IMG/VR virus record: IMGVR_UViG_3300021138_001350
Location: 1-64,000 of that record
Direction: 5' to 3' (one strand)
DNA: 64,000 nt
Source: a virus
Position 1 is the first letter of the stretch, and each line of letters starts with the position of its first letter. Below, one piece after another: positions 1-64,000 of this stretch. The position numbers were made by a program, and so were the translations under genes. The notes beneath the pieces were generated by a model. That model ran no database searches and had not been told where the DNA came from. It was given only the letters and a program-made list of their open reading frames with translations.

Positions 1-114
1 GCTACTAAAGATGTATTAGGAAGATCAGAATTTAAATTTTGGTTAGATGCATCTAATTTACCTACTTATATATTAAATAATAAGCAAAAATATAAACAAT
101 TTTTTAAATGCTAA
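1..114 (+). CDS. 3' end of a gene that begins outside the window
   Basis: The frame is open from base 1 to a TAA at 112-114 and gives 37 residues ending in KQFFKC. The stop overlaps the start of the next gene by 7 bases (ATG at 108), the same tight coupling seen between the next two genes, so this is probably the first visible member of that operon. Too little is present to assign a family. Confidence 0.6.
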   Translation, partial: ATKDVLGRSEFKFWLDASNLPTYILNNKQKYKQFFKC

Positions 115-1250
115 CATTTTGCATCCCTTCGAAAAATAATTTAAGGTATTTAAAACCTTGTATACAATCTATTAAAGATAATTCTTATTATAAAGATAAT
201 GAGATACTTGTTTACGTAGATCAAGACAATGATGGAACTTGTGATTGGTTAAAGGATCAAAGAATTAGATTCATTAAAAATGAATACATTGATCCATTGG
301 GAATCGGGCATGCTTATGATGAAATGTTTTTAGAAGCTAAATACGATTACGTAATCGCATTCCACGCAGACATGATATTAGGTCCAAATGCAGATAAACA
401 TTTACTAGATTTAAAAACTAATAACAATGTCGTATGCGCTACACGAATAGAACCACCTCTCCATCCAGAAGGAATAGAAAAAATAGTTAAAGATTTTGGT
501 ATGTGGCCAGAAGATTTAAAGATTGAAGAATTTAATCAATTTGTAAAAGAGAATGGAAGTGATAAGATAACTAAAAGTATCTTTGCTCCATGGCTAATAC
601 ATCGTGATCAGCATTTAGGGCACGATCCCATATTTTTATCTGTTTTTGAAGACGCAGACTTATTTAGAAGAATGAAGTTAGCGGGATACGATCTAATTCA
701 ATCTTGGAAAGCCATGGTATACCATCTAACTTGTAGAGGAGGTCAATTTGCTCACGCAGAAAAAATGGAAGATTTTCAAAATAAAAGTGAAGATTGGAAT
801 AAAAACAATGCAATTTCAATGTACGAATACATTAGAAAATGGGGAGCATTTATTCAACATTCTAGTACATTGGATCCAATACCAAATATTAAATACAATA
901 TAGGTATCGAAATAAATAATTGTAAGAGCGAACAGATATTAAGTGTAGAACCTTATTTTGATCACATTAAAATTGATAACATTGATATTAAATCTTATTG
1001 TGATTATATTCAACCTTATACATCGTTTGATATAGCATCTAAATTTGTAAATGAATTAACCGATGATATTATATTAATTGTTGATTATAATGATATGATC
1101 AAACCTGAAAATATGTTTCAAGCTTTAATAGGAAACTTACAAAGTCTAATTCATCATGATGCAGACGATTTAGGAATATATGAATTAGGACCATTTAAAT
1201 TAAACATAAAGAAAAAAGAACCACAACAACCAAGATTAAAATTATGTTAA
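108..1250 (+). CDS. family-2 glycosyltransferase (GT-A fold)
   Basis: Predicted to transfer a sugar from a nucleotide-sugar donor. The N-terminus has the GT2 opening (FCIPSKNNLRYL). The metal-binding DxD-type motif is HADM at residues 86-89. An acidic ED pair follows at 181-182 (catalytic-base position), then H206 in YHLTCRG. A C-terminal stretch of about 130 residues is unlike the core and may bind the acceptor. The next gene is a paralogue with the same motif order, coupled by a 7-base overlap. In T4-like phages such enzymes decorate virion proteins, DNA or host polysaccharide; the sequence does not say which. A serine/threonine-rich fibre encoded at 48426-52184 is one possible acceptor (inference). 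Confidence 0.85.
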   Translation: MLTFCIPSKNNLRYLKPCIQSIKDNSYYKDNEILVYVDQDNDGTCDWLKDQRIRFIKNEYIDPLGIGHAYDEMFLEAKYDYVIAFHADMILGPNADKHLLDLKTNNNVVCATRIEPPLHPEGIEKIVKDFGMWPEDLKIEEFNQFVKENGSDKITKSIFAPWLIHRDQHLGHDPIFLSVFEDADLFRRMKLAGYDLIQSWKAMVYHLTCRGGQFAHAEKMEDFQNKSEDWNKNNAISMYEYIRKWGAFIQHSSTLDPIPNIKYNIGIEINNCKSEQILSVEPYFDHIKIDNIDIKSYCDYIQPYTSFDIASKFVNELTDDIILIVDYNDMIKPENMFQALIGNLQSLIHHDADDLGIYELGPFKLNIKKKEPQQPRLKLC

Positions 1251-2446
1251 CACAAAAAGACGTTACATTGGTTATACCTGCTTACAATAATTTAAGACAT
1301 TTAAAAAATGCGTATGATAGTATTAAAAGAAACGCACCAGAAGTAAAAGTAATTTTATTAGATGATGGATCTACAGACGATACATTTGAATGGTTAAAAT
1401 CTTTAGAACTCGATAAACAAATCAGTGTAATTTATAGATCAGAAGAAAGAGTAGGTCACACAATTTTATACGATAAAGGTATGGCATTAGCTAGAACTTT
1501 AATTGTAGGAGTATTACATGCAGATATGATCATAGGTCCAAACTATATAGAGAACATACTTAAGCATTTAAAACGTGGTACGGTAGTATGTGGAACTAGA
1601 ATAGAACCTCCTTTACATCCAGAAGGAAAAGAAAAAATCATTAAAGATTTTGGTATGGACTTTGATAGTTTGAATATAGAAGAATTTGAAAAGTTTGTAG
1701 AGGAAATTCAACTAAAAATAAAAAATAGTATTTACGATAATGGAATAAAAACTACTAAAGGCATGTTTGCCCCATGGATTTTATACAAAGAGGATTTTAA
1801 TAAAGTAGGAGGACATGATAAGATTTTTGCACCGTTTCCATACGAAGATTCTGACATTTTTCAAAGATGGATGCTTGCAGGATACGAATTAATTCAATCA
1901 AGAGATGCTCTAGTTTATCACTTAACTTGTAGAGGTCATAGATGGACCGATAAAATTGGTCATGATGATCAGTATTTTCAAAATGCTAGTAACAAATCAG
2001 CAAGAAATTACATTAGAAAGTGGGGAAGTTGGATTCAAAATGATGAATATCAATTACCCATTATTCCAAAGAAATATGACATTGGAATTGTTTTACAGGG
2101 ATCATCTTATAATACTTTATTGCTGAATATATTAGAACCATGGTGTTCAAACATTTATATAAGTGATGAAGACATTGTCTCTGAATATATTAAAAATGAA
2201 CAGCCAAATACTCTAATAGATCTAAAAAGTAAATTTAAAATAGATCAAGAACCAACAAATGACATAATTCTTGTGATATCTATAAATGAATTTAGTAATG
2301 GTTCTGCTGAAGTATTACAAAATTTACAAGCTATAATAGCAGAACACGGTGAAGTAGCTGATTTTGAATTACAAAACATGATTCTTAGTATTAGGAAAAT
2401 GAATCCAATACAAATACCTATTGAACCACTATTTCCTACCACTTAA
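1244..2446 (+). CDS. family-2 glycosyltransferase, paralogue of the preceding gene
   Basis: Canonical GT2 features are clearer than in its neighbour: VTLVIPAYNN at the N-terminus, the nucleotide-binding DDGSTDD loop at residues 40-46, and the DxD-type HADM at 92-95. The motif TRIEPPLHPEG is shared word for word with the upstream paralogue, as are the FAPW and YHLTCRG segments. The C-terminal 130 residues are again divergent. The ATG overlaps the previous stop, so the two are co-translated. Tandem duplication followed by divergence of the acceptor-side domain is the simplest reading. The donor and acceptor are unknown. Confidence 0.87.
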   Translation: MLTQKDVTLVIPAYNNLRHLKNAYDSIKRNAPEVKVILLDDGSTDDTFEWLKSLELDKQISVIYRSEERVGHTILYDKGMALARTLIVGVLHADMIIGPNYIENILKHLKRGTVVCGTRIEPPLHPEGKEKIIKDFGMDFDSLNIEEFEKFVEEIQLKIKNSIYDNGIKTTKGMFAPWILYKEDFNKVGGHDKIFAPFPYEDSDIFQRWMLAGYELIQSRDALVYHLTCRGHRWTDKIGHDDQYFQNASNKSARNYIRKWGSWIQNDEYQLPIIPKKYDIGIVLQGSSYNTLLLNILEPWCSNIYISDEDIVSEYIKNEQPNTLIDLKSKFKIDQEPTNDIILVISINEFSNGSAEVLQNLQAIIAEHGEVADFELQNMILSIRKMNPIQIPIEPLFPTT

Positions 2447-2450
2447 TTTG

Positions 2451-2459
2451 ATATTTATT
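2451..2459 (+). promoter_or_regulatory. candidate late promoter box ATATTTATT
   Basis: ATATTTATT lies 26 bp upstream of the ATG at 2477. The same box recurs at similar distances before putative virion and lysis genes on both strands (11738, 19369, 41256, 41509, 45704, and minus-strand copies at 46787, 48389, 53954 and 62871). Confidence 0.4.
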
Positions 2460-2476
2460 ACCAAAGATTATTTAGA

Positions 2477-2806
2477 ATGGCAAATATACTTTCAACTCCA
2501 AGATATTCGGTTAGCTTAACAGTTGACGGAGAAAAGGTTAACATACCCTTACAATTTGATTTATCTTCTGCAGATTCAAAGAAAGGCATAAATATGCAAT
2601 TCATTTTGCCCAAAGAAAAGATACAAGATCCAAGAAAAAAACAAGAGTATGCAAATAAGATTTCGGTAGCATTACAAAAGAAATTTGGTGAAGCAGGAAT
2701 TCCTATAGATTATAATGAAAGAAACGCGTATTTAAACGTGGCTTCTTTTATAGTTCCTTTGAATGCTATATCAGCGTGGCTAATGAAAACTTTAAAAGGT
2801 GAGTAG
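2477..2806 (+). CDS. hypothetical protein, probable late gene
   Basis: A 109-residue soluble protein with no recognised family. It is mostly short beta-strand-like segments at the N-terminus (YSVSLTVDGEKVNIPLQF) followed by a charged, helical middle rich in lysine. It follows the candidate late box at 2451 and precedes a fibre-like structural gene, so a virion or assembly role is possible, but nothing in the protein shows it. Its last 8 bases overlap the next gene. Confidence 0.65.
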   Translation: MANILSTPRYSVSLTVDGEKVNIPLQFDLSSADSKKGINMQFILPKEKIQDPRKKQEYANKISVALQKKFGEAGIPIDYNERNAYLNVASFIVPLNAISAWLMKTLKGE

Positions 2807-3062
2807 TAAATTCTTATTAGACTTATTTAAAAAAAATCTTACCAACGGTAAAGGAAGTACATTTTCTATTCAACAAAACCCTACTAATTATATAGAAAAA
2901 ATGAGAGGATCTATAGATCCAAATTTATTATTTTCCTCTCAAAAAAATTCAAGTGGAACAAATATACCTACTAATCCACCTACAATACCAACTTTTTATT
3001 TACTTGACTCTTTAGGTAGGATACTAACAACAGAAAATGGTTCAACTATATCAACACAATAA
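2799..3062 (+). CDS. hypothetical protein, GTG start
   Basis: An 87-residue protein starting at GTG 2799, overlapping the previous stop by 8 bases; no ATG near the 5' end is available in this frame. The C-terminus is low-complexity, Asn/Thr/Pro-rich and ends FYLLDSLGRILTTENGSTI, reminiscent of phage structural linkers. Located just before a fibre-like gene. Family not recognised. Confidence 0.6.
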   Translation: MSSKFLLDLFKKNLTNGKGSTFSIQQNPTNYIEKMRGSIDPNLLFSSQKNSSGTNIPTNPPTIPTFYLLDSLGRILTTENGSTISTQ

Positions 3063-3071
3063 TTAAAAAAT

Positions 3072-3842
3072 ATGTCAAACGTAACAATATCTCAACTCCC
3101 AGTAGTAACATCAGTATTAAATACAGATGTTGTTCCTATAGTGGCATCAAATAACACATCTCAAATTTCTATAGCAAATTTAGCAAATTCTTTAAGTGGA
3201 TCTTTTAATTTTGCAACCACTGGATCAAATACTTTTACAGGTCCAATAACTATTAATACGCCGGCAACTTTAGATTTGATTGTTTCAGGGTCTTCAGTTG
3301 TAATGGGCGGTTTCTTAGTTACAGGTAGTATTGATGTAACTGGATCAATGAGAGTTACAAATGGATTAAGTTTAACTGGATCATTAGTATTTTCTCCAGG
3401 AAGTTTAATAGTTCAAACTACCGCTTCTGCAGCGTCAGGACCTTTAAAACATTATGCATCTATTGGATCTTTTGCGGGTAGTATGAGTGATTTGTCTGGT
3501 TCTACTGGAAATAGATTCATTCCTTCTGGAAATAAATTATATTATATAACTTGTAATGAATCAAATAATTCAAAGACAAGCCTCTATTTATATGATTTAA
3601 CTAGTAATGGCACAACACCAATAAGTCCAATGTATTCAGAAGAAATTACTGTAATTAATACAGTTGGAAGTAATGCTGCTCAAATAATACCAAGCCCAAA
3701 AGATTCAGCTACATCTATTAATACACTTGGAGGAGCTTTTACTTCTAGATCATTAGCGGCTGGAGCATATATGAGATTATTCGTTGAGTACGCATCTTTT
3801 GCACCACAATGGCATATAATAGCTTCAGGATCACTATTTTAA
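3072..3842 (+). CDS. fibre-like virion structural protein
   Basis: A 256-residue protein whose N-terminus (ISQLPVVTSVLNTDVVPIV) matches the opening typical of tail-fibre-like proteins in T4-like and pelagic phages: a short 'inspect sources and values' segment that precedes a beta-rich shaft. Residues about 45-110 are Gly/Ser/Thr-rich repeats (TGSNTFTG, TGSIDVTGSM, LTGSLVF) like those of fibre or decoration shafts. The C-terminal domain (about 125-256) is globular and ends FAPQWHIIASGSLF. A role in host attachment or as a head/tail decoration is inferred from this architecture. No chaperone domain is visible. Confidence 0.65.
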   Translation: MSNVTISQLPVVTSVLNTDVVPIVASNNTSQISIANLANSLSGSFNFATTGSNTFTGPITINTPATLDLIVSGSSVVMGGFLVTGSIDVTGSMRVTNGLSLTGSLVFSPGSLIVQTTASAASGPLKHYASIGSFAGSMSDLSGSTGNRFIPSGNKLYYITCNESNNSKTSLYLYDLTSNGTTPISPMYSEEITVINTVGSNAAQIIPSPKDSATSINTLGGAFTSRSLAAGAYMRLFVEYASFAPQWHIIASGSLF

Positions 3843-3858
3843 TAATAAACTAAAAGTT

Positions 3859-4182
3859 ATGAAGAAAAGAAAAACAGTAAGAGCAAATTTTGACGGATTA
3901 GATCAATTAACGTCAGAGCAAATAAAAAAATCTGACATATTAAAAGGTCTTCTTAAAGTTGAAGTGCCTAAAGCAATAGAAGATGCGCTTACCAATAAAA
4001 AAACTTTCGCTTCCATATTTGAAATAAACAGTTCTAACAATTATGTAGAATTACACAAACATTATTGGGTAGATGCGCTTACTGTATGTCTTAATTGGTA
4101 TATTGAAGATCCCGCAGAAGATTACGAAATGTGCATCCACATATCAAAAATGATTGAAACATTGAAAAACTCTAAAAAGTAA
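3859..4182 (+). CDS. hypothetical protein
   Basis: A 107-residue soluble, mostly helical protein with a basic N-terminus (MKKRKTVRANF) and several His/Trp/Tyr residues in the middle (LHKHYWVDALTVCLNWYIEDP). The ATG follows an AAAAGTTATG leader. Family not recognised. It lies in the same run as the structural gene before it and an HNH-like gene after it. Confidence 0.65.
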   Translation: MKKRKTVRANFDGLDQLTSEQIKKSDILKGLLKVEVPKAIEDALTNKKTFASIFEINSSNNYVELHKHYWVDALTVCLNWYIEDPAEDYEMCIHISKMIETLKNSKK

Positions 4183-4184
4183 AA

Positions 4185-4595
4185 ATGGCAGACGAATATA
4201 AAGAAATACAATCAGCAGTAGATTCGTTATTAGGAGCAAAATCATCGATAAGAAGAAAAAAAAGAACTCAATCAGAAAGACGAAGAGAATTATTCTTCAC
4301 ATTAATAAATACCTTAGAAGAAACAATAGTAAGATCTAACATCGCGTACCAAGAGCTCCAGATCGATCTATTTAAATACGAAGATAAGTATATTCAGACA
4401 ATAGATATGTTAATGATCTTGAGCTTTGGAGAAGCTTGCACAGACGTTATTAGTTTTTATCTATATGATAGGATGAATGATGATGCTACACTAAATGCTA
4501 TGAAAACTACAGATGGCCAAGAAATATTGTTACAGAATCCTTACGATCTTTGGAATTTATTAGTTATGATGAACCCAAAAATAGATGAAGGGTAG
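4185..4595 (+). CDS. hypothetical helical protein
   Basis: A 136-residue protein with a very basic patch near the N-terminus (SIRRKKRTQSERRREL) followed by predicted helices and an acidic C-terminus. The 2-base gap from the upstream stop and the 11-base overlap with the HNH-like gene downstream suggest co-translation with both. A small DNA-binding or packaging role would fit the basic region and HNH neighbour, but no specific family signature is visible. Confidence 0.65.
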   Translation: MADEYKEIQSAVDSLLGAKSSIRRKKRTQSERRRELFFTLINTLEETIVRSNIAYQELQIDLFKYEDKYIQTIDMLMILSFGEACTDVISFYLYDRMNDDATLNAMKTTDGQEILLQNPYDLWNLLVMMNPKIDEG

Positions 4596-5430
4596 GAGGA
4601 AGAAATACCAGAAGAAATTACCGTGGGAACAAAGTAAGGCGTTAGGATTTCCCCATTTAGGTTTACAATTGACCGAAGACGAGATTAGGGATTCCATGGC
4701 CAATTCTCGTACTATAGCCGAAGCTTGTCGATACATGGGAATTAACTTCAAAACTTGGGTTAAGTACGCAAGCATGTACATTGACCTTGAGACAGGAAAA
4801 ACTCTCTACGAAATTCACAGAAAGTACGGCAATCCCAATGCACAAAGACCTAGAAAACACAAAGAAAATCTACCAAGACTTTATCAAAAACAAATAGACA
4901 ATCTACTTACTTACAGAAAGTGGACTAGTCCTGCAAGGGTGGTGATTTTAAAGAAGATGTTGATCTTACACGGATTGCACAAAGAAGAGTGCGAACACTG
5001 TGGTTATCACGAAAAAAGAGTAAAAGACGGAAAGCAACCACTGTTATTACACTTTGTTGACGGTGACCGCAGAAACTGGCAAATAGAAAATATCAGGTGG
5101 CTTTGTTACAATTGCTACTTCATTAATGTGTTTGACAGTTTTAGTGGACGAGTACTAAGAAATATGCAATCGAGTCCACTTGTTGGTGATGAAACTTCTT
5201 TCGAGTCCAATTTACTATTCTACAACATAGACGAAAATGTGTTAAAAGAGATAGAAAAGATGCAAGCTTTCTTAGACGAAGGAAGATATAAACACGAAGA
5301 AGATTTAATCGATTATAAAAACCAAGAAGATCAAGATCTAATCGATTTACAAAATATGGTACACGAAATAAAGTACGAAAAACCCGATTTGGGTGACGAT
5401 GAGAACCTACTAATAGATAGAAAAATTTAA
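4585..5430 (+). CDS. HNH-like zinc-finger protein (treble-clef)
   Basis: A 281-residue protein. Residues about 25-65 resemble a helix-turn-helix (DEIRDSMANSRTIAEACRYM). Residues about 133-185 form an HNH/treble-clef pattern: CEHCGYHE, then LLLHFVDGDRRNW, then LCYNCYF, i.e. two CxxC pairs flanking a histidine and an Asn/Trp element. The C-terminus (about 200-281) is acidic and unstructured. HNH endonucleases cut DNA with one metal ion; here the second half keeps the zinc cysteines, and the central LHFVDGD could carry the catalytic His. It may be a nuclease or only a DNA-binding protein. Confidence 0.65.
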   Translation: MKGRRKKYQKKLPWEQSKALGFPHLGLQLTEDEIRDSMANSRTIAEACRYMGINFKTWVKYASMYIDLETGKTLYEIHRKYGNPNAQRPRKHKENLPRLYQKQIDNLLTYRKWTSPARVVILKKMLILHGLHKEECEHCGYHEKRVKDGKQPLLLHFVDGDRRNWQIENIRWLCYNCYFINVFDSFSGRVLRNMQSSPLVGDETSFESNLLFYNIDENVLKEIEKMQAFLDEGRYKHEEDLIDYKNQEDQDLIDLQNMVHEIKYEKPDLGDDENLLIDRKI

Positions 5431-5470
5431 ATACATAACTGGCTGATCCCCAAAGCCTGACTCATAACTG

Positions 5471-5613
5471 ATTGGTTACCAATAAAAAAGTTCTCCATTG
5501 AGAACCAACGAGTTATGATCGCTCCCTGCTTACATTCTGGCGCAACTGATTGGTTTCCAATAGGCTTTTTTTCATTTGGATTTTTTTATGTCAATATTGT
5601 GTCGTATATTTAC
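5471..5613 (+). promoter_or_regulatory. modular early promoter with palindromic operators (copy A)
   Basis: In the gene-free stretch 5431-5633. Palindromes of the form ATTGG-n3-CCAAT lie at 5471-5483 (perfect), 5497-5509 (degenerate) and 5549-5561 (perfect); the last two start exactly 52 bp apart. A T-run and TATGTCAATATTG precede TATATTTAC at 5605-5613, 56 bp after the last palindrome. The same arrangement occurs at 13015-13131 and 33742-33859. The segment between the operators (5511-5532, containing GCTCCCTGCTTAC) is conserved with copy C. The start codon of the gene downstream is 21 bp past the box. Confidence 0.7.
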
Positions 5614-5633
5614 TATATTCAATTATCTTCCAC

Positions 5634-5954
5634 ATGAGCAAAAAACGCACAGATCGCAACCACATTATCTACGAAATCGTTAATACCGTTAACGGTAAAC
5701 GTTACATAGGATTGACGGTGGCACGCGGGAGAGCATACAAAAAAAGTGTATTAATTCGTTTTCACCAACACTGTATGCGAGCGTTAACTGAAAATAAAGA
5801 TTGGGCGTTATACAACGATATGCGTAAGTACGAACACGATGTGTACGACGTATTAATAGTAGATATCGTACGAGGTAAAGCTGAAGCACATCGCATAGAA
5901 ACTGATCTTATTCATAGTTACGAATACAAATTAAATTCAACCATTAAAAAATAA
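5634..5954 (+). CDS. GIY-YIG endonuclease
   Basis: 106 residues from the ATG at 5634. A longer reading from 5550 would run through the promoter, so this start is preferred. The GIY-YIG core is visible as IYEIVNTVNGKRYIGLT (residues about 12-28), followed by basic residues and a conserved-looking E near residue 85 (AEAHRIETDLI) in the position of the metal-binding glutamate. No C-terminal DNA-binding module (NUMOD) is attached, so it is a minimal nuclease. It is the first gene after promoter copy A. Such proteins in phages are homing-type nucleases or free-standing nucleases that attack competing DNA; which one applies here is unknown. Confidence 0.8.
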   Translation: MSKKRTDRNHIIYEIVNTVNGKRYIGLTVARGRAYKKSVLIRFHQHCMRALTENKDWALYNDMRKYEHDVYDVLIVDIVRGKAEAHRIETDLIHSYEYKLNSTIKK

Positions 5955-5957
5955 GTT

Positions 5958-6419
5958 ATGACAAACTCAAGAAATTTTCAAGTAAACGATTTTATATCAA
6001 TTAAGTACAATTACAATTACGGTATGGGCTCAGGATCTCAAGGATCTGTGGAAATTACAGGTATTGTTAAAAGCATAGATCTATCAAAGATGACGTTTGA
6101 ATTGTTAGCTACAAGTAAAAGAAAAGCTGAGAGCTATTATTTTTCTAGCATTAGTAGTATTACCATTCTTGAAAAACCTAAAGTGCCAGTAGAAAATGCA
6201 CTAGCTGAAATAACAAAAATAGGTGAAGGTCGCTACGTAATTTCTTTTAAAGGTAAAGAATACGAAGCTGCAAAAATCGCCTACGCAGGTAGATTAAGAG
6301 TGTTTAATAGAGTTAAAGGCGCGAGAGGTATGAAACGTGGAAATATTATTTGTAACGAGTACATGTTTGGAATTAAAAGTCTTCGTAGAGACATAGAAAT
6401 GGGTAAAAAAATTGCGTAA
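5958..6419 (+). CDS. hypothetical protein, small beta-barrel-like N-terminus
   Basis: A 153-residue protein. Residues about 9-72 alternate hydrophobic strands with glycine turns (FISIKYNYNYGMGSGSQG, VEITGIVKSIDLS) and could be an SH3-like barrel. Residues 90-153 are basic (RVKGARGMKRGNIIC, SLRRDIEMGKK), suggesting nucleic-acid contact. Follows the nuclease gene by 3 bases with an AAGTTATG leader. Family not recognised. Confidence 0.7.
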   Translation: MTNSRNFQVNDFISIKYNYNYGMGSGSQGSVEITGIVKSIDLSKMTFELLATSKRKAESYYFSSISSITILEKPKVPVENALAEITKIGEGRYVISFKGKEYEAAKIAYAGRLRVFNRVKGARGMKRGNIICNEYMFGIKSLRRDIEMGKKIA

Positions 6420-6439
6420 TAAAATTAAAAATAAAAGTT

Positions 6440-6649
6440 ATGACAAATTCACAAATCGAATTATTTAGTAAAATTTTAGACACTAATTGGGAATTGAAAG
6501 AAGCAGTTGATAACGAAAAGCATTTTCAAGCTGTATCTTTAAAAGATCAATTAGATCAGTTCATTGAAGAATTAAAAGAATCTATGGGTGTAGAAGCATT
6601 TGATACATTCATGAGTAATGGTAGAAAAATGTTTGCTTCAAAAAACTAA
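6440..6649 (+). CDS. small protein with UVR-like helical hairpin
   Basis: A 69-residue protein. Residues about 15-50 (LKEAVDNEKHFQAVSLKDQLDQF) follow the spacing of the UVR motif of UvrB/UvrC (a helical hairpin with basic or acidic caps and L/KD-L), which mediates protein-protein contact. The match is by eye only. Accessory array context gives no further clue. Confidence 0.6.
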   Translation: MTNSQIELFSKILDTNWELKEAVDNEKHFQAVSLKDQLDQFIEELKESMGVEAFDTFMSNGRKMFASKN

Positions 6650-6660
6650 AAAATAAAAAT

Positions 6661-6753
6661 ATGTTTACAGTCTATCTTATTATTTGTTTTGTATCGCTTG
6701 CGATATTAGCAGTGTGTTACATTAAAGCAGAACACCATCAAGACTGGGATTAA
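6661..6753 (+). CDS. single-pass membrane microprotein
   Basis: A 30-residue reading frame with its own ATG after an AAAAAT leader. Residues 2-22 are entirely hydrophobic (FTVYLIICFVSLAILAVCYI) and are followed by a short polar tail (KAEHHQDWD). It fills the gap between its neighbours exactly. Function unknown. Confidence 0.5.
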   Translation: MFTVYLIICFVSLAILAVCYIKAEHHQDWD

Positions 6754-6773
6754 TAAAATTAAAAATTAAAGTT

Positions 6774-7001
6774 ATGACAATACAAGTACCAAAATCAGTA
6801 AAAAGTTATTCAGAATTGGCAGACGTAAGAAACGATGTCAAGTGTAAAATGATTGGTTCATTTTCAGGCCATCTAAAATCTATTCTATATTCAGGATTAT
6901 TAGACAAAAATGAAATTTCAAAAAAACGAACAGAACAGTTTTTAATCGAAATGGAAGAAATTTGGAACGCTCAGTACGAGATTAAAGTAGAGAACAATTA
7001 A
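6774..7001 (+). CDS. hypothetical protein upstream of a ribozyme
   Basis: A 75-residue helical, charged protein (VKSYSELADVRNDVKCKM; EQFLIEMEEIWNAQYEIKVEN). Not recognised. Its stop at 6999-7001 is 15 bases before the core helix of the hammerhead ribozyme, so self-cleavage would separate its mRNA from the downstream gene. Confidence 0.65.
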   Translation: MTIQVPKSVKSYSELADVRNDVKCKMIGSFSGHLKSILYSGLLDKNEISKKRTEQFLIEMEEIWNAQYEIKVENN

Positions 7002-7004
7002 CAG

Positions 7005-7079
7005 TTAATTGACATAGGTTAACTGATGAGACTTCAATAGTCGAAACCGCTATCATGCGGTATTAACCAATAAAATTAA
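7005..7079 (+). ncRNA. type I hammerhead self-cleaving ribozyme
   Basis: All parts of the hammerhead consensus are present in order. Stem I 5' strand GGTTAA (7017-7022), core CTGATGA (7023-7029), stem II GACT-TCAAT-AGTC (7030-7042), core GAA (7043-7045) plus A15.1 (7046), stem III CCGC-TATCAT-GCGG (7047-7060), U16.1 (7061), H17 = A (7062), and stem I 3' strand TTAACC (7063-7068). Stem I extends beyond an internal loop (7011-7016 against 7069-7073) through TTAATT (7005-7010) paired with AATTAA (7074-7079); such a loop is where hammerheads make their contact with loop II. Cleavage is expected between 7062 and 7063, leaving a 21-nt 5' leader on the mRNA of the next gene. Confidence 0.9.
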
Positions 7080-7083
7080 AGTT

Positions 7084-8049
7084 ATGAATTTATTTCAATC
7101 AGTCAAGTCATTTATCAATAGTCGTGAAGTGAATAGTACGTTTACTACGAAAGAATTACACGATGCTATGAACGGTATTGAAAGTGTAACCGCATGGAAA
7201 AGACACGGTAACGAATTCTACAGAACAAATACTTACAGATCTTATTTAAGACGTTTAGGTTTTGTTAATAGAATTAAGAACGGTCTTTGGATGGTGATAT
7301 CACCGATACCAAATTGGTTCGATAGTGGCACTGCAAACTTTTTATTATTTCCAGCTTATAGATTTGAAAATGGAAAAACAATAAGACAGTCTGAATACAA
7401 TGGAGAAACTAGAGCTCAGATCGAATTGAAATTAGAAAATCATTTTAAACATTATAAAAATATGAAACAAAAGTTGGAATTCAAAGTAGGCGACAAAGTA
7501 AAAATAGTTGGAAAGACTGGTTACCACGGATTTGAAATGCAAGAAATTGTAGAAGTTGTTTTCGTTGGTGATGAAACTTTAGAGTGCGAAGGAAACGGTG
7601 GTGGAAAAACTACATTTCAACAAACAATAGATAAAAATGATGTGGTACTGTACTACGAAGTAAACATTCCAGAACCCTTTGAGAAAGAAGTACGACCATC
7701 TAGCGCCAAGGAATTGGCAAGAGAATTGGTAGGTGACGGTAAAACTCCTAACGTGTGGTTCGTTACTTATGGCGCTTACATAATGGTTAGAGAAGATTTT
7801 GATTGTAGCGACTACGAATTATTGGAAGGTTATTCAGAAAAAGATTCAGAAACTTTTGGACCTTTTTATTCTTACCAAGAAGCTTGCGATAAATACGATG
7901 ATATAGATTTGGATCCACGCGATGGCATTGGTCAAGTGTTTATTGAAGACAGATTAATTGGTACAGTTAAAGAGAAGTGCCTAGAAAAGGTAATTAAAGT
8001 AGATTATAGTTATAACGAACACGATGATTCAAAATTTTATAAAAAATAA
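7084..8049 (+). CDS. winged-helix-like plus SH3-like two-domain protein
   Basis: A 321-residue protein. Residues about 1-80 look like a winged helix: TTKELHDAM, then YRSYLRRLGFVNRI followed by a wing (KNGLWMVISPIP). From M127 a KOW/SH3-like strand pattern begins (FKVGDKVKIVGKTGYHG) to about residue 180. The C-terminal part (about 200-321) is acidic with several Tyr/Phe and is not recognised. The gene at 14155 repeats this domain order. A DNA-binding regulatory role is inferred from the first domain. Its leader is only the 21 nt downstream of the hammerhead cleavage site, so its translation or mRNA stability is likely tied to the ribozyme. Confidence 0.7.
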   Translation: MNLFQSVKSFINSREVNSTFTTKELHDAMNGIESVTAWKRHGNEFYRTNTYRSYLRRLGFVNRIKNGLWMVISPIPNWFDSGTANFLLFPAYRFENGKTIRQSEYNGETRAQIELKLENHFKHYKNMKQKLEFKVGDKVKIVGKTGYHGFEMQEIVEVVFVGDETLECEGNGGGKTTFQQTIDKNDVVLYYEVNIPEPFEKEVRPSSAKELARELVGDGKTPNVWFVTYGAYIMVREDFDCSDYELLEGYSEKDSETFGPFYSYQEACDKYDDIDLDPRDGIGQVFIEDRLIGTVKEKCLEKVIKVDYSYNEHDDSKFYKK

Positions 8050-8107
8050 ATTACACAAAATTAAGATCGAAAAAATAAAGTAATCATAAAAATTAAAAAT
8101 TAAAGTT

Positions 8108-8581
8108 ATGGGATTAGACATGTATTTACACAAAAAAACTAACGTTAAGAACTACAGCTTTTATTCAGACGAAGAAACTACGTTAGTAACAGTTACAAGA
8201 AACGGAGAATCGGTAAAGTCTATCGATCCTTCAAAAGTATCAATGATAGAGCAAGAAGTTGGGTATTGGAGAAAATTCAATGCTCTTCATTTGTGGTTCG
8301 TTAATAATGTACAAGGCGGTAAAGACGATTGTGCAGAGTACTACGTTAAGAAAGATAAAATGCAAGAATTACTACAAGTATTAAAAGAAGTAAGTAACGA
8401 TCATTCAAAAGCACCAGAATTATTGCCTATTGGAAATGGATTCTTTTTTGGAAATACAGATTATGATGAGTGGTATTTCAATGACGTTAATAGATCAATA
8501 ATGATATTTGAAGACATATTGAAGACTTCCATTAGTGAAGACGATTTGTATTCTTCTTATCACTATCAAGCAAGTTGGTAA
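8108..8581 (+). CDS. conserved phage protein of the MGLDMYL family
   Basis: 157 residues. It begins MGLDMYL and contains VGYWRKFNALHLWFVNNVQ, DDCAEYYV and GFFFGNTDYDEWY. These are the hallmarks of a widespread phage and mobile-element family with no established biochemical function. Length is typical and no piece is missing. The 50-bp gap before it is AT-rich and shows only the AAAGTTATG leader. Confidence 0.8.
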   Translation: MGLDMYLHKKTNVKNYSFYSDEETTLVTVTRNGESVKSIDPSKVSMIEQEVGYWRKFNALHLWFVNNVQGGKDDCAEYYVKKDKMQELLQVLKEVSNDHSKAPELLPIGNGFFFGNTDYDEWYFNDVNRSIMIFEDILKTSISEDDLYSSYHYQASW

Positions 8582-8610
8582 AATATTTTAATAAACTAAT
8601 AAAAATAATT

Positions 8611-8931
8611 ATGCAATTTAAATCTTTATACCCACCCATTTGCTTTACTAGTCCAAGTACGAATATCATCTACATTGTGGCAGGAGGAATTTATCAACAA
8701 GTGGACAAACTGTACGATTGGTTAGAACTAAAAGAAATGTGGACTCCAATTGTGTACGATAAACCTTATCAGAAACCTGTGATAGTAGTAGAACCTATCA
8801 AGTATTTTGTTGAAGGTACTAAAGGCAACAAGTACGAAGTTGTAAATGATAATGGAGTGTGGACGTGTTCGTGTCCTGCACACGGATTTGGAAGAGGCAA
8901 AGATTGCAAACATATAAAATCTTTAAAATAA
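8611..8931 (+). CDS. SWIM-type zinc-finger protein
   Basis: 106 residues from the ATG at 8611, which has the usual AATTATG leader; an upstream TTG at 8575 would overlap the previous stop and is less likely. The C-terminus is a SWIM zinc finger: WTCSCPAHGFGRGKDCKHI (CxC ... CxH, residues about 85-104), a fold used to bind DNA or proteins. The N-terminal part (YPPICFTSPSTNIIYIV) is not recognised. Short SWIM proteins are common as phage accessory genes. Role unknown. Confidence 0.75.
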   Translation: MQFKSLYPPICFTSPSTNIIYIVAGGIYQQVDKLYDWLELKEMWTPIVYDKPYQKPVIVVEPIKYFVEGTKGNKYEVVNDNGVWTCSCPAHGFGRGKDCKHIKSLK

Positions 8932-8937
8932 AAAGTA

Positions 8938-9339
8938 ATGAAAAAAGAATTCATTCCATACGAACAAGCATTAGCTCTTAAAGAGTTAGGGTTTGATGAA
9001 CCATGTTTTGCATATTATTTTACTACTAATGGTGAAAATTGGGAATTTGCAGCTAAAAGAGAGTTTGATAAAATAAATGAAACATTAGTTATTGGTGATA
9101 AGTTTATATTATCTGCACCATTATACCAACAAGCATTTAGATGGTTTAGAGAGAAGCATGGACTATATTCATACATAGAAACAGTTTTTGTAGTAGGTGC
9201 AGCTTCTCCTATAAAATATGATTACGTCATATTAGAAAATAATGAGGAAGAAGTATTTTATACAAATATGCCATACCATTCCCATGAAGAAGCAGAACTA
9301 GCTTGTCTTAATAAATTAATTGAAATAGTAAAACAATAG
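8938..9339 (+). CDS. FIPYEQAL-family accessory protein, tandem copy 1
   Basis: 133 residues opening KKEFIPYEQALALKELGFDE, with a second conserved block APLYQQAFRWFREKHGL (about 62-78) and a C-terminal block EAELACLNKLIEIV. The next gene has the same three blocks with divergent sequence between them. This small family recurs in Bacteroidota phages and has no known function. The separation of identical blocks by variable segments suggests a conserved scaffold with a variable surface. Confidence 0.75.
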   Translation: MKKEFIPYEQALALKELGFDEPCFAYYFTTNGENWEFAAKREFDKINETLVIGDKFILSAPLYQQAFRWFREKHGLYSYIETVFVVGAASPIKYDYVILENNEEEVFYTNMPYHSHEEAELACLNKLIEIVKQ

Positions 9340-9341
9340 TT

Positions 9342-9755
9342 ATGAATGAAGAATTTATACCTTATGAACAAGCATTATCTTTAAAAGAATTAGGTTTTGA
9401 TGAACCTTGTTTTGGTTGGTATCGGTCGTCACTAATACCAAGTAATTTTACCGAGTATTTTTTAGAGACAGAATTTGGTATGAATGAAAGTCCAAGTGAT
9501 TGCGTCAATAGTAATTTTTTAGATAAAGCGTGTAGTTCTCCACTATATCAACAAGCATTCAGATGGTTTAGAGAGAAGCATAACTTAACAGCTAATCCAT
9601 CTATCTGTAGTAATGGAACATGGAGTGCTTGGGTAATGAGTATTCCCTATAATCCTGAAGATGGTATAATGAATGATACAGATGGATTTAAAACATATGA
9701 TGAAGCTCAGTTAGCTTGTCTTAATAAATTAATTGAATTAATAAAAAAGAAATAA
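9342..9755 (+). CDS. FIPYEQAL-family accessory protein, tandem copy 2
   Basis: 137 residues, paralogous to the preceding gene: EEFIPYEQALSLKELGFDEP, SPLYQQAFRWFREKH and EAQLACLNKLIELI align without gaps, while residues about 25-60 and 85-115 do not. The 2-base gap and the shared leader show recent tandem duplication. Function unknown. Confidence 0.75.
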   Translation: MNEEFIPYEQALSLKELGFDEPCFGWYRSSLIPSNFTEYFLETEFGMNESPSDCVNSNFLDKACSSPLYQQAFRWFREKHNLTANPSICSNGTWSAWVMSIPYNPEDGIMNDTDGFKTYDEAQLACLNKLIELIKKK

Positions 9756-9994
9756 TGGCAAATCCACAAGAAGGAAAACCGATCTGGGTAGAAAGTATCT
9801 TAACAGACGAAGAATACAGAGAGTGTTCCAAAAAGTACCCAAATACATTTACGAAAGGACCAATTAAACCCGCATTTTTTCATTGCGAATTTAGATGGAG
9901 ATATAGAATGGGTGCTGGTATGACATCTGAAGAATTGAAGGTTTATAATAAGAGAATTGCTTCTTTGGAAGAGATGCTTAAACAATTAAAATAA
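9755..9994 (+). CDS. hypothetical protein
   Basis: A 79-residue protein whose ATG shares its A with the previous TAA (TAATG). It has a Pro/Trp-containing N-terminus (GKPIWVESILTDEEY), an aromatic basic middle (FHCEFRWRYRMGAG) and a C-terminal amphipathic helix. Not recognised. Confidence 0.65.
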   Translation: MANPQEGKPIWVESILTDEEYRECSKKYPNTFTKGPIKPAFFHCEFRWRYRMGAGMTSEELKVYNKRIASLEEMLKQLK

Positions 9995-9999
9995 ATATT

Positions 10000-10572
10000 A
10001 TGATATTATTTAAAGGTAAAAAGGCAAAAGTAGGCCCAGTGCATACTAAAGATATTACATTAGAGGATCTAAGAGTAGTATTCTTTCCCAAAACATTTTA
10101 CGAGAAGTACGGTTATTTAGGTTCAGTTCCATGGAGAGAGGAAGGTCCAATATTCAAAGCGATGGAACCTTTAGTAATTTACATGGACTACAAAGCAAAA
10201 CCTTTTTGGTGTCCACGGTGGTTAATTAGATTGTTGCATTTATTCGGTTCTGATAATTCTATTGTTAGAGTGAGAAATAGAAAGCTACACAATCTAAAAA
10301 ACAAAATCACTAAAGGTTGTTTGATATGGGATTATAAAACTAAATGGTCTGACTATGATCTTAGAATAAGTGTAACTGGTACAAATGAAATGCAATTCTT
10401 AGCTGATGCCATTGAAACTGAATTCTATGATAGAGGGTATAGAATAGATTTAGCTGAGCAGATTAAGGAACTAGATCCTGACACTAGATATCATAAAGGT
10501 GATACTCCTACTATGTTAAAAAAAGAATTACACAGATTACAAGATAGTTTAGATTTGGACGAATTAAATTAA
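10000..10572 (+). CDS. hypothetical protein
   Basis: A 190-residue soluble protein, basic in the first half (KAKPFWCPRWLIRLLHLFG) with a predicted alpha/beta C-terminal half (YDLRISVTGTNEMQFLADAI). No catalytic motif is evident. Located between two small proteins in the accessory array. Confidence 0.65.
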   Translation: MILFKGKKAKVGPVHTKDITLEDLRVVFFPKTFYEKYGYLGSVPWREEGPIFKAMEPLVIYMDYKAKPFWCPRWLIRLLHLFGSDNSIVRVRNRKLHNLKNKITKGCLIWDYKTKWSDYDLRISVTGTNEMQFLADAIETEFYDRGYRIDLAEQIKELDPDTRYHKGDTPTMLKKELHRLQDSLDLDELN

Positions 10573-10579
10573 TTATATC

Positions 10580-10705
10580 ATGTTAATAATAGAAGATCAA
10601 ATAATTACAGCATATTCCGTATTTTTAGGATCCGCTTGTATATTATCATTTGCAGCATATTTAATACACGAATTTTATAAAAAAGATCAAGATGGAAATG
10701 ATTAA
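10580..10705 (+). CDS. single-pass membrane microprotein
   Basis: A 41-residue frame from ATG 10580: a short polar N-terminus, a hydrophobic helix (YSVFLGSACILSFAAYLI, residues about 12-29), then a charged tail (HEFYKKDQDGND). It overlaps the acetyltransferase start by 14 bases, the overlap size used elsewhere in this array, which supports it being real. Confidence 0.5.
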   Translation: MLIIEDQIITAYSVFLGSACILSFAAYLIHEFYKKDQDGND

Positions 10706-11129
10706 TAGTAAAAAACCGGCTGATTCAATCCTTCAGAAATTCGAAGATCAGCATCCAGGAAATTTAGGTTGGGACTTAGAAGTTAAAAAAGCTTTCATAC
10801 GTGAGAAAAATTCAAAGGCATTTTATTTAAAAATTAACAATCGTTGTATAGCAGAATTACTAATATCTTGGAATTCTGACAACGTATTTTTAGTGAATAG
10901 TATTACAGTTCTTCCAGAATACAGAAATAATGGCTATTCAAAAAAATTACTTAAACATGGTTTTGAATGGGCTTTAGATAATGGGTTTGAATTATGTATA
11001 GGAGAAGCGAGAATAGGAGCAAGTTGGAATGCATTTAAATCTTTTGGAGCAAAATCTATATTCATTCACAAAAATTGGTGTAAGTCAAAGGAAAACTATG
11101 TGAGCTTTTTAATTAAATTAAAAAAATAA
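10692..11129 (+). CDS. GNAT-family N-acetyltransferase
   Basis: 145 residues with the GNAT fold. Motif A, which binds the acetyl-CoA pyrophosphate, is visible as ITVLPEYRNNGYSKKLL (about 72-88) with the R-x-x-G-x-S variant of the P-loop. The preceding strand is NRCIAELLISWNSDN, and motif B follows (WNAFKSFGAKSIF). These enzymes acetylate an amine on a small molecule or protein. The substrate cannot be read from sequence. Confidence 0.82.
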   Translation: MEMINSKKPADSILQKFEDQHPGNLGWDLEVKKAFIREKNSKAFYLKINNRCIAELLISWNSDNVFLVNSITVLPEYRNNGYSKKLLKHGFEWALDNGFELCIGEARIGASWNAFKSFGAKSIFIHKNWCKSKENYVSFLIKLKK

Positions 11130-11133
11130 AGTT

Positions 11134-11322
11134 ATGTTTGAAGAACTAGAAAAAGAAAGACAAAAAGTTATGGGAGATCCTAAATTTCAAGAATGGTGTA
11201 AAGAGTTTAGAGTATCTATAAATACAAGAATTCCTGAAGCAGAGTACAGAGCAATGGAGATTATGAAGCAATACGAATCACAAGATTTATTTTATTCTAA
11301 ACTAATTAAAATGGTTAACTAA
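11134..11322 (+). CDS. hypothetical helical protein
   Basis: A 62-residue, highly charged helical protein (LEKERQKVMGDPKFQEWCKE). ATG follows ATAAAGTTATG 5 bases after the GNAT stop. Not recognised. Confidence 0.6.
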   Translation: MFEELEKERQKVMGDPKFQEWCKEFRVSINTRIPEAEYRAMEIMKQYESQDLFYSKLIKMVN

Positions 11323-11326
11323 AATC

Positions 11327-11731
11327 ATGGAGGAAAAAAAGAAAAAGAGCGTAGTATCTAGAGCAACTGCGTACAAAATTCTTTGGTGGTGTATAAGCGA
11401 GTACGGAAGGTCCAAACTTAATGGACCTTACCCGTATCTTGAATACAGAAAAGCTGATTATTATACGGGAGAGGATTGTGGATACTACGATGAAATAGAA
11501 CAGGTGATCTTTATTAATAAAGACGCTCATCTAACATTAGAAGATCTTGTTAAAACTATTATACATGAATACACGCACTATGTTAAACATAGTATGCATG
11601 AATATAAAATACTGTCAAAGTACTTAAGTCATCATAGAAACCCATTAGAAATAGATGCAAGAAGGACAGAGAATAGAGATTATAAAAAGTGTCTTAAATT
11701 TTTAAAGAAGGAATACAATATTTTCGAATAA
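11327..11731 (+). CDS. zincin-type metallopeptidase-like protein
   Basis: 134 residues. A metzincin/SprT-like zinc motif HEYTHYVKH occurs at about residues 84-92 (HExxH), preceded by the typical hydrophobic helix (LEDLVKTII). A candidate third ligand lies downstream in NPLEIDARR (E). The N-terminus has several aromatic residues and basic patch KKKKS. Phage proteins of this size with HExxH are often SprT- or anti-restriction-like, but the exact family cannot be fixed. Membrane segments are absent. Confidence 0.7.
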   Translation: MEEKKKKSVVSRATAYKILWWCISEYGRSKLNGPYPYLEYRKADYYTGEDCGYYDEIEQVIFINKDAHLTLEDLVKTIIHEYTHYVKHSMHEYKILSKYLSHHRNPLEIDARRTENRDYKKCLKFLKKEYNIFE

Positions 11732-11737
11732 ACACAA

Positions 11738-11746
11738 ATATTTATA
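11738..11746 (+). promoter_or_regulatory. candidate late promoter box ATATTTATA
   Basis: ATATTTATA starts 15 bp before the ATG at 11753 and heads a short unit that includes the holin-like gene at 11973. The placement matches copies before tail genes on the other strand. Confidence 0.45.
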
Positions 11747-11752
11747 CTCAGA

Positions 11753-11971
11753 ATGAAAGAATTGGTATACGATATGTTAGAAAAGATGGTCGAATCAAAA
11801 ATACCCGATAAGACTCATCATCTTCTACACATTAACTGTAGACAAGCGTTTTTGGAAGCATCAGTGGATCTAATAGAAAGAAAAATCATTAAACCCACTG
11901 CTAGTAATATAAAGTTTTTGACAGATAATTGGGAACATATCCTTTATACTAAATATTCAATGCTTAATTAA
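11753..11971 (+). CDS. hypothetical protein in the putative lysis unit
   Basis: A 72-residue helical protein rich in His and Lys (KIPDKTHHLLHINCRQAFLEASVDLIERK). It sits between a candidate late promoter and the holin-like gene, with a 1-base gap to the latter. Not recognised. Confidence 0.6.
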   Translation: MKELVYDMLEKMVESKIPDKTHHLLHINCRQAFLEASVDLIERKIIKPTASNIKFLTDNWEHILYTKYSMLN

Positions 11972-11972
11972 C

Positions 11973-12263
11973 ATGAATCCAACAGTACCTCAAGTAGTAA
12001 GTACATCTCTTTTGCAATACGGCGTAGTAGGTTTAATAGCTCTTTTATTGGGTTATTTTGCGTGGATCCAATATAAAAGATTAGTAGAAAAAAACGATAA
12101 ATTAGAAGAGAAAGTTGATAAATTACAACAAGAGATGATGGAAATCTTAGTTGAAGAAAGAGACAGAATGTCAAAATTAATTACAGATAATACACAAGCA
12201 CTAGCTGATTTACAGAAAACAATATATAAATTTTTAATATCTTCTACTAAAGATATTTCTTAG
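11973..12263 (+). CDS. putative holin (BhlA/UviB-like): one membrane helix plus coiled coil
   Basis: 96 residues. A single hydrophobic segment at about 14-32 (YGVVGLIALLLGYFAWI) is followed by a long charged coiled coil (KRLVEKNDKLEEKVDKLQQEM ... QALADLQKTIY). This layout and length are those of the BhlA/UviB holin-like family, which permeabilises the membrane at lysis. The candidate late promoter upstream supports a late role. No endolysin gene is visible next to it, and other membrane-anchored coiled-coil proteins have the same look, so the call is tentative. Confidence 0.5.
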   Translation: MNPTVPQVVSTSLLQYGVVGLIALLLGYFAWIQYKRLVEKNDKLEEKVDKLQQEMMEILVEERDRMSKLITDNTQALADLQKTIYKFLISSTKDIS

Positions 12264-12275
12264 ATTTTCAATACT

Positions 12276-12794
12276 TTGAAATTAATTAAAATATATGTAA
12301 AAAAATTACCTAATAATTTATTTTATTTAGGTAAAACAGAAAAAGATCCTTATAAATACAAAGGATCTGGTATATTTGGCTTAGAACTATTAAAAAAAGA
12401 TGAAATAGCGAATAAAGTAAGAGGCGCTAATAATGGTATGGCTAAAGCTGTTATACAATATGATAAAGATTTAAATAAAATCAAAGAATATTCTACAGCT
12501 AGAGAAGCATCAAAAACATTAAACATAGATTTTTCAAATACATCTTCAGTTTGTTCAGGAAAAAGAAATAGCGCCGGCGGATTTATTTGGAAATATAAAA
12601 ACAATCAAAATAATTCTTTATACGTGGATCCCAAAAGAAGGAAGCTAGAACAACAAGCTACAAGAATATTAAAAGCTTACGAAGTACTCGAAAAGTGGAA
12701 ACAATATAAAGAGGACGAAAAATATAAATCAAATGTTACGAAACCAAAAAAGAAGATTTTCTCCAAAAAAGATTCAAGTAAAGACTTGCAATAA
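12276..12794 (+). CDS. decayed GIY-YIG homing endonuclease with NUMOD domain
   Basis: 172 residues from TTG 12276. The N-terminus keeps part of a GIY-YIG core (IKIYVKKLPNNLFYLGKTE ... YKGSG), but the catalytic middle is missing: the frame runs straight into a NUMOD3-like NNG segment (RGANNGMAKAV) and a NUMOD1-like DNA-binding domain (VIQYDKDLNKIKEYSTAREA ... GGFIWKYKNN). The C-terminus is a lysine-rich tail. This is what remains when a phage homing endonuclease loses its nuclease centre by internal deletion. It is probably inactive as a nuclease but may still bind DNA. Confidence 0.65.
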   Translation: MKLIKIYVKKLPNNLFYLGKTEKDPYKYKGSGIFGLELLKKDEIANKVRGANNGMAKAVIQYDKDLNKIKEYSTAREASKTLNIDFSNTSSVCSGKRNSAGGFIWKYKNNQNNSLYVDPKRRKLEQQATRILKAYEVLEKWKQYKEDEKYKSNVTKPKKKIFSKKDSSKDLQ

Positions 12795-12912
12795 AAATGA
12801 ATCGAGTTGTGATTATTACCTTTCCATTTATGGAAATTTGTGTGACAACTGTCCACAGGCCCCAAAACCTACAAAGTCAACCAATCTAATACATAAATTG
12901 TTCAAATTCTGA
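12733..12912 (+). CDS. small cysteine-containing protein overlapping the homing-endonuclease remnant
   Basis: A 59-residue frame from ATG 12733 that overlaps the previous gene by 62 bases and continues 118 bases past it. Four cysteines (TCNKNESSC ... LCDNCPQ) are spaced like a zinc ribbon, and the tail (PKPTKSTNLIHKLFKF) looks protein-like rather than random. The long overlap makes this less certain; the alternative is that the first part is out-of-frame noise. Confidence 0.45.
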   Translation: MLRNQKRRFSPKKIQVKTCNKNESSCDYYLSIYGNLCDNCPQAPKPTKSTNLIHKLFKF

Positions 12913-12915
12913 GCT

Positions 12916-12932
12916 ATTGGGAGTGTCCCAAT
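12916..12932 (+). terminator. short hairpin, possible weak terminator
   Basis: ATTGGGA-GTG-TCCCAAT is a perfect 7-bp stem directly after the previous stop. Only a broken T-rich stretch follows (ATCTTACTTTTTATAG from 12951), so termination is uncertain. It is in the 277-bp gene-free stretch 12913-13189, which otherwise holds promoter copy B and a CATGAGCTCCCCAT segment (12985-12998) shared with copy C. Confidence 0.35.
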
Positions 12933-13014
12933 GAGCCAAAATCTTACTTTTTATAGAAATATAAGCAATAAGGCTGATGCTGGCCATGAGCTCCCCATGC
13001 GCCCAAAATTCTCT

Positions 13015-13131
13015 ATTGGAAACCAATCAATTGCACATATTGGTAACCAACTAGTTATCATAACTGATTGATAATCAATAAAGAATCTTTTAAAAGAATT
13101 TTTTTATGTCAATATAGTGTCGTATATTTAC
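13015..13131 (+). promoter_or_regulatory. modular early promoter with palindromic operators (copy B)
   Basis: Palindromes ATTGGAAACCAAT (13015-13027), ATTGGTAACCAAC (13039-13051) and ATTGATAATCAAT (13067-13079); first and third start exactly 52 bp apart. A T-run and TATGTCAATATAGTG lead to TATATTTAC at 13123-13131, 56 bp after the last palindrome. The box and the 20 bp before it are nearly identical to copy A. The next start codon is 59 bp downstream and has the leader TATATAAATAAAAGTTATG, shared with 43139. Confidence 0.7.
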
Positions 13132-13189
13132 CCTGATCGAGCAAAATAGCAGCTCATATATACATTTTTTTAATATATAAATAAAAGTT

Positions 13190-14125
13190 ATGAATACATT
13201 ACACACCACATTGACAGCTTTAGAAGCACAGTTAGAATCTCAAAAAGCAGATTGTATCGAATACGAAACCAACGTGTACGAAAAACAACTGAATACCTTA
13301 CAAGAAAAAGTAACTAATTTTTTTGTTAGTATTGGTATTGCTAAAAAAATTATTTTTAGTGGTACGAACATTAGAATTGCGATTAACGAAAATTCTAATT
13401 ATAGCACTGCTAAGATTGAATTGTACTACGAATTGCCGTGGAGACTTAAAAAAGAAAATCGTACAGGTTATGTTGAATTAAGTTGGTACGGATTCCGTAC
13501 TAACACTTGTTGGTACGAAAGTAGATGTAAATCTACCGAATCAGAACATATAGAATATCTTAAGTGCTTAGGTGAAATAGCTGCCTTGTTACCTACGATC
13601 GAAGCAGAGTGGCACAAGTGGTACGAAGAGTATAAAGAATATAGTAGCGCTAAACAAGTTTATTATTCTGCGATTGATACTACACAGCGCGTTATTTATG
13701 ACACTCAAATGTTAATCGCTAAAGGAGAAATAGAACAGTACAAAAAAGTTGGTTTTAAGTGCGAGCTTAAACCTAAAATCGAATGTAAGAGAGATTTTGA
13801 TGTTGAACGTGGTACTTTTGGAGATTATAAATTATATGAAGAACCAGCATCAATAAGATTAGAGCACGGATATGGAAAATGGGATCATACATACATCGAT
13901 TCTTTCGAAATTGTAAAAGAGTTGAAGAGAAGTAAAATGTTGGTTAGAATAAAACCTACTAATTACGCCACAGAAATGGAGTACGAATTAACACCTAAGT
14001 TCTTCGAACCTTTCATTCAAGACGTGTACAATTGGCAGACTTCTGGCGCAGAAGAAAAATCTCTTAATACGTATAAATTTTTCGATAATCATGCCACAAA
14101 ACAAGTAGCAGAAATTGCTGAATAA
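13190..14125 (+). CDS. hypothetical protein, first gene after promoter copy B
   Basis: 311 residues. An N-terminal coiled coil (LTALEAQLESQKADCIEYE) is followed by a beta-rich region (IRIAINENSNYSTAKIELYYELPW) and a second helical part. The C-terminal third is alpha/beta and acidic-aromatic. No known motif. The start has the full AATAAAAGTTATG leader. Being first after a strong early-type promoter suggests an early function such as host takeover (inference). Confidence 0.7.
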   Translation: MNTLHTTLTALEAQLESQKADCIEYETNVYEKQLNTLQEKVTNFFVSIGIAKKIIFSGTNIRIAINENSNYSTAKIELYYELPWRLKKENRTGYVELSWYGFRTNTCWYESRCKSTESEHIEYLKCLGEIAALLPTIEAEWHKWYEEYKEYSSAKQVYYSAIDTTQRVIYDTQMLIAKGEIEQYKKVGFKCELKPKIECKRDFDVERGTFGDYKLYEEPASIRLEHGYGKWDHTYIDSFEIVKELKRSKMLVRIKPTNYATEMEYELTPKFFEPFIQDVYNWQTSGAEEKSLNTYKFFDNHATKQVAEIAE

Positions 14126-14154
14126 TTTAATAATACTAAAATAAAATAAAAGTT

Positions 14155-15102
14155 ATGAATACGAAATTACACAAAGTTACTAATAAAGAATTGCTATTTA
14201 GATTCATTGAGAGTAAACCAAATAAAAGAGTTACTTATTCAGAAATGCAAAAATTCTTATTCGAGCTCAATCGTCCAGGTGAAACATTCGATAGCTACCT
14301 AAATCGTGGATACCAGTCTACGAACTTGGTTCCTGGATCTGGATACATGTACAAAGACGTTGGTTACGGAAAATTAGTTAAGTTAGTGGACAATTATGGA
14401 AAAGCTACATATACAATAGTAAGACCTCGTAGATACAAAGAAACGTACAAATTTAAAAACGAAAATAAAATAAATGTTATGAGCACAAATAAAAAATTTA
14501 AAGTAGGAGATACAGTAATTGGTAATTCAAAGGCGAATGATCACTATGAAGTTACAGTTGAAAATTGGTTAGGTACAATAATTAATATTAACAGTAATGG
14601 ATATATTCAAATTAAAGGGACATACGGTGGACAATTTTGGGTAGATTCTGATTGTTTTGATTTAGTACCTAAAAGAAAAAAAGCGCAAGAAGTAGCTACT
14701 AAAGAACATTACGAAGTTGATGTTCCCTTTATTAAAGCAGCTCATAGTGCAGCTTGTTCTGAATGGAAGAAAAAATTGGAAGATAAATTTCCAGACGTGT
14801 TTCCTAAATTAACACCGATTGAATTAGCCTTAAAGAAATTTGGTAGAGATACTGTATACGCCGTTTTTTACAAAGTAATAGTGCACTATGATCATATATT
14901 CATTCCATTACCTAATGCTAATACTGCGTGGACAATGAGTGCGTTTGAGTTTGCAAAAGAATTCATTGAGCAGAATCCAAATTCTTACATTATTCATAAT
15001 GCTGTACGTACATTCGAATCATTGAAAAACTCTGATAAGTTTGATGAATCCAATCATGACAAAGAATTATACAATTATTTAGTTATCAACTTTAATGAAT
15101 AG
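14155..15102 (+). CDS. winged-helix-like plus SH3-like protein with an AACS-W module
   Basis: 315 residues with the same order as the gene at 7084. Residues about 8-95 are winged-helix-like (LLFRFIESKPNKRVTYSEMQ). From M109 an SH3-like domain begins (KKFKVGDTVIGNSK) and ends near 175. Then comes a module AAHSAACSEWKKKLEDKFP (about 198-216), also present in the protein at 35253. The DNA just before M109 (14460-14481) reads AAAATAAAATAAATGTTATG, the same form as the intergenic leaders here. So the gene may be a fusion of two once-separate genes, or may make a second, shorter product from 14479. Confidence 0.7.
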   Translation: MNTKLHKVTNKELLFRFIESKPNKRVTYSEMQKFLFELNRPGETFDSYLNRGYQSTNLVPGSGYMYKDVGYGKLVKLVDNYGKATYTIVRPRRYKETYKFKNENKINVMSTNKKFKVGDTVIGNSKANDHYEVTVENWLGTIININSNGYIQIKGTYGGQFWVDSDCFDLVPKRKKAQEVATKEHYEVDVPFIKAAHSAACSEWKKKLEDKFPDVFPKLTPIELALKKFGRDTVYAVFYKVIVHYDHIFIPLPNANTAWTMSAFEFAKEFIEQNPNSYIIHNAVRTFESLKNSDKFDESNHDKELYNYLVINFNE

Positions 15103-15143
15103 TGATTCTTATTAAACAATATTAAAAACACTTAAATAGAAAT

Positions 15144-15806
15144 ATGAAGTTAAAACTAGAAAAAGGTCAAAAGTTGTGGTTCACTAGCGATACTCACTAC
15201 AATCATTCTAACATTTGTAAAGCGACCACTGAGTGGACCAACGCAACTACTCTTAGAGATTTTGATAGTTTAGAGCGTATGAACCAAACTTTAGTTGATA
15301 ATATCAATAAAGTAGTTGGTCAAAATGATATATTATTTCACTTAGGTGATTGGAGTTTCGGTGGATTTGAACAGATTGAAAAGTTTAGAAATAAGATTGT
15401 GTGTAAGAACGTTCACATTATTACCGGTAATCACGATCACCACATTGAAAGCAACAGAGAAGACTGTCGAATGCTATTTAGTTCTGTAAATAAGTACTTA
15501 GAACTAAGTGTTAAGTGGAATATTGGAATTCCTTTACTTAACGAACGATGTGAACAAAATTTTATATTAATGCATTTTCCTATTGCGAGCTGGAATAACA
15601 TGTCAAGAGGATCAATTCATTTACACGGTCACGTTCACTTAACTAAAAACCAACGTATAGGTAAAGGTAGAATGATGGACGTAGGAGTTGAAGGTAACGA
15701 TTTTAGTCCCATCGAATTAAGAGACGTGTTATCGTTATTACGTAAGCGTCCAATTAAATCTTTGTTAGAAGAAGATCATCACGAAATTATAGAACGGTAT
15801 CAATAA
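15144..15806 (+). CDS. calcineurin-like metallophosphoesterase
   Basis: 220 residues with the metallophosphoesterase motifs in order: SDTHYNH (residues 15-21, motif I DxH), LGDWSFGG (about 72-79, GDxxx), TGNHDHH (about 95-101, GNHD/E), then MHFPIASWN and HGHVH (about 155-175, metal-binding GHxH). It hydrolyses a phosphate mono- or diester using two metal ions. The small size and SDTHYNHxNI opening place it with phage and bacterial stand-alone phosphoesterases of unknown substrate. A second, unrelated-looking phosphoesterase is at 20268. Confidence 0.88.
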   Translation: MKLKLEKGQKLWFTSDTHYNHSNICKATTEWTNATTLRDFDSLERMNQTLVDNINKVVGQNDILFHLGDWSFGGFEQIEKFRNKIVCKNVHIITGNHDHHIESNREDCRMLFSSVNKYLELSVKWNIGIPLLNERCEQNFILMHFPIASWNNMSRGSIHLHGHVHLTKNQRIGKGRMMDVGVEGNDFSPIELRDVLSLLRKRPIKSLLEEDHHEIIERYQ

Positions 15807-15807
15807 T

Positions 15808-16017
15808 ATGAAGTACATTTTTAGAGGTTACACAATATTTGAGTACGACAAAGAAAAGAAAACTGTTACACAAAGTAAAATCAGTGGAGTAATTCCTGCT
15901 TTCGATTTTTGTCACATGATACCTGAAGACTACATGTTATTGGGAGAATTCTTTAATACAGTTTATCGTCACATACAAGGAGAACAAGTAGAATTAAAAA
16001 ACATTGAAGTTAACTAA
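15808..16017 (+). CDS. hypothetical protein
   Basis: 69 residues, starting one base after the phosphoesterase stop. N-terminal strands with many Tyr/Lys (YIFRGYTIFEYDKEKKTV), C-terminal helix. It is likely co-translated with the enzyme before it. Not recognised. Confidence 0.65.
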   Translation: MKYIFRGYTIFEYDKEKKTVTQSKISGVIPAFDFCHMIPEDYMLLGEFFNTVYRHIQGEQVELKNIEVN

Positions 16018-16031
16018 ATACAAAATAAATT

Positions 16032-16445
16032 ATGAGCAAAGTATTAGTATTATTAAGAGGACTTCCCGGATCAGGAAAAACATCATTCGCAAATTTTATA
16101 TGGTCTAGCTACGCTGTTTGTGAAGCTGATAAATTTTTCTATGATAAAGAAAGTAATTACAATTTCGATGCTACTAAATTAAAAGAAGCCCATGAATGGT
16201 GCAGAAATGAAGTAGAAACAAGGATGCAAGACAATCAAAACAATCCTCAATATTATCCGGAAATTGTGGTATCTAATACGTTTACCCAAGAATGGGAAAT
16301 GGAAGCTTATTTTGATTTAGCAAAGAAGTACGATTATAGAGTAGTATCATTAATTGTAGAGAACAGACATGGAAATAGTAATATTCATGGAGTACCAGAT
16401 GATGTATTAAATAAAATGAGAAATAGATTTTCAATAAAATTATAA
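16032..16445 (+). CDS. P-loop kinase of the polynucleotide-kinase / AAA_33 type
   Basis: 137 residues. A Walker A motif GLPGSGKT at residues 10-17 directly follows the first strand (VLVLLR). A DxD-like CEADKFF (about 29-35) takes the Walker B/substrate position, as in the kinase domain of T4 Pnk and the N4BP2-like P-loop family. VVSNTFTQEWE (about 82-92) matches the 'D/N-N-T-N/F' motif of the same group. There is no phosphatase domain. It is close to the RNA ligase at 17987 and may phosphorylate 5' ends for it (inference). Confidence 0.75.
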   Translation: MSKVLVLLRGLPGSGKTSFANFIWSSYAVCEADKFFYDKESNYNFDATKLKEAHEWCRNEVETRMQDNQNNPQYYPEIVVSNTFTQEWEMEAYFDLAKKYDYRVVSLIVENRHGNSNIHGVPDDVLNKMRNRFSIKL

Positions 16446-16448
16446 TCA

Positions 16449-17177
16449 ATGTCATTATTAATAGGAAGTACAGCAATTAAATATCATTTTCCAGATTTTC
16501 CAAGAGATCCAAAAGATACTGATTATGCAGTAGACATTAAAGAGTGGTCAAAATCAAGTACAAAAAGTACAGAGTATTTACTAAATCCAATCATTGGTAA
16601 TTTAGATGGTATTGCAAGTCCTGATACTTTGCTTACTCTAAAAATGAGTCACGCAATTGGATGGAATATTAATTGGGAAAAACATATTTTTGATATTCAA
16701 TTCTTATTAAAAAAAGGAGCTAAATTAAATTTAGAATTGTTTAATGAATTGTACGCGTATTGGAATACCGTACACGAACCCAATAAACGTAGTGATCTTG
16801 ATATGAGCGCGGAAGAATTTTTTAACAACACGTTAAAAACTCCTCATGATTATTATCACACTCTTTTAAAAGAGATTCCTACATACACTAAAGTATTAAA
16901 GGACGATGCAGAAGTGGATGTAAGTGAAGACAAATTTAATGCATTAGATTTTGAAGAAAAGTGTGATCTTGTTAGAGAAGAAGTTATGGTAATGGCGTAC
17001 GAAAGATATAAACACAAGAATTTTAGAGTAGCTTATTCAATCATGTTAAAAAAATTCATATTAAATCACGCACCGATTTGGGAAGCTTTATTTATAATCC
17101 AGAATTTTGTATATTTACACAAACCAAATTTTAATTATTTTAAAAAAATAGAAAATGAATTACACAGAATTAAATAA
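16449..17177 (+). CDS. nucleotidyltransferase-like phage protein
   Basis: 242 residues. The N-terminus shows the minimal nucleotidyltransferase pattern hGS ... DxD: LIGSTAIKYHFP (residues 3-14) and KDTDYAVDI (about 21-29). The rest is helical with long acidic and aromatic stretches. Phage proteins with the GSxALKYHFPDF opening form a conserved group without assayed activity. It starts 3 bases after the kinase and may act in the same process. The nucleotide and target are unknown, and a third catalytic acid could not be located with certainty. Confidence 0.65.
   Translation: MSLLIGSTAIKYHFPDFPRDPKDTDYAVDIKEWSKSSTKSTEYLLNPIIGNLDGIASPDTLLTLKMSHAIGWNINWEKHIFDIQFLLKKGAKLNLELFNELYAYWNTVHEPNKRSDLDMSAEEFFNNTLKTPHDYYHTLLKEIPTYTKVLKDDAEVDVSEDKFNALDFEEKCDLVREEVMVMAYERYKHKNFRVAYSIMLKKFILNHAPIWEALFIIQNFVYLHKPNFNYFKKIENELHRIK
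17110..17118 (+). promoter_or_regulatory. candidate internal promoter box TATATTTAC
   Basis: TATATTTAC preceded by TTTG, inside the 3' end of the upstream gene and 37 bp before the ATG at 17155. It is identical to the -7 box of promoter copies A and B but has no palindromes, and it could simply be the codons for VYLH. Confidence 0.3.
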
Positions 17178-17439
17178 AATCACAAAAGATCTAGAATTTT
17201 TTAGACGTAAATCTAAGATGGAACAAAAAATAGTTGTTCATGAAATTGATAGTGATGATGGAGGTTCTCAAGGAGAAGAAGGCATATATTACGAGGTATA
17301 CGCAATACCTCAAATAGAAGATAATCTTTTTATCAAATTTGAAATAAGAACAGATTCCTACGGGAACAATAATCGAATGGTAGGATTTGAGTTTGTAAGA
17401 CCAACAGAAAAAATAGTTAAAGTATTTGTATCAATTTAA
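17155..17439 (+). CDS. hypothetical protein, distant paralogue of the next gene
   Basis: 94 residues, overlapping the previous gene by 23 bases. Residues about 33-94 (DDGGSQGEEGIYYEVYAI ... VRPTEKIVKVF) follow the same pattern as the next protein: gly-rich acidic turn, aromatic strands, closing VxPxEKxVxV. Not recognised as a named family. Confidence 0.65.
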   Translation: MNYTELNKITKDLEFFRRKSKMEQKIVVHEIDSDDGGSQGEEGIYYEVYAIPQIEDNLFIKFEIRTDSYGNNNRMVGFEFVRPTEKIVKVFVSI

Positions 17440-17458
17440 AAATAAAAAAATAAACGTT

Positions 17459-17755
17459 ATGAATTATCAAGAAATTTTAGAAGTACTAAAAAGTAAATTA
17501 GAACGCGTAGAATCTTTTGGTTATGAAGATTTTGATCAAAAAGAATTAGGATTGGGTTCAATAGATAACATAGCATCTCACGGTGGTGAAGATCAAGGTA
17601 GCGATTGGTGGGTTGTATATCACTTTGAAGATCATGATGTATACATTAAAGTTGAAGGTTATTATAGTAGTTACCATGGTACAGATTTTGAAGATTGGGA
17701 TGAAGCATGTTCAGAAGTAAAACCAAAAGAAAAAGTGGTTACTGTTTACGAATAG
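17459..17755 (+). CDS. hypothetical protein, distant paralogue of the preceding gene
   Basis: 98 residues from ATG 17459, chosen over an earlier in-frame ATG at 17426 because of the AAATAAACGTTATG leader. Contains SHGGEDQGSDWWVVYHF (about 38-54), VYIKVEGYYSSYHG and VKPKEKVVTVYE. The last block aligns with the end of the preceding protein. A small beta-rich fold is likely. Function unknown. Confidence 0.65.
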   Translation: MNYQEILEVLKSKLERVESFGYEDFDQKELGLGSIDNIASHGGEDQGSDWWVVYHFEDHDVYIKVEGYYSSYHGTDFEDWDEACSEVKPKEKVVTVYE

Positions 17756-17771
17756 TATAAATTATTAAGTT

Positions 17772-17987
17772 ATGACAATGCAAGTTACAGATACTATGGT
17801 TGAAATTTTAAAAGATCAGTTCTTAGGTAAAAAAATATCATTGTTAGATTCTAAAGGAAAAAAATGGGTGGGAAAATGTGAATTCATTGGTCCCAACCCA
17901 TTCATTCCAAGTTGGGGGTTACAAGTAACTATTGGAAGAATGCCTATTACTAATGTGCAAATTAAGTCAATTAAAATAGAAGACTAA
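17772..17987 (+). CDS. hypothetical protein, small beta-barrel-like
   Basis: 71 residues with strand-turn-strand pattern (GKKISLLDSKGKKWVGKCEFI; WGLQVTIGRMPITNVQI), suggestive of a small barrel. Its last base is shared with the start of the RNA ligase gene (TAATG), so the two are translationally coupled. Not recognised. Confidence 0.65.
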   Translation: MTMQVTDTMVEILKDQFLGKKISLLDSKGKKWVGKCEFIGPNPFIPSWGLQVTIGRMPITNVQIKSIKIED

Positions 17988-19147
17988 TGAAAAATGAAAA
18001 TAGTGTTTGCTTTATCGGAGTTATTAAAGAAGTGATACAAATTCCAGGAGCAGATAATATAGAACAAGCATTCATAGGTGGATGGTCTTGTATAATTAAA
18101 AAAGGTTCAAGCACAAAAGGAGATCACGTTGTTGTTGCTACAACAGATGCAGTAATTCCTGAAGCTTTAGCTGAATCTTTAAATGTTACTAACTATCTAC
18201 GTAAAGGTAATAGAGTACGTACAGTTAAATTGAAAGGTGTATACAGTGAATGCTTGATCATGGATTTAGATAGCGTTCCTCAAATGAAAAAGCAATACGC
18301 TACAGGAATTGGTTATTATTGGGACGAGGGAGAAGATCTAATGGAGTTATTAGGAATTTATAAATTTGAACCTCCAGTAAAAACAATTCAATTATCAGGT
18401 GGTAGAAAAATTAGGTATTCTGATAACCCAAATTTTCACATTTATTATAAGTTTCCAAACATTAAAAATGTGGAAGGTATTTTTAAAGAGGACGAAGATG
18501 AGGTTGAAATTACCAGAAAGATTCACGGTACTAATGCTAGATATGGAATTGTAAAGAAAAAGAATCTATCATTTTGGGACAAGATTCTAAAATTTTTAGG
18601 ATTCGCTGACAAATGGATTGAGTACGAGTTTTGTGTTGGTTCTCATAATGTAGAAAAAGGATCTGATTCTCAAGGATTTTATGATACAAATGTATGGAGA
18701 GATATTGATGCTAATTATCGAATTAAAAAAAGGTTGTGGGATTATGTAAAGCATGATCATACACCGTCTTCCATTGGTTCTGGTTTTGTATTATACGGTG
18801 AGATCTACGGAGCTGGGATACAACAAAATTATGATTATGGTTTAAATGGAATAATGTTTAAGGGATTCGATATAACTATTAATGGAAAATACCAATCTAC
18901 AGAGGATACTCATTACATAATCTCTGAAGAATTGGGATTATCATACGTAGATATTTTATTTATAGGACCGTGGAGAAAATCAGTACAAGACTTTTACGCG
19001 ATGAATCAATTCATTCCAAATACTAAAATTCCAGAGGAGGGTATAGTAATTAAACACCTGTCAGGCGGTAGAAGTAAAGTAGCAAAAGTAATTAACCCAG
19101 ATTATCTCATCTATGCAGAAAAGAAAGACGTAGGAGATTCACACTAA
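17987..19147 (+). CDS. RNA ligase with N-terminal OB-like domain (Rnl5/DraRnl-like)
   Basis: 386 residues. Seals RNA ends through an enzyme-AMP intermediate. Nucleotidyltransferase motif I is RKIHGTN with the AMP-accepting lysine at 178; motif IV is GEIYG at 271-275; motif V is EGIVIK at 351-356, followed by SKVAKV. Residues 1-110 (GVIKEVIQIPGADNIEQAFI ... LKGVYSECLIMD) match the N-terminal OB-like domain of the Deinococcus-type RNA ligase group rather than T4 Rnl1 or Rnl2. With the P-loop kinase at 16032 it could repair tRNA or mRNA cut by a host defence nuclease, as T4 Pnk/Rnl1 do (inference from the pairing). Confidence 0.88.
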   Translation: MKNENSVCFIGVIKEVIQIPGADNIEQAFIGGWSCIIKKGSSTKGDHVVVATTDAVIPEALAESLNVTNYLRKGNRVRTVKLKGVYSECLIMDLDSVPQMKKQYATGIGYYWDEGEDLMELLGIYKFEPPVKTIQLSGGRKIRYSDNPNFHIYYKFPNIKNVEGIFKEDEDEVEITRKIHGTNARYGIVKKKNLSFWDKILKFLGFADKWIEYEFCVGSHNVEKGSDSQGFYDTNVWRDIDANYRIKKRLWDYVKHDHTPSSIGSGFVLYGEIYGAGIQQNYDYGLNGIMFKGFDITINGKYQSTEDTHYIISEELGLSYVDILFIGPWRKSVQDFYAMNQFIPNTKIPEEGIVIKHLSGGRSKVAKVINPDYLIYAEKKDVGDSH

Positions 19148-19163
19148 AATGTAAAATGAAAGT

Positions 19164-19367
19164 ATGGCAAAGTGTAAAGTATGTCAAGAAGAAATTCACC
19201 CAAAACGCGTAGCTTTAGGATATAAAACAACATGTCCTAAACATTCAACAGCTGAAAAATACAGTGGAATCATATCCGCAACAGGAAAATCCGATTATGA
19301 ATTAAACATAATTAAAGATCCTGAATTGGCAAGACAGTTGAAAGAGCTATCTCCAGTGTATGAGTAG
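19164..19367 (+). CDS. small zinc-ribbon-like protein
   Basis: 67 residues with CKVCQEEI (4-11) and TCPKH (23-27), i.e. a CxxC plus C/H set that can bind one zinc. The C-terminus is a charged helix (DPELARQLKEL). Very similar short proteins occur in many T4-like phages without a known role. Confidence 0.65.
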   Translation: MAKCKVCQEEIHPKRVALGYKTTCPKHSTAEKYSGIISATGKSDYELNIIKDPELARQLKELSPVYE

Positions 19368-19368
19368 C

Positions 19369-19377
19369 ATATTTATA
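19369..19377 (+). promoter_or_regulatory. candidate late promoter box ATATTTATA
   Basis: ATATTTATA directly after the stop of the previous gene and 25 bp before the ATG at 19394. It serves a one-gene unit that ends in the terminator at 19886. Confidence 0.45.
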
Positions 19378-19393
19378 GATAGAATAAATCAAT

Positions 19394-19864
19394 ATGAATT
19401 ACATTAGTCCAATAGCGTACGCGAATACTCTAAATACTTTTAGAGGAAATTATACCAATTTACAAGAATCAGAAGACGAAATCTGTCCTGATAATACTCA
19501 TCATGAGTGGAAGAAAATTGGCAAAGAAAAAGCCAAGTGCGCCCATTGTGGTATGACCAAAGCAATAGCTTATGGATACGATCCAGAGCAATCATTTAAA
19601 TCAGGTGAAGGTAATAAAATGAGAGAGGGTAGAATGAGTGAATCAAGAATGGAAATAGAGAGACTAAAACAAGGACTTTCTCCTGATGATGCTGAACAAT
19701 TAGAAGAGTATTTGGACGCAATGGTTGAGATTAAAAAATCTATAAAGGAATTACTATTAAAAGGATCAAAAGCGCCTGAAGAGCATGAAATGGGAATGGA
19801 TGAAGTTGGTGGAGATATGATGCATAAGTATATGAATGAGACCAAAAAGAAAAAGAAAAAATAA
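19394..19864 (+). CDS. hypothetical protein with a zinc-finger segment, monocistronic late-type gene
   Basis: 156 residues. Residues about 32-58 hold C-P-D-N-T-H-H-EW and CAHCG, a likely Zn site of the kind seen in many T4-like phage small proteins (HEWKKIGKEKAKCAHCGM). Residues 75-135 are an acidic helical region, and the protein ends in a run of lysines (TKKKKKK). It stands alone between a candidate late promoter and a strong terminator, which suggests high late expression. Function unknown. Confidence 0.65.
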   Translation: MNYISPIAYANTLNTFRGNYTNLQESEDEICPDNTHHEWKKIGKEKAKCAHCGMTKAIAYGYDPEQSFKSGEGNKMREGRMSESRMEIERLKQGLSPDDAEQLEEYLDAMVEIKKSIKELLLKGSKAPEEHEMGMDEVGGDMMHKYMNETKKKKKK

Positions 19865-19885
19865 TCAAATAAAAGAATTAAATTT

Positions 19886-19907
19886 GGCCTCCAACGAGGC
19901 CATTTTT
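19886..19907 (+). terminator. intrinsic terminator
   Basis: GGCCTC-CAAC-GAGGCC is a perfect 6-bp GC-rich stem (19886-19901), followed by ATTTTT. It lies 22 bp after the stop codon of the gene at 19394. Confidence 0.85.
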
Positions 19908-19921
19908 ATGTAACAAAAATC

Positions 19922-20263
19922 ATGAAAATAGCACTAGCAATTTTATATTCTTTTATTGGTCAAGTAATATCTTTTGTGGCACTTCAAGGATCCACTAGAT
20001 ACGAATTTGTAAAAAATAATCAATGGTTAGCATGGTTATCAGGAATGATAAGTACAATGTTATTCATGAAAAGCGTCGGTTATTTTGTAGAGTATTATAA
20101 CGGTCAAGTGTGGCCATCAAGAATATTTGGATTCGTCATTGGTTTAGTCGTATTTTCTTTGATGAGTTACTTCTTATTCAACGAGAAAATATCTTTAAAA
20201 ACGGCAATTTGTTTAGGACTGTGTATAGTAATTACACTAGTTCAGTTATTATGGAAAAATTAA
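19922..20263 (+). CDS. four-helix membrane protein (EamA/SMR-like)
   Basis: 113 residues with four hydrophobic segments at about 3-22, 36-56, 66-86 and 91-110. The end (FNEKISLKTAICLGLCIVITLVQLL) resembles the last two helices of small multidrug resistance or EamA half-transporters (NE-x-I-S-L-x). This size is that of one half of a dimeric transporter. Phage membrane proteins of this form also act in superinfection exclusion; there is no direct evidence here. Confidence 0.65.
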   Translation: MKIALAILYSFIGQVISFVALQGSTRYEFVKNNQWLAWLSGMISTMLFMKSVGYFVEYYNGQVWPSRIFGFVIGLVVFSLMSYFLFNEKISLKTAICLGLCIVITLVQLLWKN

Positions 20264-20267
20264 GATT

Positions 20268-21029
20268 ATGAAAACAGTAATTATCTCTGACGTACACGGT
20301 AGATCTGTATGGAAATTAATCACTCACATGGAAAATGCAGATAGAGTTATTTTCTTAGGTGATTATTTTGATTCATACGAAATTTCAGCAGCCGAACAAA
20401 TATACAATTTTCAAGAGATTATTGATTTTAAAGAAACTTCGTTTACAAATTCAGGAAAATCTGATCAACATAAAACGAAAGTTATCTTATTAATCGGTAA
20501 TCATGATTATGGGTATTTTAGTGGAATCGATGGCACTAAAACTTCAGGTTATCAAATTAACTTAGCTCCAAGCATTAATATTGTATTAGAAGAGAATAAG
20601 CATCACATGCAAATGGCTTATCAATTTGATAAGTTCTTATTCACACACGCAGGTGTCAGTGAAGTGTTTATGAACGACATATTTGGAATAAATGAATGGA
20701 AGATTGAGAATCTTGTATCAGATCTTAACGATTTGTTTAAGTACAAACCCCAATCATTTATGTTTAATACGGCAGACAGGATGGGTTTTGGAGATTATGA
20801 ACATCAATCACCAATTTGGATTAGACCAAGAAGTTTAATGAAAGCTGGTAAATTGGACAGAGAATTAAAGAAGCATGTTATTCAAATTGTTGGACATACA
20901 AAACAAGACCAAATAGATATTAAAGGTAAAGCAACTGGAAATAGATATTATTTTACTGACACACAAGAAACATCGGGAGAATATTTAGTTATCGAAAACG
21001 GTGTTGTAAAAATCGGCAATACTAGATAA
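20268..21029 (+). CDS. calcineurin-like phosphoesterase (protein-phosphatase type)
   Basis: 253 residues. Motifs in order: VIISDVHGR (residues 3-11), FLGDYFDSYE (about 27-36), LLIGNHDYGY (about 74-83), FTHAGVSE (about 125-132) and VGHTKQ (about 206-211). The GDYFDSYE/GNHD/THAG/GHT set is that of serine/threonine phosphatase-like and Ap4A hydrolase-like enzymes with two metals. Many large phages carry one. The substrate is not known. It follows the membrane protein by 4 bases, so they share a transcript. Confidence 0.87.
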   Translation: MKTVIISDVHGRSVWKLITHMENADRVIFLGDYFDSYEISAAEQIYNFQEIIDFKETSFTNSGKSDQHKTKVILLIGNHDYGYFSGIDGTKTSGYQINLAPSINIVLEENKHHMQMAYQFDKFLFTHAGVSEVFMNDIFGINEWKIENLVSDLNDLFKYKPQSFMFNTADRMGFGDYEHQSPIWIRPRSLMKAGKLDRELKKHVIQIVGHTKQDQIDIKGKATGNRYYFTDTQETSGEYLVIENGVVKIGNTR

Positions 21030-21058
21030 TTAAATTTTACCATTTCAAAAGGATTACG

Positions 21059-21067
21059 TATATTTAC
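21059..21067 (+). promoter_or_regulatory. candidate promoter box TATATTTAC
   Basis: GGATTACGTATATTTACTTA in the 64-bp gap before 21094 carries the same -7-like box as promoter copies A and B, 27 bp before the ATG. No ATTGG-n3-CCAAT palindromes accompany it, so it is a simpler promoter if real. Confidence 0.45.
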
Positions 21068-21093
21068 TTATAATCAATTATCAAAATATAGTT

Positions 21094-21546
21094 ATGAAAT
21101 TAGCAAAAGCACTAAAGCTTAAAAACAAAAAAGTATCAGAGTATAACTCCACTGTAGAAAAGATGGCTAACTCTAATACAATAGAAAAAGACAGCAAGAA
21201 ACACTACAATTCAAAAGAGTTGTCTGTATTAGCAGAATCCCAAATGCAGAATTTAATTCAATTAAAGACTGCGATTCACAACACATCTGCACCGATTAGA
21301 GAGAAGATCTTTCGTATTGGTGAATTGAAATCCTATTTAGGATATATCAATAGATTAAATACAACTGAAGGTGTTGTAAAACAATCATATCGTGGAGCAG
21401 ATTCAACGCCTTTTGTTTATGTAGTTGATTTTTCTGAAGCAGAAAAAGTGGCCAAAGCAAAAGAAATCCAAGATCAAATTGAAGCATTGCAAGAAGAATT
21501 AGATTCTTTTAACGCGACTACAAATTTGAAAGGATACACAGAATAA
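21094..21546 (+). CDS. coiled-coil protein, DIP1984-like
   Basis: 150 residues. The opening MKLAKALKLKNKKVSEYN and the following LIQLKTAIHNTSAP resemble the bacterial DIP1984 family (MKLAEAL ... L-I-x-x-I-N-x-T). The C-terminal helix (AKAKEIQDQIEALQEELDSF) is a clear coiled coil. The function of that family is unknown, and the match is by eye only. Confidence 0.65.
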   Translation: MKLAKALKLKNKKVSEYNSTVEKMANSNTIEKDSKKHYNSKELSVLAESQMQNLIQLKTAIHNTSAPIREKIFRIGELKSYLGYINRLNTTEGVVKQSYRGADSTPFVYVVDFSEAEKVAKAKEIQDQIEALQEELDSFNATTNLKGYTE

Positions 21547-21549
21547 ATT

Positions 21550-21729
21550 AAAAGTGCCGAGTAGTAAATTGAAAAATAGTAGGCTGAAATTCATCATTAA
21601 ACTCCGACATTGATATCGTCACTGAACTTCAAGGTTTAAGATTCAAGGATTCAAAACGCAATCATTAATACCTTCAAAACTCATCATCGAATTTTAGGTA
21701 TTATTTGGATATTTACGAAAGGCACTTTT
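21550..21729 (+). ncRNA. structured intergenic RNA closed by a 9-bp stem
   Basis: The 216-bp gap 21547-21762 has no gene. AAAAGTGCC (21550-21558) is the exact reverse complement of GGCACTTTT (21721-21729), so the whole segment can close on itself. Inside, TAATACC (21666-21672) pairs with GGTATTA (21697-21703), and GACATTGATATCGTC (21606-21620) is a near-palindrome. The 3' strand ends in TTTTTATT and may also act as a terminator. It could be a small RNA, a leader for the lipoprotein gene at 21763, or both. Confidence 0.4.
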
Positions 21730-21762
21730 TATTATATAAAACAAAAAAATAAAAAACAAGTT

Positions 21763-22257
21763 ATGAAAAAAGTATTATTAGCATTAGTATTAGTAATGTC
21801 ATTAGTTAGTTGTAAGTATGAACAACCAACTGCTGATGAAATAGATAGACAAAAACAAGAGAAGATCTTACAAGAAGGTCAAAGACAGACTGGTATGCCA
21901 GCGATTGTTAATTACCAAGAAAAGAAGAACCTTAAAACTATTTACGAATTAAGGGATAATAACAAGTTAATTAATTACGCATATCTGTTTAACAACATGA
22001 CTGGTAAATTGATCTTTATTGGTAAGTGCATTGGTTATGGTATTCCTTACGCAACGCAATATTCGAACCCACAGAAAGTATATCATGAGGGAAGTCAATA
22101 TGGTTTAATCTTACCTCAAGCAGAACCAAATGGTTTATTCATGCCAGCAGATGCACGAGGAACATGGGTATTATTATTAGACAAAGACGGTCAACCTCAT
22201 CCAGTGTACATTGAACCTGATGTTATAGTATCACCATTTCCTTTAACAATTAATTAA
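21763..22257 (+). CDS. phage lipoprotein of a widespread accessory family
   Basis: 164 residues. A lipoprotein signal is clear: MKKVLLALVLVMSLVSC with the lipobox LVSC and the modified cysteine at residue 17. The mature part has YEQPTADEIDRQKQE, GMPAIVNYQEKK, ELRDNNKLINYAY, PYATQYSNPQ and PNGLFMPADARGTWVLL. These blocks define a family seen in phages and plasmids of many bacteria, with no assigned biochemical role. It is anchored in the periplasmic or outer membrane and so could alter the surface of the infected cell. Confidence 0.8.
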   Translation: MKKVLLALVLVMSLVSCKYEQPTADEIDRQKQEKILQEGQRQTGMPAIVNYQEKKNLKTIYELRDNNKLINYAYLFNNMTGKLIFIGKCIGYGIPYATQYSNPQKVYHEGSQYGLILPQAEPNGLFMPADARGTWVLLLDKDGQPHPVYIEPDVIVSPFPLTIN

Positions 22258-22268
22258 TATAAAAATAT

Positions 22269-22607
22269 ATGAAACAAGTATTTATCGGTTTAGGAATTTT
22301 AGCTGGATTTGTAATATTAATAATGGGGCTTTCGTTAGCATTTGGATGGTTCGGAGTTGGCTACACAAAAACTGTTGGTAAAGCACAACAAAATGCAGAA
22401 CGTTCAGTGTTTGAAGAAACTCAATCGTATGTGGAAGGTAAACGCCAAGAAGTAACTAAGTTACGTTTTGAATATCTTAAAACAAAAGATAGAGACGAGA
22501 AAGAGGCTATTAAAGCTACGTTAAGAACTTCGTTAGCAAACTTTGATCGTTCAAAATTGGATAATGATTTAAAATCATTTTTAGATTCAACAGTTTATTC
22601 TTATTAG
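22269..22607 (+). CDS. membrane-anchored helical protein
   Basis: 112 residues. One N-terminal membrane helix (FIGLGILAGFVILIMGLSLAFGWF, residues about 5-28) is followed by a conserved helical part (TVGKAQQNAERSVFEETQSY). The same domain occurs next to the preceding lipoprotein family in many phages. It may partner with that lipoprotein at the envelope (inference from adjacency). Confidence 0.7.
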   Translation: MKQVFIGLGILAGFVILIMGLSLAFGWFGVGYTKTVGKAQQNAERSVFEETQSYVEGKRQEVTKLRFEYLKTKDRDEKEAIKATLRTSLANFDRSKLDNDLKSFLDSTVYSY

Positions 22608-22610
22608 TAT

Positions 22611-22790
22611 ATGATACAAATACCTAATCATCTTATGATACCTATGAAACTAATCTTAGAAACACCCAACGATTCAGAGTTGGGTGCTAAGGTTAGAGAA
22701 TCTTATTGGAAAAAAATAGATAGATTAAAAAAACTTAAAGAAAAAAGAGAGCATGAAAGTAACACTAATGCAAAGGGACTTCCTATATAA
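22611..22790 (+). CDS. small basic protein
   Basis: A 59-residue frame with ATG 3 bases after the preceding stop (TATATG context). An N-terminal hydrophobic/Met-rich part (IPNHLMIPMKLILETP) is followed by a strongly basic helix (WKKIDRLKKLKEKREHES). It overlaps the next gene by 38 bases. Not recognised. Confidence 0.5.
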   Translation: MIQIPNHLMIPMKLILETPNDSELGAKVRESYWKKIDRLKKLKEKREHESNTNAKGLPI

Positions 22791-22959
22791 TGTAGAAGAT
22801 ACTGAAAATAATACAGAATATACTGTTGCTATGATGGAAGATATCAACATAGAATCTCAATATATGAGTTATGATATTTATGATGATGATGGTGAAATTG
22901 TAAAAGACGAAGACACAATTATTAGAATAATGTCAGCTATAGAATCAACAAGAAATTAA
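22753..22959 (+). CDS. hypothetical acidic protein
   Basis: 68 residues, acidic (DIYDDDGEIVKDEDTI), with a start inside the previous small gene. Short strand-helix pattern. Not recognised. Confidence 0.6.
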   Translation: MKVTLMQRDFLYNVEDTENNTEYTVAMMEDINIESQYMSYDIYDDDGEIVKDEDTIIRIMSAIESTRN

Positions 22960-22970
22960 AATTAAAAATT

Positions 22971-23237
22971 ATGCCGTATTTTACTTATGATGTTTGTGAA
23001 GAAATGGAAGTATCAATTAACGATTTTTTATCTGAATGTGGTGGTACTGAAATTGATGAACTCATTGATTGTTTGATCGAAGATGGATATATCAAAGATA
23101 GTGATCGTATATATACAGAACAAATGTCAGTATCAGAATCAGAATTTGAAGACGCATTAAATAAATTACACAAAAAATGGAATCGTTTATCAAAAGAAGA
23201 CGAATTGGCCATTATAGAAATAGCAAAGAAATTTTAA
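22971..23237 (+). CDS. hypothetical helical protein
   Basis: 88 residues, acidic and helical: DVCEEMEVSINDFLSECGG ... IDELIDCLIEDGYI. The last 30 residues are more basic (LHKKWNRLSKEDELAI). A small family of Bacteroidota phage accessory proteins has this look. No function known. Confidence 0.65.
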   Translation: MPYFTYDVCEEMEVSINDFLSECGGTEIDELIDCLIEDGYIKDSDRIYTEQMSVSESEFEDALNKLHKKWNRLSKEDELAIIEIAKKF

Positions 23238-23253
23238 ACCAAAAAATAAACCA

Positions 23254-23532
23254 ATGAAGTGCATCAAAGCAATTAAAAAGCTAAAGAACATGGAGGTAGG
23301 AACTATCGTTAGAGTAGATGATGTAGAAGCCGAATCTAAAGTTAGAAGTGGATATTATAAGTACGTACCAAAATCTGAGTACAAAGTATCTAAACCAAAG
23401 GAAGAAATTGTTGTGAATCCTAATCATGAAGAAGATAAAAAGCTCATTAAAATAGCTAGTGAAATATCTATACAATCTACAATGACAATTTCAGAAAAAC
23501 AATTAAAACGTGGCAAAACAAAAACTAAGTAA
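23254..23532 (+). CDS. hypothetical protein
   Basis: 92 residues. The first 40 (MKCIKAIKKLKNMEVGTIVRVDD ... VRSGYYKYVPKSEYK) look like a small barrel found in phage head-tail or accessory proteins. The tail is Lys-rich. It overlaps the next gene by 23 bases. Confidence 0.6.
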   Translation: MKCIKAIKKLKNMEVGTIVRVDDVEAESKVRSGYYKYVPKSEYKVSKPKEEIVVNPNHEEDKKLIKIASEISIQSTMTISEKQLKRGKTKTK

Positions 23533-23701
23533 GAGTGGAAAACCCGTTGGTCATCTTATTCTAGAAATAGAAGAATTGTTCGATAAAAAACCTGACGGAA
23601 GACAAAAGAAAGAAGTTTTAATTTGGAAACAATCACTTAATCCAATAATAAAAGAAATAAACCTCTTGTCAGGTTTTAAAATGTACAATCCAATTAAATA
23701 A
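23510..23701 (+). CDS. hypothetical protein, GTG start
   Basis: 63 residues from GTG 23510, a basic protein (MAKQKLSKSGKPVGHLILEI). The frame continues well past the end of the previous gene and has a compact helical C-terminus (WKQSLNPIIKEINLL). Not recognised. Confidence 0.55.
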   Translation: MAKQKLSKSGKPVGHLILEIEELFDKKPDGRQKKEVLIWKQSLNPIIKEINLLSGFKMYNPIK

Positions 23702-23704
23702 AAA

Positions 23705-24427
23705 ATGAAAACAAAATTTAAAATTAATTTAATTCAAAAATTAAAAGCACAATTAATTATTTTCTATTACGAAAATATTTTTTCTATTTTTTCTAATCGT
23801 TTAGAAATTGAAAGACTTCAAATAAGAAGTAGTATTAAAAATATAGATGATTGTAAACACACTAAAAGAGTAAGTGAAGCTTCTAAATTTTTACATAGTA
23901 TTAAGAAAAAAAGTAAGTCAATAAATAGTTTGTCTGATTATTTAGAATCTTTACCAGACAAAGAGAAAGTTGCCAACAATCTTATGACGTTCGACGAGGA
24001 CGAGCTCAGAGCGTATTGGTACCCAGAAATACCGAAGGTGAAAACTGATATATCTAAAGAGTTAGAAACTCGTCAAGTTGACGCACAAGAGGCTGCTAAA
24101 AAAATAGAACAATTAAGAAAAGATCTTGAAGATGAAGCTGCTCGTAGAAAAGAGGAAGAAGAAATAGAAGCTGCTTATTTAGAACACAAATATGAAGAAC
24201 AACGTCGTGCTCATTTAATAAATGTAGTTCAATCTGTAAATGATAATCTACAAAATAGCGAATTAAAAGAAGAAGTATCTCGAGTTACAAATGAGATTTT
24301 AGAGTCTAAAAAGAAAAGCAAATCAAAAACAAAAAAACAGAATGAAAAATCTAATAGCGAACCTAAAAAGAAATCTGTTACTAAAGATAAACCCACTCCT
24401 ACTAGGAAAAAAGCTAAAAAGGATTAG
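23705..24427 (+). CDS. coiled-coil protein carrying the EKVAN-YWYPE module
   Basis: 240 residues. The N-terminal 60 are hydrophobic/basic (KINLIQKLKAQLIIFYYENI). At about 87-112 comes the module EKVANNLMTFDEDELRAYWY PE, whose DNA (23963-24039) closely matches that of the protein at 34607. A long charged coiled coil (about 120-200; EEEEIEAAYLEHKYEEQRR) and a lysine-rich, low-complexity tail (KKSKSKTKKQNEKSN) follow. The role is unknown; the tail suggests nucleic-acid or membrane-surface contact. Confidence 0.65.
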   Translation: MKTKFKINLIQKLKAQLIIFYYENIFSIFSNRLEIERLQIRSSIKNIDDCKHTKRVSEASKFLHSIKKKSKSINSLSDYLESLPDKEKVANNLMTFDEDELRAYWYPEIPKVKTDISKELETRQVDAQEAAKKIEQLRKDLEDEAARRKEEEEIEAAYLEHKYEEQRRAHLINVVQSVNDNLQNSELKEEVSRVTNEILESKKKSKSKTKKQNEKSNSEPKKKSVTKDKPTPTRKKAKKD

Positions 24428-24437
24428 AGAAGATATA

Positions 24438-24620
24438 TTGCATGTACATGAATGGATAGAGATCGCTGTATATTCTAATAAAGATCGTTTGTATAGACAT
24501 GAAAAATATAAATGCAAAAGTTGTAATAAACAAATGCACATTGTTAGACATTGGGATAGAATTCCTAAAATATCCATAACAGATATATATGACTCGAATA
24601 AATACGATACCTCCAAATAA
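24438..24620 (+). CDS. small zinc-finger-like protein
   Basis: About 60 residues if it starts at TTG 24438; an in-frame ATG at 24342 would overlap the previous gene by 86 bases and encodes unlikely sequence there. The recognisable part is HVHEWIEI ... YKCKSCNKQMHI, a CxxC plus histidines zinc site of the kind found in other short proteins in this phage (27057, 19394). It overlaps the denV-like gene by 32 bases. Confidence 0.5.
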   Translation: MHVHEWIEIAVYSNKDRLYRHEKYKCKSCNKQMHIVRHWDRIPKISITDIYDSNKYDTSK

Positions 24621-25002
24621 ATTGTGTGATTCTCATTTGATTGCAGAATATAGAGAGATATTACGAGTATTTAAATTGGCAAAACATGATGAGAAAGCTC
24701 CTAAAGAGTTTACATTAGGGAATGGTCACGTAAAATTTTTCTTTAATAAGTTACAATACACCCACGAAAGATTTAATTCATTAAGACAAGAGATATTAGA
24801 TAGAGGATTTAAACCTAAAATGGAGTTTGATTCAGAAATTTTAGAATCTAAAAGATATTTATATAACCCATGGGAAGCAACAGAAATATCCAAAGAATTA
24901 ATTCGACAAAGGATATTAGAACGAGCATTAACCATGAAGAATATAAGATATCGAGGGGAACTAATAACATTTGATCAATACAAACAATTACTGTATGATT
25001 AG
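24589..25002 (+). CDS. denV: pyrimidine-dimer DNA glycosylase / AP lyase (T4 endonuclease V type)
   Basis: 137 residues, the same size as T4 DenV (138). It repairs UV-induced pyrimidine dimers: the N-terminal amine of Thr2 (after Met removal) attacks C1' of the damaged nucleotide, and Glu23 assists. T2, R3, R22, E23 and R26 of the T4 enzyme are all present here in the same positions (MTRIN ... HLIAEYREILRVF). LGNGHVKFFFNKL aligns with the T4 segment LGAGHVTFFYDKL. The start is therefore fixed at 24589 and the enzyme should be active. Confidence 0.92.
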   Translation: MTRINTIPPNKLCDSHLIAEYREILRVFKLAKHDEKAPKEFTLGNGHVKFFFNKLQYTHERFNSLRQEILDRGFKPKMEFDSEILESKRYLYNPWEATEISKELIRQRILERALTMKNIRYRGELITFDQYKQLLYD

Positions 25003-25231
25003 CGTAAAAAGAGAAGAACTGTACGACATTTACATGAAACAAGTAGATGAAATATGCGAAATATTAGATTGGAAAACACAGTTTGGACCTCGAGAAATTG
25101 TAAATATAATTGCCAACATAATAGAAAAAGAATCAAGCGTTACTGTAAATAACGATTTAATAGAAGCTCAATCTAAAATCGCCAGCCTTCAAGCAAGATT
25201 GGAAAGGTGCATAGAAAAATCTTACTATTAG
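24995..25231 (+). CDS. hypothetical helical protein
   Basis: 78 residues from ATG 24995, which overlaps the denV stop by 8 bases; a TTG further upstream is less likely. It contains ELYDIYMKQVDEICEILDWK and a C-terminal coiled coil (IEAQSKIASLQARLERC). Not recognised. Confidence 0.6.
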   Translation: MISVKREELYDIYMKQVDEICEILDWKTQFGPREIVNIIANIIEKESSVTVNNDLIEAQSKIASLQARLERCIEKSYY

Positions 25232-25233
25232 AA

Positions 25234-25440
25234 ATGAAAATTTTCTATACAATTTTACTATATGTAACCTCGTGGATTATGCGAGTAAGTATACGTAAAA
25301 GGTGGTGGAAAGTATCATATAAAGTAGGTGAATTTAGAAAACATAAGTTATCACCTAAATTAAGATCACTAGTAAAAAAAAGTAATGAGAGAAAAAAACA
25401 TTCCACTCGACAGTTATCATTATCACGAAATATTGGATAG
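25234..25440 (+). CDS. membrane-anchored basic protein
   Basis: 68 residues from ATG 25234. A hydrophobic N-terminus (FYTILLYVTSWIM) is followed by a strongly basic tail (RKRWWKVSYK; KLRSLVKKSNERKKH). It overlaps the next gene by 56 bases, more than usual here, so its end may be less certain. Function unknown. Confidence 0.5.
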   Translation: MKIFYTILLYVTSWIMRVSIRKRWWKVSYKVGEFRKHKLSPKLRSLVKKSNERKKHSTRQLSLSRNIG

Positions 25441-25702
25441 ATTAGCTATATTCACAGACATGATCGATAGCTATGTATATAAGCATCCTGTTTCAAAACA
25501 TCACCCTGAGCTCTCAGATTTTATTGAGGAAGCATTAAATAAATTAGTTGATGCATATCAAATGGTTGCAAATTTACCTGTTTTAGATGATTCTAATGAC
25601 GATAAATTTAAACCTAATTATAGTCAATTTGAAGACTCAACATTTAGTCAAATTCCACCTGAATTCTCAGAACCTACTCGCACTGATGATTTAAATATCT
25701 AA
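25385..25702 (+). CDS. hypothetical protein
   Basis: 105 residues. A helical first half (YHEILDRLAIFTDMIDSYVY; FIEEALNKLVDAYQMV) and a disordered acidic Pro-rich tail. Not recognised. Confidence 0.6.
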   Translation: MREKNIPLDSYHYHEILDRLAIFTDMIDSYVYKHPVSKHHPELSDFIEEALNKLVDAYQMVANLPVLDDSNDDKFKPNYSQFEDSTFSQIPPEFSEPTRTDDLNI

Positions 25703-25745
25703 TTAATCAAAAGATTTGTTATTTTTAATTAGAAATTAAGAAGAT

Positions 25746-26030
25746 ATGCCCGATAACTATGAATTAGGTAAAGATCATATTAGTGTTAAATCAGCGACAA
25801 TAGTACAATTAAAAGAATACTTTGTGATCAATACATTAGATGGACCTATAGATATGATAGTTAATATTCAAACAGATTTCGAAGGTATACCAGAAGAATA
25901 TCACGAAGTTTGTTTAAATGTATTAACTTCAAAATACTTAAATAAAGTTGATTTTTCAAATAATTCATTTTCTGATTGTAAATCAATCAAGAAAAAAAAG
26001 TGGTATCAATTTTGGAAACATTTAAAATAA
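25746..26030 (+). CDS. hypothetical protein
   Basis: 94 residues, beta-rich start (ISVKSATIVQLKEYFVINTL), a middle EGIPEEYHEVCLNVL, and a basic end (KKKKWYQFWKHLK). Not recognised. The leader here is AAGAAGATATG, not AAGTTATG. Confidence 0.6.
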   Translation: MPDNYELGKDHISVKSATIVQLKEYFVINTLDGPIDMIVNIQTDFEGIPEEYHEVCLNVLTSKYLNKVDFSNNSFSDCKSIKKKKWYQFWKHLK

Positions 26031-26047
26031 ATAATAAACAATAAATT

Positions 26048-26692
26048 ATGATAAGGTTAGTAAGATTTGTAATTGTATTCGCGTTATTAACGCAAGTTAC
26101 TCATGCTGCATGGGTATTTGAGAATATATCTCGAACAAAAGGTAATCAATGGGACTTTCTTATGTCTTATGTTTTTGCTGTTAGTTTAGAAACAAGTATC
26201 TTCATCTTTACGATGGAAGCTAAAATAAGAACAGCTGTATTTTTTGCGGTTGTTTCTACATTGATTAATCTATTATACTATTGGATTCAAGTTGGATTCA
26301 CATTAGAATTCTGGTCAATGGTAGTTATTTCTCCTATTATACCTATAACTATTTACTATTACTCAGAACTAATTACAGAAGATAATAATAAAAAGGACGC
26401 AGATTTAATGCCAGAGTTAAATAATAATGATTATATACCTGTACAAAATGTTGCACCGATTCCTCAACCAGTTGTATATGACACTACAACAGAACAAATT
26501 AAAGAAGTAGAACCAATTCTACAAACATTTGAAAATGGAGAACCAGTGAATCCTCTTAGAGAACAAATTAAACCTCTAGCAGATTCTGCACAAGAATACA
26601 ATTTTATTGATCGTATAGAACCTACCCCTCCAGGTGCATGGGGAATGCCAAAAATATCTAACAAAAAAATGGGTAAAACAAAAAATAAATAA
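26048..26692 (+). CDS. multi-pass membrane protein with proline-rich cytoplasmic tail
   Basis: 214 residues. Four hydrophobic segments at about 4-22, 33-53, 59-80 and 88-107 are followed by an acidic linker and a Pro/Glu-rich tail with repeated QPVV/EPVNPL/EPTPPGAWG motifs, ending in a basic cluster (KKMGKTKNK). Function unknown. Confidence 0.65.
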   Translation: MIRLVRFVIVFALLTQVTHAAWVFENISRTKGNQWDFLMSYVFAVSLETSIFIFTMEAKIRTAVFFAVVSTLINLLYYWIQVGFTLEFWSMVVISPIIPITIYYYSELITEDNNKKDADLMPELNNNDYIPVQNVAPIPQPVVYDTTTEQIKEVEPILQTFENGEPVNPLREQIKPLADSAQEYNFIDRIEPTPPGAWGMPKISNKKMGKTKNK

Positions 26693-26701
26693 TATATAAC
26701 C

Positions 26702-27055
26702 ATGGACATGTCTGTAGCACAGATCGCTCAAGTAGCGCACGAAATTAATAAAGCATTTTGTGAAAGTATCGGAGATAATAGTCAACCAAAATGGACAGAT
26801 GCACCAGAATGGCAGAAATCTTCTGCAATCAAAGGAGTTGAATTTCATTTAGTCAATCCAAACGCTAGTCCTTCAGCGTCTCATGACAGCTGGTTAAAGC
26901 AAAAGCAAGCGGATGGATGGAAATACGGACCAATTAAAGACGCTGATAAGAAAGAACATCCTTGCTTCGTACCCTATGATGAGTTACCAATAGAACAAAG
27001 ATCTAAAGATTTTCTCTTTAAACAAGTAGTACACAGTTTAAAAAATTACCTATAA
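26702..27055 (+). CDS. RyR-domain protein
   Basis: 117 residues, almost all of it one RyR domain (named from ryanodine receptors): PEWQKSSAIKGVEFHLVNPN, SHDSWLKQKQADGWKYGP, KDADKKEHPCFVPYDELP, QRSKDFLF. In bacteria and phages such single-domain proteins probably bind a nucleotide-derived ligand, and the domain is recurrent in nucleotide-sensing defence systems. That link is from the family literature; nothing here shows the ligand. Confidence 0.85.
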   Translation: MDMSVAQIAQVAHEINKAFCESIGDNSQPKWTDAPEWQKSSAIKGVEFHLVNPNASPSASHDSWLKQKQADGWKYGPIKDADKKEHPCFVPYDELPIEQRSKDFLFKQVVHSLKNYL

Positions 27056-27056
27056 T

Positions 27057-27239
27057 ATGTTTCAAGTACGTAAAACCAAAGGCGAATGCAAAGATCATGT
27101 TTGGGGTTTTTTAGAAGTTACTACTGTTAGTACAACGGGAGAAAAAAACGCTTACACATTAAAACAATGCAAGAAATGTTTTAAAATTGAAAATAAAGAA
27201 GTTAAAGACGATAAACAATTTATTAAGCATGAAAATTAA
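27057..27239 (+). CDS. small zinc-finger-like protein
   Basis: 60 residues with C-x-D-HVWGFLEV near the N-terminus and QCKKCFKI at about 41-48, a His/Cys zinc site. Similar to the short protein at 24438. Overlaps the next gene by 11 bases. Confidence 0.55.
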   Translation: MFQVRKTKGECKDHVWGFLEVTTVSTTGEKNAYTLKQCKKCFKIENKEVKDDKQFIKHEN

Positions 27240-27480
27240 TTACGCAGTTATATGTTTTAAAGAGTTGGACACTAATCACATGAAACTTAAGCATAAATGT
27301 CTATACGAAGAAGAGCCAGATGATATGGATCTTGCGATGTTAGTAAAAGAATTAGAAACGGATCCTTCTTTTGACATGATAGGTGATGATGATTACGAAA
27401 TGATAGTATTGAGTAGAGAACGTGATGCTGAATTCATGGATCAATTAGATATTCCAGAAGAAATACAAGATACTGTATAG
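27229..27480 (+). CDS. hypothetical acidic protein
   Basis: 83 residues from ATG 27229, preferred over an upstream TTG. Acidic (YEEEPDDMDLAMLVKELE; GDDDYEMIVLSRERDAEFM), mixed alpha/beta. Not recognised. Confidence 0.6.
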   Translation: MKINYAVICFKELDTNHMKLKHKCLYEEEPDDMDLAMLVKELETDPSFDMIGDDDYEMIVLSRERDAEFMDQLDIPEEIQDTV

Positions 27481-27481
27481 C

Positions 27482-27577
27482 ATGATAACAGAAATATCAC
27501 AAACAACTCTATTGTTAATATTAGTATTACTAATAATGTTAATAATTAAGCATGATAATAAAAACAAAAAGTTATGA
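27482..27577 (+). CDS. single-pass membrane microprotein
   Basis: 31 residues: MITEISQ, a hydrophobic helix (TLLLILVLLIMLII) and a basic tail (KHDNKNKKL). Its stop overlaps the ATG of the next gene (TTATGAG), giving a coupled pair. Confidence 0.45.
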   Translation: MITEISQTTLLLILVLLIMLIIKHDNKNKKL

Positions 27578-27765
27578 GTCCTAAAGAAAAAGCGTTAGAA
27601 TTAATAAATAAGTTTGACGGTTATACACATTATGCAGAATGGGTAGTAGATGAAATATTAGATGGATTTAGAAAATTATTACCATCTACTTGTAGGAAAT
27701 ACTGAGAAGAAGTTAAACAAGAAATAGAAAAGCTAAGAAGAGACTACAAAAAATTAGAAATATGA
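27574..27765 (+). pseudogene. short accessory gene interrupted by an in-frame TGA
   Basis: The frame from ATG 27574 reads 43 residues (SPKEKALELINKFDGYTHYA ...), hits TGA at 27703-27705, and then continues in the same frame for 19 codons (EEVKQEIEKLRRDYKKLEI) to TGA 27763-27765. Homologous small phage proteins have a tryptophan in this position (typically YW-EVKQEIEKL), so TGG has probably become TGA. Either the gene is broken by a single base change or the TGA is read through. Nothing else in the window uses TGA as sense. Confidence 0.6.
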
Positions 27766-27914
27766 AAAAAATAAGACAATTCTTAGAAGGCTGGTTAATG
27801 GGACTTGTTATAACAGGATCTGTATTGTATTCATTAATAGTAGTATCAACTTATTGTATTATCGTATTAGGTATTGCTTACTTAATAATGTCAATAATTA
27901 ATTTAAATAAATAA
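27762..27914 (+). CDS. membrane microprotein
   Basis: 50 residues, start overlapping the previous stop (ATATGA). Hydrophobic across about 10-45 (WLMGLVITGSVLYSLIVVST; CIIVLGIAYLIMSI), probably two membrane passes. Function unknown. Confidence 0.5.
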   Translation: MKKIRQFLEGWLMGLVITGSVLYSLIVVSTYCIIVLGIAYLIMSIINLNK

Positions 27915-27917
27915 GTT

Positions 27918-28529
27918 ATGAAAAAAGAAATCAAAAAAGGAAATCTAAATTACGACGGATCAGGTAGAGCATACCCCGATAATCCACAAATAAAAGAAAA
28001 TTGGAATTGTATTTGGGAAAATAATGGTAAGTACTATAAGTTAGTTGGTGATAACGAACATAAAGAATGGAGCGAAATAAATATTAATAACTTTGAACCA
28101 ATATTTGAACCAACAAAAAACAGATTTATGATAGTAGAAATGCTTGGACTTCCTCCTTATGTTGTGAAGTCAATGTCCAATTTAATGAATTATGGATCCG
28201 CAGGGAACGTCGGACCAATTGGTTGGAGTCCTGTTGAATTTGAACTGTATTCTGTATCTGGTATACTAAAAAGTGAACATGAAGTTGTGTCTGCGGATTT
28301 TAATGTGGAACACAGATTAATAAACTATGTAAACAATCATAAAGATATAGAGTTAAACATAGGAGTCAAGATCTTAGATGCCACAGGAAAAGAAGTTGTA
28401 ACCATGATATTATCAGAGTGTGATTTTATACGTCTTGATCTTGGATCCAAGAATTGGAGCTCAGACGACATAACAAAGATTAAATTTATTGTTAAACCAA
28501 AGAGTGTAAGTTCTTATACAAACCTCTAA
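27918..28529 (+). CDS. hypothetical protein
   Basis: 203 residues. The first 65 (IKKGNLNYDGSGRAYPDNP ... WSEININNFEP) are aromatic and gly-rich; the rest is alpha/beta with a beta-rich tail (IGVKILDATGKEVVTMIL). Not recognised. Leader AAATAAGTTATG. Confidence 0.65.
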   Translation: MKKEIKKGNLNYDGSGRAYPDNPQIKENWNCIWENNGKYYKLVGDNEHKEWSEININNFEPIFEPTKNRFMIVEMLGLPPYVVKSMSNLMNYGSAGNVGPIGWSPVEFELYSVSGILKSEHEVVSADFNVEHRLINYVNNHKDIELNIGVKILDATGKEVVTMILSECDFIRLDLGSKNWSSDDITKIKFIVKPKSVSSYTNL

Positions 28530-28544
28530 TAAAATAAATAAGTT

Positions 28545-28793
28545 ATGAATATAACAGCGATGCAAATGCTGAGGAGTTTTACTTACACTTTAGAGGAAAG
28601 AATGATAACAGAAAACATAAGTCCATTTGAAGTAATAAGACTCATATCAACAGAGATTAATTACCAACTTTTATCAGAAAGGGACCAGATCATAGAAGCT
28701 TGGGTTGATGGTAATATGTTGGGTAGAAATGGAAATATAATAGAAGAATACGACACAGGAATCGGATACTATAAAGAAATGTATAATAAATAA
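28545..28793 (+). CDS. hypothetical helical protein
   Basis: 82 residues, helical (LRSFTYTLEERMITENISPF; ISTEINYQLLSERDQIIE) with an acidic C-terminus. Stop is adjacent to the next ATG (TAAATG). Not recognised. Confidence 0.6.
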   Translation: MNITAMQMLRSFTYTLEERMITENISPFEVIRLISTEINYQLLSERDQIIEAWVDGNMLGRNGNIIEEYDTGIGYYKEMYNK

Positions 28794-29108
28794 ATGGAAG
28801 TACTATTCGTAAACACTCCGCAACAAGCTAAAGAACAAGAAAATCCACAGATAATAAATGGTAAGTTCCATATATGGATGGTTAAATCAAGAATGTTAAA
28901 AGCAGGAGAAACCTTTCAACAATGGATAACAAGAACAAAAGAAGATTATTATGCGCATCACCAAAAAAATATAAAGTACTTATTCATTTATGATATAATA
29001 CCAATAGGAACAAACGGTGGAGGAGATCAATGGGTTAGTCCATCAAAAGATACAGAAAGTAAAGGCTCAATGATAATAAGATACGCATTTTCAGGTGAAG
29101 AAGATTAA
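28794..29108 (+). CDS. hypothetical protein
   Basis: 104 residues with FVNTPQQAKEQENPQIING and ETFQQWITRTKEDYYAHH, ending in an acidic tail. Not recognised. Confidence 0.6.
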   Translation: MEVLFVNTPQQAKEQENPQIINGKFHIWMVKSRMLKAGETFQQWITRTKEDYYAHHQKNIKYLFIYDIIPIGTNGGGDQWVSPSKDTESKGSMIIRYAFSGEED

Positions 29109-29121
29109 ATAGAACTATAAT

Positions 29122-29331
29122 ATGACCTATGATATAATATGTCCAAATTGTAATATAGAATTTGAACATGATACTGTATTTGAACCATTATCAGATGAAT
29201 ATCCAAATTACGGATGGTATAAAAATGGAAAGTGTCCATCATGTGAATCAGAATTCACCTTTGATTTTGATTGTGATTATGATGACGCTGTAATAGTCCC
29301 AGTATTTTTAGAACCAAAATTTAAATTATGA
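29122..29331 (+). CDS. zinc-ribbon protein
   Basis: 69 residues. IICPNCNIEF and GKCPSCESEF supply two CxxC pairs about 30 residues apart, a classic zinc ribbon, between acidic aromatic segments. It overlaps the next start by 4 bases. Function unknown. Confidence 0.7.
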   Translation: MTYDIICPNCNIEFEHDTVFEPLSDEYPNYGWYKNGKCPSCESEFTFDFDCDYDDAVIVPVFLEPKFKL

Positions 29332-30296
29332 GTAAGTACAGAGAAGCATTGATGTATTCAGAGGATGAGATGAGATGTTCTTTTGATGCGGGGTATGATT
29401 ATAGAACATCTTTAAATCATGATATTATAATTGAGTTTGGTAAAGATTCAGCACAAACTTTTAAAAGTTTTCTCCAATCCATTCAACCACAAACAGAAGA
29501 AGTAAATAGTATTTATTTACATAAAGATGATTTTATAAAATTAGAAGAAGTATTACTTAATCCACCTGAACCAAATGCTAGTTTAGTTAAAGCATATAAA
29601 AGATATAAGTCATTTCAATCAGAATCAATAATGTATACAGAGGAAGAAGTGTGTGGGTTTGCAGAGTGGTTCGCAACAGAAGATTATATCCATCGTGGTA
29701 TGGAAGATGGCGAATGGTTTTATAGAGGTGTTAAGCATACTAAGGAAGAACTTTTAAGAATTTACTTAAACTCCCTTCAACCAAAGACAGAAGAACTTAA
29801 AGAAAGATTTAAACTATGTCCTAATCATCCTAATGTACTTATAAGTCAATGTGGAATATGTAATGATGATTTCCCTAAACTAGAACAACCAAAGACAGAA
29901 GAAGTAGAAAGAGGATGGACTATAACAGACAGAACAGTAATTGATAAACAATTAGAAGCTATAAAAACTGTTATGGGTAATATTAAAACTAAAGAACAAG
30001 CAATTCAATTCCTAAAAGATTCAGGTATTGAATTAGAAGAACAACCTTCCCCATCCATAAAGAAGGAAGATAAAATATCTAAACTAACATTCGATAAAGA
30101 GATAAGTCAATGGGTAGACATTTATAGTTATGAATTAGGATTAATAAAAGGGAAGGAAGAAGGCTACAAAGCTAATAACTCATTGGATGAATTAGAGAAG
30201 TGGGTGAGAGAAGAACGTTATCATTATGGTACTGATATTAATTCACAAGAATTGATAAATAAACTTTACCAACTAAAAACAAAATTGCAGAACTAA
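29328..30296 (+). CDS. mosaic accessory protein of repeated short modules
   Basis: 322 residues built from short modules that recur elsewhere: YSEDEMRCSFDAGYDYRTS, EELLRIYLNSLQPKTEE, PKTEEVERGWTIT, a Cys-rich CPNHPNVLISQCGIC and EGYKANNSLDELEKW. Two of these are nearly identical at the DNA level in the gene at 31511. Such mosaics are common in Bacteroidota phages and probably arise by recombination between small homologous blocks. No enzymatic motif. Confidence 0.65.
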   Translation: MSKYREALMYSEDEMRCSFDAGYDYRTSLNHDIIIEFGKDSAQTFKSFLQSIQPQTEEVNSIYLHKDDFIKLEEVLLNPPEPNASLVKAYKRYKSFQSESIMYTEEEVCGFAEWFATEDYIHRGMEDGEWFYRGVKHTKEELLRIYLNSLQPKTEELKERFKLCPNHPNVLISQCGICNDDFPKLEQPKTEEVERGWTITDRTVIDKQLEAIKTVMGNIKTKEQAIQFLKDSGIELEEQPSPSIKKEDKISKLTFDKEISQWVDIYSYELGLIKGKEEGYKANNSLDELEKWVREERYHYGTDINSQELINKLYQLKTKLQN

Positions 30297-30303
30297 AAAC
30301 ACT

Positions 30304-30330
30304 AAAACCGTAGACAGGATTATCTGAATA
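30304..30330 (+). repeat. 27-bp leader repeat, copy 1
   Basis: AAAACCGTAGACAGGATTAT plus CTGAATA ends 10 bp before the ATG at 30340. A copy with 25 of 27 bases identical lies at 32267-32293, also 10 bp before its ATG. It probably is a promoter or a shared 5' leader. Confidence 0.6.
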
Positions 30331-30339
30331 CAAAATAAT

Positions 30340-30642
30340 ATGGAAACAAATCAGTTATTAATTGAAGCAGCAAAACCGCTAGTAATGTACCTAAGAAAAA
30401 CTTATAATCCTCATGTAAAGGTTATTGTAGACCAAACAGGAGCAGAAGTAGTTGAGGGTATATTGTCAACAGGATTAGCTTATGATGGTTCTACACCTAA
30501 GCTAAGTAAATTAGAAGATATGCAAAAATCAATGGAACTCTTTGCAACTCTAACAGAACCTGAATCATTTAAAGAGTGTGTTGACCAATTAAAATACTTT
30601 AAAAGTATTGCCACAAATTATGTAACTAAAACCCAACAATAA
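30340..30642 (+). CDS. hypothetical protein
   Basis: 100 residues with a beta-rich N-terminal part (VKVIVDQTGAEVVEGIL) and helical C-terminus (LEDMQKSMELFATL). Preceded by leader repeat copy 1. The last base is shared with the next start. Not recognised. Confidence 0.65.
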   Translation: METNQLLIEAAKPLVMYLRKTYNPHVKVIVDQTGAEVVEGILSTGLAYDGSTPKLSKLEDMQKSMELFATLTEPESFKECVDQLKYFKSIATNYVTKTQQ

Positions 30643-30758
30643 TGAAAACACTTTTTGACATTTACAGAAAAAAGGCAGCAAAAGCCTTTAACTATCCATC
30701 CATCAAATTATGTTCTGATGGAGATGTAATCACCTATTTAAAAAGCATAAATCTTTAA
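30642..30758 (+). CDS. small hypothetical protein
   Basis: A 38-residue frame whose ATG overlaps the previous TAA (TAATG); basic (FDIYRKKAAKAFNYPSIKLC). Spans the whole gap to the next gene. Not recognised. Confidence 0.45.
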   Translation: MKTLFDIYRKKAAKAFNYPSIKLCSDGDVITYLKSINL

Positions 30759-30760
30759 TT

Positions 30761-31159
30761 ATGAAATTAACAGTAACAGAGGACAGGCTCCTTCAACTTG
30801 AAGGAGTCTATCTTCCAATAGTATTATTAACCGATAAGGGAGAAAGGTTTATTATTTCAATGCGAGATGGTGGATTTGAATTTAGGTATAACGGAAAACC
30901 ATACAGAGCCGTTAATGGATTGTTATCTGAAGTAATTCCTGACCAACCTGAACAAAGTAATGAAGTAGACAACACACCTTATACAAATGCAGCAAGAGAA
31001 TCATCATTATTAGAAGCTGCTCATAAGGCAGCTAATGCAACCTTAACAGACCAAGATTTGATTGATAATCCACATTTTAAAGATGCAGGATTCAAGCAAG
31101 GTGATTCTGTTATTATCAGCGAAGGAGATGGAAGAATTGAAGCAACAGGAGTTAATTAA
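30761..31159 (+). CDS. hypothetical protein
   Basis: 132 residues. The first 60 are beta-rich (RLLQLEGVYLPIVLLTDKG; GGFEFRYNGKPYRAVNG); the middle is Glu/Asn-rich and likely disordered, and the end is a small acidic domain (FKQGDSVIISEGDGRIE). Not recognised. It is followed by a strong hairpin. Confidence 0.65.
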   Translation: MKLTVTEDRLLQLEGVYLPIVLLTDKGERFIISMRDGGFEFRYNGKPYRAVNGLLSEVIPDQPEQSNEVDNTPYTNAARESSLLEAAHKAANATLTDQDLIDNPHFKDAGFKQGDSVIISEGDGRIEATGVN

Positions 31160-31166
31160 CCAATCA

Positions 31167-31198
31167 AAGCACACTATCTAATAATGGGTAGTGTGCTT
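31167..31198 (+). terminator. strong hairpin, possible terminator or leader structure
   Basis: AAGCACACTA (31167-31176) pairs perfectly with TAGTGTGCTT (31189-31198), extended by a G-T and a C-G pair. There is no following T-run (ACTAAAGTATTATTATG), so it may protect or attenuate the transcript rather than end it. Confidence 0.5.
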
Positions 31199-31212
31199 AC
31201 TAAAGTATTATT

Positions 31213-31536
31213 ATGAAACCATTTAAAGAAATAATAACAGAAATAGAATCTAATGTTGAAAAGCCATTTATAACCGCAACATTTGGTGATAATTGGAAAG
31301 AACACGCTATAAAGAATTACCCACTAGAAATAATAGTTGATATAGCTTGGAAAAATGGCAGGAAAGCTATACTACTTGAAAGGGCATTGAAAGATTATAC
31401 CAATGAACCATTTTTTGTTGAACAAGCAAAATTTGCTAAAGATATAACTTCAAAATATAGTTATCCCGAAGAACTTGATTCATCAAGATATATCCCAACT
31501 ACCGAAAGTAATGAGGGATGTAATGCAGTCTTATAG
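31213..31536 (+). CDS. hypothetical protein
   Basis: 107 residues, helical, with KPFITATFGDNWKEHAIKNY and an amphipathic helix FFVEQAKFAKDI. The start has an ATTATTATG leader. Not recognised. Confidence 0.6.
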   Translation: MKPFKEIITEIESNVEKPFITATFGDNWKEHAIKNYPLEIIVDIAWKNGRKAILLERALKDYTNEPFFVEQAKFAKDITSKYSYPEELDSSRYIPTTESNEGCNAVL

Positions 31537-32074
31537 AACAAGACAAAGGTTATTGAATAATGAAATTTATGCACTCAAAAAAGAAATAGCACAACTCAAA
31601 GCTAATAACTCATTGGAAGAACTTTTAAGAATTTACTTAAACTCCCTTGAACCAAAGACAGAAGAAGTAGAAAGAGGATGGACTATAACAGATGCTAAAG
31701 AACAACCTACTTCCCCATCCATAGAGAAGATGGCAGATGCGTATAGAAAGTTTGCAATAGTTTATAAGGACTTTTCATTCTCAATAGAAAATGAAGATAT
31801 GATTGAACAATATAAATTAAAATCAGATTTTCTAATAGTGTTGCCGTATGATTTTTATTGGAACTTAGAAAGAGATATAATGACTACAAAGCATAATGAA
31901 AGAATGTACGATAAGGTTAACGCATTCATCGAAGGCTACAAAGCTAACAACCACTTGGAAGAATTAGAAAAGTGGACGGATGTACAATGCTACCATAATA
32001 ATTCAAACGGCAGACATTATATTTTTAAAGATGAATTACTGAAAAAGATTAATGAATTAAAAAATCAATCATGA
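31511..32074 (+). CDS. mosaic accessory protein sharing modules with the gene at 29328
   Basis: 187 residues from ATG 31511 (another in-frame ATG at 31523 is possible), overlapping the previous gene by 26 bases. It starts with a coiled coil (NEIYALKKEIAQL) and then contains EELLRIYLNSLEPKTEEVER, PSIEKMADAYRKFAIV, and EGYKANNHLEELEKW. The block at 31615-31691 is almost base-for-base the same as 29745-29797 plus 29889-29930. Function unknown. Confidence 0.65.
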   Translation: MRDVMQSYRTRQRLLNNEIYALKKEIAQLKANNSLEELLRIYLNSLEPKTEEVERGWTITDAKEQPTSPSIEKMADAYRKFAIVYKDFSFSIENEDMIEQYKLKSDFLIVLPYDFYWNLERDIMTTKHNERMYDKVNAFIEGYKANNHLEELEKWTDVQCYHNNSNGRHYIFKDELLKKINELKNQS

Positions 32075-32268
32075 TGTTAATAGAGAATGAATATGAAATA
32101 GGTGATATTGTTTATCTAAAAACAGAAAGAGAACAAACACCAAGAATTATAATAGCCATCTATGTTTATAAAAATGGGGAGTTATTATACAAAACGGCAA
32201 GTGGAGTTCAAACAAGTGAACATTATTCATTTGAACTATCTAAAGAGAAAGATTTAATCAATATATAA
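32071..32268 (+). CDS. hypothetical small beta-barrel-like protein
   Basis: 65 residues, ATG overlapping the previous TGA (ATGATG). EIGDIVYLKTEREQTPRI and SGVQTSEHYSFELSKEKDL match a short family common in Bacteroidota phages. No function known. Confidence 0.65.
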   Translation: MMLIENEYEIGDIVYLKTEREQTPRIIIAIYVYKNGELLYKTASGVQTSEHYSFELSKEKDLINI

Positions 32269-32293
32269 AACCATAGACAGGGTTATCTGAATA
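32267..32293 (+). repeat. 27-bp leader repeat, copy 2
   Basis: AAAACCATAGACAGGGTTAT plus CTGAATA ends 10 bp before ATG 32303, matching copy 1 at 30304-30330 at 25 of 27 positions. In this copy AACC and GGTT can pair across ATAGACAG. Confidence 0.6.
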
Positions 32294-32302
32294 ACAAAAC
32301 AC

Positions 32303-32659
32303 ATGAGTACATTTATTGAAAGACTACTACAAGAAGAGACAGAACTGAATGAGAAGATTTCTAAGTTAGAAAAATTCGCTGAATCAGAAGGATGGTACAC
32401 AATTGATAGAGAGCAGAGAGGATTGTTGCTTATCCAATTAAAAGCAATGAGAACTTATGCTGAGATACTTAATATCAGATTAATTGATATTAATGAGAAA
32501 GAAGCTGAACAAAAAAATGTTAGTCCACTTGATGCACCATCAGCACACCCACTTGATGTTTTATTGCGTGAACTTAAATGGGGTAGAAAAGCTGCACAAC
32601 AACATTTAATTGACAAATGGATTGCAGAGTTAGAATCTGACTTACCCCTAACCAAATAA
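32303..32659 (+). CDS. coiled-coil accessory protein, crAss001_48-like
   Basis: 118 residues. FIERLLQEETELNEKISKLE followed by EQRGLLLIQLKAMRTYAEIL and RLIDI is the pattern of the small accessory family named after crAss001 gene 48: an N-terminal coiled coil followed by a Q-L-x-x-M-x-x-Y-x-x-I-L motif. Function unknown even in that family. Its presence points to a Bacteroidota-phage gene pool. Confidence 0.65.
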   Translation: MSTFIERLLQEETELNEKISKLEKFAESEGWYTIDREQRGLLLIQLKAMRTYAEILNIRLIDINEKEAEQKNVSPLDAPSAHPLDVLLRELKWGRKAAQQHLIDKWIAELESDLPLTK

Positions 32660-32673
32660 AAAACAAAAGAGTT

Positions 32674-32943
32674 ATGAGTAACCTAGATAAGTTAATAGAA
32701 TGGATGAAAGAAGAATTGAAAGCAGAAAATGATTTATCTGATACCTCAATAGGGTATAGAATGGCTTTAAGAGATTGTGTAGTAAAAGCCAAACAACTCC
32801 AAAAAGAAGAACCTAAGACATATACACAAGAAGAAATGGATAAGGCAATAGAACAAGCATGGATTTGGTCAACAAAGTATGCTAGAATTTTAACCCACCT
32901 AAAACAGCATGGTATATGCTCAAATACACAATCAAAAGATTAA
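32674..32943 (+). CDS. hypothetical protein
   Basis: 89 residues, helical (LDKLIEWMKEELKAENDL; YRMALRDCVVKAKQLQKEE), with a YTQEEMDKAIEQAWIW segment often found as a repeat in Bacteroidota phage accessory proteins. Not recognised. Confidence 0.65.
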   Translation: MSNLDKLIEWMKEELKAENDLSDTSIGYRMALRDCVVKAKQLQKEEPKTYTQEEMDKAIEQAWIWSTKYARILTHLKQHGICSNTQSKD

Positions 32944-33050
32944 TCTGTATCTTATTCCATAGTAGAAGGAAATACTATATATGCATAGGACAATATTGGA
33001 CAGGAATAGATTATCAATGTAAGAAATGTGGTAATATCTATAGAGAATAA
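32916..33050 (+). CDS. small zinc-ribbon protein with basic N-terminus
   Basis: 44 residues from ATG 32916: a basic amphipathic start (LKYTIKRLICILFHSRRKYY), then GQYWTGIDYQCKKCGNIY with a CxxC zinc pair. The compact form 'membrane-like helix plus YQCKxCGxIY' recurs in Bacteroidota phages. Overlaps the preceding gene by 28 bases. Confidence 0.6.
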   Translation: MLKYTIKRLICILFHSRRKYYICIGQYWTGIDYQCKKCGNIYRE

Positions 33051-33067
33051 AAAATAACAAAGTAGTT

Positions 33068-33280
33068 ATGCCTAACATATACCTTAAAACAAGTCCATTA
33101 GAATTTGAAGATATAAGAAGTGCTATGCACTGTTATAAGCTTATATTTCAAATACCTAATCTAAAGAGAATAGATGGATATAATTCACCTCATGCAGTGT
33201 ATAGGAATAGAGGTAACTTTAGAAGGTATGTTAAGATGTTGCCAAGTAACGTAAAGAAAAGAGTAAAACTAAAAACTTAG
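33068..33280 (+). CDS. hypothetical basic protein
   Basis: 70 residues, basic (RNRGNFRRYVKMLPSNVKKR). EFEDIRSAMHCYKLIFQI is a helical segment. Not recognised. Confidence 0.6.
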   Translation: MPNIYLKTSPLEFEDIRSAMHCYKLIFQIPNLKRIDGYNSPHAVYRNRGNFRRYVKMLPSNVKKRVKLKT

Positions 33281-33284
33281 TCGT

Positions 33285-33470
33285 ATGAATATATTCAAAA
33301 ATGAACATCCAATCTTAGGTATTCTATACAAGATTATTATAATTGCTTGCATAGGTAGTATACTAGTCTACAATCCAATCACATGTATTATATTGGTAGT
33401 AACAGTCATTTTATCGACTAATCACTTTTATAATCAAGACGATTGGTATTGGAAAGGAAACAAGGATTAA
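33285..33470 (+). CDS. membrane protein with two helices
   Basis: 61 residues. Hydrophobic segments at about 10-28 (ILGILYKIIIIACIGSILV) and 32-46 (ITCIILVVTVILS), then a polar aromatic tail (QDDWYWKGNKD). Last gene of this array; the long gene-free region and promoter copy C follow. Confidence 0.55.
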   Translation: MNIFKNEHPILGILYKIIIIACIGSILVYNPITCIILVVTVILSTNHFYNQDDWYWKGNKD

Positions 33471-33741
33471 AGGTCTATAACTAAATTTATAGTTTGATAA
33501 CTAATTCTTTAGTTGTAAAATTCCACCCACATAAAGAGTAGAATTGTTCAAGATCAGATGCTACCAAGGGGAGAACCATCCCCAGTTTTACACACGTTCT
33601 CACCACCAAACGATATCCAAAAATACGTATACAAACTAACCAAAAGTTGTAAAAGCTGCCCATGAGCTCCCCATACGATGGTCTTTTATCTGTTTGGTAC
33701 GGCCCGCCCGTTCCAACCCTGCTTGGATTCTAAAATTCTCC

Positions 33742-33859
33742 ATTGGTAACCAATCAGTTATGAACGCTCCCTGCTTACGTTTGGTGATAAAGCATTGATT
33801 TCCAACCAGTTGCGGTTTAAAATAAATTTTTTACTTTGACAGGATTGTTATACATTTAC
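33742..33859 (+). promoter_or_regulatory. modular early promoter with palindromic operators (copy C)
   Basis: In the 422-bp gene-free stretch 33471-33892. Palindromes ATTGGTAACCAAT (33742-33754, perfect) and ATTGATTTCCAAC (33794-33806, degenerate) start exactly 52 bp apart; TACATTTAC follows at 33851-33859, 57 bp after the second. ACTTTGACAGGATTG upstream of the box gives a TTTGACA-like -33 element. The rest of the stretch holds AT-rich hairpins (AACTAA-TTCT-TTAGTT near 33501), GGGGA-GAACCA-TCCCC near 33571, and CATGAGCTCCCCAT (33661-33674) shared with copy B. Confidence 0.7.
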
Positions 33860-33892
33860 TTATATTCATCACCACACCTAAAACCGCCTACT

Positions 33893-34246
33893 ATGTATAA
33901 AGCAATGGAATTCAACGAGTTAAGATACAATACCAGTCGTACAGAGCAAACCGTGTATAACGCGTTCTCTGCCAGTAAGTTACACGAGCCCAAATCAGGC
34001 AGTATGACAGTAGAGTGTACGGATTTTTTAGGAAGACGCATATTGATGCACGCCAAGAATCGGCCGCAATTGTTGCAGGCCAACGCTTTCATGGCTCAGT
34101 TCAGAAAAGAAAGCAATATTATTAACGAGATCAAGGCGCAATACGCAGTTAAGAACGGTAAGTACATGCGCGTTAGACAGTTGAAGGCTGATTTAATCCA
34201 AGCAGGCCTTACGCCGCATACTGCTGAGTTGGTAATCAATTCGTAG
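33893..34246 (+). CDS. hypothetical protein, first gene after promoter copy C
   Basis: 117 residues from ATG 33893; an earlier in-frame start at 33836 would lie inside the promoter. Basic and helical in the second half (ANAFMAQFRKESNIINEIKA; VRQLKADLIQAGLTPHTAEL). The DNA is more GC-rich than the preceding array. Not recognised. Its position after a strong early-type promoter suggests an early role. Confidence 0.65.
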   Translation: MYKAMEFNELRYNTSRTEQTVYNAFSASKLHEPKSGSMTVECTDFLGRRILMHAKNRPQLLQANAFMAQFRKESNIINEIKAQYAVKNGKYMRVRQLKADLIQAGLTPHTAELVINS

Positions 34247-34295
34247 ACAATACCCAATGATTGTAGTTCACCAGTGCTCATTCGTAGATTATTTA

Positions 34296-34323
34296 TAACA
34301 TTTTAATACTTTTATTTATGCCA
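34296..34323 (+). repeat. 28-bp leader repeat shared with 34585
   Basis: TAACATTTTAATACTTTTAT followed by TTATGCCA, spanning the start codon of the next gene, is identical over 28 bases to 34585-34612, which spans the start codon of the gene after that. The start codons sit at the same place within the repeat. Probably a duplicated promoter and leader. Confidence 0.6.
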
Positions 34324-34563
34324 AAAAAACAGCTTAATCCTAAGGATACTGCAAAAGCTATCTTTAATAAAATGCTTGACGGTATTGGATCTAATCGATG
34401 GGACTATTGTTGGAATGCGTGGAAAGGTACAGTTGCATTAAGGAATACTAAATTCTGTATTAAACAAATATTAGCTGCTCAACCAAATGATATCGTTTAT
34501 TGGGAAGCTGTTCTATTGGAAGTTACTAAAGAGAATTGCTATCCTCAGCTTATGAAGAAGTAA
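34318..34563 (+). CDS. hypothetical protein
   Basis: 81 residues, basic N-terminus (PKKQLNPKDTAKAIFNKM) and a Trp-rich middle (NRWDYCWNAWKGTVAL). The leader is the 28-bp repeat. Not recognised. Confidence 0.6.
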   Translation: MPKKQLNPKDTAKAIFNKMLDGIGSNRWDYCWNAWKGTVALRNTKFCIKQILAAQPNDIVYWEAVLLEVTKENCYPQLMKK

Positions 34564-34584
34564 TTGAATTCCTATTATTTTTAT

Positions 34585-34612
34585 TAACATTTTAATACTT
34601 TTATTTATGCCA
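34585..34612 (+). repeat. 28-bp leader repeat, second copy
   Basis: Identical to 34296-34323 and, like it, ends at the third codon of the gene it precedes (ATG at 34607). Confidence 0.6.
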
Positions 34613-35005
34613 TTAGCTAAGTTAATTATCGTTGATCGTTTTGGTAACACAGTATTATCTAAGACATACATGTGTAATGATATTCAAGCAGCGAGTAAGA
34701 AGTTCGAAGCCAAATACCCGCAGTGTTGGGTGACCATCGTACAAGTAGATACCAAAGGTAATGCTATTGTCAATGGTGATTTTTGCAGTCTGTGTCCATT
34801 GGATATGTGGAAGGACGAAGAGAAAGTTGCCAACGATCTTATGACGTTCGACGAATACAGAGCGTATTGGTATCCAGAAAGACAGAAGGTACAGGACGCA
34901 CTGAATCAGGAATTGAGCGAAGCTGAGTTAGAGATGTTGGCGGAATTGGAAGCAGCTGACGATCAGTACAACCCATTCGCGGACGTATACGATGAAGAAG
35001 AATAG
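34607..35005 (+). CDS. hypothetical protein carrying the EKVAN-YWYPE module
   Basis: 132 residues. A beta-rich N-terminal domain (LAKLIIVDRFGNTVLSKTYM; CWVTIVQVDTKGN) is followed by EKVANDLMTFDEYRAYWYPE (about 72-91), also found in the protein at 23705 with closely matching DNA (34820-34890 against 23963-24039). The C-terminus is a strongly acidic helix (SEAELEMLAELEAADDQYN). Function unknown. Confidence 0.65.
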   Translation: MPLAKLIIVDRFGNTVLSKTYMCNDIQAASKKFEAKYPQCWVTIVQVDTKGNAIVNGDFCSLCPLDMWKDEEKVANDLMTFDEYRAYWYPERQKVQDALNQELSEAELEMLAELEAADDQYNPFADVYDEEE

Positions 35006-35022
35006 TCGTTGCTTAGCAACTT

Positions 35023-35069
35023 AGTAAGGCGCAGGATATCCAAAAGGTATTATTAAGAAGCGCCTTACT
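35023..35069 (+). terminator. long hairpin after the gene, possible terminator
   Basis: AGTAAGGCGC (35023-35032) and GCGCCTTACT (35060-35069) are perfect 10-base complements around a 27-nt loop. A smaller hairpin GTTGC-TTA-GCAAC (35008-35020) precedes it. Only TTTACATT follows, so termination is not assured; the hairpins may instead mark the processing end of the tRNA transcript. Confidence 0.5.
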
Positions 35070-35101
35070 TTACATTCGAATCCTACCTCCACAGCATACA
35101 A

Positions 35102-35174
35102 GCACCTGTAGCCCAACGGGAGAGGCAATAGACTTAGAATCTATTCAGTGTCGGTTCGAATCCGACTAGGTGTA
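35102..35174 (+). tRNA. tRNA with anticodon UAG (Leu codon CUA), short variable loop
   Basis: A 73-nt cloverleaf. Acceptor GCACCTG/TAGGTGT with two G-U pairs, D-stem GCC/GGC, anticodon stem ATAGA/TCTAT with loop CTTAGAA (anticodon TAG at 35135-35137), variable loop TCAGT, T-stem GTCGG/CCGAC with loop TTCGAAT, discriminator A at 35174. CCA is not encoded. The anticodon reads CUA (leucine), but bacterial tRNA-Leu has a long variable arm and this one has only 5 nt. Confidence 0.88.
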
Positions 35175-35197
35175 CATTTACATCATTTAAACAAAAC

Positions 35198-35219
35198 GGG
35201 GTGGGTCAAAACTCACCTC
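35198..35219 (+). promoter_or_regulatory. leader hairpin upstream of the gene at 35253
   Basis: GGGGTGGGT-CAAA-ACTCACCTC folds into a 9-bp stem (two G-T pairs) with a 4-nt loop, 33 bp before the start codon. It has no T-run. It could end the tRNA transcript or regulate the next gene. Confidence 0.4.
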
Positions 35220-35252
35220 ATATATTCACCCAGTAATAAAAATAAATAAGTT

Positions 35253-35918
35253 ATGAATCCTTTAGCAGTTGGTACAATAGTTAGATTATCAGAGTACGGT
35301 AGAAACCAATATCCTAATAATCCAAATGGTATAGATAGTGATAATCCTCACTACATGAATGGTACTATTAAAAAATCCTATATTTTATGGACCGGCGGAA
35401 CGCGTTACAAAGTGGATTGGGAAAACGGCCAACGCAATGATTACTATCAAGCTGATCTTGAGATCGTGTACGAGGGCAAATTGAAATGTTCTGAATCTTT
35501 GGTAGTGGATCCTAAATTTGCAAGAGCTGCTTACAAAGCTGCGTGTTCGAATTGGAAAGCTAAGCTACGTGAGGAATTTCCTAACTTCGAATTCGAACCC
35601 AAACCCCTTAGATTTGGTTCTATCATCAAGATCATGTGCAATTCTAGATCCGGTTATCAGTCTGAAGGATTGTACAGAATCGTTAATTTAGCCGCCAATA
35701 AGATCATGTTGATTGGCATCGAATCTCATACAGCGTGGAAGACAGAACCAATAAAAGTACCTAATTCGTGTAACATTGACAAAGAAGTACTTGGAAAATA
35801 CATTTCGCTTGACATCACAGGTGAAGATCCTAAATATTCTTTGGAGTGTACATTTGAGGTGGTTGAGTACGCAGTACGCTACACCGAGATTTTAAATTTC
35901 TCCAGCATCCAGGATTGA
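35253..35918 (+). CDS. SH3-like protein with the AACS-W module
   Basis: 221 residues. The N-terminal part is beta-rich (GTIKKSYILWTGGTRYKVDW), and the module FARAAYKAACSNWKAKLREE (about 92-111) aligns with AAHSAACSEWKKKLEDKFP in the gene at 14155. A second barrel-like stretch follows (FGSIIKIMCNSRSGYQSEG). The two proteins differ elsewhere, so the module moves between backgrounds. Function unknown. Confidence 0.65.
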   Translation: MNPLAVGTIVRLSEYGRNQYPNNPNGIDSDNPHYMNGTIKKSYILWTGGTRYKVDWENGQRNDYYQADLEIVYEGKLKCSESLVVDPKFARAAYKAACSNWKAKLREEFPNFEFEPKPLRFGSIIKIMCNSRSGYQSEGLYRIVNLAANKIMLIGIESHTAWKTEPIKVPNSCNIDKEVLGKYISLDITGEDPKYSLECTFEVVEYAVRYTEILNFSSIQD

Positions 35919-35979
35919 TTATATTTATATCCTATTCAATTACATAAAGGCAGTATTGCCAACACTAGAAATTTAAGTT

Positions 35980-36231
35980 ATGAACGTTACATTCACAGAG
36001 AACAACAGACCAAGTACGTACAACAAATTGTCGTACACCCAAAAGATCAGCCGCATCAACCGTAAGTTGAGAGTAGGTGATATCACCAAAGTGGCCGATA
36101 TGACAGGCTACAGTACTACCCACGTATCAGACGTGATTAGCGGTAAGTACAGCAACGATCGCATCGTCAATGAAGCTTACGACGTTACTCGTGGTAGAAT
36201 CTCTAATGCAGAGAAGTTAGCAACAGTTTAA
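35980..36231 (+). CDS. small helix-turn-helix DNA-binding protein
   Basis: 83 residues. GDITKVADMTGYSTTHVSDVI (about 33-53) is a helix-turn-helix, followed by a basic linker (SGKYSNDRIVNEAY). A preceding segment SYTQKISRINRKLRVG contributes basic contacts. Single-domain HTH proteins of this type are frequent in Bacteroidota phages and probably regulate transcription. It is a candidate for binding the palindromic operators of the early promoters, but this is only a guess. It is monocistronic, ended by the terminator at 36255. Confidence 0.75.
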   Translation: MNVTFTENNRPSTYNKLSYTQKISRINRKLRVGDITKVADMTGYSTTHVSDVISGKYSNDRIVNEAYDVTRGRISNAEKLATV

Positions 36232-36254
36232 GTAGTTGCGGATTTATTGGTTAG

Positions 36255-36292
36255 AAAGGAGACAGTGCACTTAGTGTTTGTCTCCTTTTTTT
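36255..36292 (+). terminator. intrinsic terminator
   Basis: AAAGGAGACA and TGTCTCCTTT form a 10-bp stem with a 14-nt loop, followed by TTTTTTT (36286-36292). It ends the HTH gene. Confidence 0.85.
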
Positions 36293-36334
36293 AGGAGCAC
36301 TATACATCACAAATAAATTATAAAAATCAAAGTT

Positions 36335-37141
36335 ATGACAAAGTTATCACAGCCTACAGAAATTAAAGTATTGGACCTTAAGAAAGCAAAGGAACTTGCA
36401 CCCGCAATTTTTGCTACCGAGCCCGCATCGTACATCAATCTGAACCGTTACAAGTTCACACCAACCACGGACATCATCAACCACATGGATCAATTGGGTT
36501 GGAAGTTAACCAACGCAAAACAATCAAGGACAAAGGTGCCATTGAGATTGAATTACGGCGTACACATCACAGAGTTCCAGCATCCTGATCTGTACATCAA
36601 GGACACAACAGGTGCAATAGAGGCAAGACCTACTGTAGTACTGTTGAACAGCCACGATGGATCCAGACCAATTAACTTTGAGATGGGCCTATTCAGATTG
36701 GTATGCTCAAACGGTTTGATGGTTAAGGACAGAGACTTCGGCGGATTCAAAGAGAGACACACCAAGTATACACTACAGGAAGTACAGAACATGATTGATC
36801 AGAAGATGGAGGGATTGAACGGTACAGTAGAGAAGATCAACAGATGGACAGGTATAGAGATGAGTGCTAAGGACAGACGCGCCTTTGCAATAGAAGCATT
36901 GGCGTTAAGGATTGGAGAGGACAGACAAGCAGAGGACTACGAGATCATGGAGATATTGAACCCACGCAGAGAGGCCGATGCACCCAATACCCTATGGCAC
37001 ACATTCAACAGGGTACAGGAGAACATCATCAGAGGCGGGTACCAGATGAACAACCGTACAGCGCGCCCAATCACCAACCCAATACAGGACATGGTATTGA
37101 ACCAAGGTCTGTGGCAGTTGGCAGATGTGTACGCGTCGTAA
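36335..37141 (+). CDS. DUF932 family protein
   Basis: 268 residues matching the DUF932 (phage/plasmid TIGR03299-like) family: SYINLNRYKFTPTTDIINHM, then the strand-rich block LNYGVHITEFQHPDL, and the signature FRLVCSNGLMV near residue 128, followed by a helical part with a basic cluster (AKDRRAFAIEALALRIGE). The function is unknown in the family. This gene is clearly more GC-rich than its surroundings (about half GC by eye) and uses G/C-ending codons, so it may be a recent import. Confidence 0.82.
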   Translation: MTKLSQPTEIKVLDLKKAKELAPAIFATEPASYINLNRYKFTPTTDIINHMDQLGWKLTNAKQSRTKVPLRLNYGVHITEFQHPDLYIKDTTGAIEARPTVVLLNSHDGSRPINFEMGLFRLVCSNGLMVKDRDFGGFKERHTKYTLQEVQNMIDQKMEGLNGTVEKINRWTGIEMSAKDRRAFAIEALALRIGEDRQAEDYEIMEILNPRREADAPNTLWHTFNRVQENIIRGGYQMNNRTARPITNPIQDMVLNQGLWQLADVYAS

Positions 37142-37167
37142 GCAATTTGCAAGTGACTCACTAGTTT

Positions 37168-37250
37168 CTTGCTAGCATCTCGCTAGCAAGGCGCTAGCGT
37201 CCAGCAAAGTACTAGGTTGTTGTAGCTAGCGAGGGGGCCTAGGGGGCCCC
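37168..37250 (+). repeat. GCTAGC repeat cluster with alternative hairpins
   Basis: The 180-bp gap 37142-37321 has no gene. GCTAGC occurs four times (37171, 37182, 37193, 37225). CTTGCTAGC-ATCTC-GCTAGCAAG (37168-37190) is a 9-bp hairpin. CGCTAGC-AAGGC-GCTAGCG (37181-37199) is a second hairpin that shares the middle copy, so only one can form. A third hairpin GGGGCC-TAGGG-GGCCCC lies at 37234-37250. No T-run follows. The cluster could be an attenuator, a protein-binding array or an origin-like element. Confidence 0.6.
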
Positions 37251-37321
37251 TTCACTTAACCCATCACCGAGAATTCCCCAGTTTTCGCACCATCAAAAAA
37301 ATATATCCAAATATACAACTT

Positions 37322-37531
37322 ATGGACATCAATTATTACTTAGACGCCAACAACACAGACAGAACGCAAGAGGTAGAGGACATGTTTGATACCACATTGC
37401 AGGACATTACAGAGGATCCAGCATTAATCGCAGAACTAGTGAACGATCTGTTGTTTCATTGGATACACGGTACCAGAGAAACTCCTTTAATGGTAATGGT
37501 TAAAAATAATTTCTTAGATTTAAACAAATAA
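37322..37531 (+). CDS. hypothetical acidic protein
   Basis: 69 residues, acidic and helical (AELVNDLLFHWIHGTRETP). Its ATG follows ACAACTTATG. First gene after the GCTAGC region. Not recognised. Confidence 0.6.
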   Translation: MDINYYLDANNTDRTQEVEDMFDTTLQDITEDPALIAELVNDLLFHWIHGTRETPLMVMVKNNFLDLNK

Positions 37532-37536
37532 AAGTT

Positions 37537-37701
37537 ATGTCAACAAGAGCAAAAGTAGTAGAGTTATTAGAAGCGTACGAAGTAGATCTATCGCCGATAG
37601 CAGAGTACGTGTTATACAATTATTTGGACAGTGCGACTGCCTACGATATAGTTAAGAGTTATTTAGAGGACGAATTGGGAGAATCAATTTCAGAAGACTA
37701 A
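37537..37701 (+). CDS. small acidic helical protein
   Basis: 54 residues with the standard AAAAGTTATG leader (RAKVVELLEAYEVDLSPIAE; DIVKSYLEDELGE). The stop shares a base with the next ATG (TAATG). Not recognised. Confidence 0.6.
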   Translation: MSTRAKVVELLEAYEVDLSPIAEYVLYNYLDSATAYDIVKSYLEDELGESISED

Positions 37702-37901
37702 TGGAAACAATAACAGTTAAATATTACGCAGTGACTAGACCGTACGGCCAGCCGAACGTAATTGGAGTGTTTGCAGACGATCAACAAGAGGCCGTAGACA
37801 TTGCCAACAAAGCGTTTGGGCACTGTAATAATACCAGTGCAGTTTGCGTACAGGAAAACGTTACAAATCATTTTATAAAAGGGGCAATTATAACACCATG
37901 A
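37701..37901 (+). CDS. hypothetical protein
   Basis: 66 residues, alpha/beta (TVKYYAVTRPYGQPNVIGVF; DDQQEAVDIANKAF). The short YYAV ... DDQQEAVDIANK pattern is common in small phage accessory proteins. No function known. Confidence 0.65.
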   Translation: METITVKYYAVTRPYGQPNVIGVFADDQQEAVDIANKAFGHCNNTSAVCVQENVTNHFIKGAIITP

Positions 37902-38119
37902 ATATACATACAGCACAAGAGTTTATACCAGAAATTAATTTTATAATACAAAAAGATAATGAAAGAGCTTTTGTATATCAAATGATGATAGAGTTTGCTA
38001 AACTACATGTACAAGCTCAAACAGAAGCTATATTAACCAGACTAGAACTTAGAGGAGAACACAGCACAATAGACAAGAACATTATCGCTAACGCTTACCC
38101 GTTATCAAACATAAAATAA
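37898..38119 (+). CDS. hypothetical helical protein
   Basis: 73 residues from ATG 37898, which overlaps the preceding stop by 4 bases. Helical (FIIQKDNERAFVYQMMIEFA; HVQAQTEAILTRLELRG). Not recognised. Confidence 0.6.
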   Translation: MNIHTAQEFIPEINFIIQKDNERAFVYQMMIEFAKLHVQAQTEAILTRLELRGEHSTIDKNIIANAYPLSNIK

Positions 38120-38126
38120 ATAAGTT

Positions 38127-38327
38127 ATGAAAGTATCAGAATTAAAACCAAATTTTTACCCGTTTGGAAACAAAGGCAACGTGTGGTCAAATACAGCGCA
38201 CATCTACCAATCGGGCAAAGGCAACCTTTGTGGCACTGCAGCATTGTCGTTTAATTACGCACAGGACGCAGAGGTCATAGGTTGCAAATCCTGCTTAGAG
38301 AAATATAACCAAATCAATAAAGCCTAA
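38127..38327 (+). CDS. small zinc-site protein
   Basis: 66 residues. An H (HIYQSGKGNLCG) and a later CKSCLEKYN supply a possible zinc site. The end matches a short phage family with the form 'C-G-T-x-A-L-S-x-N-xA ... GCxxCxxKY'. Function unknown. Confidence 0.65.
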   Translation: MKVSELKPNFYPFGNKGNVWSNTAHIYQSGKGNLCGTAALSFNYAQDAEVIGCKSCLEKYNQINKA

Positions 38328-38330
38328 AAT

Positions 38331-38561
38331 ATGAAGCACCCACTATTCGAAAACGCAAACCTACTAGAAGGTAACGTTGAGATCGATCTTACCGGTCCAG
38401 AAGGAAACGCATTCGTGCTGCTTGGGTACGCGTCCTCTTACGCCAAACAACTCGGCTTAGATAGTAAACAAATTAAAGATGAGATGACGTCGGGTGACTA
38501 CGAGAATCTCATTAACACGTTTGATAAGTACTTTGGATCATTTATAACCCTATTAAGATAA
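38331..38561 (+). CDS. hypothetical protein
   Basis: 76 residues: ALLEG-like acidic start (NVEIDLTGPEGNAFVLLGYA) and a helical end (EDYENLINTFDKYFGSF type). The LTGPEGNAF segment recurs in many phage accessory proteins. Function unknown. Confidence 0.65.
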   Translation: MKHPLFENANLLEGNVEIDLTGPEGNAFVLLGYASSYAKQLGLDSKQIKDEMTSGDYENLINTFDKYFGSFITLLR

Positions 38562-38577
38562 TAAAAAAATAAAAGTT

Positions 38578-39003
38578 ATGCAAAACACGTTAGACAAAAT
38601 TCAAGAGTTGGCAATTGCCACAGAGCTTTCAATTACCCAGGCCTTTCCTTCGATCTACAGCAAAGAGAACGTGCTAGTGATCGTTAACCAATTGGTGGCC
38701 GAAATACAAGAGATCGTTGCGGCCCAAGAAAAATCAGTAGAGTACACCCTTCCAAAGGAGTTGCAGTTAAAATTAATCGAGACTGTGTACAAAGACATTG
38801 CAGAGGATTTTGATAACGCTGATGCTAATGATTTTGTGGATATCGATTCTGCCGAATTTTCTATCGAGTACAACAACCAAGTTCAATTGGACAGAATTGA
38901 CGCTGATACACGAAGGTTCATGAGAACAATAGAATCGACCATTAACGGTGCTATTAACAAATTTTTTGAACAACCACAAATTTTGGCCGTAGATCAAAAG
39001 TAA
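38578..39003 (+). CDS. hypothetical helical protein
   Basis: 141 residues, helical (LDKIQELAIATELSITQAFP; VNQLVAEIQEIVAAQEKSVE) with an acidic middle. The C-terminal helix (INGAINKFFEQPQ) may dimerise. Not recognised. A 100-bp gap follows that has only an AT-rich promoter-like stretch (TTGGATATTTGTATATAC near 39040). Confidence 0.65.
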   Translation: MQNTLDKIQELAIATELSITQAFPSIYSKENVLVIVNQLVAEIQEIVAAQEKSVEYTLPKELQLKLIETVYKDIAEDFDNADANDFVDIDSAEFSIEYNNQVQLDRIDADTRRFMRTIESTINGAINKFFEQPQILAVDQK

Positions 39004-39104
39004 ACCGGGAGAAATTCCCAATTTTTGGCTTGTACCAAATTGGATATTTGTATATACGGTACGGTATCCTTCGGGGATAATTAAAAACATTTAAAAACAA
39101 AAAT

Positions 39105-39350
39105 ATGGAACTATTAATTTGTATTGCAGTTTATCTGCTAAGCACACTATTTGTATGGAATTGGCTTAGAATTGCTTATTCCGAAAAGGGCTATTTTAAA
39201 GTGCTTAAGCCCGCTAGAACGGATTTTTTAATGACCGTTTGCCCCGTACTAAATACGCTAGCGATGTTTGTACTTCTTTTTCTAAGGGATGGGCCTTACG
39301 AAGATAACAGTAGCGATTTTGTTAACAAATTCTTTAAGATTAAAAAATAA
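39105..39350 (+). CDS. membrane protein with two or three helices
   Basis: 81 residues: LLICIAVYLLSTLFVWNWL (about 3-21) and LMTVCPVLNTLAMFVLLFLR (about 43-62), separated by a basic loop. Function unknown. Confidence 0.6.
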   Translation: MELLICIAVYLLSTLFVWNWLRIAYSEKGYFKVLKPARTDFLMTVCPVLNTLAMFVLLFLRDGPYEDNSSDFVNKFFKIKK

Positions 39351-39355
39351 TTGAC

Positions 39356-40011
39356 ATGAAAAAATTTCAACTTAACGATAAAGTAAAAGTACTTGATCAC
39401 GAAGGTAGTATTAATCAAGTCGGTGACATCGGTATCATTACAGAAATTGGTGCACATAACGATTATAGGGTTACTGTTAAAGATCGAGTAAACATGGGAA
39501 ATTGGATATCTGAAAATGCTCTTGAATTGGTCGAAGCAGCATCACAAGAATTTACTGGATCTGACGTGACACCGAGCAATGCTAAACACGAGGCCTCTCA
39601 AATGGTTCTTGACGCATTAGCTGACGTTGACCAGAGCTATATAAAAGCTCTTGAGATAGCCATATTCACAGTTGAACAGATTATTAAAGCAATTCCTCCT
39701 GACGTGATTGATGAGCACTGGAGCTCTAACCAAGAACTAAGACACTGGGACAGAGTGCGATTGGAATTAAAAAAGATGCAGATACAGAGCAAGTACATAA
39801 GGCTTGGTATGCATCAGATGGAGATAATGCATTTTTCACTATTACAGACAGTAGTTTAATTCTACCTAACCCAACCCATTGGATGCCACTACCACAAGCA
39901 CCTTCTATTTGGAATAATGACGAAGAATTTTCTAATAACGGAAGTATGAAAAGTAATCTTAGACTAATGGCTTTCAATACTGCTAAAGCATGGTTAGAAC
40001 TACAATCATGA
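39356..40011 (+). CDS. SH3-like plus DUF551-like protein split by a -1 frameshift at A_AAA_AAG
   Basis: The zero frame (39356-39859) starts with an SH3-like domain (FQLNDKVKVLDHEGSI), then helices ending RHWDRVRLELKK. From the heptamer A_AAA_AAG at 39769-39775 the protein-like sequence continues in the -1 frame: DADTEQVHKAWYASDG, then THWMPLPQAP, a DUF551 signature, to TGA at 40009-40011. That frame has no plausible start of its own (a stop lies at 39727-39729). So the 78-residue DUF551 part is either reached by ribosomal frameshifting (about 218 residues in total) or was cut off by a homopolymer mutation or sequencing error. Confidence 0.65.
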
Positions 40012-40066
40012 CACTCCAAGACAAATACAATCACCTCCTCATCCTTACTAAAAAAATTATTATAAC

Positions 40067-40264
40067 ATGAAAAAATTTAAATCATTACTAGTCACTCTAC
40101 TAACAGTAGTGTGCTTCTTTTTATTCGAAATTTTGATCATTACTTATTCCACGATTGGACTATTTTTGATTGTGGTGTTAATAATCGCAACATTAATTTA
40201 CGGTGGATATCTAGTATTTAAAGATTACGTAGAACAAAAAAATAGTAGATCACTCAAAAATTAA
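40067..40264 (+). CDS. membrane protein with two helices
   Basis: 65 residues: a basic start, then LLVTLLTVVCFFLFEILII (about 6-24) and LFLIVVLIIATLIYGGYLVF (about 29-48), and a charged tail. Function unknown. Confidence 0.55.
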   Translation: MKKFKSLLVTLLTVVCFFLFEILIITYSTIGLFLIVVLIIATLIYGGYLVFKDYVEQKNSRSLKN

Positions 40265-40315
40265 ATAACATTCGTATAATCAAATCAATTATATTTAATC
40301 AAACAAATAATAAAA

Positions 40316-40513
40316 ATGGCACAAATTATCAGTTATCACGTTTTGACTGCAGCTAGTGGAGATGCATTAGCAGCATCAGTACAAAGCGCAGTACAATCAG
40401 ATTGGCAACCTTTTGGATCTGTATCTGTAGCAGCATTAAAAGATGGAAGCTTAGTGTATGCACAAGCGATCATTCAAGCTTTACCAGAGGTACCAAAAAT
40501 ACCAGTTCAGTAA
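40316..40513 (+). CDS. DUF1737-like protein
   Basis: 65 residues. YHVLTAASGDALAASVQSAV followed by WQPFGSVSVA and YAQAIIQ is the DUF1737 pattern (Y-x-V-L ... L-x-x-x-V ... G/S-W-x-P-x-G-S ... Y-x-Q-A), a small alpha/beta domain of unknown role. It is monocistronic with its own terminator at 40527. Confidence 0.8.
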   Translation: MAQIISYHVLTAASGDALAASVQSAVQSDWQPFGSVSVAALKDGSLVYAQAIIQALPEVPKIPVQ

Positions 40514-40526
40514 GAATTAATTAATT

Positions 40527-40553
40527 GGGCTAGAGAATTCTCTGGCCCTTTTT
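40527..40553 (+). terminator. intrinsic terminator
   Basis: GGGCTAGAG and CTCTGGCCC pair fully (one G-T) around AATT, followed by TTTTT, 14 bp after the stop of the DUF1737-like gene. Confidence 0.85.
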
Positions 40554-40576
40554 ATGTAAATTAAAAAATTAAAAAT

Positions 40577-40873
40577 ATGAGAAAACAAAGCGGTTATTCA
40601 GAATTAACAAAAAGCGGTAAAGGTAACAAAAGCTTGAGTGTGTTCTACAAAAACGGAACATTTTCCAATAAAATTGGAATGTATCAAGGAAAACCCAGTA
40701 TCTATAAACCAACTGCGTACATTAAATCTTTACCTTTGGAAACAATTAAAACAATCATAATTAACGAAACAGGAGAAATTATTTGGGCTGTTACATCTTC
40801 GATAGTGTATAATGATAAAAATTTTAAATTTGAAAGCTTAAATCAACGTGGATATGCATCTATGTCACATTAA
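40577..40873 (+). CDS. hypothetical protein
   Basis: 98 residues, basic N-terminal half (RKQSGYSELTKSGKGNKSLS) and a beta-rich second half (LPLETIKTIIINETGEIIWA). Not recognised. Confidence 0.6.
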   Translation: MRKQSGYSELTKSGKGNKSLSVFYKNGTFSNKIGMYQGKPSIYKPTAYIKSLPLETIKTIIINETGEIIWAVTSSIVYNDKNFKFESLNQRGYASMSH

Positions 40874-40883
40874 AATTAAAAAT

Positions 40884-41036
40884 ATGAAAAAAATTATTGT
40901 ATTAATTAGTCTAATTATGTTCATACAATCATGCGTAATTACAACATATAGACATTGCCCAACAAATGATAAAGACTACTTTAGAAAAATGGAAGGTATA
41001 AAAAAACAACATTACAAATTTAACCAACCGGATTAA
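40884..41036 (+). CDS. small lipoprotein
   Basis: 50 residues from ATG 40884 (AAATATG leader). KKIIVLISLIMFIQSC is a lipoprotein signal with the lipobox FIQSC and the modified cysteine at residue 17. The mature part is only 33 residues (VITTYRHCPTNDKDYFRKME). Such minimal lipoproteins in phages can act as immunity or lysis factors; no direct evidence here. Confidence 0.7.
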   Translation: MKKIIVLISLIMFIQSCVITTYRHCPTNDKDYFRKMEGIKKQHYKFNQPD

Positions 41037-41038
41037 TT

Positions 41039-41245
41039 ATGGAATTGCAAGTATTACATGATGAAGTACCACTTATTGGTAGAACTCTAGAAGAACAAGA
41101 ACAAATAGAGTTAATTCTTGTAGAAGCTAGTGCATGGGGTCTTAAGTGGGAAGTAGAAACTTTTGCAAAGAAATTCTTATTTGATGGGGAAACAGAAGAT
41201 CCTGTAATAGCCACAATTTGGGCCTTTGAAGATTGGATTAAATAG
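41039..41245 (+). CDS. hypothetical protein
   Basis: 68 residues: ELQVLHDEVPLIGRTLEEQE, then a helical, aromatic C-terminus (FAKKFLFDGETEDPVIATIW). Acidic. Short proteins with the pattern E-E-Q-E-Q-I-E-L-I occur in T4-like phages. Function unknown. Confidence 0.6.
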   Translation: MELQVLHDEVPLIGRTLEEQEQIELILVEASAWGLKWEVETFAKKFLFDGETEDPVIATIWAFEDWIK

Positions 41246-41255
41246 AATTATCCGC

Positions 41256-41264
41256 ATATTTATA
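41256..41264 (+). promoter_or_regulatory. candidate late promoter box ATATTTATA
   Basis: GCATATTTATAGGTAC, 26 bp before ATG 41282. The spacing matches the copies at 2451 and 19369. Confidence 0.45.
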
Positions 41265-41281
41265 GGTACAAATAAACTCAA

Positions 41282-41509
41282 ATGCAAGGATCTTACGATT
41301 TACAAAAGTGGTTAATGAGAGAGTATGCTAATGATAGTATAGACTTTTCTCCTCAAGGAATGGCGAATCAGTGCATTGAATTTGTTGAAGACATGGAGAA
41401 TCGTATTGCAGAAATGCAAATAGATCAAGAATTTAAGGGAGAGTTACACACAAATTTAGAATCTTTAAGAAAGAAACTAAATGATCTAGTATCAGGGCTA
41501 AACAATTAA
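41282..41509 (+). CDS. hypothetical helical protein
   Basis: 75 residues, helical and acidic with an amphipathic start (YDLQKWLMREYANDSIDF) that loosely resembles the N-terminal peptide of the next genes. A coiled coil (NLESLRKKLNDLVSGL) forms the end. Not recognised. Confidence 0.6.
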   Translation: MQGSYDLQKWLMREYANDSIDFSPQGMANQCIEFVEDMENRIAEMQIDQEFKGELHTNLESLRKKLNDLVSGLNN

Positions 41510-41517
41510 TATTTATT
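41509..41517 (+). promoter_or_regulatory. candidate late promoter box ATATTTATT
   Basis: ATATTTATT overlaps the preceding stop codon and lies 28 bp before ATG 41537. It heads the three-gene unit 41537-43012. Confidence 0.45.
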
Positions 41518-41536
41518 ATTATACACAAATATCAAT

Positions 41537-42352
41537 ATGTCACAAGATCAATTCAACATTAAGAAATTTCTAAAAGAAAACCAGAGTGGTCCTTACGGAG
41601 TAATTAAAAAAACCTCGACTAAGAAAAAATCTAATAGATCTCTCAATGAGAACTATATAGATTTAATGCCAGTTGGGGGTGGAAACACTTTCAAAGGGTA
41701 TACCAATGATCTAAGAGAAGATGAAACTTATTTAGGCCCTAAAAAACCAGCTCCTAATAAAATTTATGCAGAACCTGAGGCAGACCACGAACAAGAGGTT
41801 AAAGATAACGCTTGGATGCATGATATAGATGGAGAACAAGTTGGAGAATTCATAGTTAACTATGAGTATCCAGGAATCATCACTTGGGACAAGCAAGGTG
41901 CAGATCAAGATATGTTCTTCGCTGCGACTCCTAAATGGGATAATCAACCAGGTACTCCCATAGAAGCTATTTTTGCAGAAAGAAATCCAGATCAAGAAAT
42001 GATCTACTCGGAAAAACAAGACGAATTTGGATCTTTTGAAGAGTACGCAGAAACAATATATCCAATTATTAAAAAATGGATGGATCAAAATAGTCATGAA
42101 GAAATGGATGAAGACTATAAACATTCTGACTTATCTCAAGATGGTACTGGTGCATTAAGCGGTATAAAGGGTGTTATACATCCTGACGATTTAGAAGAAT
42201 TTGATGCAGAAGAACCGGGATACGATGATGAGATTCCATATCATGATCGCTTTTGGGAAGTTGGAGGAAGAGAAATTTCACGTGCAGTAGAAAATTTATT
42301 AGATGATGGTTTTCATATGAATGATATTATAGAGTTCATTAAACAAATGTAA
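41537..42352 (+). CDS. putative internal head protein with N-terminal targeting-like peptide (member 1)
   Basis: 271 residues. The N-terminus FNIKKFLKENQSG has the form h-x-h-K-x-h-L-x-E, like the capsid-targeting sequence of T4 internal proteins, which the prohead protease cuts after (L/I)-x-E. The rest is acidic and aromatic, with no known domain (AEPEADHEQEVKDNAWMHD). Four other genes in this block share the peptide but nothing else. If it works as in T4, this protein is packed into the head and injected with DNA (inference). Confidence 0.6.
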   Translation: MSQDQFNIKKFLKENQSGPYGVIKKTSTKKKSNRSLNENYIDLMPVGGGNTFKGYTNDLREDETYLGPKKPAPNKIYAEPEADHEQEVKDNAWMHDIDGEQVGEFIVNYEYPGIITWDKQGADQDMFFAATPKWDNQPGTPIEAIFAERNPDQEMIYSEKQDEFGSFEEYAETIYPIIKKWMDQNSHEEMDEDYKHSDLSQDGTGALSGIKGVIHPDDLEEFDAEEPGYDDEIPYHDRFWEVGGREISRAVENLLDDGFHMNDIIEFIKQM

Positions 42353-42354
42353 TC

Positions 42355-42756
42355 TTGAAAAATAACTTTGACATCGTAAAATACATCACAGAACAAAAAT
42401 TTGGTGCTACGTTTAAATACGATGAAAAAGGCGGTAATACTTACGACAATGATTACGCATCTAAGTATTACATAATGGAGGCCGACCCAGAATGGGACAG
42501 AGTAGATTACGATAAAGCCGACGTTATGATAAGGGGTGAGTTCTGGCAGGAAGGCGGAGCAAGACTGTACGATGTTATATGTAAATTAGTAGATGCTGGC
42601 CATAGTGACAGGACTATCAAGAAACACTGTATAGAAACAGTTCATGCTATAGAGAAAAAGGTAAAAGATCCTCAAGCAGACGGTAACCTACAAGATGGTC
42701 CGGAAGCTTTATTAACAATGTATATAAATAACGCAAAACAAAAACATCACAGGTAA
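42355..42756 (+). CDS. putative internal head protein with N-terminal targeting-like peptide (member 2)
   Basis: 133 residues from TTG 42355 (two bases after the previous stop; no nearby ATG). Starts FDIVKYITEQKFG, matching the h-x-h-x-x-h-h-x-E pattern with IxE in place of LxE. The remainder (DEKGGNTYDNDYASKYYIM ... ARLYDVICKLVDAGHS) is unlike its neighbours. Function unknown. Confidence 0.6.
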   Translation: MKNNFDIVKYITEQKFGATFKYDEKGGNTYDNDYASKYYIMEADPEWDRVDYDKADVMIRGEFWQEGGARLYDVICKLVDAGHSDRTIKKHCIETVHAIEKKVKDPQADGNLQDGPEALLTMYINNAKQKHHR

Positions 42757-42757
42757 A

Positions 42758-43012
42758 ATGAAAAAGAACATCACATTAAAAAGTCTATTAGAAGAATTTC
42801 CTGTAAAAAAAGAAAGCAGTATTCAAACAACCAAACGTTTTAAAGACGACGGAGAAAATTTTCCTGTTACTTATCGTGGATTGGAAAATACAAAAGGTGG
42901 TCAGCAAATTGAATCTGGTGTATTCGACATATTAAGATCAGGTAAAGGCTCTGAACAAGAAATCTTAAACCTTGTTAAAAAAGCTTTTATAAGATACAAG
43001 AAAGAATATTAA
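42758..43012 (+). CDS. putative internal head protein with N-terminal targeting-like peptide (member 3)
   Basis: 84 residues. Opens MKKNITLKSLLEEFPVKKES, again with an LxE site after a short amphipathic helix. The mature part is basic-acidic mixed (TTKRFKDDGENFPVTYRG). Ended by the terminator at 43042. Function unknown. Confidence 0.6.
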   Translation: MKKNITLKSLLEEFPVKKESSIQTTKRFKDDGENFPVTYRGLENTKGGQQIESGVFDILRSGKGSEQEILNLVKKAFIRYKKEY

Positions 43013-43041
43013 TTCGTAATCATACATGTTCAAAATGCTTA

Positions 43042-43069
43042 AAGCCTCGGCTAGTCACCGGGGTTTTTT
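43042..43069 (+). terminator. intrinsic terminator
   Basis: AAGCCTCGG and CCGGGGTTT pair over 9 bases (two G-T pairs) around CTAGTCA; TTTTTT follows (43064-43069). Confidence 0.85.
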
Positions 43070-43093
43070 CTTGCTATAACATGAAAGATATAT

Positions 43094-43132
43094 TGTTTTA
43101 AATCACCAAAATTTTTTACATTTATATAAATA
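43094..43132 (+). promoter_or_regulatory. candidate promoter after the terminator
   Basis: In the 69-bp gap between the terminator and ATG 43139. TTGTTTTAAATC, then TACATTTAT (43117-43125), like the TACATTTAC box of promoter copy C. TATAAATA (43125-43132), the exact T4 late promoter word, overlaps it; the same leader TATATAAATAAAAGTTATG occurs before 13190. Confidence 0.4.
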
Positions 43133-43138
43133 AAAGTT

Positions 43139-43486
43139 ATGTTAAGACCTTATGTAATATATTATCTTCATTATAAAGATGATCGATTTTTTATTAATAA
43201 TTGGAATATTTGCAGAGATTATGTTTGTTGTGTAGAAGCAGAATCTTTAGAACAAGCAATAGAAAAAACAAAAGAAATAGCGCTAAAACAAGAAGGATCT
43301 TCATACATTAAAATTTTAGGATTTGGACATGCAAAACAAGAATGGGTTGACAATACAAGTCCCCTTAAATCAGACCCAGAATATTATACTCAAGCCGTTG
43401 AAGAAACTTTCAAGAAGATCGCTGCTCAAGAAATTACAACCTTCTCACATAAACAAGAAAAGAAAAATTACCGATATGGAATCTAA
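43139..43486 (+). CDS. hypothetical protein
   Basis: 115 residues. The first 80 form an alpha/beta domain (YVIYYLHYKDDRFFINNWN; AESLEQAIEKTKEIALK) like the small sensor-type domains common in phage accessory proteins. Overlaps the start of the next gene by 11 bases and so is co-translated with it. Function unknown. Confidence 0.65.
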   Translation: MLRPYVIYYLHYKDDRFFINNWNICRDYVCCVEAESLEQAIEKTKEIALKQEGSSYIKILGFGHAKQEWVDNTSPLKSDPEYYTQAVEETFKKIAAQEITTFSHKQEKKNYRYGI

Positions 43487-44645
43487 ACCAAATAAATTTA
43501 TTACACCAACAAAATATTATGATGAATTTCTTAGATATTTTAAAATGGCAACGATACAACAAGCTGAGTGTAATTTAGGTATTATTAAACACGCGGATAC
43601 ATCTATTCAAGATGATTTAATGAAGCATGTTGAATTATATGATGTTGTTGAAAGAAAGTATGCTGGATTCTCTCAGATTATAAATGATGTATTCTATGGA
43701 TATAGTGAAGATCATCCTTATTTTCATAAAATGCAAGCTGGAATAATGACTCCACAAAGAAAACAAATTACAGAACAGTGGACTGGGAAACAGAAAATTT
43801 TTAATTTAGAAGATTGGTTGTATCTATTTCTATTTCATAGGATAACTGGATCAGGAATTCATTATGCGAAGAAACCATCAGGATATTACAACACTTTGTT
43901 AACTGATATGTACGAGGCTCAAAATACTAAAGATATGACAGAAGTTATTAAAGCTGCATCTAGACCATTTTATACGTCTGTTGGTTATCAATTTCCTAGT
44001 TTTCCAAAACCTATAGAAAGTTATAAAAGAGGTGGTGATTATTATTTATGCGAATTCGCTCCAAGACTTTGTCAAGATATAGCTAAATTTTTAGAATCAG
44101 GTGAGAAAAAGAAATTAAGGGAAGTAGGAGATTTCATGTTTAAATGGAATTATGATAATGGATTAAGAGCTTATAGATTTCAATATGCTGCATTTATTGC
44201 TGATATTGCAGATTGGTTCCCAGATTTTGTAGATAGAGAAAGTTCATTTTACTATGGTAAAAATGCAAAAGAGTGTATTAGTTATTTAGCTACTAAATCA
44301 TCTAAGATGGATGAGCTAACTTTCTTAGATCTTACAATGAAAAAAATTTATGATGATACTGGTAGTTTTCCATATAATGCTGAAGATATTGCTTGTGATT
44401 TTATTAGATGGATTGAAAATTATGTTCGTCCAGGACATGACTATGATCATTTAGATTTTGACCATGTTTGGAATAGCTCTTCTATTAAAGATCACCCTTA
44501 CGGTAGACAAAAAGCAATGCTAGATCTTGGTTTGGTACCAAGCTTTAACGGTATGTCAGCGCACCCATCCGACGATAAAGTGATTAAATCTTTGCTAATT
44601 ACAGAAGAACAATACAAAGAAAAAGTAAACGAACTATACAAATAA
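43476..44645 (+). CDS. candidate thymine-hypermodification enzyme (aGPT-Pplase-like)
   Basis: 389 residues from ATG 43476, preferred over a TTG at 43323 that lies inside the previous gene. WLYLFLFHRITGSGIHYAKK and GLRAYRFQYAAFIADIADWF ... VDRESSFYYGKNAKECI look like the helical, DNA-glycosylase-derived family named alpha-glutamyl/putrescinyl thymine pyrophosphorylase. Those enzymes act on phosphorylated hydroxymethyl-dU in phage DNA to add an amine or amino acid. The next gene shares the second block, so the two are paralogues. The match is from memory of motifs, without a profile search, and the 5-hmdU kinase and hydroxymethylase expected in such a pathway are not in the window. Confidence 0.5.
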   Translation: MESKPNKFITPTKYYDEFLRYFKMATIQQAECNLGIIKHADTSIQDDLMKHVELYDVVERKYAGFSQIINDVFYGYSEDHPYFHKMQAGIMTPQRKQITEQWTGKQKIFNLEDWLYLFLFHRITGSGIHYAKKPSGYYNTLLTDMYEAQNTKDMTEVIKAASRPFYTSVGYQFPSFPKPIESYKRGGDYYLCEFAPRLCQDIAKFLESGEKKKLREVGDFMFKWNYDNGLRAYRFQYAAFIADIADWFPDFVDRESSFYYGKNAKECISYLATKSSKMDELTFLDLTMKKIYDDTGSFPYNAEDIACDFIRWIENYVRPGHDYDHLDFDHVWNSSSIKDHPYGRQKAMLDLGLVPSFNGMSAHPSDDKVIKSLLITEEQYKEKVNELYK

Positions 44646-44646
44646 T

Positions 44647-45648
44647 ATGAGTGATATACTATATCCATCGACTTGCGAAGTAGAATTCAAAGGTAAAAAA
44701 CCTATAGATTCTTGGATGAAAGACTGGTCTTTGGAACAAAGAATTGAAAAGTTCTTTGAATTCTGTCAAAAATTTGATCAAAGAGACGATGGTTTATTGA
44801 AAGATGAATATCAAATTTTTAGTCATAGATTATTATGGGCTGAGCATCCCTACTGCACTGTGATGCAGCAAGTTACAGACAACGAATTAAGAATGTTTTA
44901 TACCCTTGTTTTTAGTTTTACTAACGAACATTGGGGAACTTTCATGAAACTAAAAAATGAAGGTATTGAAGCCACAAGACAACATTTTACGCAAAACAGA
45001 CACGCAAGAAACGATCTATTTCAAATCTATTATCCAAAGGGAACTAACGTAAAAGATTGGATTTTGGATGGCCCTGCAAAAGCAGCCAAAGATCTTGCTT
45101 ACCTTTTACAGGACATAGAAAATGGAAATAATTCAACACCGTGGACAATGATGGGATTCGCTAAAATACTTGAAGCTTATTTTAAAAAGCACCAAGGATT
45201 TAGAAGTCCTTTGTATCCTTGTAAAAATACGGCTAGATACATTGCAATGAGTTATCCACATCTAGTGGACCCAGAATCAATTCTTTTCGGTGGTACAGGC
45301 CATTTTGATGGACTACATCAAATCTTCGGTGGACAGAATTTAAACGGGAAAGTTAAATATCTTATAAGTGAAAATGGGGAGTTTATCTCTCAGAACAAAT
45401 ACGCAGACCAATGGTTATATCAGATGGATCTATTAGTCAATCACCCTTTAAACCCCATGACTTCCCAGAAGTATCTGAACATAGAAGATAAAAGCTGCCT
45501 ATGGTGGAAACATGTAGCAATAAATCATGGCGCAAAAAAACCAACCAAACAAATTCCTTATACTTGGATTTTTCCCGATACGTTTAATTTATCTAATAGA
45601 CCGGAATTTTTAGATGAGGTAAAACATAAAGGTTTAATGTATGAATAA
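44647..45648 (+). CDS. candidate DNA hypermodification enzyme, paralogue of the preceding gene
   Basis: 333 residues, starting one base after the previous stop. GFAKILEAYFKKHQGFRSPL, YPCKNTARYIAMSYPHLVD, and PESILFGGTGHFDGLHQIFG align in order with FKWNYDNGLRAY, QYAAFIADIADWFPDFVD and RESSFYYGKNAKECI of the preceding protein. The GGTGHFDG motif with its His/Asp pair is the likely active site. It may be the partner transferase or a second pyrophosphorylase-type subunit. Both genes are of similar codon usage and probably act together on DNA; the family assignment is tentative. Confidence 0.5.
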   Translation: MSDILYPSTCEVEFKGKKPIDSWMKDWSLEQRIEKFFEFCQKFDQRDDGLLKDEYQIFSHRLLWAEHPYCTVMQQVTDNELRMFYTLVFSFTNEHWGTFMKLKNEGIEATRQHFTQNRHARNDLFQIYYPKGTNVKDWILDGPAKAAKDLAYLLQDIENGNNSTPWTMMGFAKILEAYFKKHQGFRSPLYPCKNTARYIAMSYPHLVDPESILFGGTGHFDGLHQIFGGQNLNGKVKYLISENGEFISQNKYADQWLYQMDLLVNHPLNPMTSQKYLNIEDKSCLWWKHVAINHGAKKPTKQIPYTWIFPDTFNLSNRPEFLDEVKHKGLMYE

Positions 45649-45703
45649 TACTTGGATCTTACAATAAAGGCATCCAATACAGAAGTCTTATGTATTAATA
45701 TGC

Positions 45704-45712
45704 ATATTTATT
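45704..45712 (+). promoter_or_regulatory. candidate late promoter box ATATTTATT
   Basis: TGCATATTTATTAG, 24 bp before the GTG start at 45728, nearly the same 14-mer as at 41254. Confidence 0.45.
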
Positions 45713-45727
45713 AGTAAAATAATTACA

Positions 45728-46039
45728 GTGGCAATAAAATTAACAGATCTTTTAAAAGAAGACAATACAGAAGAAAAAAATGTTTTTATAAAAGATGTTA
45801 TGATATTAAATAAACTAGCTTTTAAGATTGCTGGAGTTATTGTGCAAACTAAAACAGGATTTACTGGATATCTAAAAAAATATTCATCAGGTACTTTACC
45901 TGCAACTGGATTTAGAAGTCAATCTTCTTTTCATGAATCTTATGGAGATACTCTATATAAAACAGAAAAACCGATAACTAAAAAAGAAGATTGTATTAAA
46001 CAACTAGAATCAGCTGTTAATTCAATTAAAATTAAATAA
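45728..46039 (+). CDS. putative internal head protein with N-terminal targeting-like peptide (member 4)
   Basis: 103 residues from GTG 45728. The opening AIKLTDLLKEDN is shared almost base-for-base with the next gene (45728-45767 against 46046-46085), after which the proteins are unrelated. LxE at the end of the peptide (LLKE) fits the prohead-protease cut. The rest (IVQTKTGFTGYLKKYSSGTL) is beta-rich. Function unknown. Confidence 0.62.
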   Translation: MAIKLTDLLKEDNTEEKNVFIKDVMILNKLAFKIAGVIVQTKTGFTGYLKKYSSGTLPATGFRSQSSFHESYGDTLYKTEKPITKKEDCIKQLESAVNSIKIK

Positions 46040-46045
46040 GTAAAA

Positions 46046-46261
46046 ATGGCAATAAAATTAGTAGATCTTTTAAAAGAAGATGATAATCATAAGCAAAAAA
46101 TGATTATTTGGTTTAAAGATAGATGGAAAGATTATTCAATTAGTAAATTAAAAAAGAAACTCGGGGAATTATATCAAGGTGATAAAGAGGCTTATTATTT
46201 AATTCCTATGTTAAAGACATTAATAAAAGATAAACAAAAAAACTTAAATGGAGCTCTTTAG
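46046..46261 (+). CDS. putative internal head protein with N-terminal targeting-like peptide (member 5)
   Basis: 71 residues: AIKLVDLLKEDDN plus a very basic helical body (FKDRWKDYSISKLKKKLGEL; LIKDKQKNLNGAL). A basic mature part fits a DNA-condensing or injected internal protein. Its stop codon lies in the loop of the terminator hairpin. Confidence 0.62.
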   Translation: MAIKLVDLLKEDDNHKQKMIIWFKDRWKDYSISKLKKKLGELYQGDKEAYYLIPMLKTLIKDKQKNLNGAL

Positions 46262-46280
46262 AAGCTCCTTTTCTTTTTTC
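46250..46280. terminator. bidirectional terminator between converging units
   Basis: GGAGCT-CTTTAGA-AGCTCC (46250-46268) followed by TTTTCTTTTTT on the plus strand; on the minus strand the same stem is followed by ATTTAAGTTTTTTTG. It separates the rightward genes from the leftward tail operon. Confidence 0.8.
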
Positions 46281-46300
46281 TATATATTCAATTACAATTT

Positions 46301-46774
46301 CTATTCTTCATCGTCCTGTAAGTCCGGGACAGCGGGGGACACGTCTCTACGATAGAACTTTCCTAAAACATTTTCGTTATAGGAATCCACACTTAAAACT
46401 TCCATTACCATTTGATAATAGGTCTCCCAATAGCTCATTTGTTTTTTTGCGGTGCAGATCTTTAGTATCTCTCTAGTGAATGCGTCCTTACCCAAGAGTT
46501 TAATGTCTTCCATTACAAGTTTACTAGAACCGTAATAATCTGTCCAATTACTTTCTTTTACTTCCTTTCTTTTCTTTGGAATCCTACCAGGTTTAACCCA
46601 TTCGGAAATTTCTTTCTTGGTTAGTTTTTTGGTCAATACATTCCTAAGGATCTTTTTACCGACGTAGAATTTGCCGGATTTTGTGTTAGTAACTTTATAA
46701 ACAAAGCCAACTGCAGTATCGGGGAAGTCATTTATTTTTGTGTACTCTTTCCCTTCGTGTAACCAATTTCCCAT
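46301..46774 (-). CDS. GIY-YIG endonuclease
   Basis: 157 residues. The GIY-YIG core is GFVYKVTNTKSGKFYVGKK (about 23-41). A basic region (KKLTKKEISEWVKPGRIPKK) follows, then SNWTDYYGSS and MSYWETYYQMVM, whose glutamate fits the metal-binding E of the family. This form, with WTDYYGS between the two halves, is found in T4-like phages as free-standing homing-type nucleases. It is the last gene of the leftward block and has its own late-type box at 46787. Confidence 0.8.
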   Translation of the reverse strand: MGNWLHEGKEYTKINDFPDTAVGFVYKVTNTKSGKFYVGKKILRNVLTKKLTKKEISEWVKPGRIPKKRKEVKESNWTDYYGSSKLVMEDIKLLGKDAFTREILKICTAKKQMSYWETYYQMVMEVLSVDSYNENVLGKFYRRDVSPAVPDLQDDEE

Positions 46775-46786
46775 AGACTAATTTAT

Positions 46787-46795
46787 TATAAATAT
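46787..46795 (-). promoter_or_regulatory. candidate late promoter box ATATTTATA (minus strand)
   Basis: Read on the minus strand, ATATTTATA starts 21 bp before the ATG at 46774. Same box as before the tail genes. Confidence 0.45.
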
Positions 46796-46796
46796 C

Positions 46797-47048
46797 TTAA
46801 CTATCCCAACGAATTAAATAATTTTTATTTATCCAATTTCTAATAGTTTTTCTAGATACATTAAAATGATTAGCAGCAGATACAGTAGAATCAATAATTT
46901 CTTGCGTATCTATATTAGAGGAAGATCCTTGACCTCCCATACATTTTGGTATTATATGATGACCTTCATAATGTTTATCATCTCCTTTTAATCTTTTTTG
47001 AGACTTTGCATTTTTTATTATTTTATCATAAATTTTTTGATAATCCAT
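46797..47048 (-). CDS. decayed HNH homing endonuclease with NUMOD1-like end
   Basis: 83 residues. YEGHHIIPKCMGG is the first half of an HNH nuclease (the HH and IIP residues), but the second half with the catalytic N and H is missing. The frame passes via a short linker into a NUMOD1/HTH segment (IIDSTVSAANHFNVSRKTIR NWI). An internal deletion has joined the two ends, as in the gene at 12276. It is located inside the tail gene cluster, a typical site for homing genes. Confidence 0.65.
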   Translation of the reverse strand: MDYQKIYDKIIKNAKSQKRLKGDDKHYEGHHIIPKCMGGQGSSSNIDTQEIIDSTVSAANHFNVSRKTIRNWINKNYLIRWDS

Positions 47049-47050
47049 AA

Positions 47051-47440
47051 TTAAGAATCATATCTAATGATAAATGTTATATCGGTATTAGAAGGAATTG
47101 GATACGGAGTCGCTAGTTTTCCAACTACTAGTAATTCATTTTTTTCGTTATATAATCCAACGGTAGTTGCATAAGGCGTAAAGCTTGACCCAGTTACAGA
47201 ATCTTGCATTTTACCCGATCTTATATAGTTATAACTTCCTGTGAACCCTAATGGAGTAAAAAATGGACCCTGAGATCCAGAAATTATATAGGATCCTGTT
47301 GAAAAACTAGCGCTATTAAACATTGATGGATTCAAAGAATAATTAAAATCATTCTCTGATACATGACATCTTACTTCATTCTGATAGATTGTAGATTCAG
47401 CTGCTAGTGTAAGAGTAAAAGGTACGTATGAAAATGCCAT
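47051..47440 (-). CDS. virion structural protein (short tail type)
   Basis: 129 residues. ENDFNYSLNPSMF and YATTVGLYNEKNELLVVGKL are sequence signatures of a structural family in T4-like cyanophages and pelagiphages; the same C-terminal block (TTIGLYNDNNDLVAVAKMS) ends the protein at 52201-53262. The role is probably in the tail or baseplate periphery. Starts 14 bp after the next gene's stop in transcription order. Confidence 0.75.
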   Translation of the reverse strand: MAFSYVPFTLTLAAESTIYQNEVRCHVSENDFNYSLNPSMFNSASFSTGSYIISGSQGPFFTPLGFTGSYNYIRSGKMQDSVTGSSFTPYATTVGLYNEKNELLVVGKLATPYPIPSNTDITFIIRYDS

Positions 47441-47454
47441 GATTTAATTTTTTA

Positions 47455-48384
47455 TTACCAACTAGTTACAGTTGAACAAGGTTGAACTGTTATAGTAACA
47501 GTTGTAGATCCTACTACTATTGTTCCTCCACTATTTACTGTCACAAATGTTCCTGTTCCTGGGTCTATAGATATTTGATTATAGTTTCCACCAATCAATC
47601 CAATTTGTTGTGATCTTACAGATGATCTATTAGCTAAGTTGGATTCAAATCCCCCAGCCGCAGAATTAAATGTATTTCCTGAACTTATTGACATTGGATT
47701 TGTGCTTAATTGGAAACTATCTATATCAGTACCAAAATTACAACCAGTTGCATTATATCCAGTAACTAATAAATTTTGTATTCTAATAGTTGAGCCTAGA
47801 GCTTTTGATAAAGTCGCATTAAATGTAGGTCCTCCAATTGATGGTGCTGTAAATGAAATTGTTAGTGTTGCTACATTAGGTGCACTAGTACTAGGTGTTG
47901 GACTAGGTGTTATACTTAAGCTAGGTGTAACAGAAACACTAGGTGTAGGTGTAACAGAAACACCAGAAGTTATTGATACACTAGGTGTAACAGAAACACT
48001 GGGTGTTTTACTAACTGATGGTGTTATACTAGGAGTAATACTAGGTGTAGCAGTTGGTGTTAAACTAGGTGTAGCAGATACAGTAGGTGTTATTGTTGGC
48101 GTTACACTTGGCGTAACTGTCATACTTACACTTGGAGTAGGACTTGGAGTAGGCGAATATGTAATAAGAGAAATATTAACAAAATTTGTACAAACTCCAG
48201 TAGATCTAACTTGTATAACTGTGGTAGCATTAGGTACTAACACAGATAAATAACCGCCTTGTAAAGCAGCTTTAGATATGCCAGTTTCAAAAGGTGTTAC
48301 AAAGCCATCATAACTTGAATACAAGTTAAAAGGCCCAGTGTCATTTCCTGCAGTTGTTAATACTATGAATACCGATCTAGCCAT
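47455..48384 (-). CDS. virion structural protein with Pro/Ser/Thr repeats
   Basis: 309 residues. Residues 1-75 are a beta domain (SVFIVLTTAGNDTGPFNLYS). Residues about 76-165 are a proline/serine/threonine/valine repeat (SVSVTPSVSITSGVSVTPTP and similar), like a shortened version of the shaft in the next fibre. The C-terminal 130 residues form another globular part (FNATLSKALGSTIRIQNLLV). It probably is a fibre or fibril attached to the tail. The shared repeat invites recombination with 48426-52184. Confidence 0.72.
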   Translation of the reverse strand: MARSVFIVLTTAGNDTGPFNLYSSYDGFVTPFETGISKAALQGGYLSVLVPNATTVIQVRSTGVCTNFVNISLITYSPTPSPTPSVSMTVTPSVTPTITPTVSATPSLTPTATPSITPSITPSVSKTPSVSVTPSVSITSGVSVTPTPSVSVTPSLSITPSPTPSTSAPNVATLTISFTAPSIGGPTFNATLSKALGSTIRIQNLLVTGYNATGCNFGTDIDSFQLSTNPMSISSGNTFNSAAGGFESNLANRSSVRSQQIGLIGGNYNQISIDPGTGTFVTVNSGGTIVVGSTTVTITVQPCSTVTSW

Positions 48385-48388
48385 TTAT

Positions 48389-48397
48389 TATAAATAT
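48389..48397 (-). promoter_or_regulatory. candidate late promoter box ATATTTATA (minus strand)
   Basis: ATATTTATA on the minus strand, 13 bp before ATG 48384, directly before the structural gene. Confidence 0.45.
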
Positions 48398-48425
48398 AAT
48401 TTATATTCATTTAATTTATTAATTA

Positions 48426-51400
48426 TTAACATTGATGACCTCTTGCAGTCATTACTCCAGTACTAGCTGCAATTGTATATGTAGTTTGTACAGCATCATT
48501 AATATCATATACATAAATAATTCCATTTATAGGAGTTCCTGATGAATTTCTAGCAACCATTCCAACTCCAAAGAATCCACCATTTGCTGTATATGTAGCT
48601 TTATCTGTTGAATTTAAGTAAATATTAAGATTAGCACCTGGAGTACATGATGAACTACTAGGTAATTGTGGTAAACCTTTAGCTAGAGTAACTGATACAG
48701 ATGGAGAATGGCTAGGTGTTACACTAGGAGTAGCTGACACTGCAGGAGTTACTGATACTGAAATACTAGGCGTACTACTTACCGCTGGAGTAACTGATAT
48801 ACTAGGTGTACTACTTACCGCTGGAGTAACTGATACTGCTGGAGTATTACTTACTGCTGGAGTAGGACTAGGCGACGGTGTAGGTGATGGTTGAGGACAT
48901 GTTCCACAAGTTGGTGTAAATCCAGTATTAACTGTAGCAAATGAACTACCATTAGTAACATTAATAGCTAAATATACTGGATTACAACTTGGTGATTCTT
49001 TAGTTCCTCCAGGAGAACAACTATTAAATTGAATATAGTATACTCCTGTATTTAAAGTAGCAAAAGTACTACTTGTGAATGTTGTGCTTGCACAGAAAGT
49101 AGGAGCATTACCACCAGTTCCAGTAGTAGTACCGCCAGTGCCCGCATTTGCGTCAGGTGTACCAGGCACAGTTGCTCCATTACAAGAATCATATGCATTT
49201 GTAGCTAAATAAATAGTATTTGCAAAGTTTGCAGGAGGTGAAGTACTCGGAGTAGGAGATATACTTACTGCAGGCGTTACTGATATACTAGGTGTAACAG
49301 AAACACTAGGTGTAACTGATACTGCAGGCGTTACTGATATACTAGGTGTAACTGATACTGCAGGCGTTACTGATATACTAGGTGTAACTGATACTGCAGG
49401 CGTTACACTTACACTAGGTGTAATTGAAATACTAGGAGTTATAGAAATGCTAGGTGTTACTGATATACTAGGTGTTACTGATATACTAGGCGTAATTGAA
49501 ATGCTAGGTGTAACAGAAACACTAGGAGTAACTGATACACTAGGTGTTACTGATATACTAGGCGTAATTGAAATGCTAGGTGTAACAGAAACACTAGGTG
49601 TAACAGAAACACTAGGTGTTACTGATATGCTAGGAGTAACTGATACACTAGGTGTTACAGATATACTAGGTGTTATACTTACACTAGGTGTTATACTTAC
49701 ACTAGGTGTTACTGATATACTAGGAGTTACACTTACACTAGGTGTAATAGATACGCTAGGAGTAACTGATATACTAGGTGTTACTGATATGCTAGGAGTA
49801 ACTGAAACACTGGGTGTTACACTAGGTGTAATTGAAATACTAGGAGTAACTGATATACTAGGAGTAACAGAAATACTAGGAGTAACTGAAACACTAGGTG
49901 TTACACTTACACTAGGAGTAGCTGAAACACTAGGGGTAACTGATACACTAGGTGTTACTGATACACTAGGTGTTACACTAGGAGTAACTGAAACACTGGG
50001 AGTTATACTTACACTAGGAGTAACTGATACTGAAGGTGTAACAGAAATACTAGGAGTAACTGAAACACTAGGAGTTATACTTACACTAGGCGTTACAGAT
50101 ATAGAAGGTGTTACTGATATACTAGGGGTAACAGAAATACTAGGAGTTACACTAGGGGTAACAGATATGCTAGGTGTTATACTTACACTAGGTGTTACAG
50201 ATATAGAAGGTGTTACTGATACACTAGGTGTTACTGATATACTAGGTGTTACACTAGGAGTAACTGAAACACTGGGAGTTTTACTTACACTAGGAGTAAC
50301 TGATACTGAAGGTGTAACAGAAATACTAGGAGTAACTGAAACACTAGGAGTTATACTAGGCGTAATTGAAATACTAGGAGTAACAGAAATACTAGGAGTA
50401 ACTGATACACTAGGAGTTATACTTACGCTAGAAGTTACACTTACACTAGGTGTAATTGAAATACTAGGAGTTACAGATACTGAAGGTGTAACAGAAATAC
50501 TAGGAGTAACTGATATGCTAGGAGTAACTGAAACACTAGGTGTTACACTAGGGGTAATAGATACGCTAGGTGTTATACTTACACTAGGTGTAATACTTAC
50601 ACTAGGTGTAATCGATACACTAGGTGTTATAGATACACTAGGAGTTACACTAGGAGTAGCTGAAATACTAGGAGTAATTGAAACACTAGGAGTTTTACTT
50701 ACACTAGGAGTAACTGATATACTAGGAGTTACACTAGGAGTAACTGAAATGCTAGGCGTAACAGAAATACTAGGAGTTACACTAGGAGTTATACTAGGAG
50801 ATAATCCAGGAGTTGTTGATACACTAGGCGTAACTGATATGCTAGGTGTTACTGATATACTAGGAGTTATGCTAGGTGTAATTGAAACACTAGGAGTAGC
50901 TGAGATACTCGGTGTAAGACTTACACTAGGAGTAACAGAAATACTAGGAGTTACACTAGGGGTAACAGATATGCTAGGAGTTATACTTACACTAGGTGTA
51001 ATAGAAACTGTTGGAGTTATACTCACACTAGGTGTAACAGATACACTAGGAGTTATACTTACACTAGGTGTTTTACTTACACTAGGCGTAATAGAAACTG
51101 TAGGAGTTATACTCACACTAGGTGTAATAGAAACACTAGGTGTTATACTAGGAGTTATACTAGGAGATAATCCAGGAGTTGTTGATACACTAGGAGTAAC
51201 AGAAATACTAGGAGTTACACTAATAGTAACTGATATGCTAGGTGTTACTGATATACTAGGAGTAGCCGAAATACTAGGAGTAACAGAAATACTAGGTGTT
51301 ATAGATACACTAGGTGTAACAGATACACTAGGAGTTATACTTACACTAGGAGTTATACTTATGCTAGGTGTAACAGATATACTAGGTGTTATACTAGGAG

Positions 51401-52184
51401 TTATACTAGGAGATAATCCAGGAGTTGTTGATACACTAGGAGTAACAGAAACACTAGGTGTTTTACTTATACTAGGAGTAATACTCGGTGTTACACTAGG
51501 AGTAATTGATACTGTAACTGAAATAGTTGGAGTTATACTAGGTGTAACTGAAATAGTTGGAGTTATGCTAGGTGTAACTGAAATAGTCGGAGTAGGACTT
51601 GGACTAGGTATTTGTTCAGTTGCATATCCACTTAATGTACAATCAGGAGGGAATATTCCTAAATAATCTTTGTTTGTTATTATGACTATTCCTTGATTGT
51701 ATAAAATATTACCTACATGAACAAAAGAACTGCCACTAGTAGCTAGCACATTTCCATTTCCGTCATCATATATATAATATAAAGAAGATGATAAAATAAA
51801 ACTATTTCGTCCTATATTTTCTCCAAAAACATTTCTTGGAATAGAAAGTACAGATATCTGTGCATTTGATTCTGTAGGAAAATATCTAACATCAGCATCA
51901 AAAGTTCCTGAAGCTGCACTAGATTGTAAAGAATTATCAAAACTAGAACCCGTAGATAAATAAGATCCAGTAGTAAAATTAGAATAAAAAAGTTGTTTCG
52001 CAGAGTAATAAATTAGCGTGCTCTGTTGAACAGATCCACTTATATTTATTTGACCATTAATTCCTCTTAGAACAGAAATACCATAGTTACTAAATGTAGC
52101 ACTACTATAGGATGCAGTATAACGTAATTTAATAGGAGTTGTAGAACGGTCCGATGAATTAATCGTATTAAAAGCTCTACTCAT
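48426..52184 (-). CDS. giant tail fibre with a mucin-like hexapeptide shaft
   Basis: 1252 residues. Residues 1-190 are a globular N-terminal domain similar in style to other T4-like structural proteins (MSRAFNTINSSDRSTTPIKL) and probably attach to the tail. Residues about 191-985 are a nearly pure repeat of P-S-(V/I)-S-(V/I)-T with a few K/A/L substitutions. A Cys-rich globular part (CNGATVPG, FCASTTF, CSPGGTKESPSC) follows, then a short second repeat (PAVSVTPAVSSTPS) and a C-terminal domain (about 1180-1252). The repeats are rich in Ser/Thr and could be O-glycosylated. The opposite strand is also open across the repeat, an artefact of it. Confidence 0.82.
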   Translation of the reverse strand: MSRAFNTINSSDRSTTPIKLRYTASYSSATFSNYGISVLRGINGQINISGSVQQSTLIYYSAKQLFYSNFTTGSYLSTGSSFDNSLQSSAASGTFDADVRYFPTESNAQISVLSIPRNVFGENIGRNSFILSSSLYYIYDDGNGNVLATSGSSFVHVGNILYNQGIVIITNKDYLGIFPPDCTLSGYATEQIPSPSPTPTISVTPSITPTISVTPSITPTISVTVSITPSVTPSITPSISKTPSVSVTPSVSTTPGLSPSITPSITPSISVTPSISITPSVSITPSVSVTPSVSITPSISVTPSISATPSISVTPSISVTISVTPSISVTPSVSTTPGLSPSITPSITPSVSITPSVSITPTVSITPSVSKTPSVSITPSVSVTPSVSITPTVSITPSVSITPSISVTPSVTPSISVTPSVSLTPSISATPSVSITPSITPSISVTPSISVTPSVSTTPGLSPSITPSVTPSISVTPSISVTPSVTPSISVTPSVSKTPSVSITPSISATPSVTPSVSITPSVSITPSVSITPSVSITPSVSITPSVTPSVSVTPSISVTPSISVTPSVSVTPSISITPSVSVTSSVSITPSVSVTPSISVTPSISITPSITPSVSVTPSISVTPSVSVTPSVSKTPSVSVTPSVTPSISVTPSVSVTPSISVTPSVSITPSISVTPSVTPSISVTPSISVTPSISVTPSVSITPSVSVTPSISVTPSVSVTPSVSITPSVSVTPSVTPSVSVTPSVSVTPSVSATPSVSVTPSVSVTPSISVTPSISVTPSISITPSVTPSVSVTPSISVTPSISVTPSVSITPSVSVTPSISVTPSVSITPSVSITPSISVTPSVSVTPSISVTPSVSVTPSVSVTPSISITPSISVTPSVSVTPSVSVTPSISITPSISVTPSISVTPSISITPSISITPSVSVTPAVSVTPSISVTPAVSVTPSISVTPAVSVTPSVSVTPSISVTPAVSISPTPSTSPPANFANTIYLATNAYDSCNGATVPGTPDANAGTGGTTTGTGGNAPTFCASTTFTSSTFATLNTGVYYIQFNSCSPGGTKESPSCNPVYLAINVTNGSSFATVNTGFTPTCGTCPQPSPTPSPSPTPAVSNTPAVSVTPAVSSTPSISVTPAVSSTPSISVSVTPAVSATPSVTPSHSPSVSVTLAKGLPQLPSSSSCTPGANLNIYLNSTDKATYTANGGFFGVGMVARNSSGTPINGIIYVYDINDAVQTTYTIAASTGVMTARGHQC
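49250..51610 (-). repeat. 18-bp tandem repeat array encoding the fibre shaft
   Basis: About 2.36 kb of degenerate 18-bp units (on the plus strand variants of GTAACTGATACACTAGGT), roughly 130 copies. The units differ mainly at third positions and at V/I choices, and the GL-S-PSIT variant appears three times as a larger-period insert. No spacers, so not CRISPR. Smaller arrays of the same unit are at 47885-48155 and 48700-48870. Confidence 0.85.
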
Positions 52185-52200
52185 TTTTTATATTAAAATA

Positions 52201-53262
52201 TTACCAGTCTAATTTAACTCTTATTAAAGCTTCTTTAGTAAAATCTTTTACCATTGGCACTGACATTTTAGCCACTGCCACTAAATCATTATTATCATTA
52301 TACAATCCTATAGTAGTTGGAAAAGTTTGCGGACTATTAACTAATATTGGATATACTAATCCTCCATTAGATCCTGATGTAAATGTAGGATTTGAAGAAT
52401 AATTATATTGTGAATTTTGTATTCTTACAAATATATAATCAGAAGAAATTGTTTCATATGAACTTAATTGAAAACTTCCTCCTGAAGATATGGCCGTAAA
52501 TAAACTAGTATTGCTAGTTGATGAATATGGTGTAGATGGATTTGAAGTTTCATCTACAATTAGTCCTACTCCTCCATATGAACTTCCTAATGCCAATGCA
52601 CCTGGATTTAATATAATAGTACCTATATCAGGCAATAAAAATCCATAAGATCCAGAAGCTGTGTATCCAGCTTTTGTAGCTCCGGTTGGAGTTGAAACAC
52701 TAGCATATCCATTAGATCCTGATACAATATCAAATACTCTTCCACAATCTAAATAATTTATAACATTAGAATTATTACTATTATCTGATAAAGTGATTGT
52801 ACCTCCAGGACCAGTTAAAGTTAAATTAAATGATCCAGGTAATAAACTTTCTTTATATCTATTTCTATCTACATTTATTGCGTAAATATACCTTGAATTA
52901 TTTGCTAAACCACCAAAATTAAATCCTTGAGATCCTGTTACAAATGCACCATATACTAAATTTTTATATTGTTTATACGTAGTATATGATGGACTAATTC
53001 CAGCAACTAGAGGATTATAATATTGAGATCCTGATCCAAAGGCGTGGCCATACGCAATAGAAAATTGAACAGCTGCTCCAGTGGTGCCTTGTGATAATTG
53101 ATATACATTTAAATAAAATGCATCAGATGTAATAGTAGTAGATGAAGGTTGTGAAGCTGCAAAAAATGATGTTAACGTAGGAGAATTAGTACTCCATGCA
53201 GGAGCAGTAATTGCATCAGATGATACTACAAAATCAGTCGCTGCTAGCGGTGTATATGACAT
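52201..53262 (-). CDS. virion structural protein
   Basis: 353 residues. Beta-rich with many Gly/Ser/Asn, including YKESLLPGSFNLTLTGPGGT and the C-terminal block FPTTIGLYNDNNDLVAVAKM ending KEALIRVKLDW. That block is shared with 47051-47440 and with structural proteins of T4-like cyanophages. Likely a baseplate- or tail-surface component. Confidence 0.78.
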   Translation of the reverse strand: MSYTPLAATDFVVSSDAITAPAWSTNSPTLTSFFAASQPSSTTITSDAFYLNVYQLSQGTTGAAVQFSIAYGHAFGSGSQYYNPLVAGISPSYTTYKQYKNLVYGAFVTGSQGFNFGGLANNSRYIYAINVDRNRYKESLLPGSFNLTLTGPGGTITLSDNSNNSNVINYLDCGRVFDIVSGSNGYASVSTPTGATKAGYTASGSYGFLLPDIGTIILNPGALALGSSYGGVGLIVDETSNPSTPYSSTSNTSLFTAISSGGSFQLSSYETISSDYIFVRIQNSQYNYSSNPTFTSGSNGGLVYPILVNSPQTFPTTIGLYNDNNDLVAVAKMSVPMVKDFTKEALIRVKLDW

Positions 53263-53272
53263 ATTTTAATTT

Positions 53273-53932
53273 TTAAGATGATACTTTATTTATCTGTACA
53301 GGAACTGTAATTCTAGCGCCGGAATCTCTACCAACTACAGTTAACAAAGTGTAAAGTGTTGTATTTGATCCAAATAAAGTATTTACAGTTGTAGCTGACA
53401 TATTCAGTGTAGTACCAATAACAGTTAGACTTACGTTTGTTCCTAAAGTTTGTGTACTATTCGCTGATGAAGCTGCGTTTGAATTAATTCCAACTCCTGT
53501 AAAAGTGCTGGTAGTTCTAACATCTCCGATAGTAAAAGTGTATCCATCGGTTTCATAAGTAGAAGTGGCTCCTAAATAATTTAATGTTTGAGGAGTAATT
53601 GAAATTGAAGCTCCTTGTGATAGTGTAATCACACTATATCCAATACTAACTACTGGTAATTGAGAAGTACCTCTTGGTAAAGTTACTAATCTATATTTCA
53701 TAATTTCATTATCTTCTGGAAAAGCTTGTATAACTGGCATATTTTGAATTGCTTCTCCATAAAATGCAGATCCTGATGGATGATTTGGATTGTATAACGT
53801 GTAATCTACCTCATCATCTGAAAGAGAAAATTGAGTGATTTTAAATGATCCATCGTTTCTAGCTAGTAATTCTCTACCTTTTTTGGTAAGAATAGCATCT
53901 ATAACGACTGAAGTATTACTTAAATATGCCAT
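53273..53932 (-). CDS. virion structural protein (LSNTSVVIDAILTKKGRELL family)
   Basis: 219 residues. The N-terminus MAYLSNTSVVIDAILTKKGR followed by FKITQFSLSDDEVDYTLYNP, HPSGSAFYGEAIQNMPVIQA and MKYRLVTLPRG is a conserved T4-like virion family, present in cyanophages and pelagiphages. Its exact place in the particle is not established. First gene after the box at 53954. Confidence 0.82.
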   Translation of the reverse strand: MAYLSNTSVVIDAILTKKGRELLARNDGSFKITQFSLSDDEVDYTLYNPNHPSGSAFYGEAIQNMPVIQAFPEDNEIMKYRLVTLPRGTSQLPVVSIGYSVITLSQGASISITPQTLNYLGATSTYETDGYTFTIGDVRTTSTFTGVGINSNAASSANSTQTLGTNVSLTVIGTTLNMSATTVNTLFGSNTTLYTLLTVVGRDSGARITVPVQINKVSS

Positions 53933-53953
53933 GTTTTAATGTGTTTTTCTGTT

Positions 53954-53962
53954 TATAAATAT
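53954..53962 (-). promoter_or_regulatory. candidate late promoter box ATATTTATA (minus strand)
   Basis: Minus-strand ATATTTATA in the 47-bp gap before the gene at 53273-53932, with its 5' end 30 bp from the ATG. Confidence 0.45.
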
Positions 53963-53979
53963 ATTAAAGTTTAAAATCT

Positions 53980-56900
53980 TTATCCATTTGTATTTATCTG
54001 TGTAGATAATATTTGAGATTGTACTTGTGATTGTATAGTATTAATTTTTAATAATACTTCTGGATTAATATTATTAGGTATTAAAAATCCATATGAAGTT
54101 TGTCCTGGTTTTTTTACAAACGTTAGTTGAACATTTTGTTCATCAGCATATTTTCTTAATAATAAGAATTGTAGTATATTATTAGGATTTGATACCCAGC
54201 TACTTAATATTGTTGGTATCACTGATATGTTAACTCTATTATTAGAATCAACTGAGTATCCAACCACATCTAGATTTTCTATTCTACTTCCATCTGATAA
54301 AACTATTCTATCTCCAAATTGAGGTTGAAAAGCATAAGATACATCTCCATAAGATGCTGAAATACTATATAAACTACTTGAATATACTACTGATGCAGAC
54401 ACAAAATATGGAACGAATTGGTATCCCAAATAATTAGATAAATTTTGACTTAGCACAAGAGATCCAGAAGTTCCAGCAGTATTATTTGAAGCGGCATATA
54501 TAAAATTACCATTAGCTACACTAGAGGTTGCGTAAGGATATCCTCCAGCTCCAATTGCAGCTGTATTTAATCCTAAACTACTATTAGATGATCCTACACT
54601 TAAATAAGCTATATAATTATCAGTAGTTACACTTTGTTGTATTAGTTGAAAATATACTTTATCTGCGGGTGTTATTGATACACCAGGAGTTGTATAATTA
54701 ATATTAAAAGTTTTTGAATAGTTTGAAGATGCTGTTGTTGTTTTAGATGGAGACGGATTACTTATAATAGTTGCAGATGCTCCATAAATAGTTATATAAC
54801 TAGTCATAGATGTTGGTATACCTCCTAAAGGTCCATTTCCTGATATGACTAAATAACCCTGTCTAATTGATGATCCTTGATACCATTGACACAAAGCCAA
54901 TGTTATATTATCACTAGAAGATCCTATAGGAGTACCATTTATATTAATTGGGCCAACTAAATTTAAAGTTGTTACTCCTAAATTAGATAATCCTGTTACT
55001 GTTCCTGGTAAAGCTCCTAATGTAGTTATTGAAGCATTAGTAGTCACTGCTGCAGTATAAGTTGAACTAAAACTCATTAATTGTGTAGAGCTTCCTGGTA
55101 ATAAACTACCATTTAAATATACTTGATAAGCGTATATAGCAGTATCTGTAGAACCTCCTTGAGTTAAAGGATCTGGCAAGGTTACCGTTAAACTAAATTT
55201 AGTTGAAAAACTACTAACTCCAGCAACTGTAGGAGTGTAATATGGAAAAGAAACTCCAACAGTACCTGGTGTATAACCCACAGAAGGTCCAGAAGATCCA
55301 AATATATTATATATATTTCCAGTTCTTGTAGGAGCACTTGTAATAGTTGGAGCATAATAAGGAGAACCTCCTCCTCCTTTTATATAGGCATTAGAAGCTG
55401 GAACATCGGTTGTAGATGGATTCCACGCAATAAAATTAGAAACTGCAGAATTACCAGTGTAAGTAAAAAATAATTGTGTATCAACCCCAGTAACAAAATA
55501 CAATTGCGGAGAATAAGAATATCCACTATTGTAAATAGTTTTTATTCCATCAGTGGCTTTTTGATTACCATATTTTTTATTATCAAATTGTTTAATAGTC
55601 GCAGTACTACCTTGTAGAAATATATTTTGTATATCTGTCCAATGAGTATTATTTTGATTTAATTCTTGCAATCCTCCAGATACGTCTACTAAATAAGTTA
55701 GTGTAGCGTTTATTTCACCAGGAATAAATGAACTAGTTTCTACTTGAGTAAATAATCCTATTTTATTTGAATAATAATTTATCATTGGATCATTACCATA
55801 AGATATATCTCCTCCATAATTTCCACTACCAGTAGTATAAATATTATAGGTTTTTGCCATTGAAAATGATCCACTATATCTAGGAATTATACTTCGTCTT
55901 AAATTATAATTATAATCTTGTACATAAGCATATTGACTATTTGGATTTGATTGATAAGAATTACCCAGTATTATGGATTGAGTAATATATCCATAGTTTG
56001 TAGCTTGATTTTTTAAAATTCCTCCAAAATCAAGATGAAAAAAAGTATTAGATCTTATAGAACTTGAAATATTTTGATACAATGCACCAAAATTAATACT
56101 TTGACTAGGAGTATATCCAAGATTTAAATTTTGAAAAGGTTGATATGATTTTTCAATTTGACTTTTGTTATGGTAAGTAGATTTAAAACTAGATCCACTA
56201 AATTCCCCAGTAAATTTTTCAAATCCTACGCTATGCGAAACTGGAATTAATCCTAAAGTTGAATATTCTGTTTTTACAAATGCAGTGGATTTACTAATTA
56301 GAGAGGGATCAGATCCACTTATTTTACTTCCACTTATTTCAGACACTAAAGAACTTGATGTTACAGTTGGTTGATGTCTAGCATATTTACTTCTTTCTAA
56401 TATGTGTGGTTTTACAATAATTCCTGTCGATACATTTGCTCTAGCGGGCACAAAATCTTTGATCATTTTAAACAATGAATTGTTATAAAATTTGATCATT
56501 CGAATATACTCTCCTATACTATGATTAGGATATGTTGCGTACGTACTAAATGTAGTATTTTTAAATGCTTCTAAAGTTTGATAAGATGCAGAATATTGAT
56601 CATTAGGATTACCTATTAATTGATCTATATTAAAATATCCTAAAGAACCAGTAATAAAAGCATTAATAGAGTCAGCTGGAGAAAATCCAATTTCTATTTT
56701 TGAAGAATTTATTCTTCTATTTGTTTGATAATATTGATTACTTATATAAGGTGATAATACAGACGCTGATATTTGTAAACTACTGGTTACTGTATAAGCT
56801 TTTAAATTGTTTATTTCTAAAAGACCATCTTGTACAGAAGAATCATATCCTCCAAATTCATTAACTGTTAAAATGCTTTCAGGAATTCCATAACATGCTA

Positions 56901-58587
56901 TTAAAGCTTTTAATCCTCTATGAGTACCTTTTGTTTTTAACAAATAAGGTAAATTATGGTATATTCTTTTATATATTTCATTTTGTATAGTCTGAGCTGG
57001 TAAAGTAGCTATACTAGATGTTACAAAATTTGTAATTCTTTCCGATCCTGTTGGAGGCAATAAATTACCATTAGCGTTAATCCCAAATAAAGAGTAATAT
57101 AAATTATCTGATACATTAGAATTAGTATAAAGATGCATTCCTAGCCCTCTTAAAGCATCTCCAACAAGATCCATAGACACACCCGTGTTAGGATTATTTG
57201 TATTATTATATCTATTAGTTACATCTTTATAATATATCCAAATGTTATCAAAATGTTGACCCATCATATATACAAAAGTAGAATACGGAATATTATTTGG
57301 ATCATCTTGTAAATATCTAGGAATAGAATTTGTTAGTAAATCTTTATTAGTTAGATCATAATATGAAGCAGAATATAAAATAGAAATATTATTTCCTACT
57401 GGTTGAGTTGTAGAATTACCTAACCAATTTAAACCAGCAGTAGAATTAACAGACGCTAATGTATAAGGTTGTGTATTATTAGTTTTTGGCCATGCAAAGG
57501 ATGCAGAAGTAAAATATAAATAATATTCGTAATTATCAAAATTAGTTATTATATTATTTATCGATTGACTTAAAAATCCAATAGAAGAAGAAGCAACTAA
57601 ATTTCCACCAGTAACAGATTTTTGAGATTGTATTTGACTATTATATGATTCAATTAATCCAAGTTTATAAACAAAATTACTAATTCTTTCTGTAGCACTA
57701 GAAAAATGAATAAAATTAGAGAAATTAGAATAATCAACATTTATATTTATTGATTGATCTTGATAATAACTCATCAATTTTTGAAATGATGAAGTTACAG
57801 GACTTGATAATAAATTATTATAGTTATAATATGGAGTAGTTAAACCTAATTTTTGATTTACTTCTATTTTAAAATTAGGTCCTCTTAAATTATTTTGATT
57901 ATTAATAGCATCTACTTCTATTTGAATATTAACATTATAATTTGCAGATTCTGCAATTTTATCAACAATCCATAAAGTTGATTTAATATCAAAATCTAAT
58001 GGAAGTGGTTCATATAATTTTATTAAAAGATATGCTCCGCTTGAATCTGATGAGTATGCCGCGTTAACTCCAATTATAAGTTGATTATTACCAAAATTTA
58101 AATAAAAATCAGAAAAATAATTTTTATTTGCAGCATAACTTTGATATGAATTAAATCCATTTAATATATTAGAATCACTAATATTTTGAGATGCAAGTAA
58201 TAATTCAGTTCTAGTAGAAGAAATTTGTTTTATCCAGTAGTTATTAACGAAAGAAGAATTAAATAATGTTCTTAAAAAATTATATTGAACATTAATACTT
58301 CCTCTATCAAAACCTAAATTATTTACATATGTTTGTGGATCTAAATTAATAGATGTGTACGTACCATTATTACTATTACTATTAGAAGGTAATGTATAAT
58401 CTGTTAAGTTATAATCACTATTTAACAAATTATTAGAATCATCATATATAAAAGCTTCTATATAATCATTACTATTAGCTAAAAAACTAGTATTAATGTA
58501 ATTATTAGATATTAATGAATTATCAATATTACTATAATTTTGAGCTTCTGTACCTGTGCCGGTATATGATATATTTACTAATTCCAT
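53980..58587 (-). CDS. large baseplate/tail structural protein
   Basis: 1535 residues, the largest gene here. At about residues 545-570 it has IYKRIYHNLPYLLKTKGTHR then GLKALIACYGIPESIL, the conserved centre of a large virion protein in T4-like phages of aquatic bacteria; the LLKTKGTxRGLxAL pattern also recalls the KGT region of P2-type tail protein I, which joins fibres to the baseplate. The N-terminal 500 residues are Asn/Ser/Tyr-rich, and the C-terminal 700 are beta-rich. Its place downstream of the wedge genes fits a gp7/gp8-like or fibre-connecting role, which is inference. Confidence 0.75.
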   Translation of the reverse strand: MELVNISYTGTGTEAQNYSNIDNSLISNNYINTSFLANSNDYIEAFIYDDSNNLLNSDYNLTDYTLPSNSNSNNGTYTSINLDPQTYVNNLGFDRGSINVQYNFLRTLFNSSFVNNYWIKQISSTRTELLLASQNISDSNILNGFNSYQSYAANKNYFSDFYLNFGNNQLIIGVNAAYSSDSSGAYLLIKLYEPLPLDFDIKSTLWIVDKIAESANYNVNIQIEVDAINNQNNLRGPNFKIEVNQKLGLTTPYYNYNNLLSSPVTSSFQKLMSYYQDQSININVDYSNFSNFIHFSSATERISNFVYKLGLIESYNSQIQSQKSVTGGNLVASSSIGFLSQSINNIITNFDNYEYYLYFTSASFAWPKTNNTQPYTLASVNSTAGLNWLGNSTTQPVGNNISILYSASYYDLTNKDLLTNSIPRYLQDDPNNIPYSTFVYMMGQHFDNIWIYYKDVTNRYNNTNNPNTGVSMDLVGDALRGLGMHLYTNSNVSDNLYYSLFGINANGNLLPPTGSERITNFVTSSIATLPAQTIQNEIYKRIYHNLPYLLKTKGTHRGLKALIACYGIPESILTVNEFGGYDSSVQDGLLEINNLKAYTVTSSLQISASVLSPYISNQYYQTNRRINSSKIEIGFSPADSINAFITGSLGYFNIDQLIGNPNDQYSASYQTLEAFKNTTFSTYATYPNHSIGEYIRMIKFYNNSLFKMIKDFVPARANVSTGIIVKPHILERSKYARHQPTVTSSSLVSEISGSKISGSDPSLISKSTAFVKTEYSTLGLIPVSHSVGFEKFTGEFSGSSFKSTYHNKSQIEKSYQPFQNLNLGYTPSQSINFGALYQNISSSIRSNTFFHLDFGGILKNQATNYGYITQSIILGNSYQSNPNSQYAYVQDYNYNLRRSIIPRYSGSFSMAKTYNIYTTGSGNYGGDISYGNDPMINYYSNKIGLFTQVETSSFIPGEINATLTYLVDVSGGLQELNQNNTHWTDIQNIFLQGSTATIKQFDNKKYGNQKATDGIKTIYNSGYSYSPQLYFVTGVDTQLFFTYTGNSAVSNFIAWNPSTTDVPASNAYIKGGGGSPYYAPTITSAPTRTGNIYNIFGSSGPSVGYTPGTVGVSFPYYTPTVAGVSSFSTKFSLTVTLPDPLTQGGSTDTAIYAYQVYLNGSLLPGSSTQLMSFSSTYTAAVTTNASITTLGALPGTVTGLSNLGVTTLNLVGPININGTPIGSSSDNITLALCQWYQGSSIRQGYLVISGNGPLGGIPTSMTSYITIYGASATIISNPSPSKTTTASSNYSKTFNINYTTPGVSITPADKVYFQLIQQSVTTDNYIAYLSVGSSNSSLGLNTAAIGAGGYPYATSSVANGNFIYAASNNTAGTSGSLVLSQNLSNYLGYQFVPYFVSASVVYSSSLYSISASYGDVSYAFQPQFGDRIVLSDGSRIENLDVVGYSVDSNNRVNISVIPTILSSWVSNPNNILQFLLLRKYADEQNVQLTFVKKPGQTSYGFLIPNNINPEVLLKINTIQSQVQSQILSTQINTNG

Positions 58588-58931
58588 TATTGTGTTATAT
58601 TACTTACAGTTAAATAAGTCTGACTTAAATCTACTATTTGCTGTCTTAATGAATTAATTTCATCTATTAGAGCTTGTTCTTGTTGACTTACAGTTGTGCC
58701 TCCTACATATTGAGAACTTCTTGTTATTAATTCAATATGAGAATTAATTGATCCACTTACTGGTATATCATAGAATAATTGATTATAATAATCAAAAAAT
58801 TGTTGAATAGATATAGTTGAGCTTGGTATAATAGGAGTAGGAGTTACTAACTCTGAAAAAGTTATATCTATTACTTTATTATACGTGTTTATTCCGTAAA
58901 CCTGTTTTATTAAATTTACACTTTGTGCCAT
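58587..58931 (-). CDS. small structural or assembly protein
   Basis: 114 residues, overlapping both neighbours by one base. The end is a coiled coil (QQEQALIDEINSLRQQIVDL). An N-terminal alpha/beta part (YNKVIDITFSELVTPTPIIP) precedes it. Found between two structural genes. Role unknown. Confidence 0.7.
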   Translation of the reverse strand: MAQSVNLIKQVYGINTYNKVIDITFSELVTPTPIIPSSTISIQQFFDYYNQLFYDIPVSGSINSHIELITRSSQYVGGTTVSQQEQALIDEINSLRQQIVDLSQTYLTVSNITQ

Positions 58932-60049
58932 TACCTAACAATTTTAAAAATCAAGTCACTATCTATGTTTATACTTTCTTGAGTTGATGGTACTACTGTT
59001 TTTACTAAGAGTTTATAATATCTTTCAGGCTCCAATCCATTCATATATAAATTAAAATAGTTGTATACGCCATCAGAACTAATTTTTGTATAATTAGTAT
59101 CAAAATCTATAACCATTTCTTCTGTTTTATAATCTTGTATTGCCCAATAAGAACTTGAAGGTAATAAAAGGGTATTTAAATATATTGAAGAAGTTACAAA
59201 CTGACGAGTAGGAAATGTTTTTCTTGTTGCTAATTTTACTCTATACTGTTGTGTGCCGTATTTAAATTCACTTTTATTATTTGCAAAGTTAACTACGAAA
59301 TCATCATCTGAAATGATTGAACCAGTTATATAATTACTATCATCCCACTTAAATTCTAATGTAGGAGGATATATTGTATGAGTGTCTGTGCTAAAAAATT
59401 TAGTTTCTATATAAGATCCTGAATTTATTTCTATATTTGGAGCATGTCTAACTAAAATTCCATTATTTGCATATATAGAATAATACCAGCCTTTAAATAT
59501 GTTTGTAACATCTACATTAATATCTTTATTATCAGAATATCCAAAACTTTGAGTAGAATATGCAAATCCACTAGATGTAGGAATATATGATCCACCTCCT
59601 GGAACTGTGTAATAATTAGTAACTGCTGTCCAACTAGCGCTAGATCCTGTGACATACGCATTAGGTGAATTCCAACAAACTCCATTAATAGTATCAGGAT
59701 AGTCTCCAAATTTGCCTGTACCCATATCCCATGATTGATTCATTGAATGAAAATAAAGAGAATACGTAGTAGACAAGTTTTCAGCATTAGCTAAATATAA
59801 TCTTAGACTTGTTTGAAAATTTGAATTTCCAGAAGGATTTAGTGCATTAATTGTAGCTATATCAGAATCTGAAAATTTTATTATTGATCTTCTAATATCT
59901 TCTGTTGTATGAGATAGATATCTACCATTAATAGAAGCTCCATAATTTTTAACTCCAACTTCTAATATTTCATCTAATCCTGTATTTTTACCTATATCTG
60001 AAGAATAGATTGAGGCGTCAGCTGATGCGAATATTTTATATACTGCCAT
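58931..60049 (-). CDS. virion structural protein with DNRLRE-like domain
   Basis: 372 residues. The opening AVYKIFASADASIYSSDIGK and NTGLDEILEVGV, then RSIIKFSDSDI and TSLRLYLANAENL, follow the DNRLRE/carbohydrate-binding-module-like beta-sandwich pattern that occurs in T4-like phage structural proteins. W and G residues (NQSWDMGTGKFGDYP) are conserved in that group. Located between the gp6-like wedge and the large structural gene. Possibly a baseplate-peripheral or receptor-contact protein. Confidence 0.72.
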   Translation of the reverse strand: MAVYKIFASADASIYSSDIGKNTGLDEILEVGVKNYGASINGRYLSHTTEDIRRSIIKFSDSDIATINALNPSGNSNFQTSLRLYLANAENLSTTYSLYFHSMNQSWDMGTGKFGDYPDTINGVCWNSPNAYVTGSSASWTAVTNYYTVPGGGSYIPTSSGFAYSTQSFGYSDNKDINVDVTNIFKGWYYSIYANNGILVRHAPNIEINSGSYIETKFFSTDTHTIYPPTLEFKWDDSNYITGSIISDDDFVVNFANNKSEFKYGTQQYRVKLATRKTFPTRQFVTSSIYLNTLLLPSSSYWAIQDYKTEEMVIDFDTNYTKISSDGVYNYFNLYMNGLEPERYYKLLVKTVVPSTQESINIDSDLIFKIVR

Positions 60050-60059
60050 TGTTTATTGA

Positions 60060-61919
60060 TTAAAATGTTACTACACGACCTTGAATATCTTTATTAGGAT
60101 ACAAAACTTCGAATATGCAGGGATCTAATGAAGGATATATAACGTTATTTACAGTTGCTCCTGCTATATCATAAGCATATTGAGAATAGGTATTTCCTGT
60201 AGAATCTACTAAATTGCTTATTGTAATATTTTTAACTGTTTGTACGCCTTGTACTTGATCTAATAAAGAATATATATTTGTTAATATTATGGGTTGATTT
60301 ATTTGCCAATTACCTATATTAAAAAAGTTTTGTAATGTAGTTATGCATCTTGAAACTACGTCTTGTCCATTATAATTAGGAAGTATAACTATATCAAAAT
60401 TAATCCCAATATTAACTATGTATGCAGATAATATTTTTATTGCATCTGTTAACATTCTATAATCTTGTAAATAAGTTTGAATATTTTGAAGTAATGCAGG
60501 AGATGGTTGTGCTAAATTTCCATTAGTATCTAATCCAAGAGTATATAGTGATATTAATAATTGATTTTGTTTAGCGCCTGTGTTTCCAATATAATTAGAA
60601 AATGTTTGATCATCTTTAGTTACATATGCTTTTGAAACTTTGCCATATATAGGAGGCATACATAATACTCGAGCTAAATAATCTTGTTGAGTTACAGCTC
60701 TCCATTGAGTTGGAAATTCTGCTAATGTATTCATTCTAATTTCTTCAACTGTATCACCATCCCCACCTCCAACTGAAGAACTAACATTATTAGTAATTAC
60801 AGTATTATTATAAGATGTATTATTTCCAGTAAAATTAAAAGAACTTACTTTTGTTAATTCGCCGATTGATACATTAGAAGATGCACCACCACCAGATAAA
60901 TAATTAAATGTAATTGTAGTATTTGATGGAGCTAATCCATAGGTTTGAGTAGTTACAAAATTAGTAGGATCCCAAGAACTAGATAAATAACTTAATCCTC
61001 CACCAGTAAAACCAACATTAACATTATTTGGATTTGGTAATAGTGAAGCATCAGCAACAGAATTAATTCCAGATCCAAATTCTATTTCTAAAGTATTATC
61101 AGATCTAAATCTTGATACAAATCTTCTAGGAACAGATTGTTTTTGTATTATATAAGGTACTTGATTTTGATATTGATTTAAAGCAGGAAAATTTGCTGCT
61201 GTATTGGCTACTGGAGTTAGAATATAATCTTGAGCCAAATAAGGTACTTCATACCAAGCATTACCATTTGAGTCTATAGCACTTATAATCGATATAATAT
61301 TAGAATCATTAATAGTAACAGTTGAAAATCTTTGAGAAGTACCAAAACTAAAATTTTGTGTTTTAACTTGACCAGATATTGCTTTTCTAGTTTTCTTTAA
61401 TAAATAAGTTTGAGGATTATTTCCACTTAATTGATATATAGAAACATTAGTTGGATCAAGAGATGAAGATACTGTAAAATCTATAGAATCTCCAATAAAA
61501 AAGTATGTACTACTATTTAAATTAGATTGAACTTGCATTCCTTGTTGAATAGTTAAAGCATAACTAAAATCAGGAAAAGGTTGCCCTCCTAAAGTCACAA
61601 CAGGAACTTGTTGATAAACATCTAAATTTACTATAGCCGAAGAAATAACTTTTGGTCTATACCCCAACATATACGCTAAAGTATATAAGTTATTTGGCTG
61701 TTTAGCATACTGTAAAAAAGTTTCTTGTAGTTGATTATCTAAATAAAATGATAATACATCTCCAACATAGGCAGCCATTTCTATGAACATTGTACCTGGG
61801 GATGCTTGACTGAAATCATTATATACAGTAGGATAATAAGATTTTGCGTATTCAATCAAATCAGATTTGAAAGAAGTAAAATTCTTATTTAAATATGTGA
61901 CGTCTATTTGGTTAGGCAT
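60060..61919 (-). CDS. baseplate wedge protein, gp6-like (baseplate J family)
   Basis: 619 residues, near the T4 gp6 length (660). The N-terminus (FTSFKSDLIEYAKSYYPTVY, then ASPGTMFIEMAAYVGDVLSF and QETFLQYAKQPNNLYTLAYM) is the wedge-protein signature: membership in the baseplate-J/gp6 group. A central beta region and a C-terminal domain with LVDSTGNTYSQYAYDI follow. gp6 forms the ring that links the wedges of a contractile tail. Immediately upstream in the operon is gp25, its known partner. Confidence 0.9.
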   Translation of the reverse strand: MPNQIDVTYLNKNFTSFKSDLIEYAKSYYPTVYNDFSQASPGTMFIEMAAYVGDVLSFYLDNQLQETFLQYAKQPNNLYTLAYMLGYRPKVISSAIVNLDVYQQVPVVTLGGQPFPDFSYALTIQQGMQVQSNLNSSTYFFIGDSIDFTVSSSLDPTNVSIYQLSGNNPQTYLLKKTRKAISGQVKTQNFSFGTSQRFSTVTINDSNIISIISAIDSNGNAWYEVPYLAQDYILTPVANTAANFPALNQYQNQVPYIIQKQSVPRRFVSRFRSDNTLEIEFGSGINSVADASLLPNPNNVNVGFTGGGLSYLSSSWDPTNFVTTQTYGLAPSNTTITFNYLSGGGASSNVSIGELTKVSSFNFTGNNTSYNNTVITNNVSSSVGGGDGDTVEEIRMNTLAEFPTQWRAVTQQDYLARVLCMPPIYGKVSKAYVTKDDQTFSNYIGNTGAKQNQLLISLYTLGLDTNGNLAQPSPALLQNIQTYLQDYRMLTDAIKILSAYIVNIGINFDIVILPNYNGQDVVSRCITTLQNFFNIGNWQINQPIILTNIYSLLDQVQGVQTVKNITISNLVDSTGNTYSQYAYDIAGATVNNVIYPSLDPCIFEVLYPNKDIQGRVVTF

Positions 61920-61920
61920 C

Positions 61921-62334
61921 TTATGCGTTTTGTATGTTTATAGTCGCAGTATCATTTTGATTTGTACCCAATAAAAAATAACTAAGTGTTATAGTTACTG
62001 AATTATGATCAGGGTCACCTAAAAAAGATAGTTCTGTTACTTGTATGTTAGGAAAATATGATTGTATTTTATTAGTTAATGATAATTTTAATTCATCTAA
62101 AGATAAATTTGTTATTTGATCAAATAAAGACTTTCTAAGACTAGCCCCAAAATTTGGATTCATCGGTCTTTCACCAGCATCAGTTAATAAAAAATTAATT
62201 AAATTATATTTTGTTTGTTCTTGCGAAGTATAAACTGGTGTAAATACATTTGGAGCAGCAAAAGGTATTTTAACTCCTAAAGATATTGAAGGCCTAAAAT
62301 CTAAAGCTGGTATTTTTGCTAATCCGTATGCCAT
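61921..62334 (-). CDS. baseplate wedge protein, gp25-like
   Basis: 137 residues (T4 gp25 has 132). IPFAAPNVFTPVYTSQEQTK, LINFLLTDAGERPMNPNFG and SLRKSLFDQITN hold the gp25/W-family motif: the E-R-P-x-x-P-x-F-G turn that contacts the tail sheath initiator. It nucleates wedge assembly in contractile-tail phages. The 1-base spacing to the gp6-like gene conserves the T4-like gene pairing. Confidence 0.92.
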   Translation of the reverse strand: MAYGLAKIPALDFRPSISLGVKIPFAAPNVFTPVYTSQEQTKYNLINFLLTDAGERPMNPNFGASLRKSLFDQITNLSLDELKLSLTNKIQSYFPNIQVTELSFLGDPDHNSVTITLSYFLLGTNQNDTATINIQNA

Positions 62335-62335
62335 A

Positions 62336-62866
62336 TTACATTATTCCTTTTTTAATCATTTTTTGCATTAAATCAGTAAAATCTGGAACTTGATTAACTT
62401 GTACCATTTCTACAGCTGAACTTGGTCTAGATGATGCTAACATTCCATCAACACTTCCAACAGGCGCATCAATATTTTGAATAAAACTCATAGGATCCAT
62501 TTCGACTTCAGGAGAAGCAAAAGCAAAATTATCATCTTCCATCATATTATTTGCGGTTTCTGCTAATAATTGATTAATTGGATTATTTGGTTTTCCTACA
62601 AAAGTTCGATTATATTGCTGAGCTGGATTAAATGGAGTCTCATTTAAAGTACCTGGAATAGCTATTGGCCTTTGTTGAGGTTTATCTTTAATCACTTTTT
62701 TATCTTGTGGATTAATAGTTTGTTTAGATTTTGATTCCAATAATCTATTTTGCTTAGCAAGAGCTTCCATTATCAAAACGGGCATCTCTTCTCTAATAGC
62801 ATTTTTTACTTCCTCTCTTATAAGGATCCTTAATTTAGCTAAAGCGCTTGTTTTTTTAGTTGCCAT
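62336..62866 (-). CDS. conserved virion-associated protein
   Basis: 176 residues. The N-terminus (SALAKLRILIREEVKNAIRE) is an amphipathic helix typical of a structural protein found next to gp25 in T4-like phages; the rest is disordered, Pro/Asn/Gln-rich (PQQRPIAIPGTLNETPFNP), with an acidic middle and a basic end (LMQKMIKKGIM). Precise role unknown. It is the first gene after the late-type box at 62871. Confidence 0.7.
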   Translation of the reverse strand: MATKKTSALAKLRILIREEVKNAIREEMPVLIMEALAKQNRLLESKSKQTINPQDKKVIKDKPQQRPIAIPGTLNETPFNPAQQYNRTFVGKPNNPINQLLAETANNMMEDDNFAFASPEVEMDPMSFIQNIDAPVGSVDGMLASSRPSSAVEMVQVNQVPDFTDLMQKMIKKGIM

Positions 62867-62870
62867 ATTG

Positions 62871-62879
62871 TATAAATAT
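62871..62879 (-). promoter_or_regulatory. candidate late promoter box ATATTTATA (minus strand)
   Basis: Minus-strand ATATTTATA whose 5' end is 13 bp before ATG 62866. It is the most upstream late-type box inside the tail operon visible here. Confidence 0.45.
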
Positions 62880-62893
62880 CAATTTGTTTAAAA

Positions 62894-64000
62894 TTATCCT
62901 TTATTTGCTGACATTAGATTTTGTTGAAGTTGTGCAGTCGCTTGTGCCATTGCCTTTCTCATACGTCTTCTAAGAGCTTTTCCGCCTTTTTGCTTATTCA
63001 TAAATGCGTTTAATCCAAGTCCTACATCTTCATCCTCATTATCAGGAGGATCTACTTGAGTATCTATATTACTTAAGAAATCTAATGATTGTGTATTATC
63101 TTCTATGTAAGATAAAGCTTCTTGAATAGTTGCTAATTGATCTCTACTTAAAGATGAATTTGGTATTTGCACAAGTTTTTTAGATTCTAATAAAAGTTGA
63201 ACTTCTTCTATTATAATATTGTCATTGGAAGCATATGTAGGAGTAGAATGTACTACTTCAAATCCATTAGAATCAAGAGCAATCCCATATCTTCTAAATA
63301 TTTTTACATTAGGATTTAATAATTGTTCAGATATAATTTGAATAGTATATCCACCAAATGTAGTATTTGCAGTATTTTTCTTTTTTTGACTATTTTTTAC
63401 AAAATTATTTAATTGACCAATTAATCCTATTGTGGGTATTTGAGCAGTAGAGTCTCCATTTAAATGAACTAACGTAGCTTTTAAACTATCAACTAGTCCA
63501 GTAGGCGCATTTTGGCAAGATTCAAGATTAATTATAATAATATTCAAACTTTGAACTACTTGATTTAAATCTCCTGAAATGCTTGAAACTAAATTTACCA
63601 TCAATGATAAAAAATCATTTAATGCAGCTATATCTAATAAAATCTTATCTAAAAAAGAATTTATTTTTGCTGCAGCGCCTGCTACAGTAGTTGTAATACC
63701 AACTATTGTAAATTCATTTGGTATTGGAAGTTTACCTAAAAAAGAAACAATGGTAGAAAAAACTTTAACTAAACCTGCTGCTATATTTACATAGGTTTGA
63801 CAAGTTCTTATAGTAGATAATATCATACTACAAAACCTCTCTATTGAAACACATTGTTGCTGTATATTTTGTAAACTCGGTACTAATTTAGTTAGAGAAT
63901 TGCCTAAAACGCTGTTTAATTGTGCTAATTGAGCCTGAACTAAAGAATTAGTTAATACAGCGGCTTCAGCTAATGCTGCAGACGCTATTGCACTTTGAGG
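62894..64000 (-). CDS. virion structural protein, 5' end beyond the window
   Basis: Open on the minus strand from the right edge to TAA at 62894: 368 visible residues. An ATG at 63826 is internal, because the frame continues upstream (PQSAIASAALAEAAVLTNSL ... QQQCVSIERFC). It is helical with hydrophobic heptads (YVNIAAGLVKVFSTIVSFLG; LSLMVNLVSSISGDLNQVVQ), then TFGGYTIQIISEQLLNP and a basic end (GGKALRRRMRKAMAQATAQL). It is near the gp25/gp6 genes, so a baseplate or tail component is likely. No closer assignment. Confidence 0.72.
   Translation of the reverse strand, partial: PQSAIASAALAEAAVLTNSLVQAQLAQLNSVLGNSLTKLVPSLQNIQQQCVSIERFCSMILSTIRTCQTYVNIAAGLVKVFSTIVSFLGKLPIPNEFTIVGITTTVAGAAAKINSFLDKILLDIAALNDFLSLMVNLVSSISGDLNQVVQSLNIIIINLESCQNAPTGLVDSLKATLVHLNGDSTAQIPTIGLIGQLNNFVKNSQKKKNTANTTFGGYTIQIISEQLLNPNVKIFRRYGIALDSNGFEVVHSTPTYASNDNIIIEEVQLLLESKKLVQIPNSSLSRDQLATIQEALSYIEDNTQSLDFLSNIDTQVDPPDNEDEDVGLGLNAFMNKQKGGKALRRRMRKAMAQATAQLQQNLMSANKG

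Follow-up and report, generated by a model that had tools for sequence, protein, structure and literature searches.

The 64,000-nt lake-phage sequence analysed here (the window) contains a complete type I hammerhead ribozyme of 52 nt at 7017-7068 (+). We show that this element has the hammerhead fold, is conserved and lies between two cistrons, and we put a probability of about 0.8 on the reading that it acts in cis between these two phage genes as one of a group of hammerheads that separate the genes of polycistronic transcripts.

A check of the sequence located every invariant position where the preliminary description had placed it, and stems I, II and III (6, 4 and 4 bp) consist of Watson-Crick pairs throughout. 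The core consensus (CUGANGA ... GAAA, U16.1 and an H17 other than G) is present as CUGAUGA (7023-7029), GAAA (7043-7046), U7061 and A7062; A occupies position 17 in 82 of the 333 class members among the matches listed. Stem I is the open helix, and its strands GGUUAA (7017-7022) and UUAACC (7063-7068) are the outermost paired segments. Stem II (GACU-UCAAU-AGUC, 7030-7042, pairing 7030-7033 with 7039-7042) carries a loop that matches the class consensus UNANU, and stem III (CCGC-UAUCAU-GCGG, 7047-7060) pairs 7047-7050 with 7057-7060. The A at 7016 that precedes stem I is conserved in 300 of the 306 members, among the matches listed, whose stem I has 6 bp. On the 3′ side, an AA flank and an AU-rich leader (AAUAAAAUUAAAGUU, 7069-7083) lead to the ATG, and of the same 306 members among the matches listed, 299 have an A at +1 and 262 have one at +2. 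The near-invariant flanking A's and the UNANU loop hint at a possible tertiary contact between the periphery of stem I and loop II, although its form with an internal loop and an outer helix has no support.

The ribozyme is positioned between an upstream co-directional ORF of 75 aa (6774..7001, +), which has no family match and whose stop lies 15 nt ahead of it, and a downstream ORF of 321 aa (7084..8049, +). No ORF of at least 50 aa overlaps 7002-7083 on either strand. The predicted cut at 7062|7063 would leave a 21-nt leader ahead of ATG 7084, in agreement with the preliminary description. The same description took the downstream gene to encode a putative DNA-binding protein, for which, as for any other function, we find no Pfam or PDB support; relatives of the protein were found only in the same phage species, and none among cultured phages. 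Paralogy of the genes at 7084 and 14155 is not supported. Elsewhere in the window, HNH and GIY-YIG homing-endonuclease-like genes are encoded at 4585-5954, just 5′ of the ribozyme region, and a 1252-aa ORF composed mostly of PSISVTPS-type repeats is encoded at 48426-52184 (-), on the strand shared with baseplate-like genes.

Given the complete consensus and the known behavior of the hammerhead family, the RNA is predicted to cleave itself in Mg2+, yielding a 2′,3′-cyclic phosphate and a 5′-OH. The two flanking genes are probably co-transcribed. Once RNA polymerase had moved beyond 7068, the RNA would fold and cut itself after A7062, so that the upstream mRNA would have the ribozyme body as its 3′ end, with a terminal 2′,3′-cyclic phosphate, and the downstream mRNA would begin with a 5′-OH and the 21-nt AU-rich leader, its first bases being the 3′ strand of stem I. 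From its position, the ribozyme would convert polycistronic phage RNA into gene-sized mRNAs. A plausible benefit would be a separate fate and decay for the mRNA of each gene, with ends that host RNases attack poorly.

Rfam 15 calls no hammerhead in the window at the gathering score. The Hammerhead_1 model (RF00163), named as a check in the preliminary description, was negative, with no gathering-score match and no entry even when matches with E values as high as 10 are listed; at that E limit the clan representative for the window is Hammerhead_3 (20.4 bits), and RAGATH-1 (RF03152) scores 23.2 bits, below its gathering threshold of 56.3. This outcome arises because Rfam models barely cover this group of hammerheads: only 1 of about 60 descriptor hits (14 loci checked) reaches an Rfam gathering score. 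The failure of RF00163 lies with the model and does not touch the definition of a type I hammerhead. A model that we built from 28 other phage ribozymes (R1) returned 7017-7068 as its sole match in the window (62.9 bits, E = 6.4e-15).

A descriptor of the three helices likewise matches the window at 7017-7068 only, and a scan for type III hammerheads found none there. Six IMG/VR loci from this phage species have the gene at 7084 (96-100% identity), and the ribozyme is kept in all six. These loci form two haplotypes, with L004-L006 as the divergent one. Across the 52 nt of the ribozyme the two differ at one base, in the stem III loop (7056), and 17 nt immediately 5′ of the ribozyme are deleted in the divergent haplotype. 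With a single ribozyme base changed, the comparison demonstrates conservation of the locus, but no covariation can be demonstrated there. Taken with the single copy in this phage, the missing Rfam call would fit a chance resemblance or a dead relic. We consider this the least probable of the explanations weighed, as the descriptor has no match in 16 Mb of simulated first-order Markov sequence with the dinucleotide content of the window, even at 4/3/3 bp, the ribozyme has changed at only one position beside the deletion, and the class-specific flanks are conserved.

An outer extension of stem I (7005-7010 with 7074-7079) had also been proposed in the preliminary description. We find no support for it: it overlaps the leader and competes with an energetically preferred 5′ hairpin, and as a class feature an outer helix was rejected (mean longest helix 3.68 bp, versus 3.76 bp with shuffled partners). 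In the competing hairpin, 7002-7010 (+) pairs with 7017-7025, a fold that would make stem I and some of the core unavailable. It occurs in both haplotypes despite their different upstream sequences, at -8.0 kcal/mol in the window and -14.2 kcal/mol in L004, and in an energy model that does not count tertiary contacts it is favored over the hammerhead by about 6 and 11 kcal/mol, respectively. Foreign flanks match the window value in 27 of 168 cases and the L004 value in 2 of 168. These observations raise the possibility of a regulated ribozyme, in which the hairpin traps stem I and the core, and upstream translation, ions or temperature decide between folding and cutting. Persistence of the hairpin in both haplotypes is consistent with such control, as is the stop of the upstream gene (7001), which adjoins the ribozyme in the window; in many relatives the stop and the ribozyme overlap. 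Taken together, however, the members of the class lack an upstream competing hairpin (mean -4.75 kcal/mol, versus -4.80 kcal/mol with swapped upstream flanks), and we regard regulation of this kind as unlikely.

To define the group to which the window copy belongs, we used two scans of viral contigs. The first, with a core pattern of fixed stem II length and no demand for stem I pairing, gave at least 116 unique hits, and among the matches listed 99 of 116 form a full type I hammerhead even though stem I pairing was not required; of the remainder, 10 pair in stem II and are type III by eye, and 7 look like chance. Type III-like hammerheads found with the same core pattern and judged by eye occur in the phage contigs L041, L053, L054, L057, L059, L067, L069, L072, L119 and L120. 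The second scan, with the window's own stem I (AGGTTAA...TTAACCAA), gave at least 119 stretches. The sequence GGTTAA/TTAACC itself recurs in these stretches, although pairing alone should matter. Adding a few bacterial MAG loci to the two scans gives at least 333 distinct type I hammerheads in at least 179 loci.

Throughout the group, stem I is 6 bp long with A's on either side, the stem II loop reads UNANU, and the predicted cut usually falls 15-40 nt ahead of an ATG. As a control for search bias, we recounted the traits on 144 ribozymes that match neither search pattern but are still descriptor hits, for which three paired stems are required. Among the matches listed, 130 of these 144 have a stem I of exactly 6 bp, and an A precedes stem I in 125 of the 130 and follows it in 125. 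The 114 pentaloops on a 4-bp stem II in this set, again among the matches listed, have U at positions 1 and 5 without exception and A at position 3 in 107. The window copy exhibits all traits of the pattern-free set, including the 4-bp stem II, and those of the R1 class.

The helices of related phage ribozymes are preserved by compensatory changes. When the 28 members are aligned, 12 of the 14 pairs show changes in both partners, with 118 doubly changed cells versus 34 in shuffles; the aligned sequences were chosen for pairing, and we therefore place more weight on the unselected pattern test and on cultured phages. Stem I is GCAAAA/TTTTGC in the Pelagibacter phages HTVC019P and Jormungand and GTTGTA/TACAAC in HTVC131P and HTVC022P, a change of four doubly compensated pairs ahead of the MarR and integrase genes that these phages have in common. 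Between Flavobacterium phages elemoA and elemoB, stem II changes from GACT/AGTC to GGTT/AACC with compensation, and Agrobacterium phage OLIVR1 also carries a type I hammerhead. A blastn search of cultured phages with a 161-nt region of the window leads to the Flavobacterium elemo ribozyme; its matches in Psa21 and HTVC031P contain no hammerhead by the descriptor.

Placement before genes is a regular property of the group. Among the matches listed, 264 of 333 cuts fall 15-40 nt ahead of an ATG that opens an ORF of 40 codons or more (10% at random positions), and such an ATG follows within 60 nt of the cut in 286 of 333 (28% at random positions). Upstream stop codons often lie in or beside the ribozyme, for example as the UGA of the core (first 170 hammerheads). 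A location tight against a start codon, described as unusual in the preliminary account, is thus the common arrangement among relatives, and it has a published precedent in the haloviruses HF1 and HF2, whose HHphage hammerhead lies 13 nt before a start codon, with a transcript 5′ end that maps no more than 3 nt from the cleavage site (PMC3088659). The downstream genes do not form one functional group: most have no assigned function, with anti-restriction, MazG, lysis and tail genes scattered among them.

The densest array is found in contig IMGVR_UViG_3300030382_001968 (L138), where each of the 15 genes called from 5144 to 11898 has a hammerhead ahead of it (13 of type I, two of these detected by the model only and one weak, plus 2 of type III); a further type I copy precedes a shorter, uncalled ORF. 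The type III hammerheads, at 5077 and 9173, precede the two operon genes that have no type I copy. L143, a MAG labelled Aliivibrio, packs 9 hammerheads into 5.8 kb and L251 packs 8 into about 3 kb, with some junctions empty in both. In Flavobacterium phage elemoA_7-9A (L128), a type III hammerhead at about 698-750 lies upstream of the gene at 781 and a type I hammerhead is found at 2503, a site overlapped by the record's antisense 'hypothetical protein' call. The phage of the window carries one copy, so operon-wide dicing is not seen in that phage.

The occupation of equivalent junctions by type I and type III hammerheads suggests that the cut itself is what is selected. The ribozyme body would stay on the upstream mRNA after type I cleavage and on the downstream mRNA after type III cleavage, and as both types occur in one operon, the common product would be the cut and its ends, not a one-sided hairpin. 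This arrangement also bears on whether the hammerheads are selfish or hitch-hiking elements that have spread among junctions without benefit to the phage. Hammerheads elsewhere do ride on repeats and retroelements (PMC3088659, PMC6155905), and copy number here ranges from 1 to 15 per record, in records partly picked for multiple copies and so not a random sample. Against such spread, we saw no mobile-element boundaries, stems II and III vary among the copies of a genome yet remain paired, and equivalent junctions are filled by two ribozyme types; we consider it improbable, somewhat more so than regulation by the 5′ hairpin.

A further alternative, raised by Perreault et al. (PMC3088659), is that fragments between hammerheads with matching stem I are closed into circular or re-ligated RNA, either by reverse ligation or through an RtcB-type ligase. 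In favor of this, the copies of a genome often have similar stem I sequences, but neighboring copies differ in stem I in several genomes (L061, L093) and the window phage offers a single copy; products of this kind were not detectable by Perreault et al. (PMC3088659). We judge circular RNA very unlikely, if less so than a chance resemblance, and retain the separation of mRNAs at gene junctions as the preferred reading.

Neither the ribozyme type nor the idea of processing is new. Perreault et al. (2011) described clustered prophage hammerheads, with tandem sets that cut in vitro and one set that cut in E. coli, and already proposed transcript processing by phage hammerheads (PMC3088659); a 2017 review noted a persistent link between hammerheads and phages and left the role open (PMC6155905). 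Those prophage clusters and the HF1/HF2 HHphage resemble the present group in that hammerheads flank phage genes (PMC3088659), whereas here one tight type I subclass recurs in many phage contigs, at up to one per called operon gene, and in cultured tailed phages. RF00163, the S. mansoni type, shares the core, the three helices, the open stem I and cleavage after H17; the present class differs in its lack of a supported outer stem I helix, its fixed 6-bp stem I with single-stranded A/AA caps, its UNANU loop and its sub-threshold scores. RAGATH-1 (RF03152) has the same type I order of core elements, but its model includes an upstream hairpin that is not a feature of this class. Type III hammerheads (RF00008) share the catalytic core and occupy equivalent junctions (5077 and 9173 in L138, near 700 in the elemo phage L128); they differ in that stem I is closed and stem III open, which keeps the ribozyme body on the downstream mRNA.

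As far as the open-access literature searched shows, what is new is a tight subclass of which Rfam recognizes almost no member and which cultured Pelagibacter, Flavobacterium and Agrobacterium phages carry, together with an operon in which each called gene has its own hammerhead. We found no published account of per-gene hammerheads in phages in the open-access papers searched, and an earlier description may exist elsewhere. Interest attaches to the subclass and its placement, and the window copy by itself is an ordinary addition.

The role of hammerheads in phages and bacteria has been a question since at least 2011. As a tight subclass nearly always missed by Rfam occurs in culturable phages and reaches up to one ribozyme per called gene of an operon, this role becomes directly testable. 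A wider proposal, for and against which we see the odds as evenly balanced, is that many unrelated tailed phages use this compact hammerhead subclass as a routine, protein-free code for mRNA processing, in which junction cutters, placed ahead of every gene in some operons, would generate monocistronic mRNAs with 5′-OH ends and the window element would represent its single-copy use. If this is true, maps of phage transcription drawn from promoters and terminators would overlook a class of mRNA ends.
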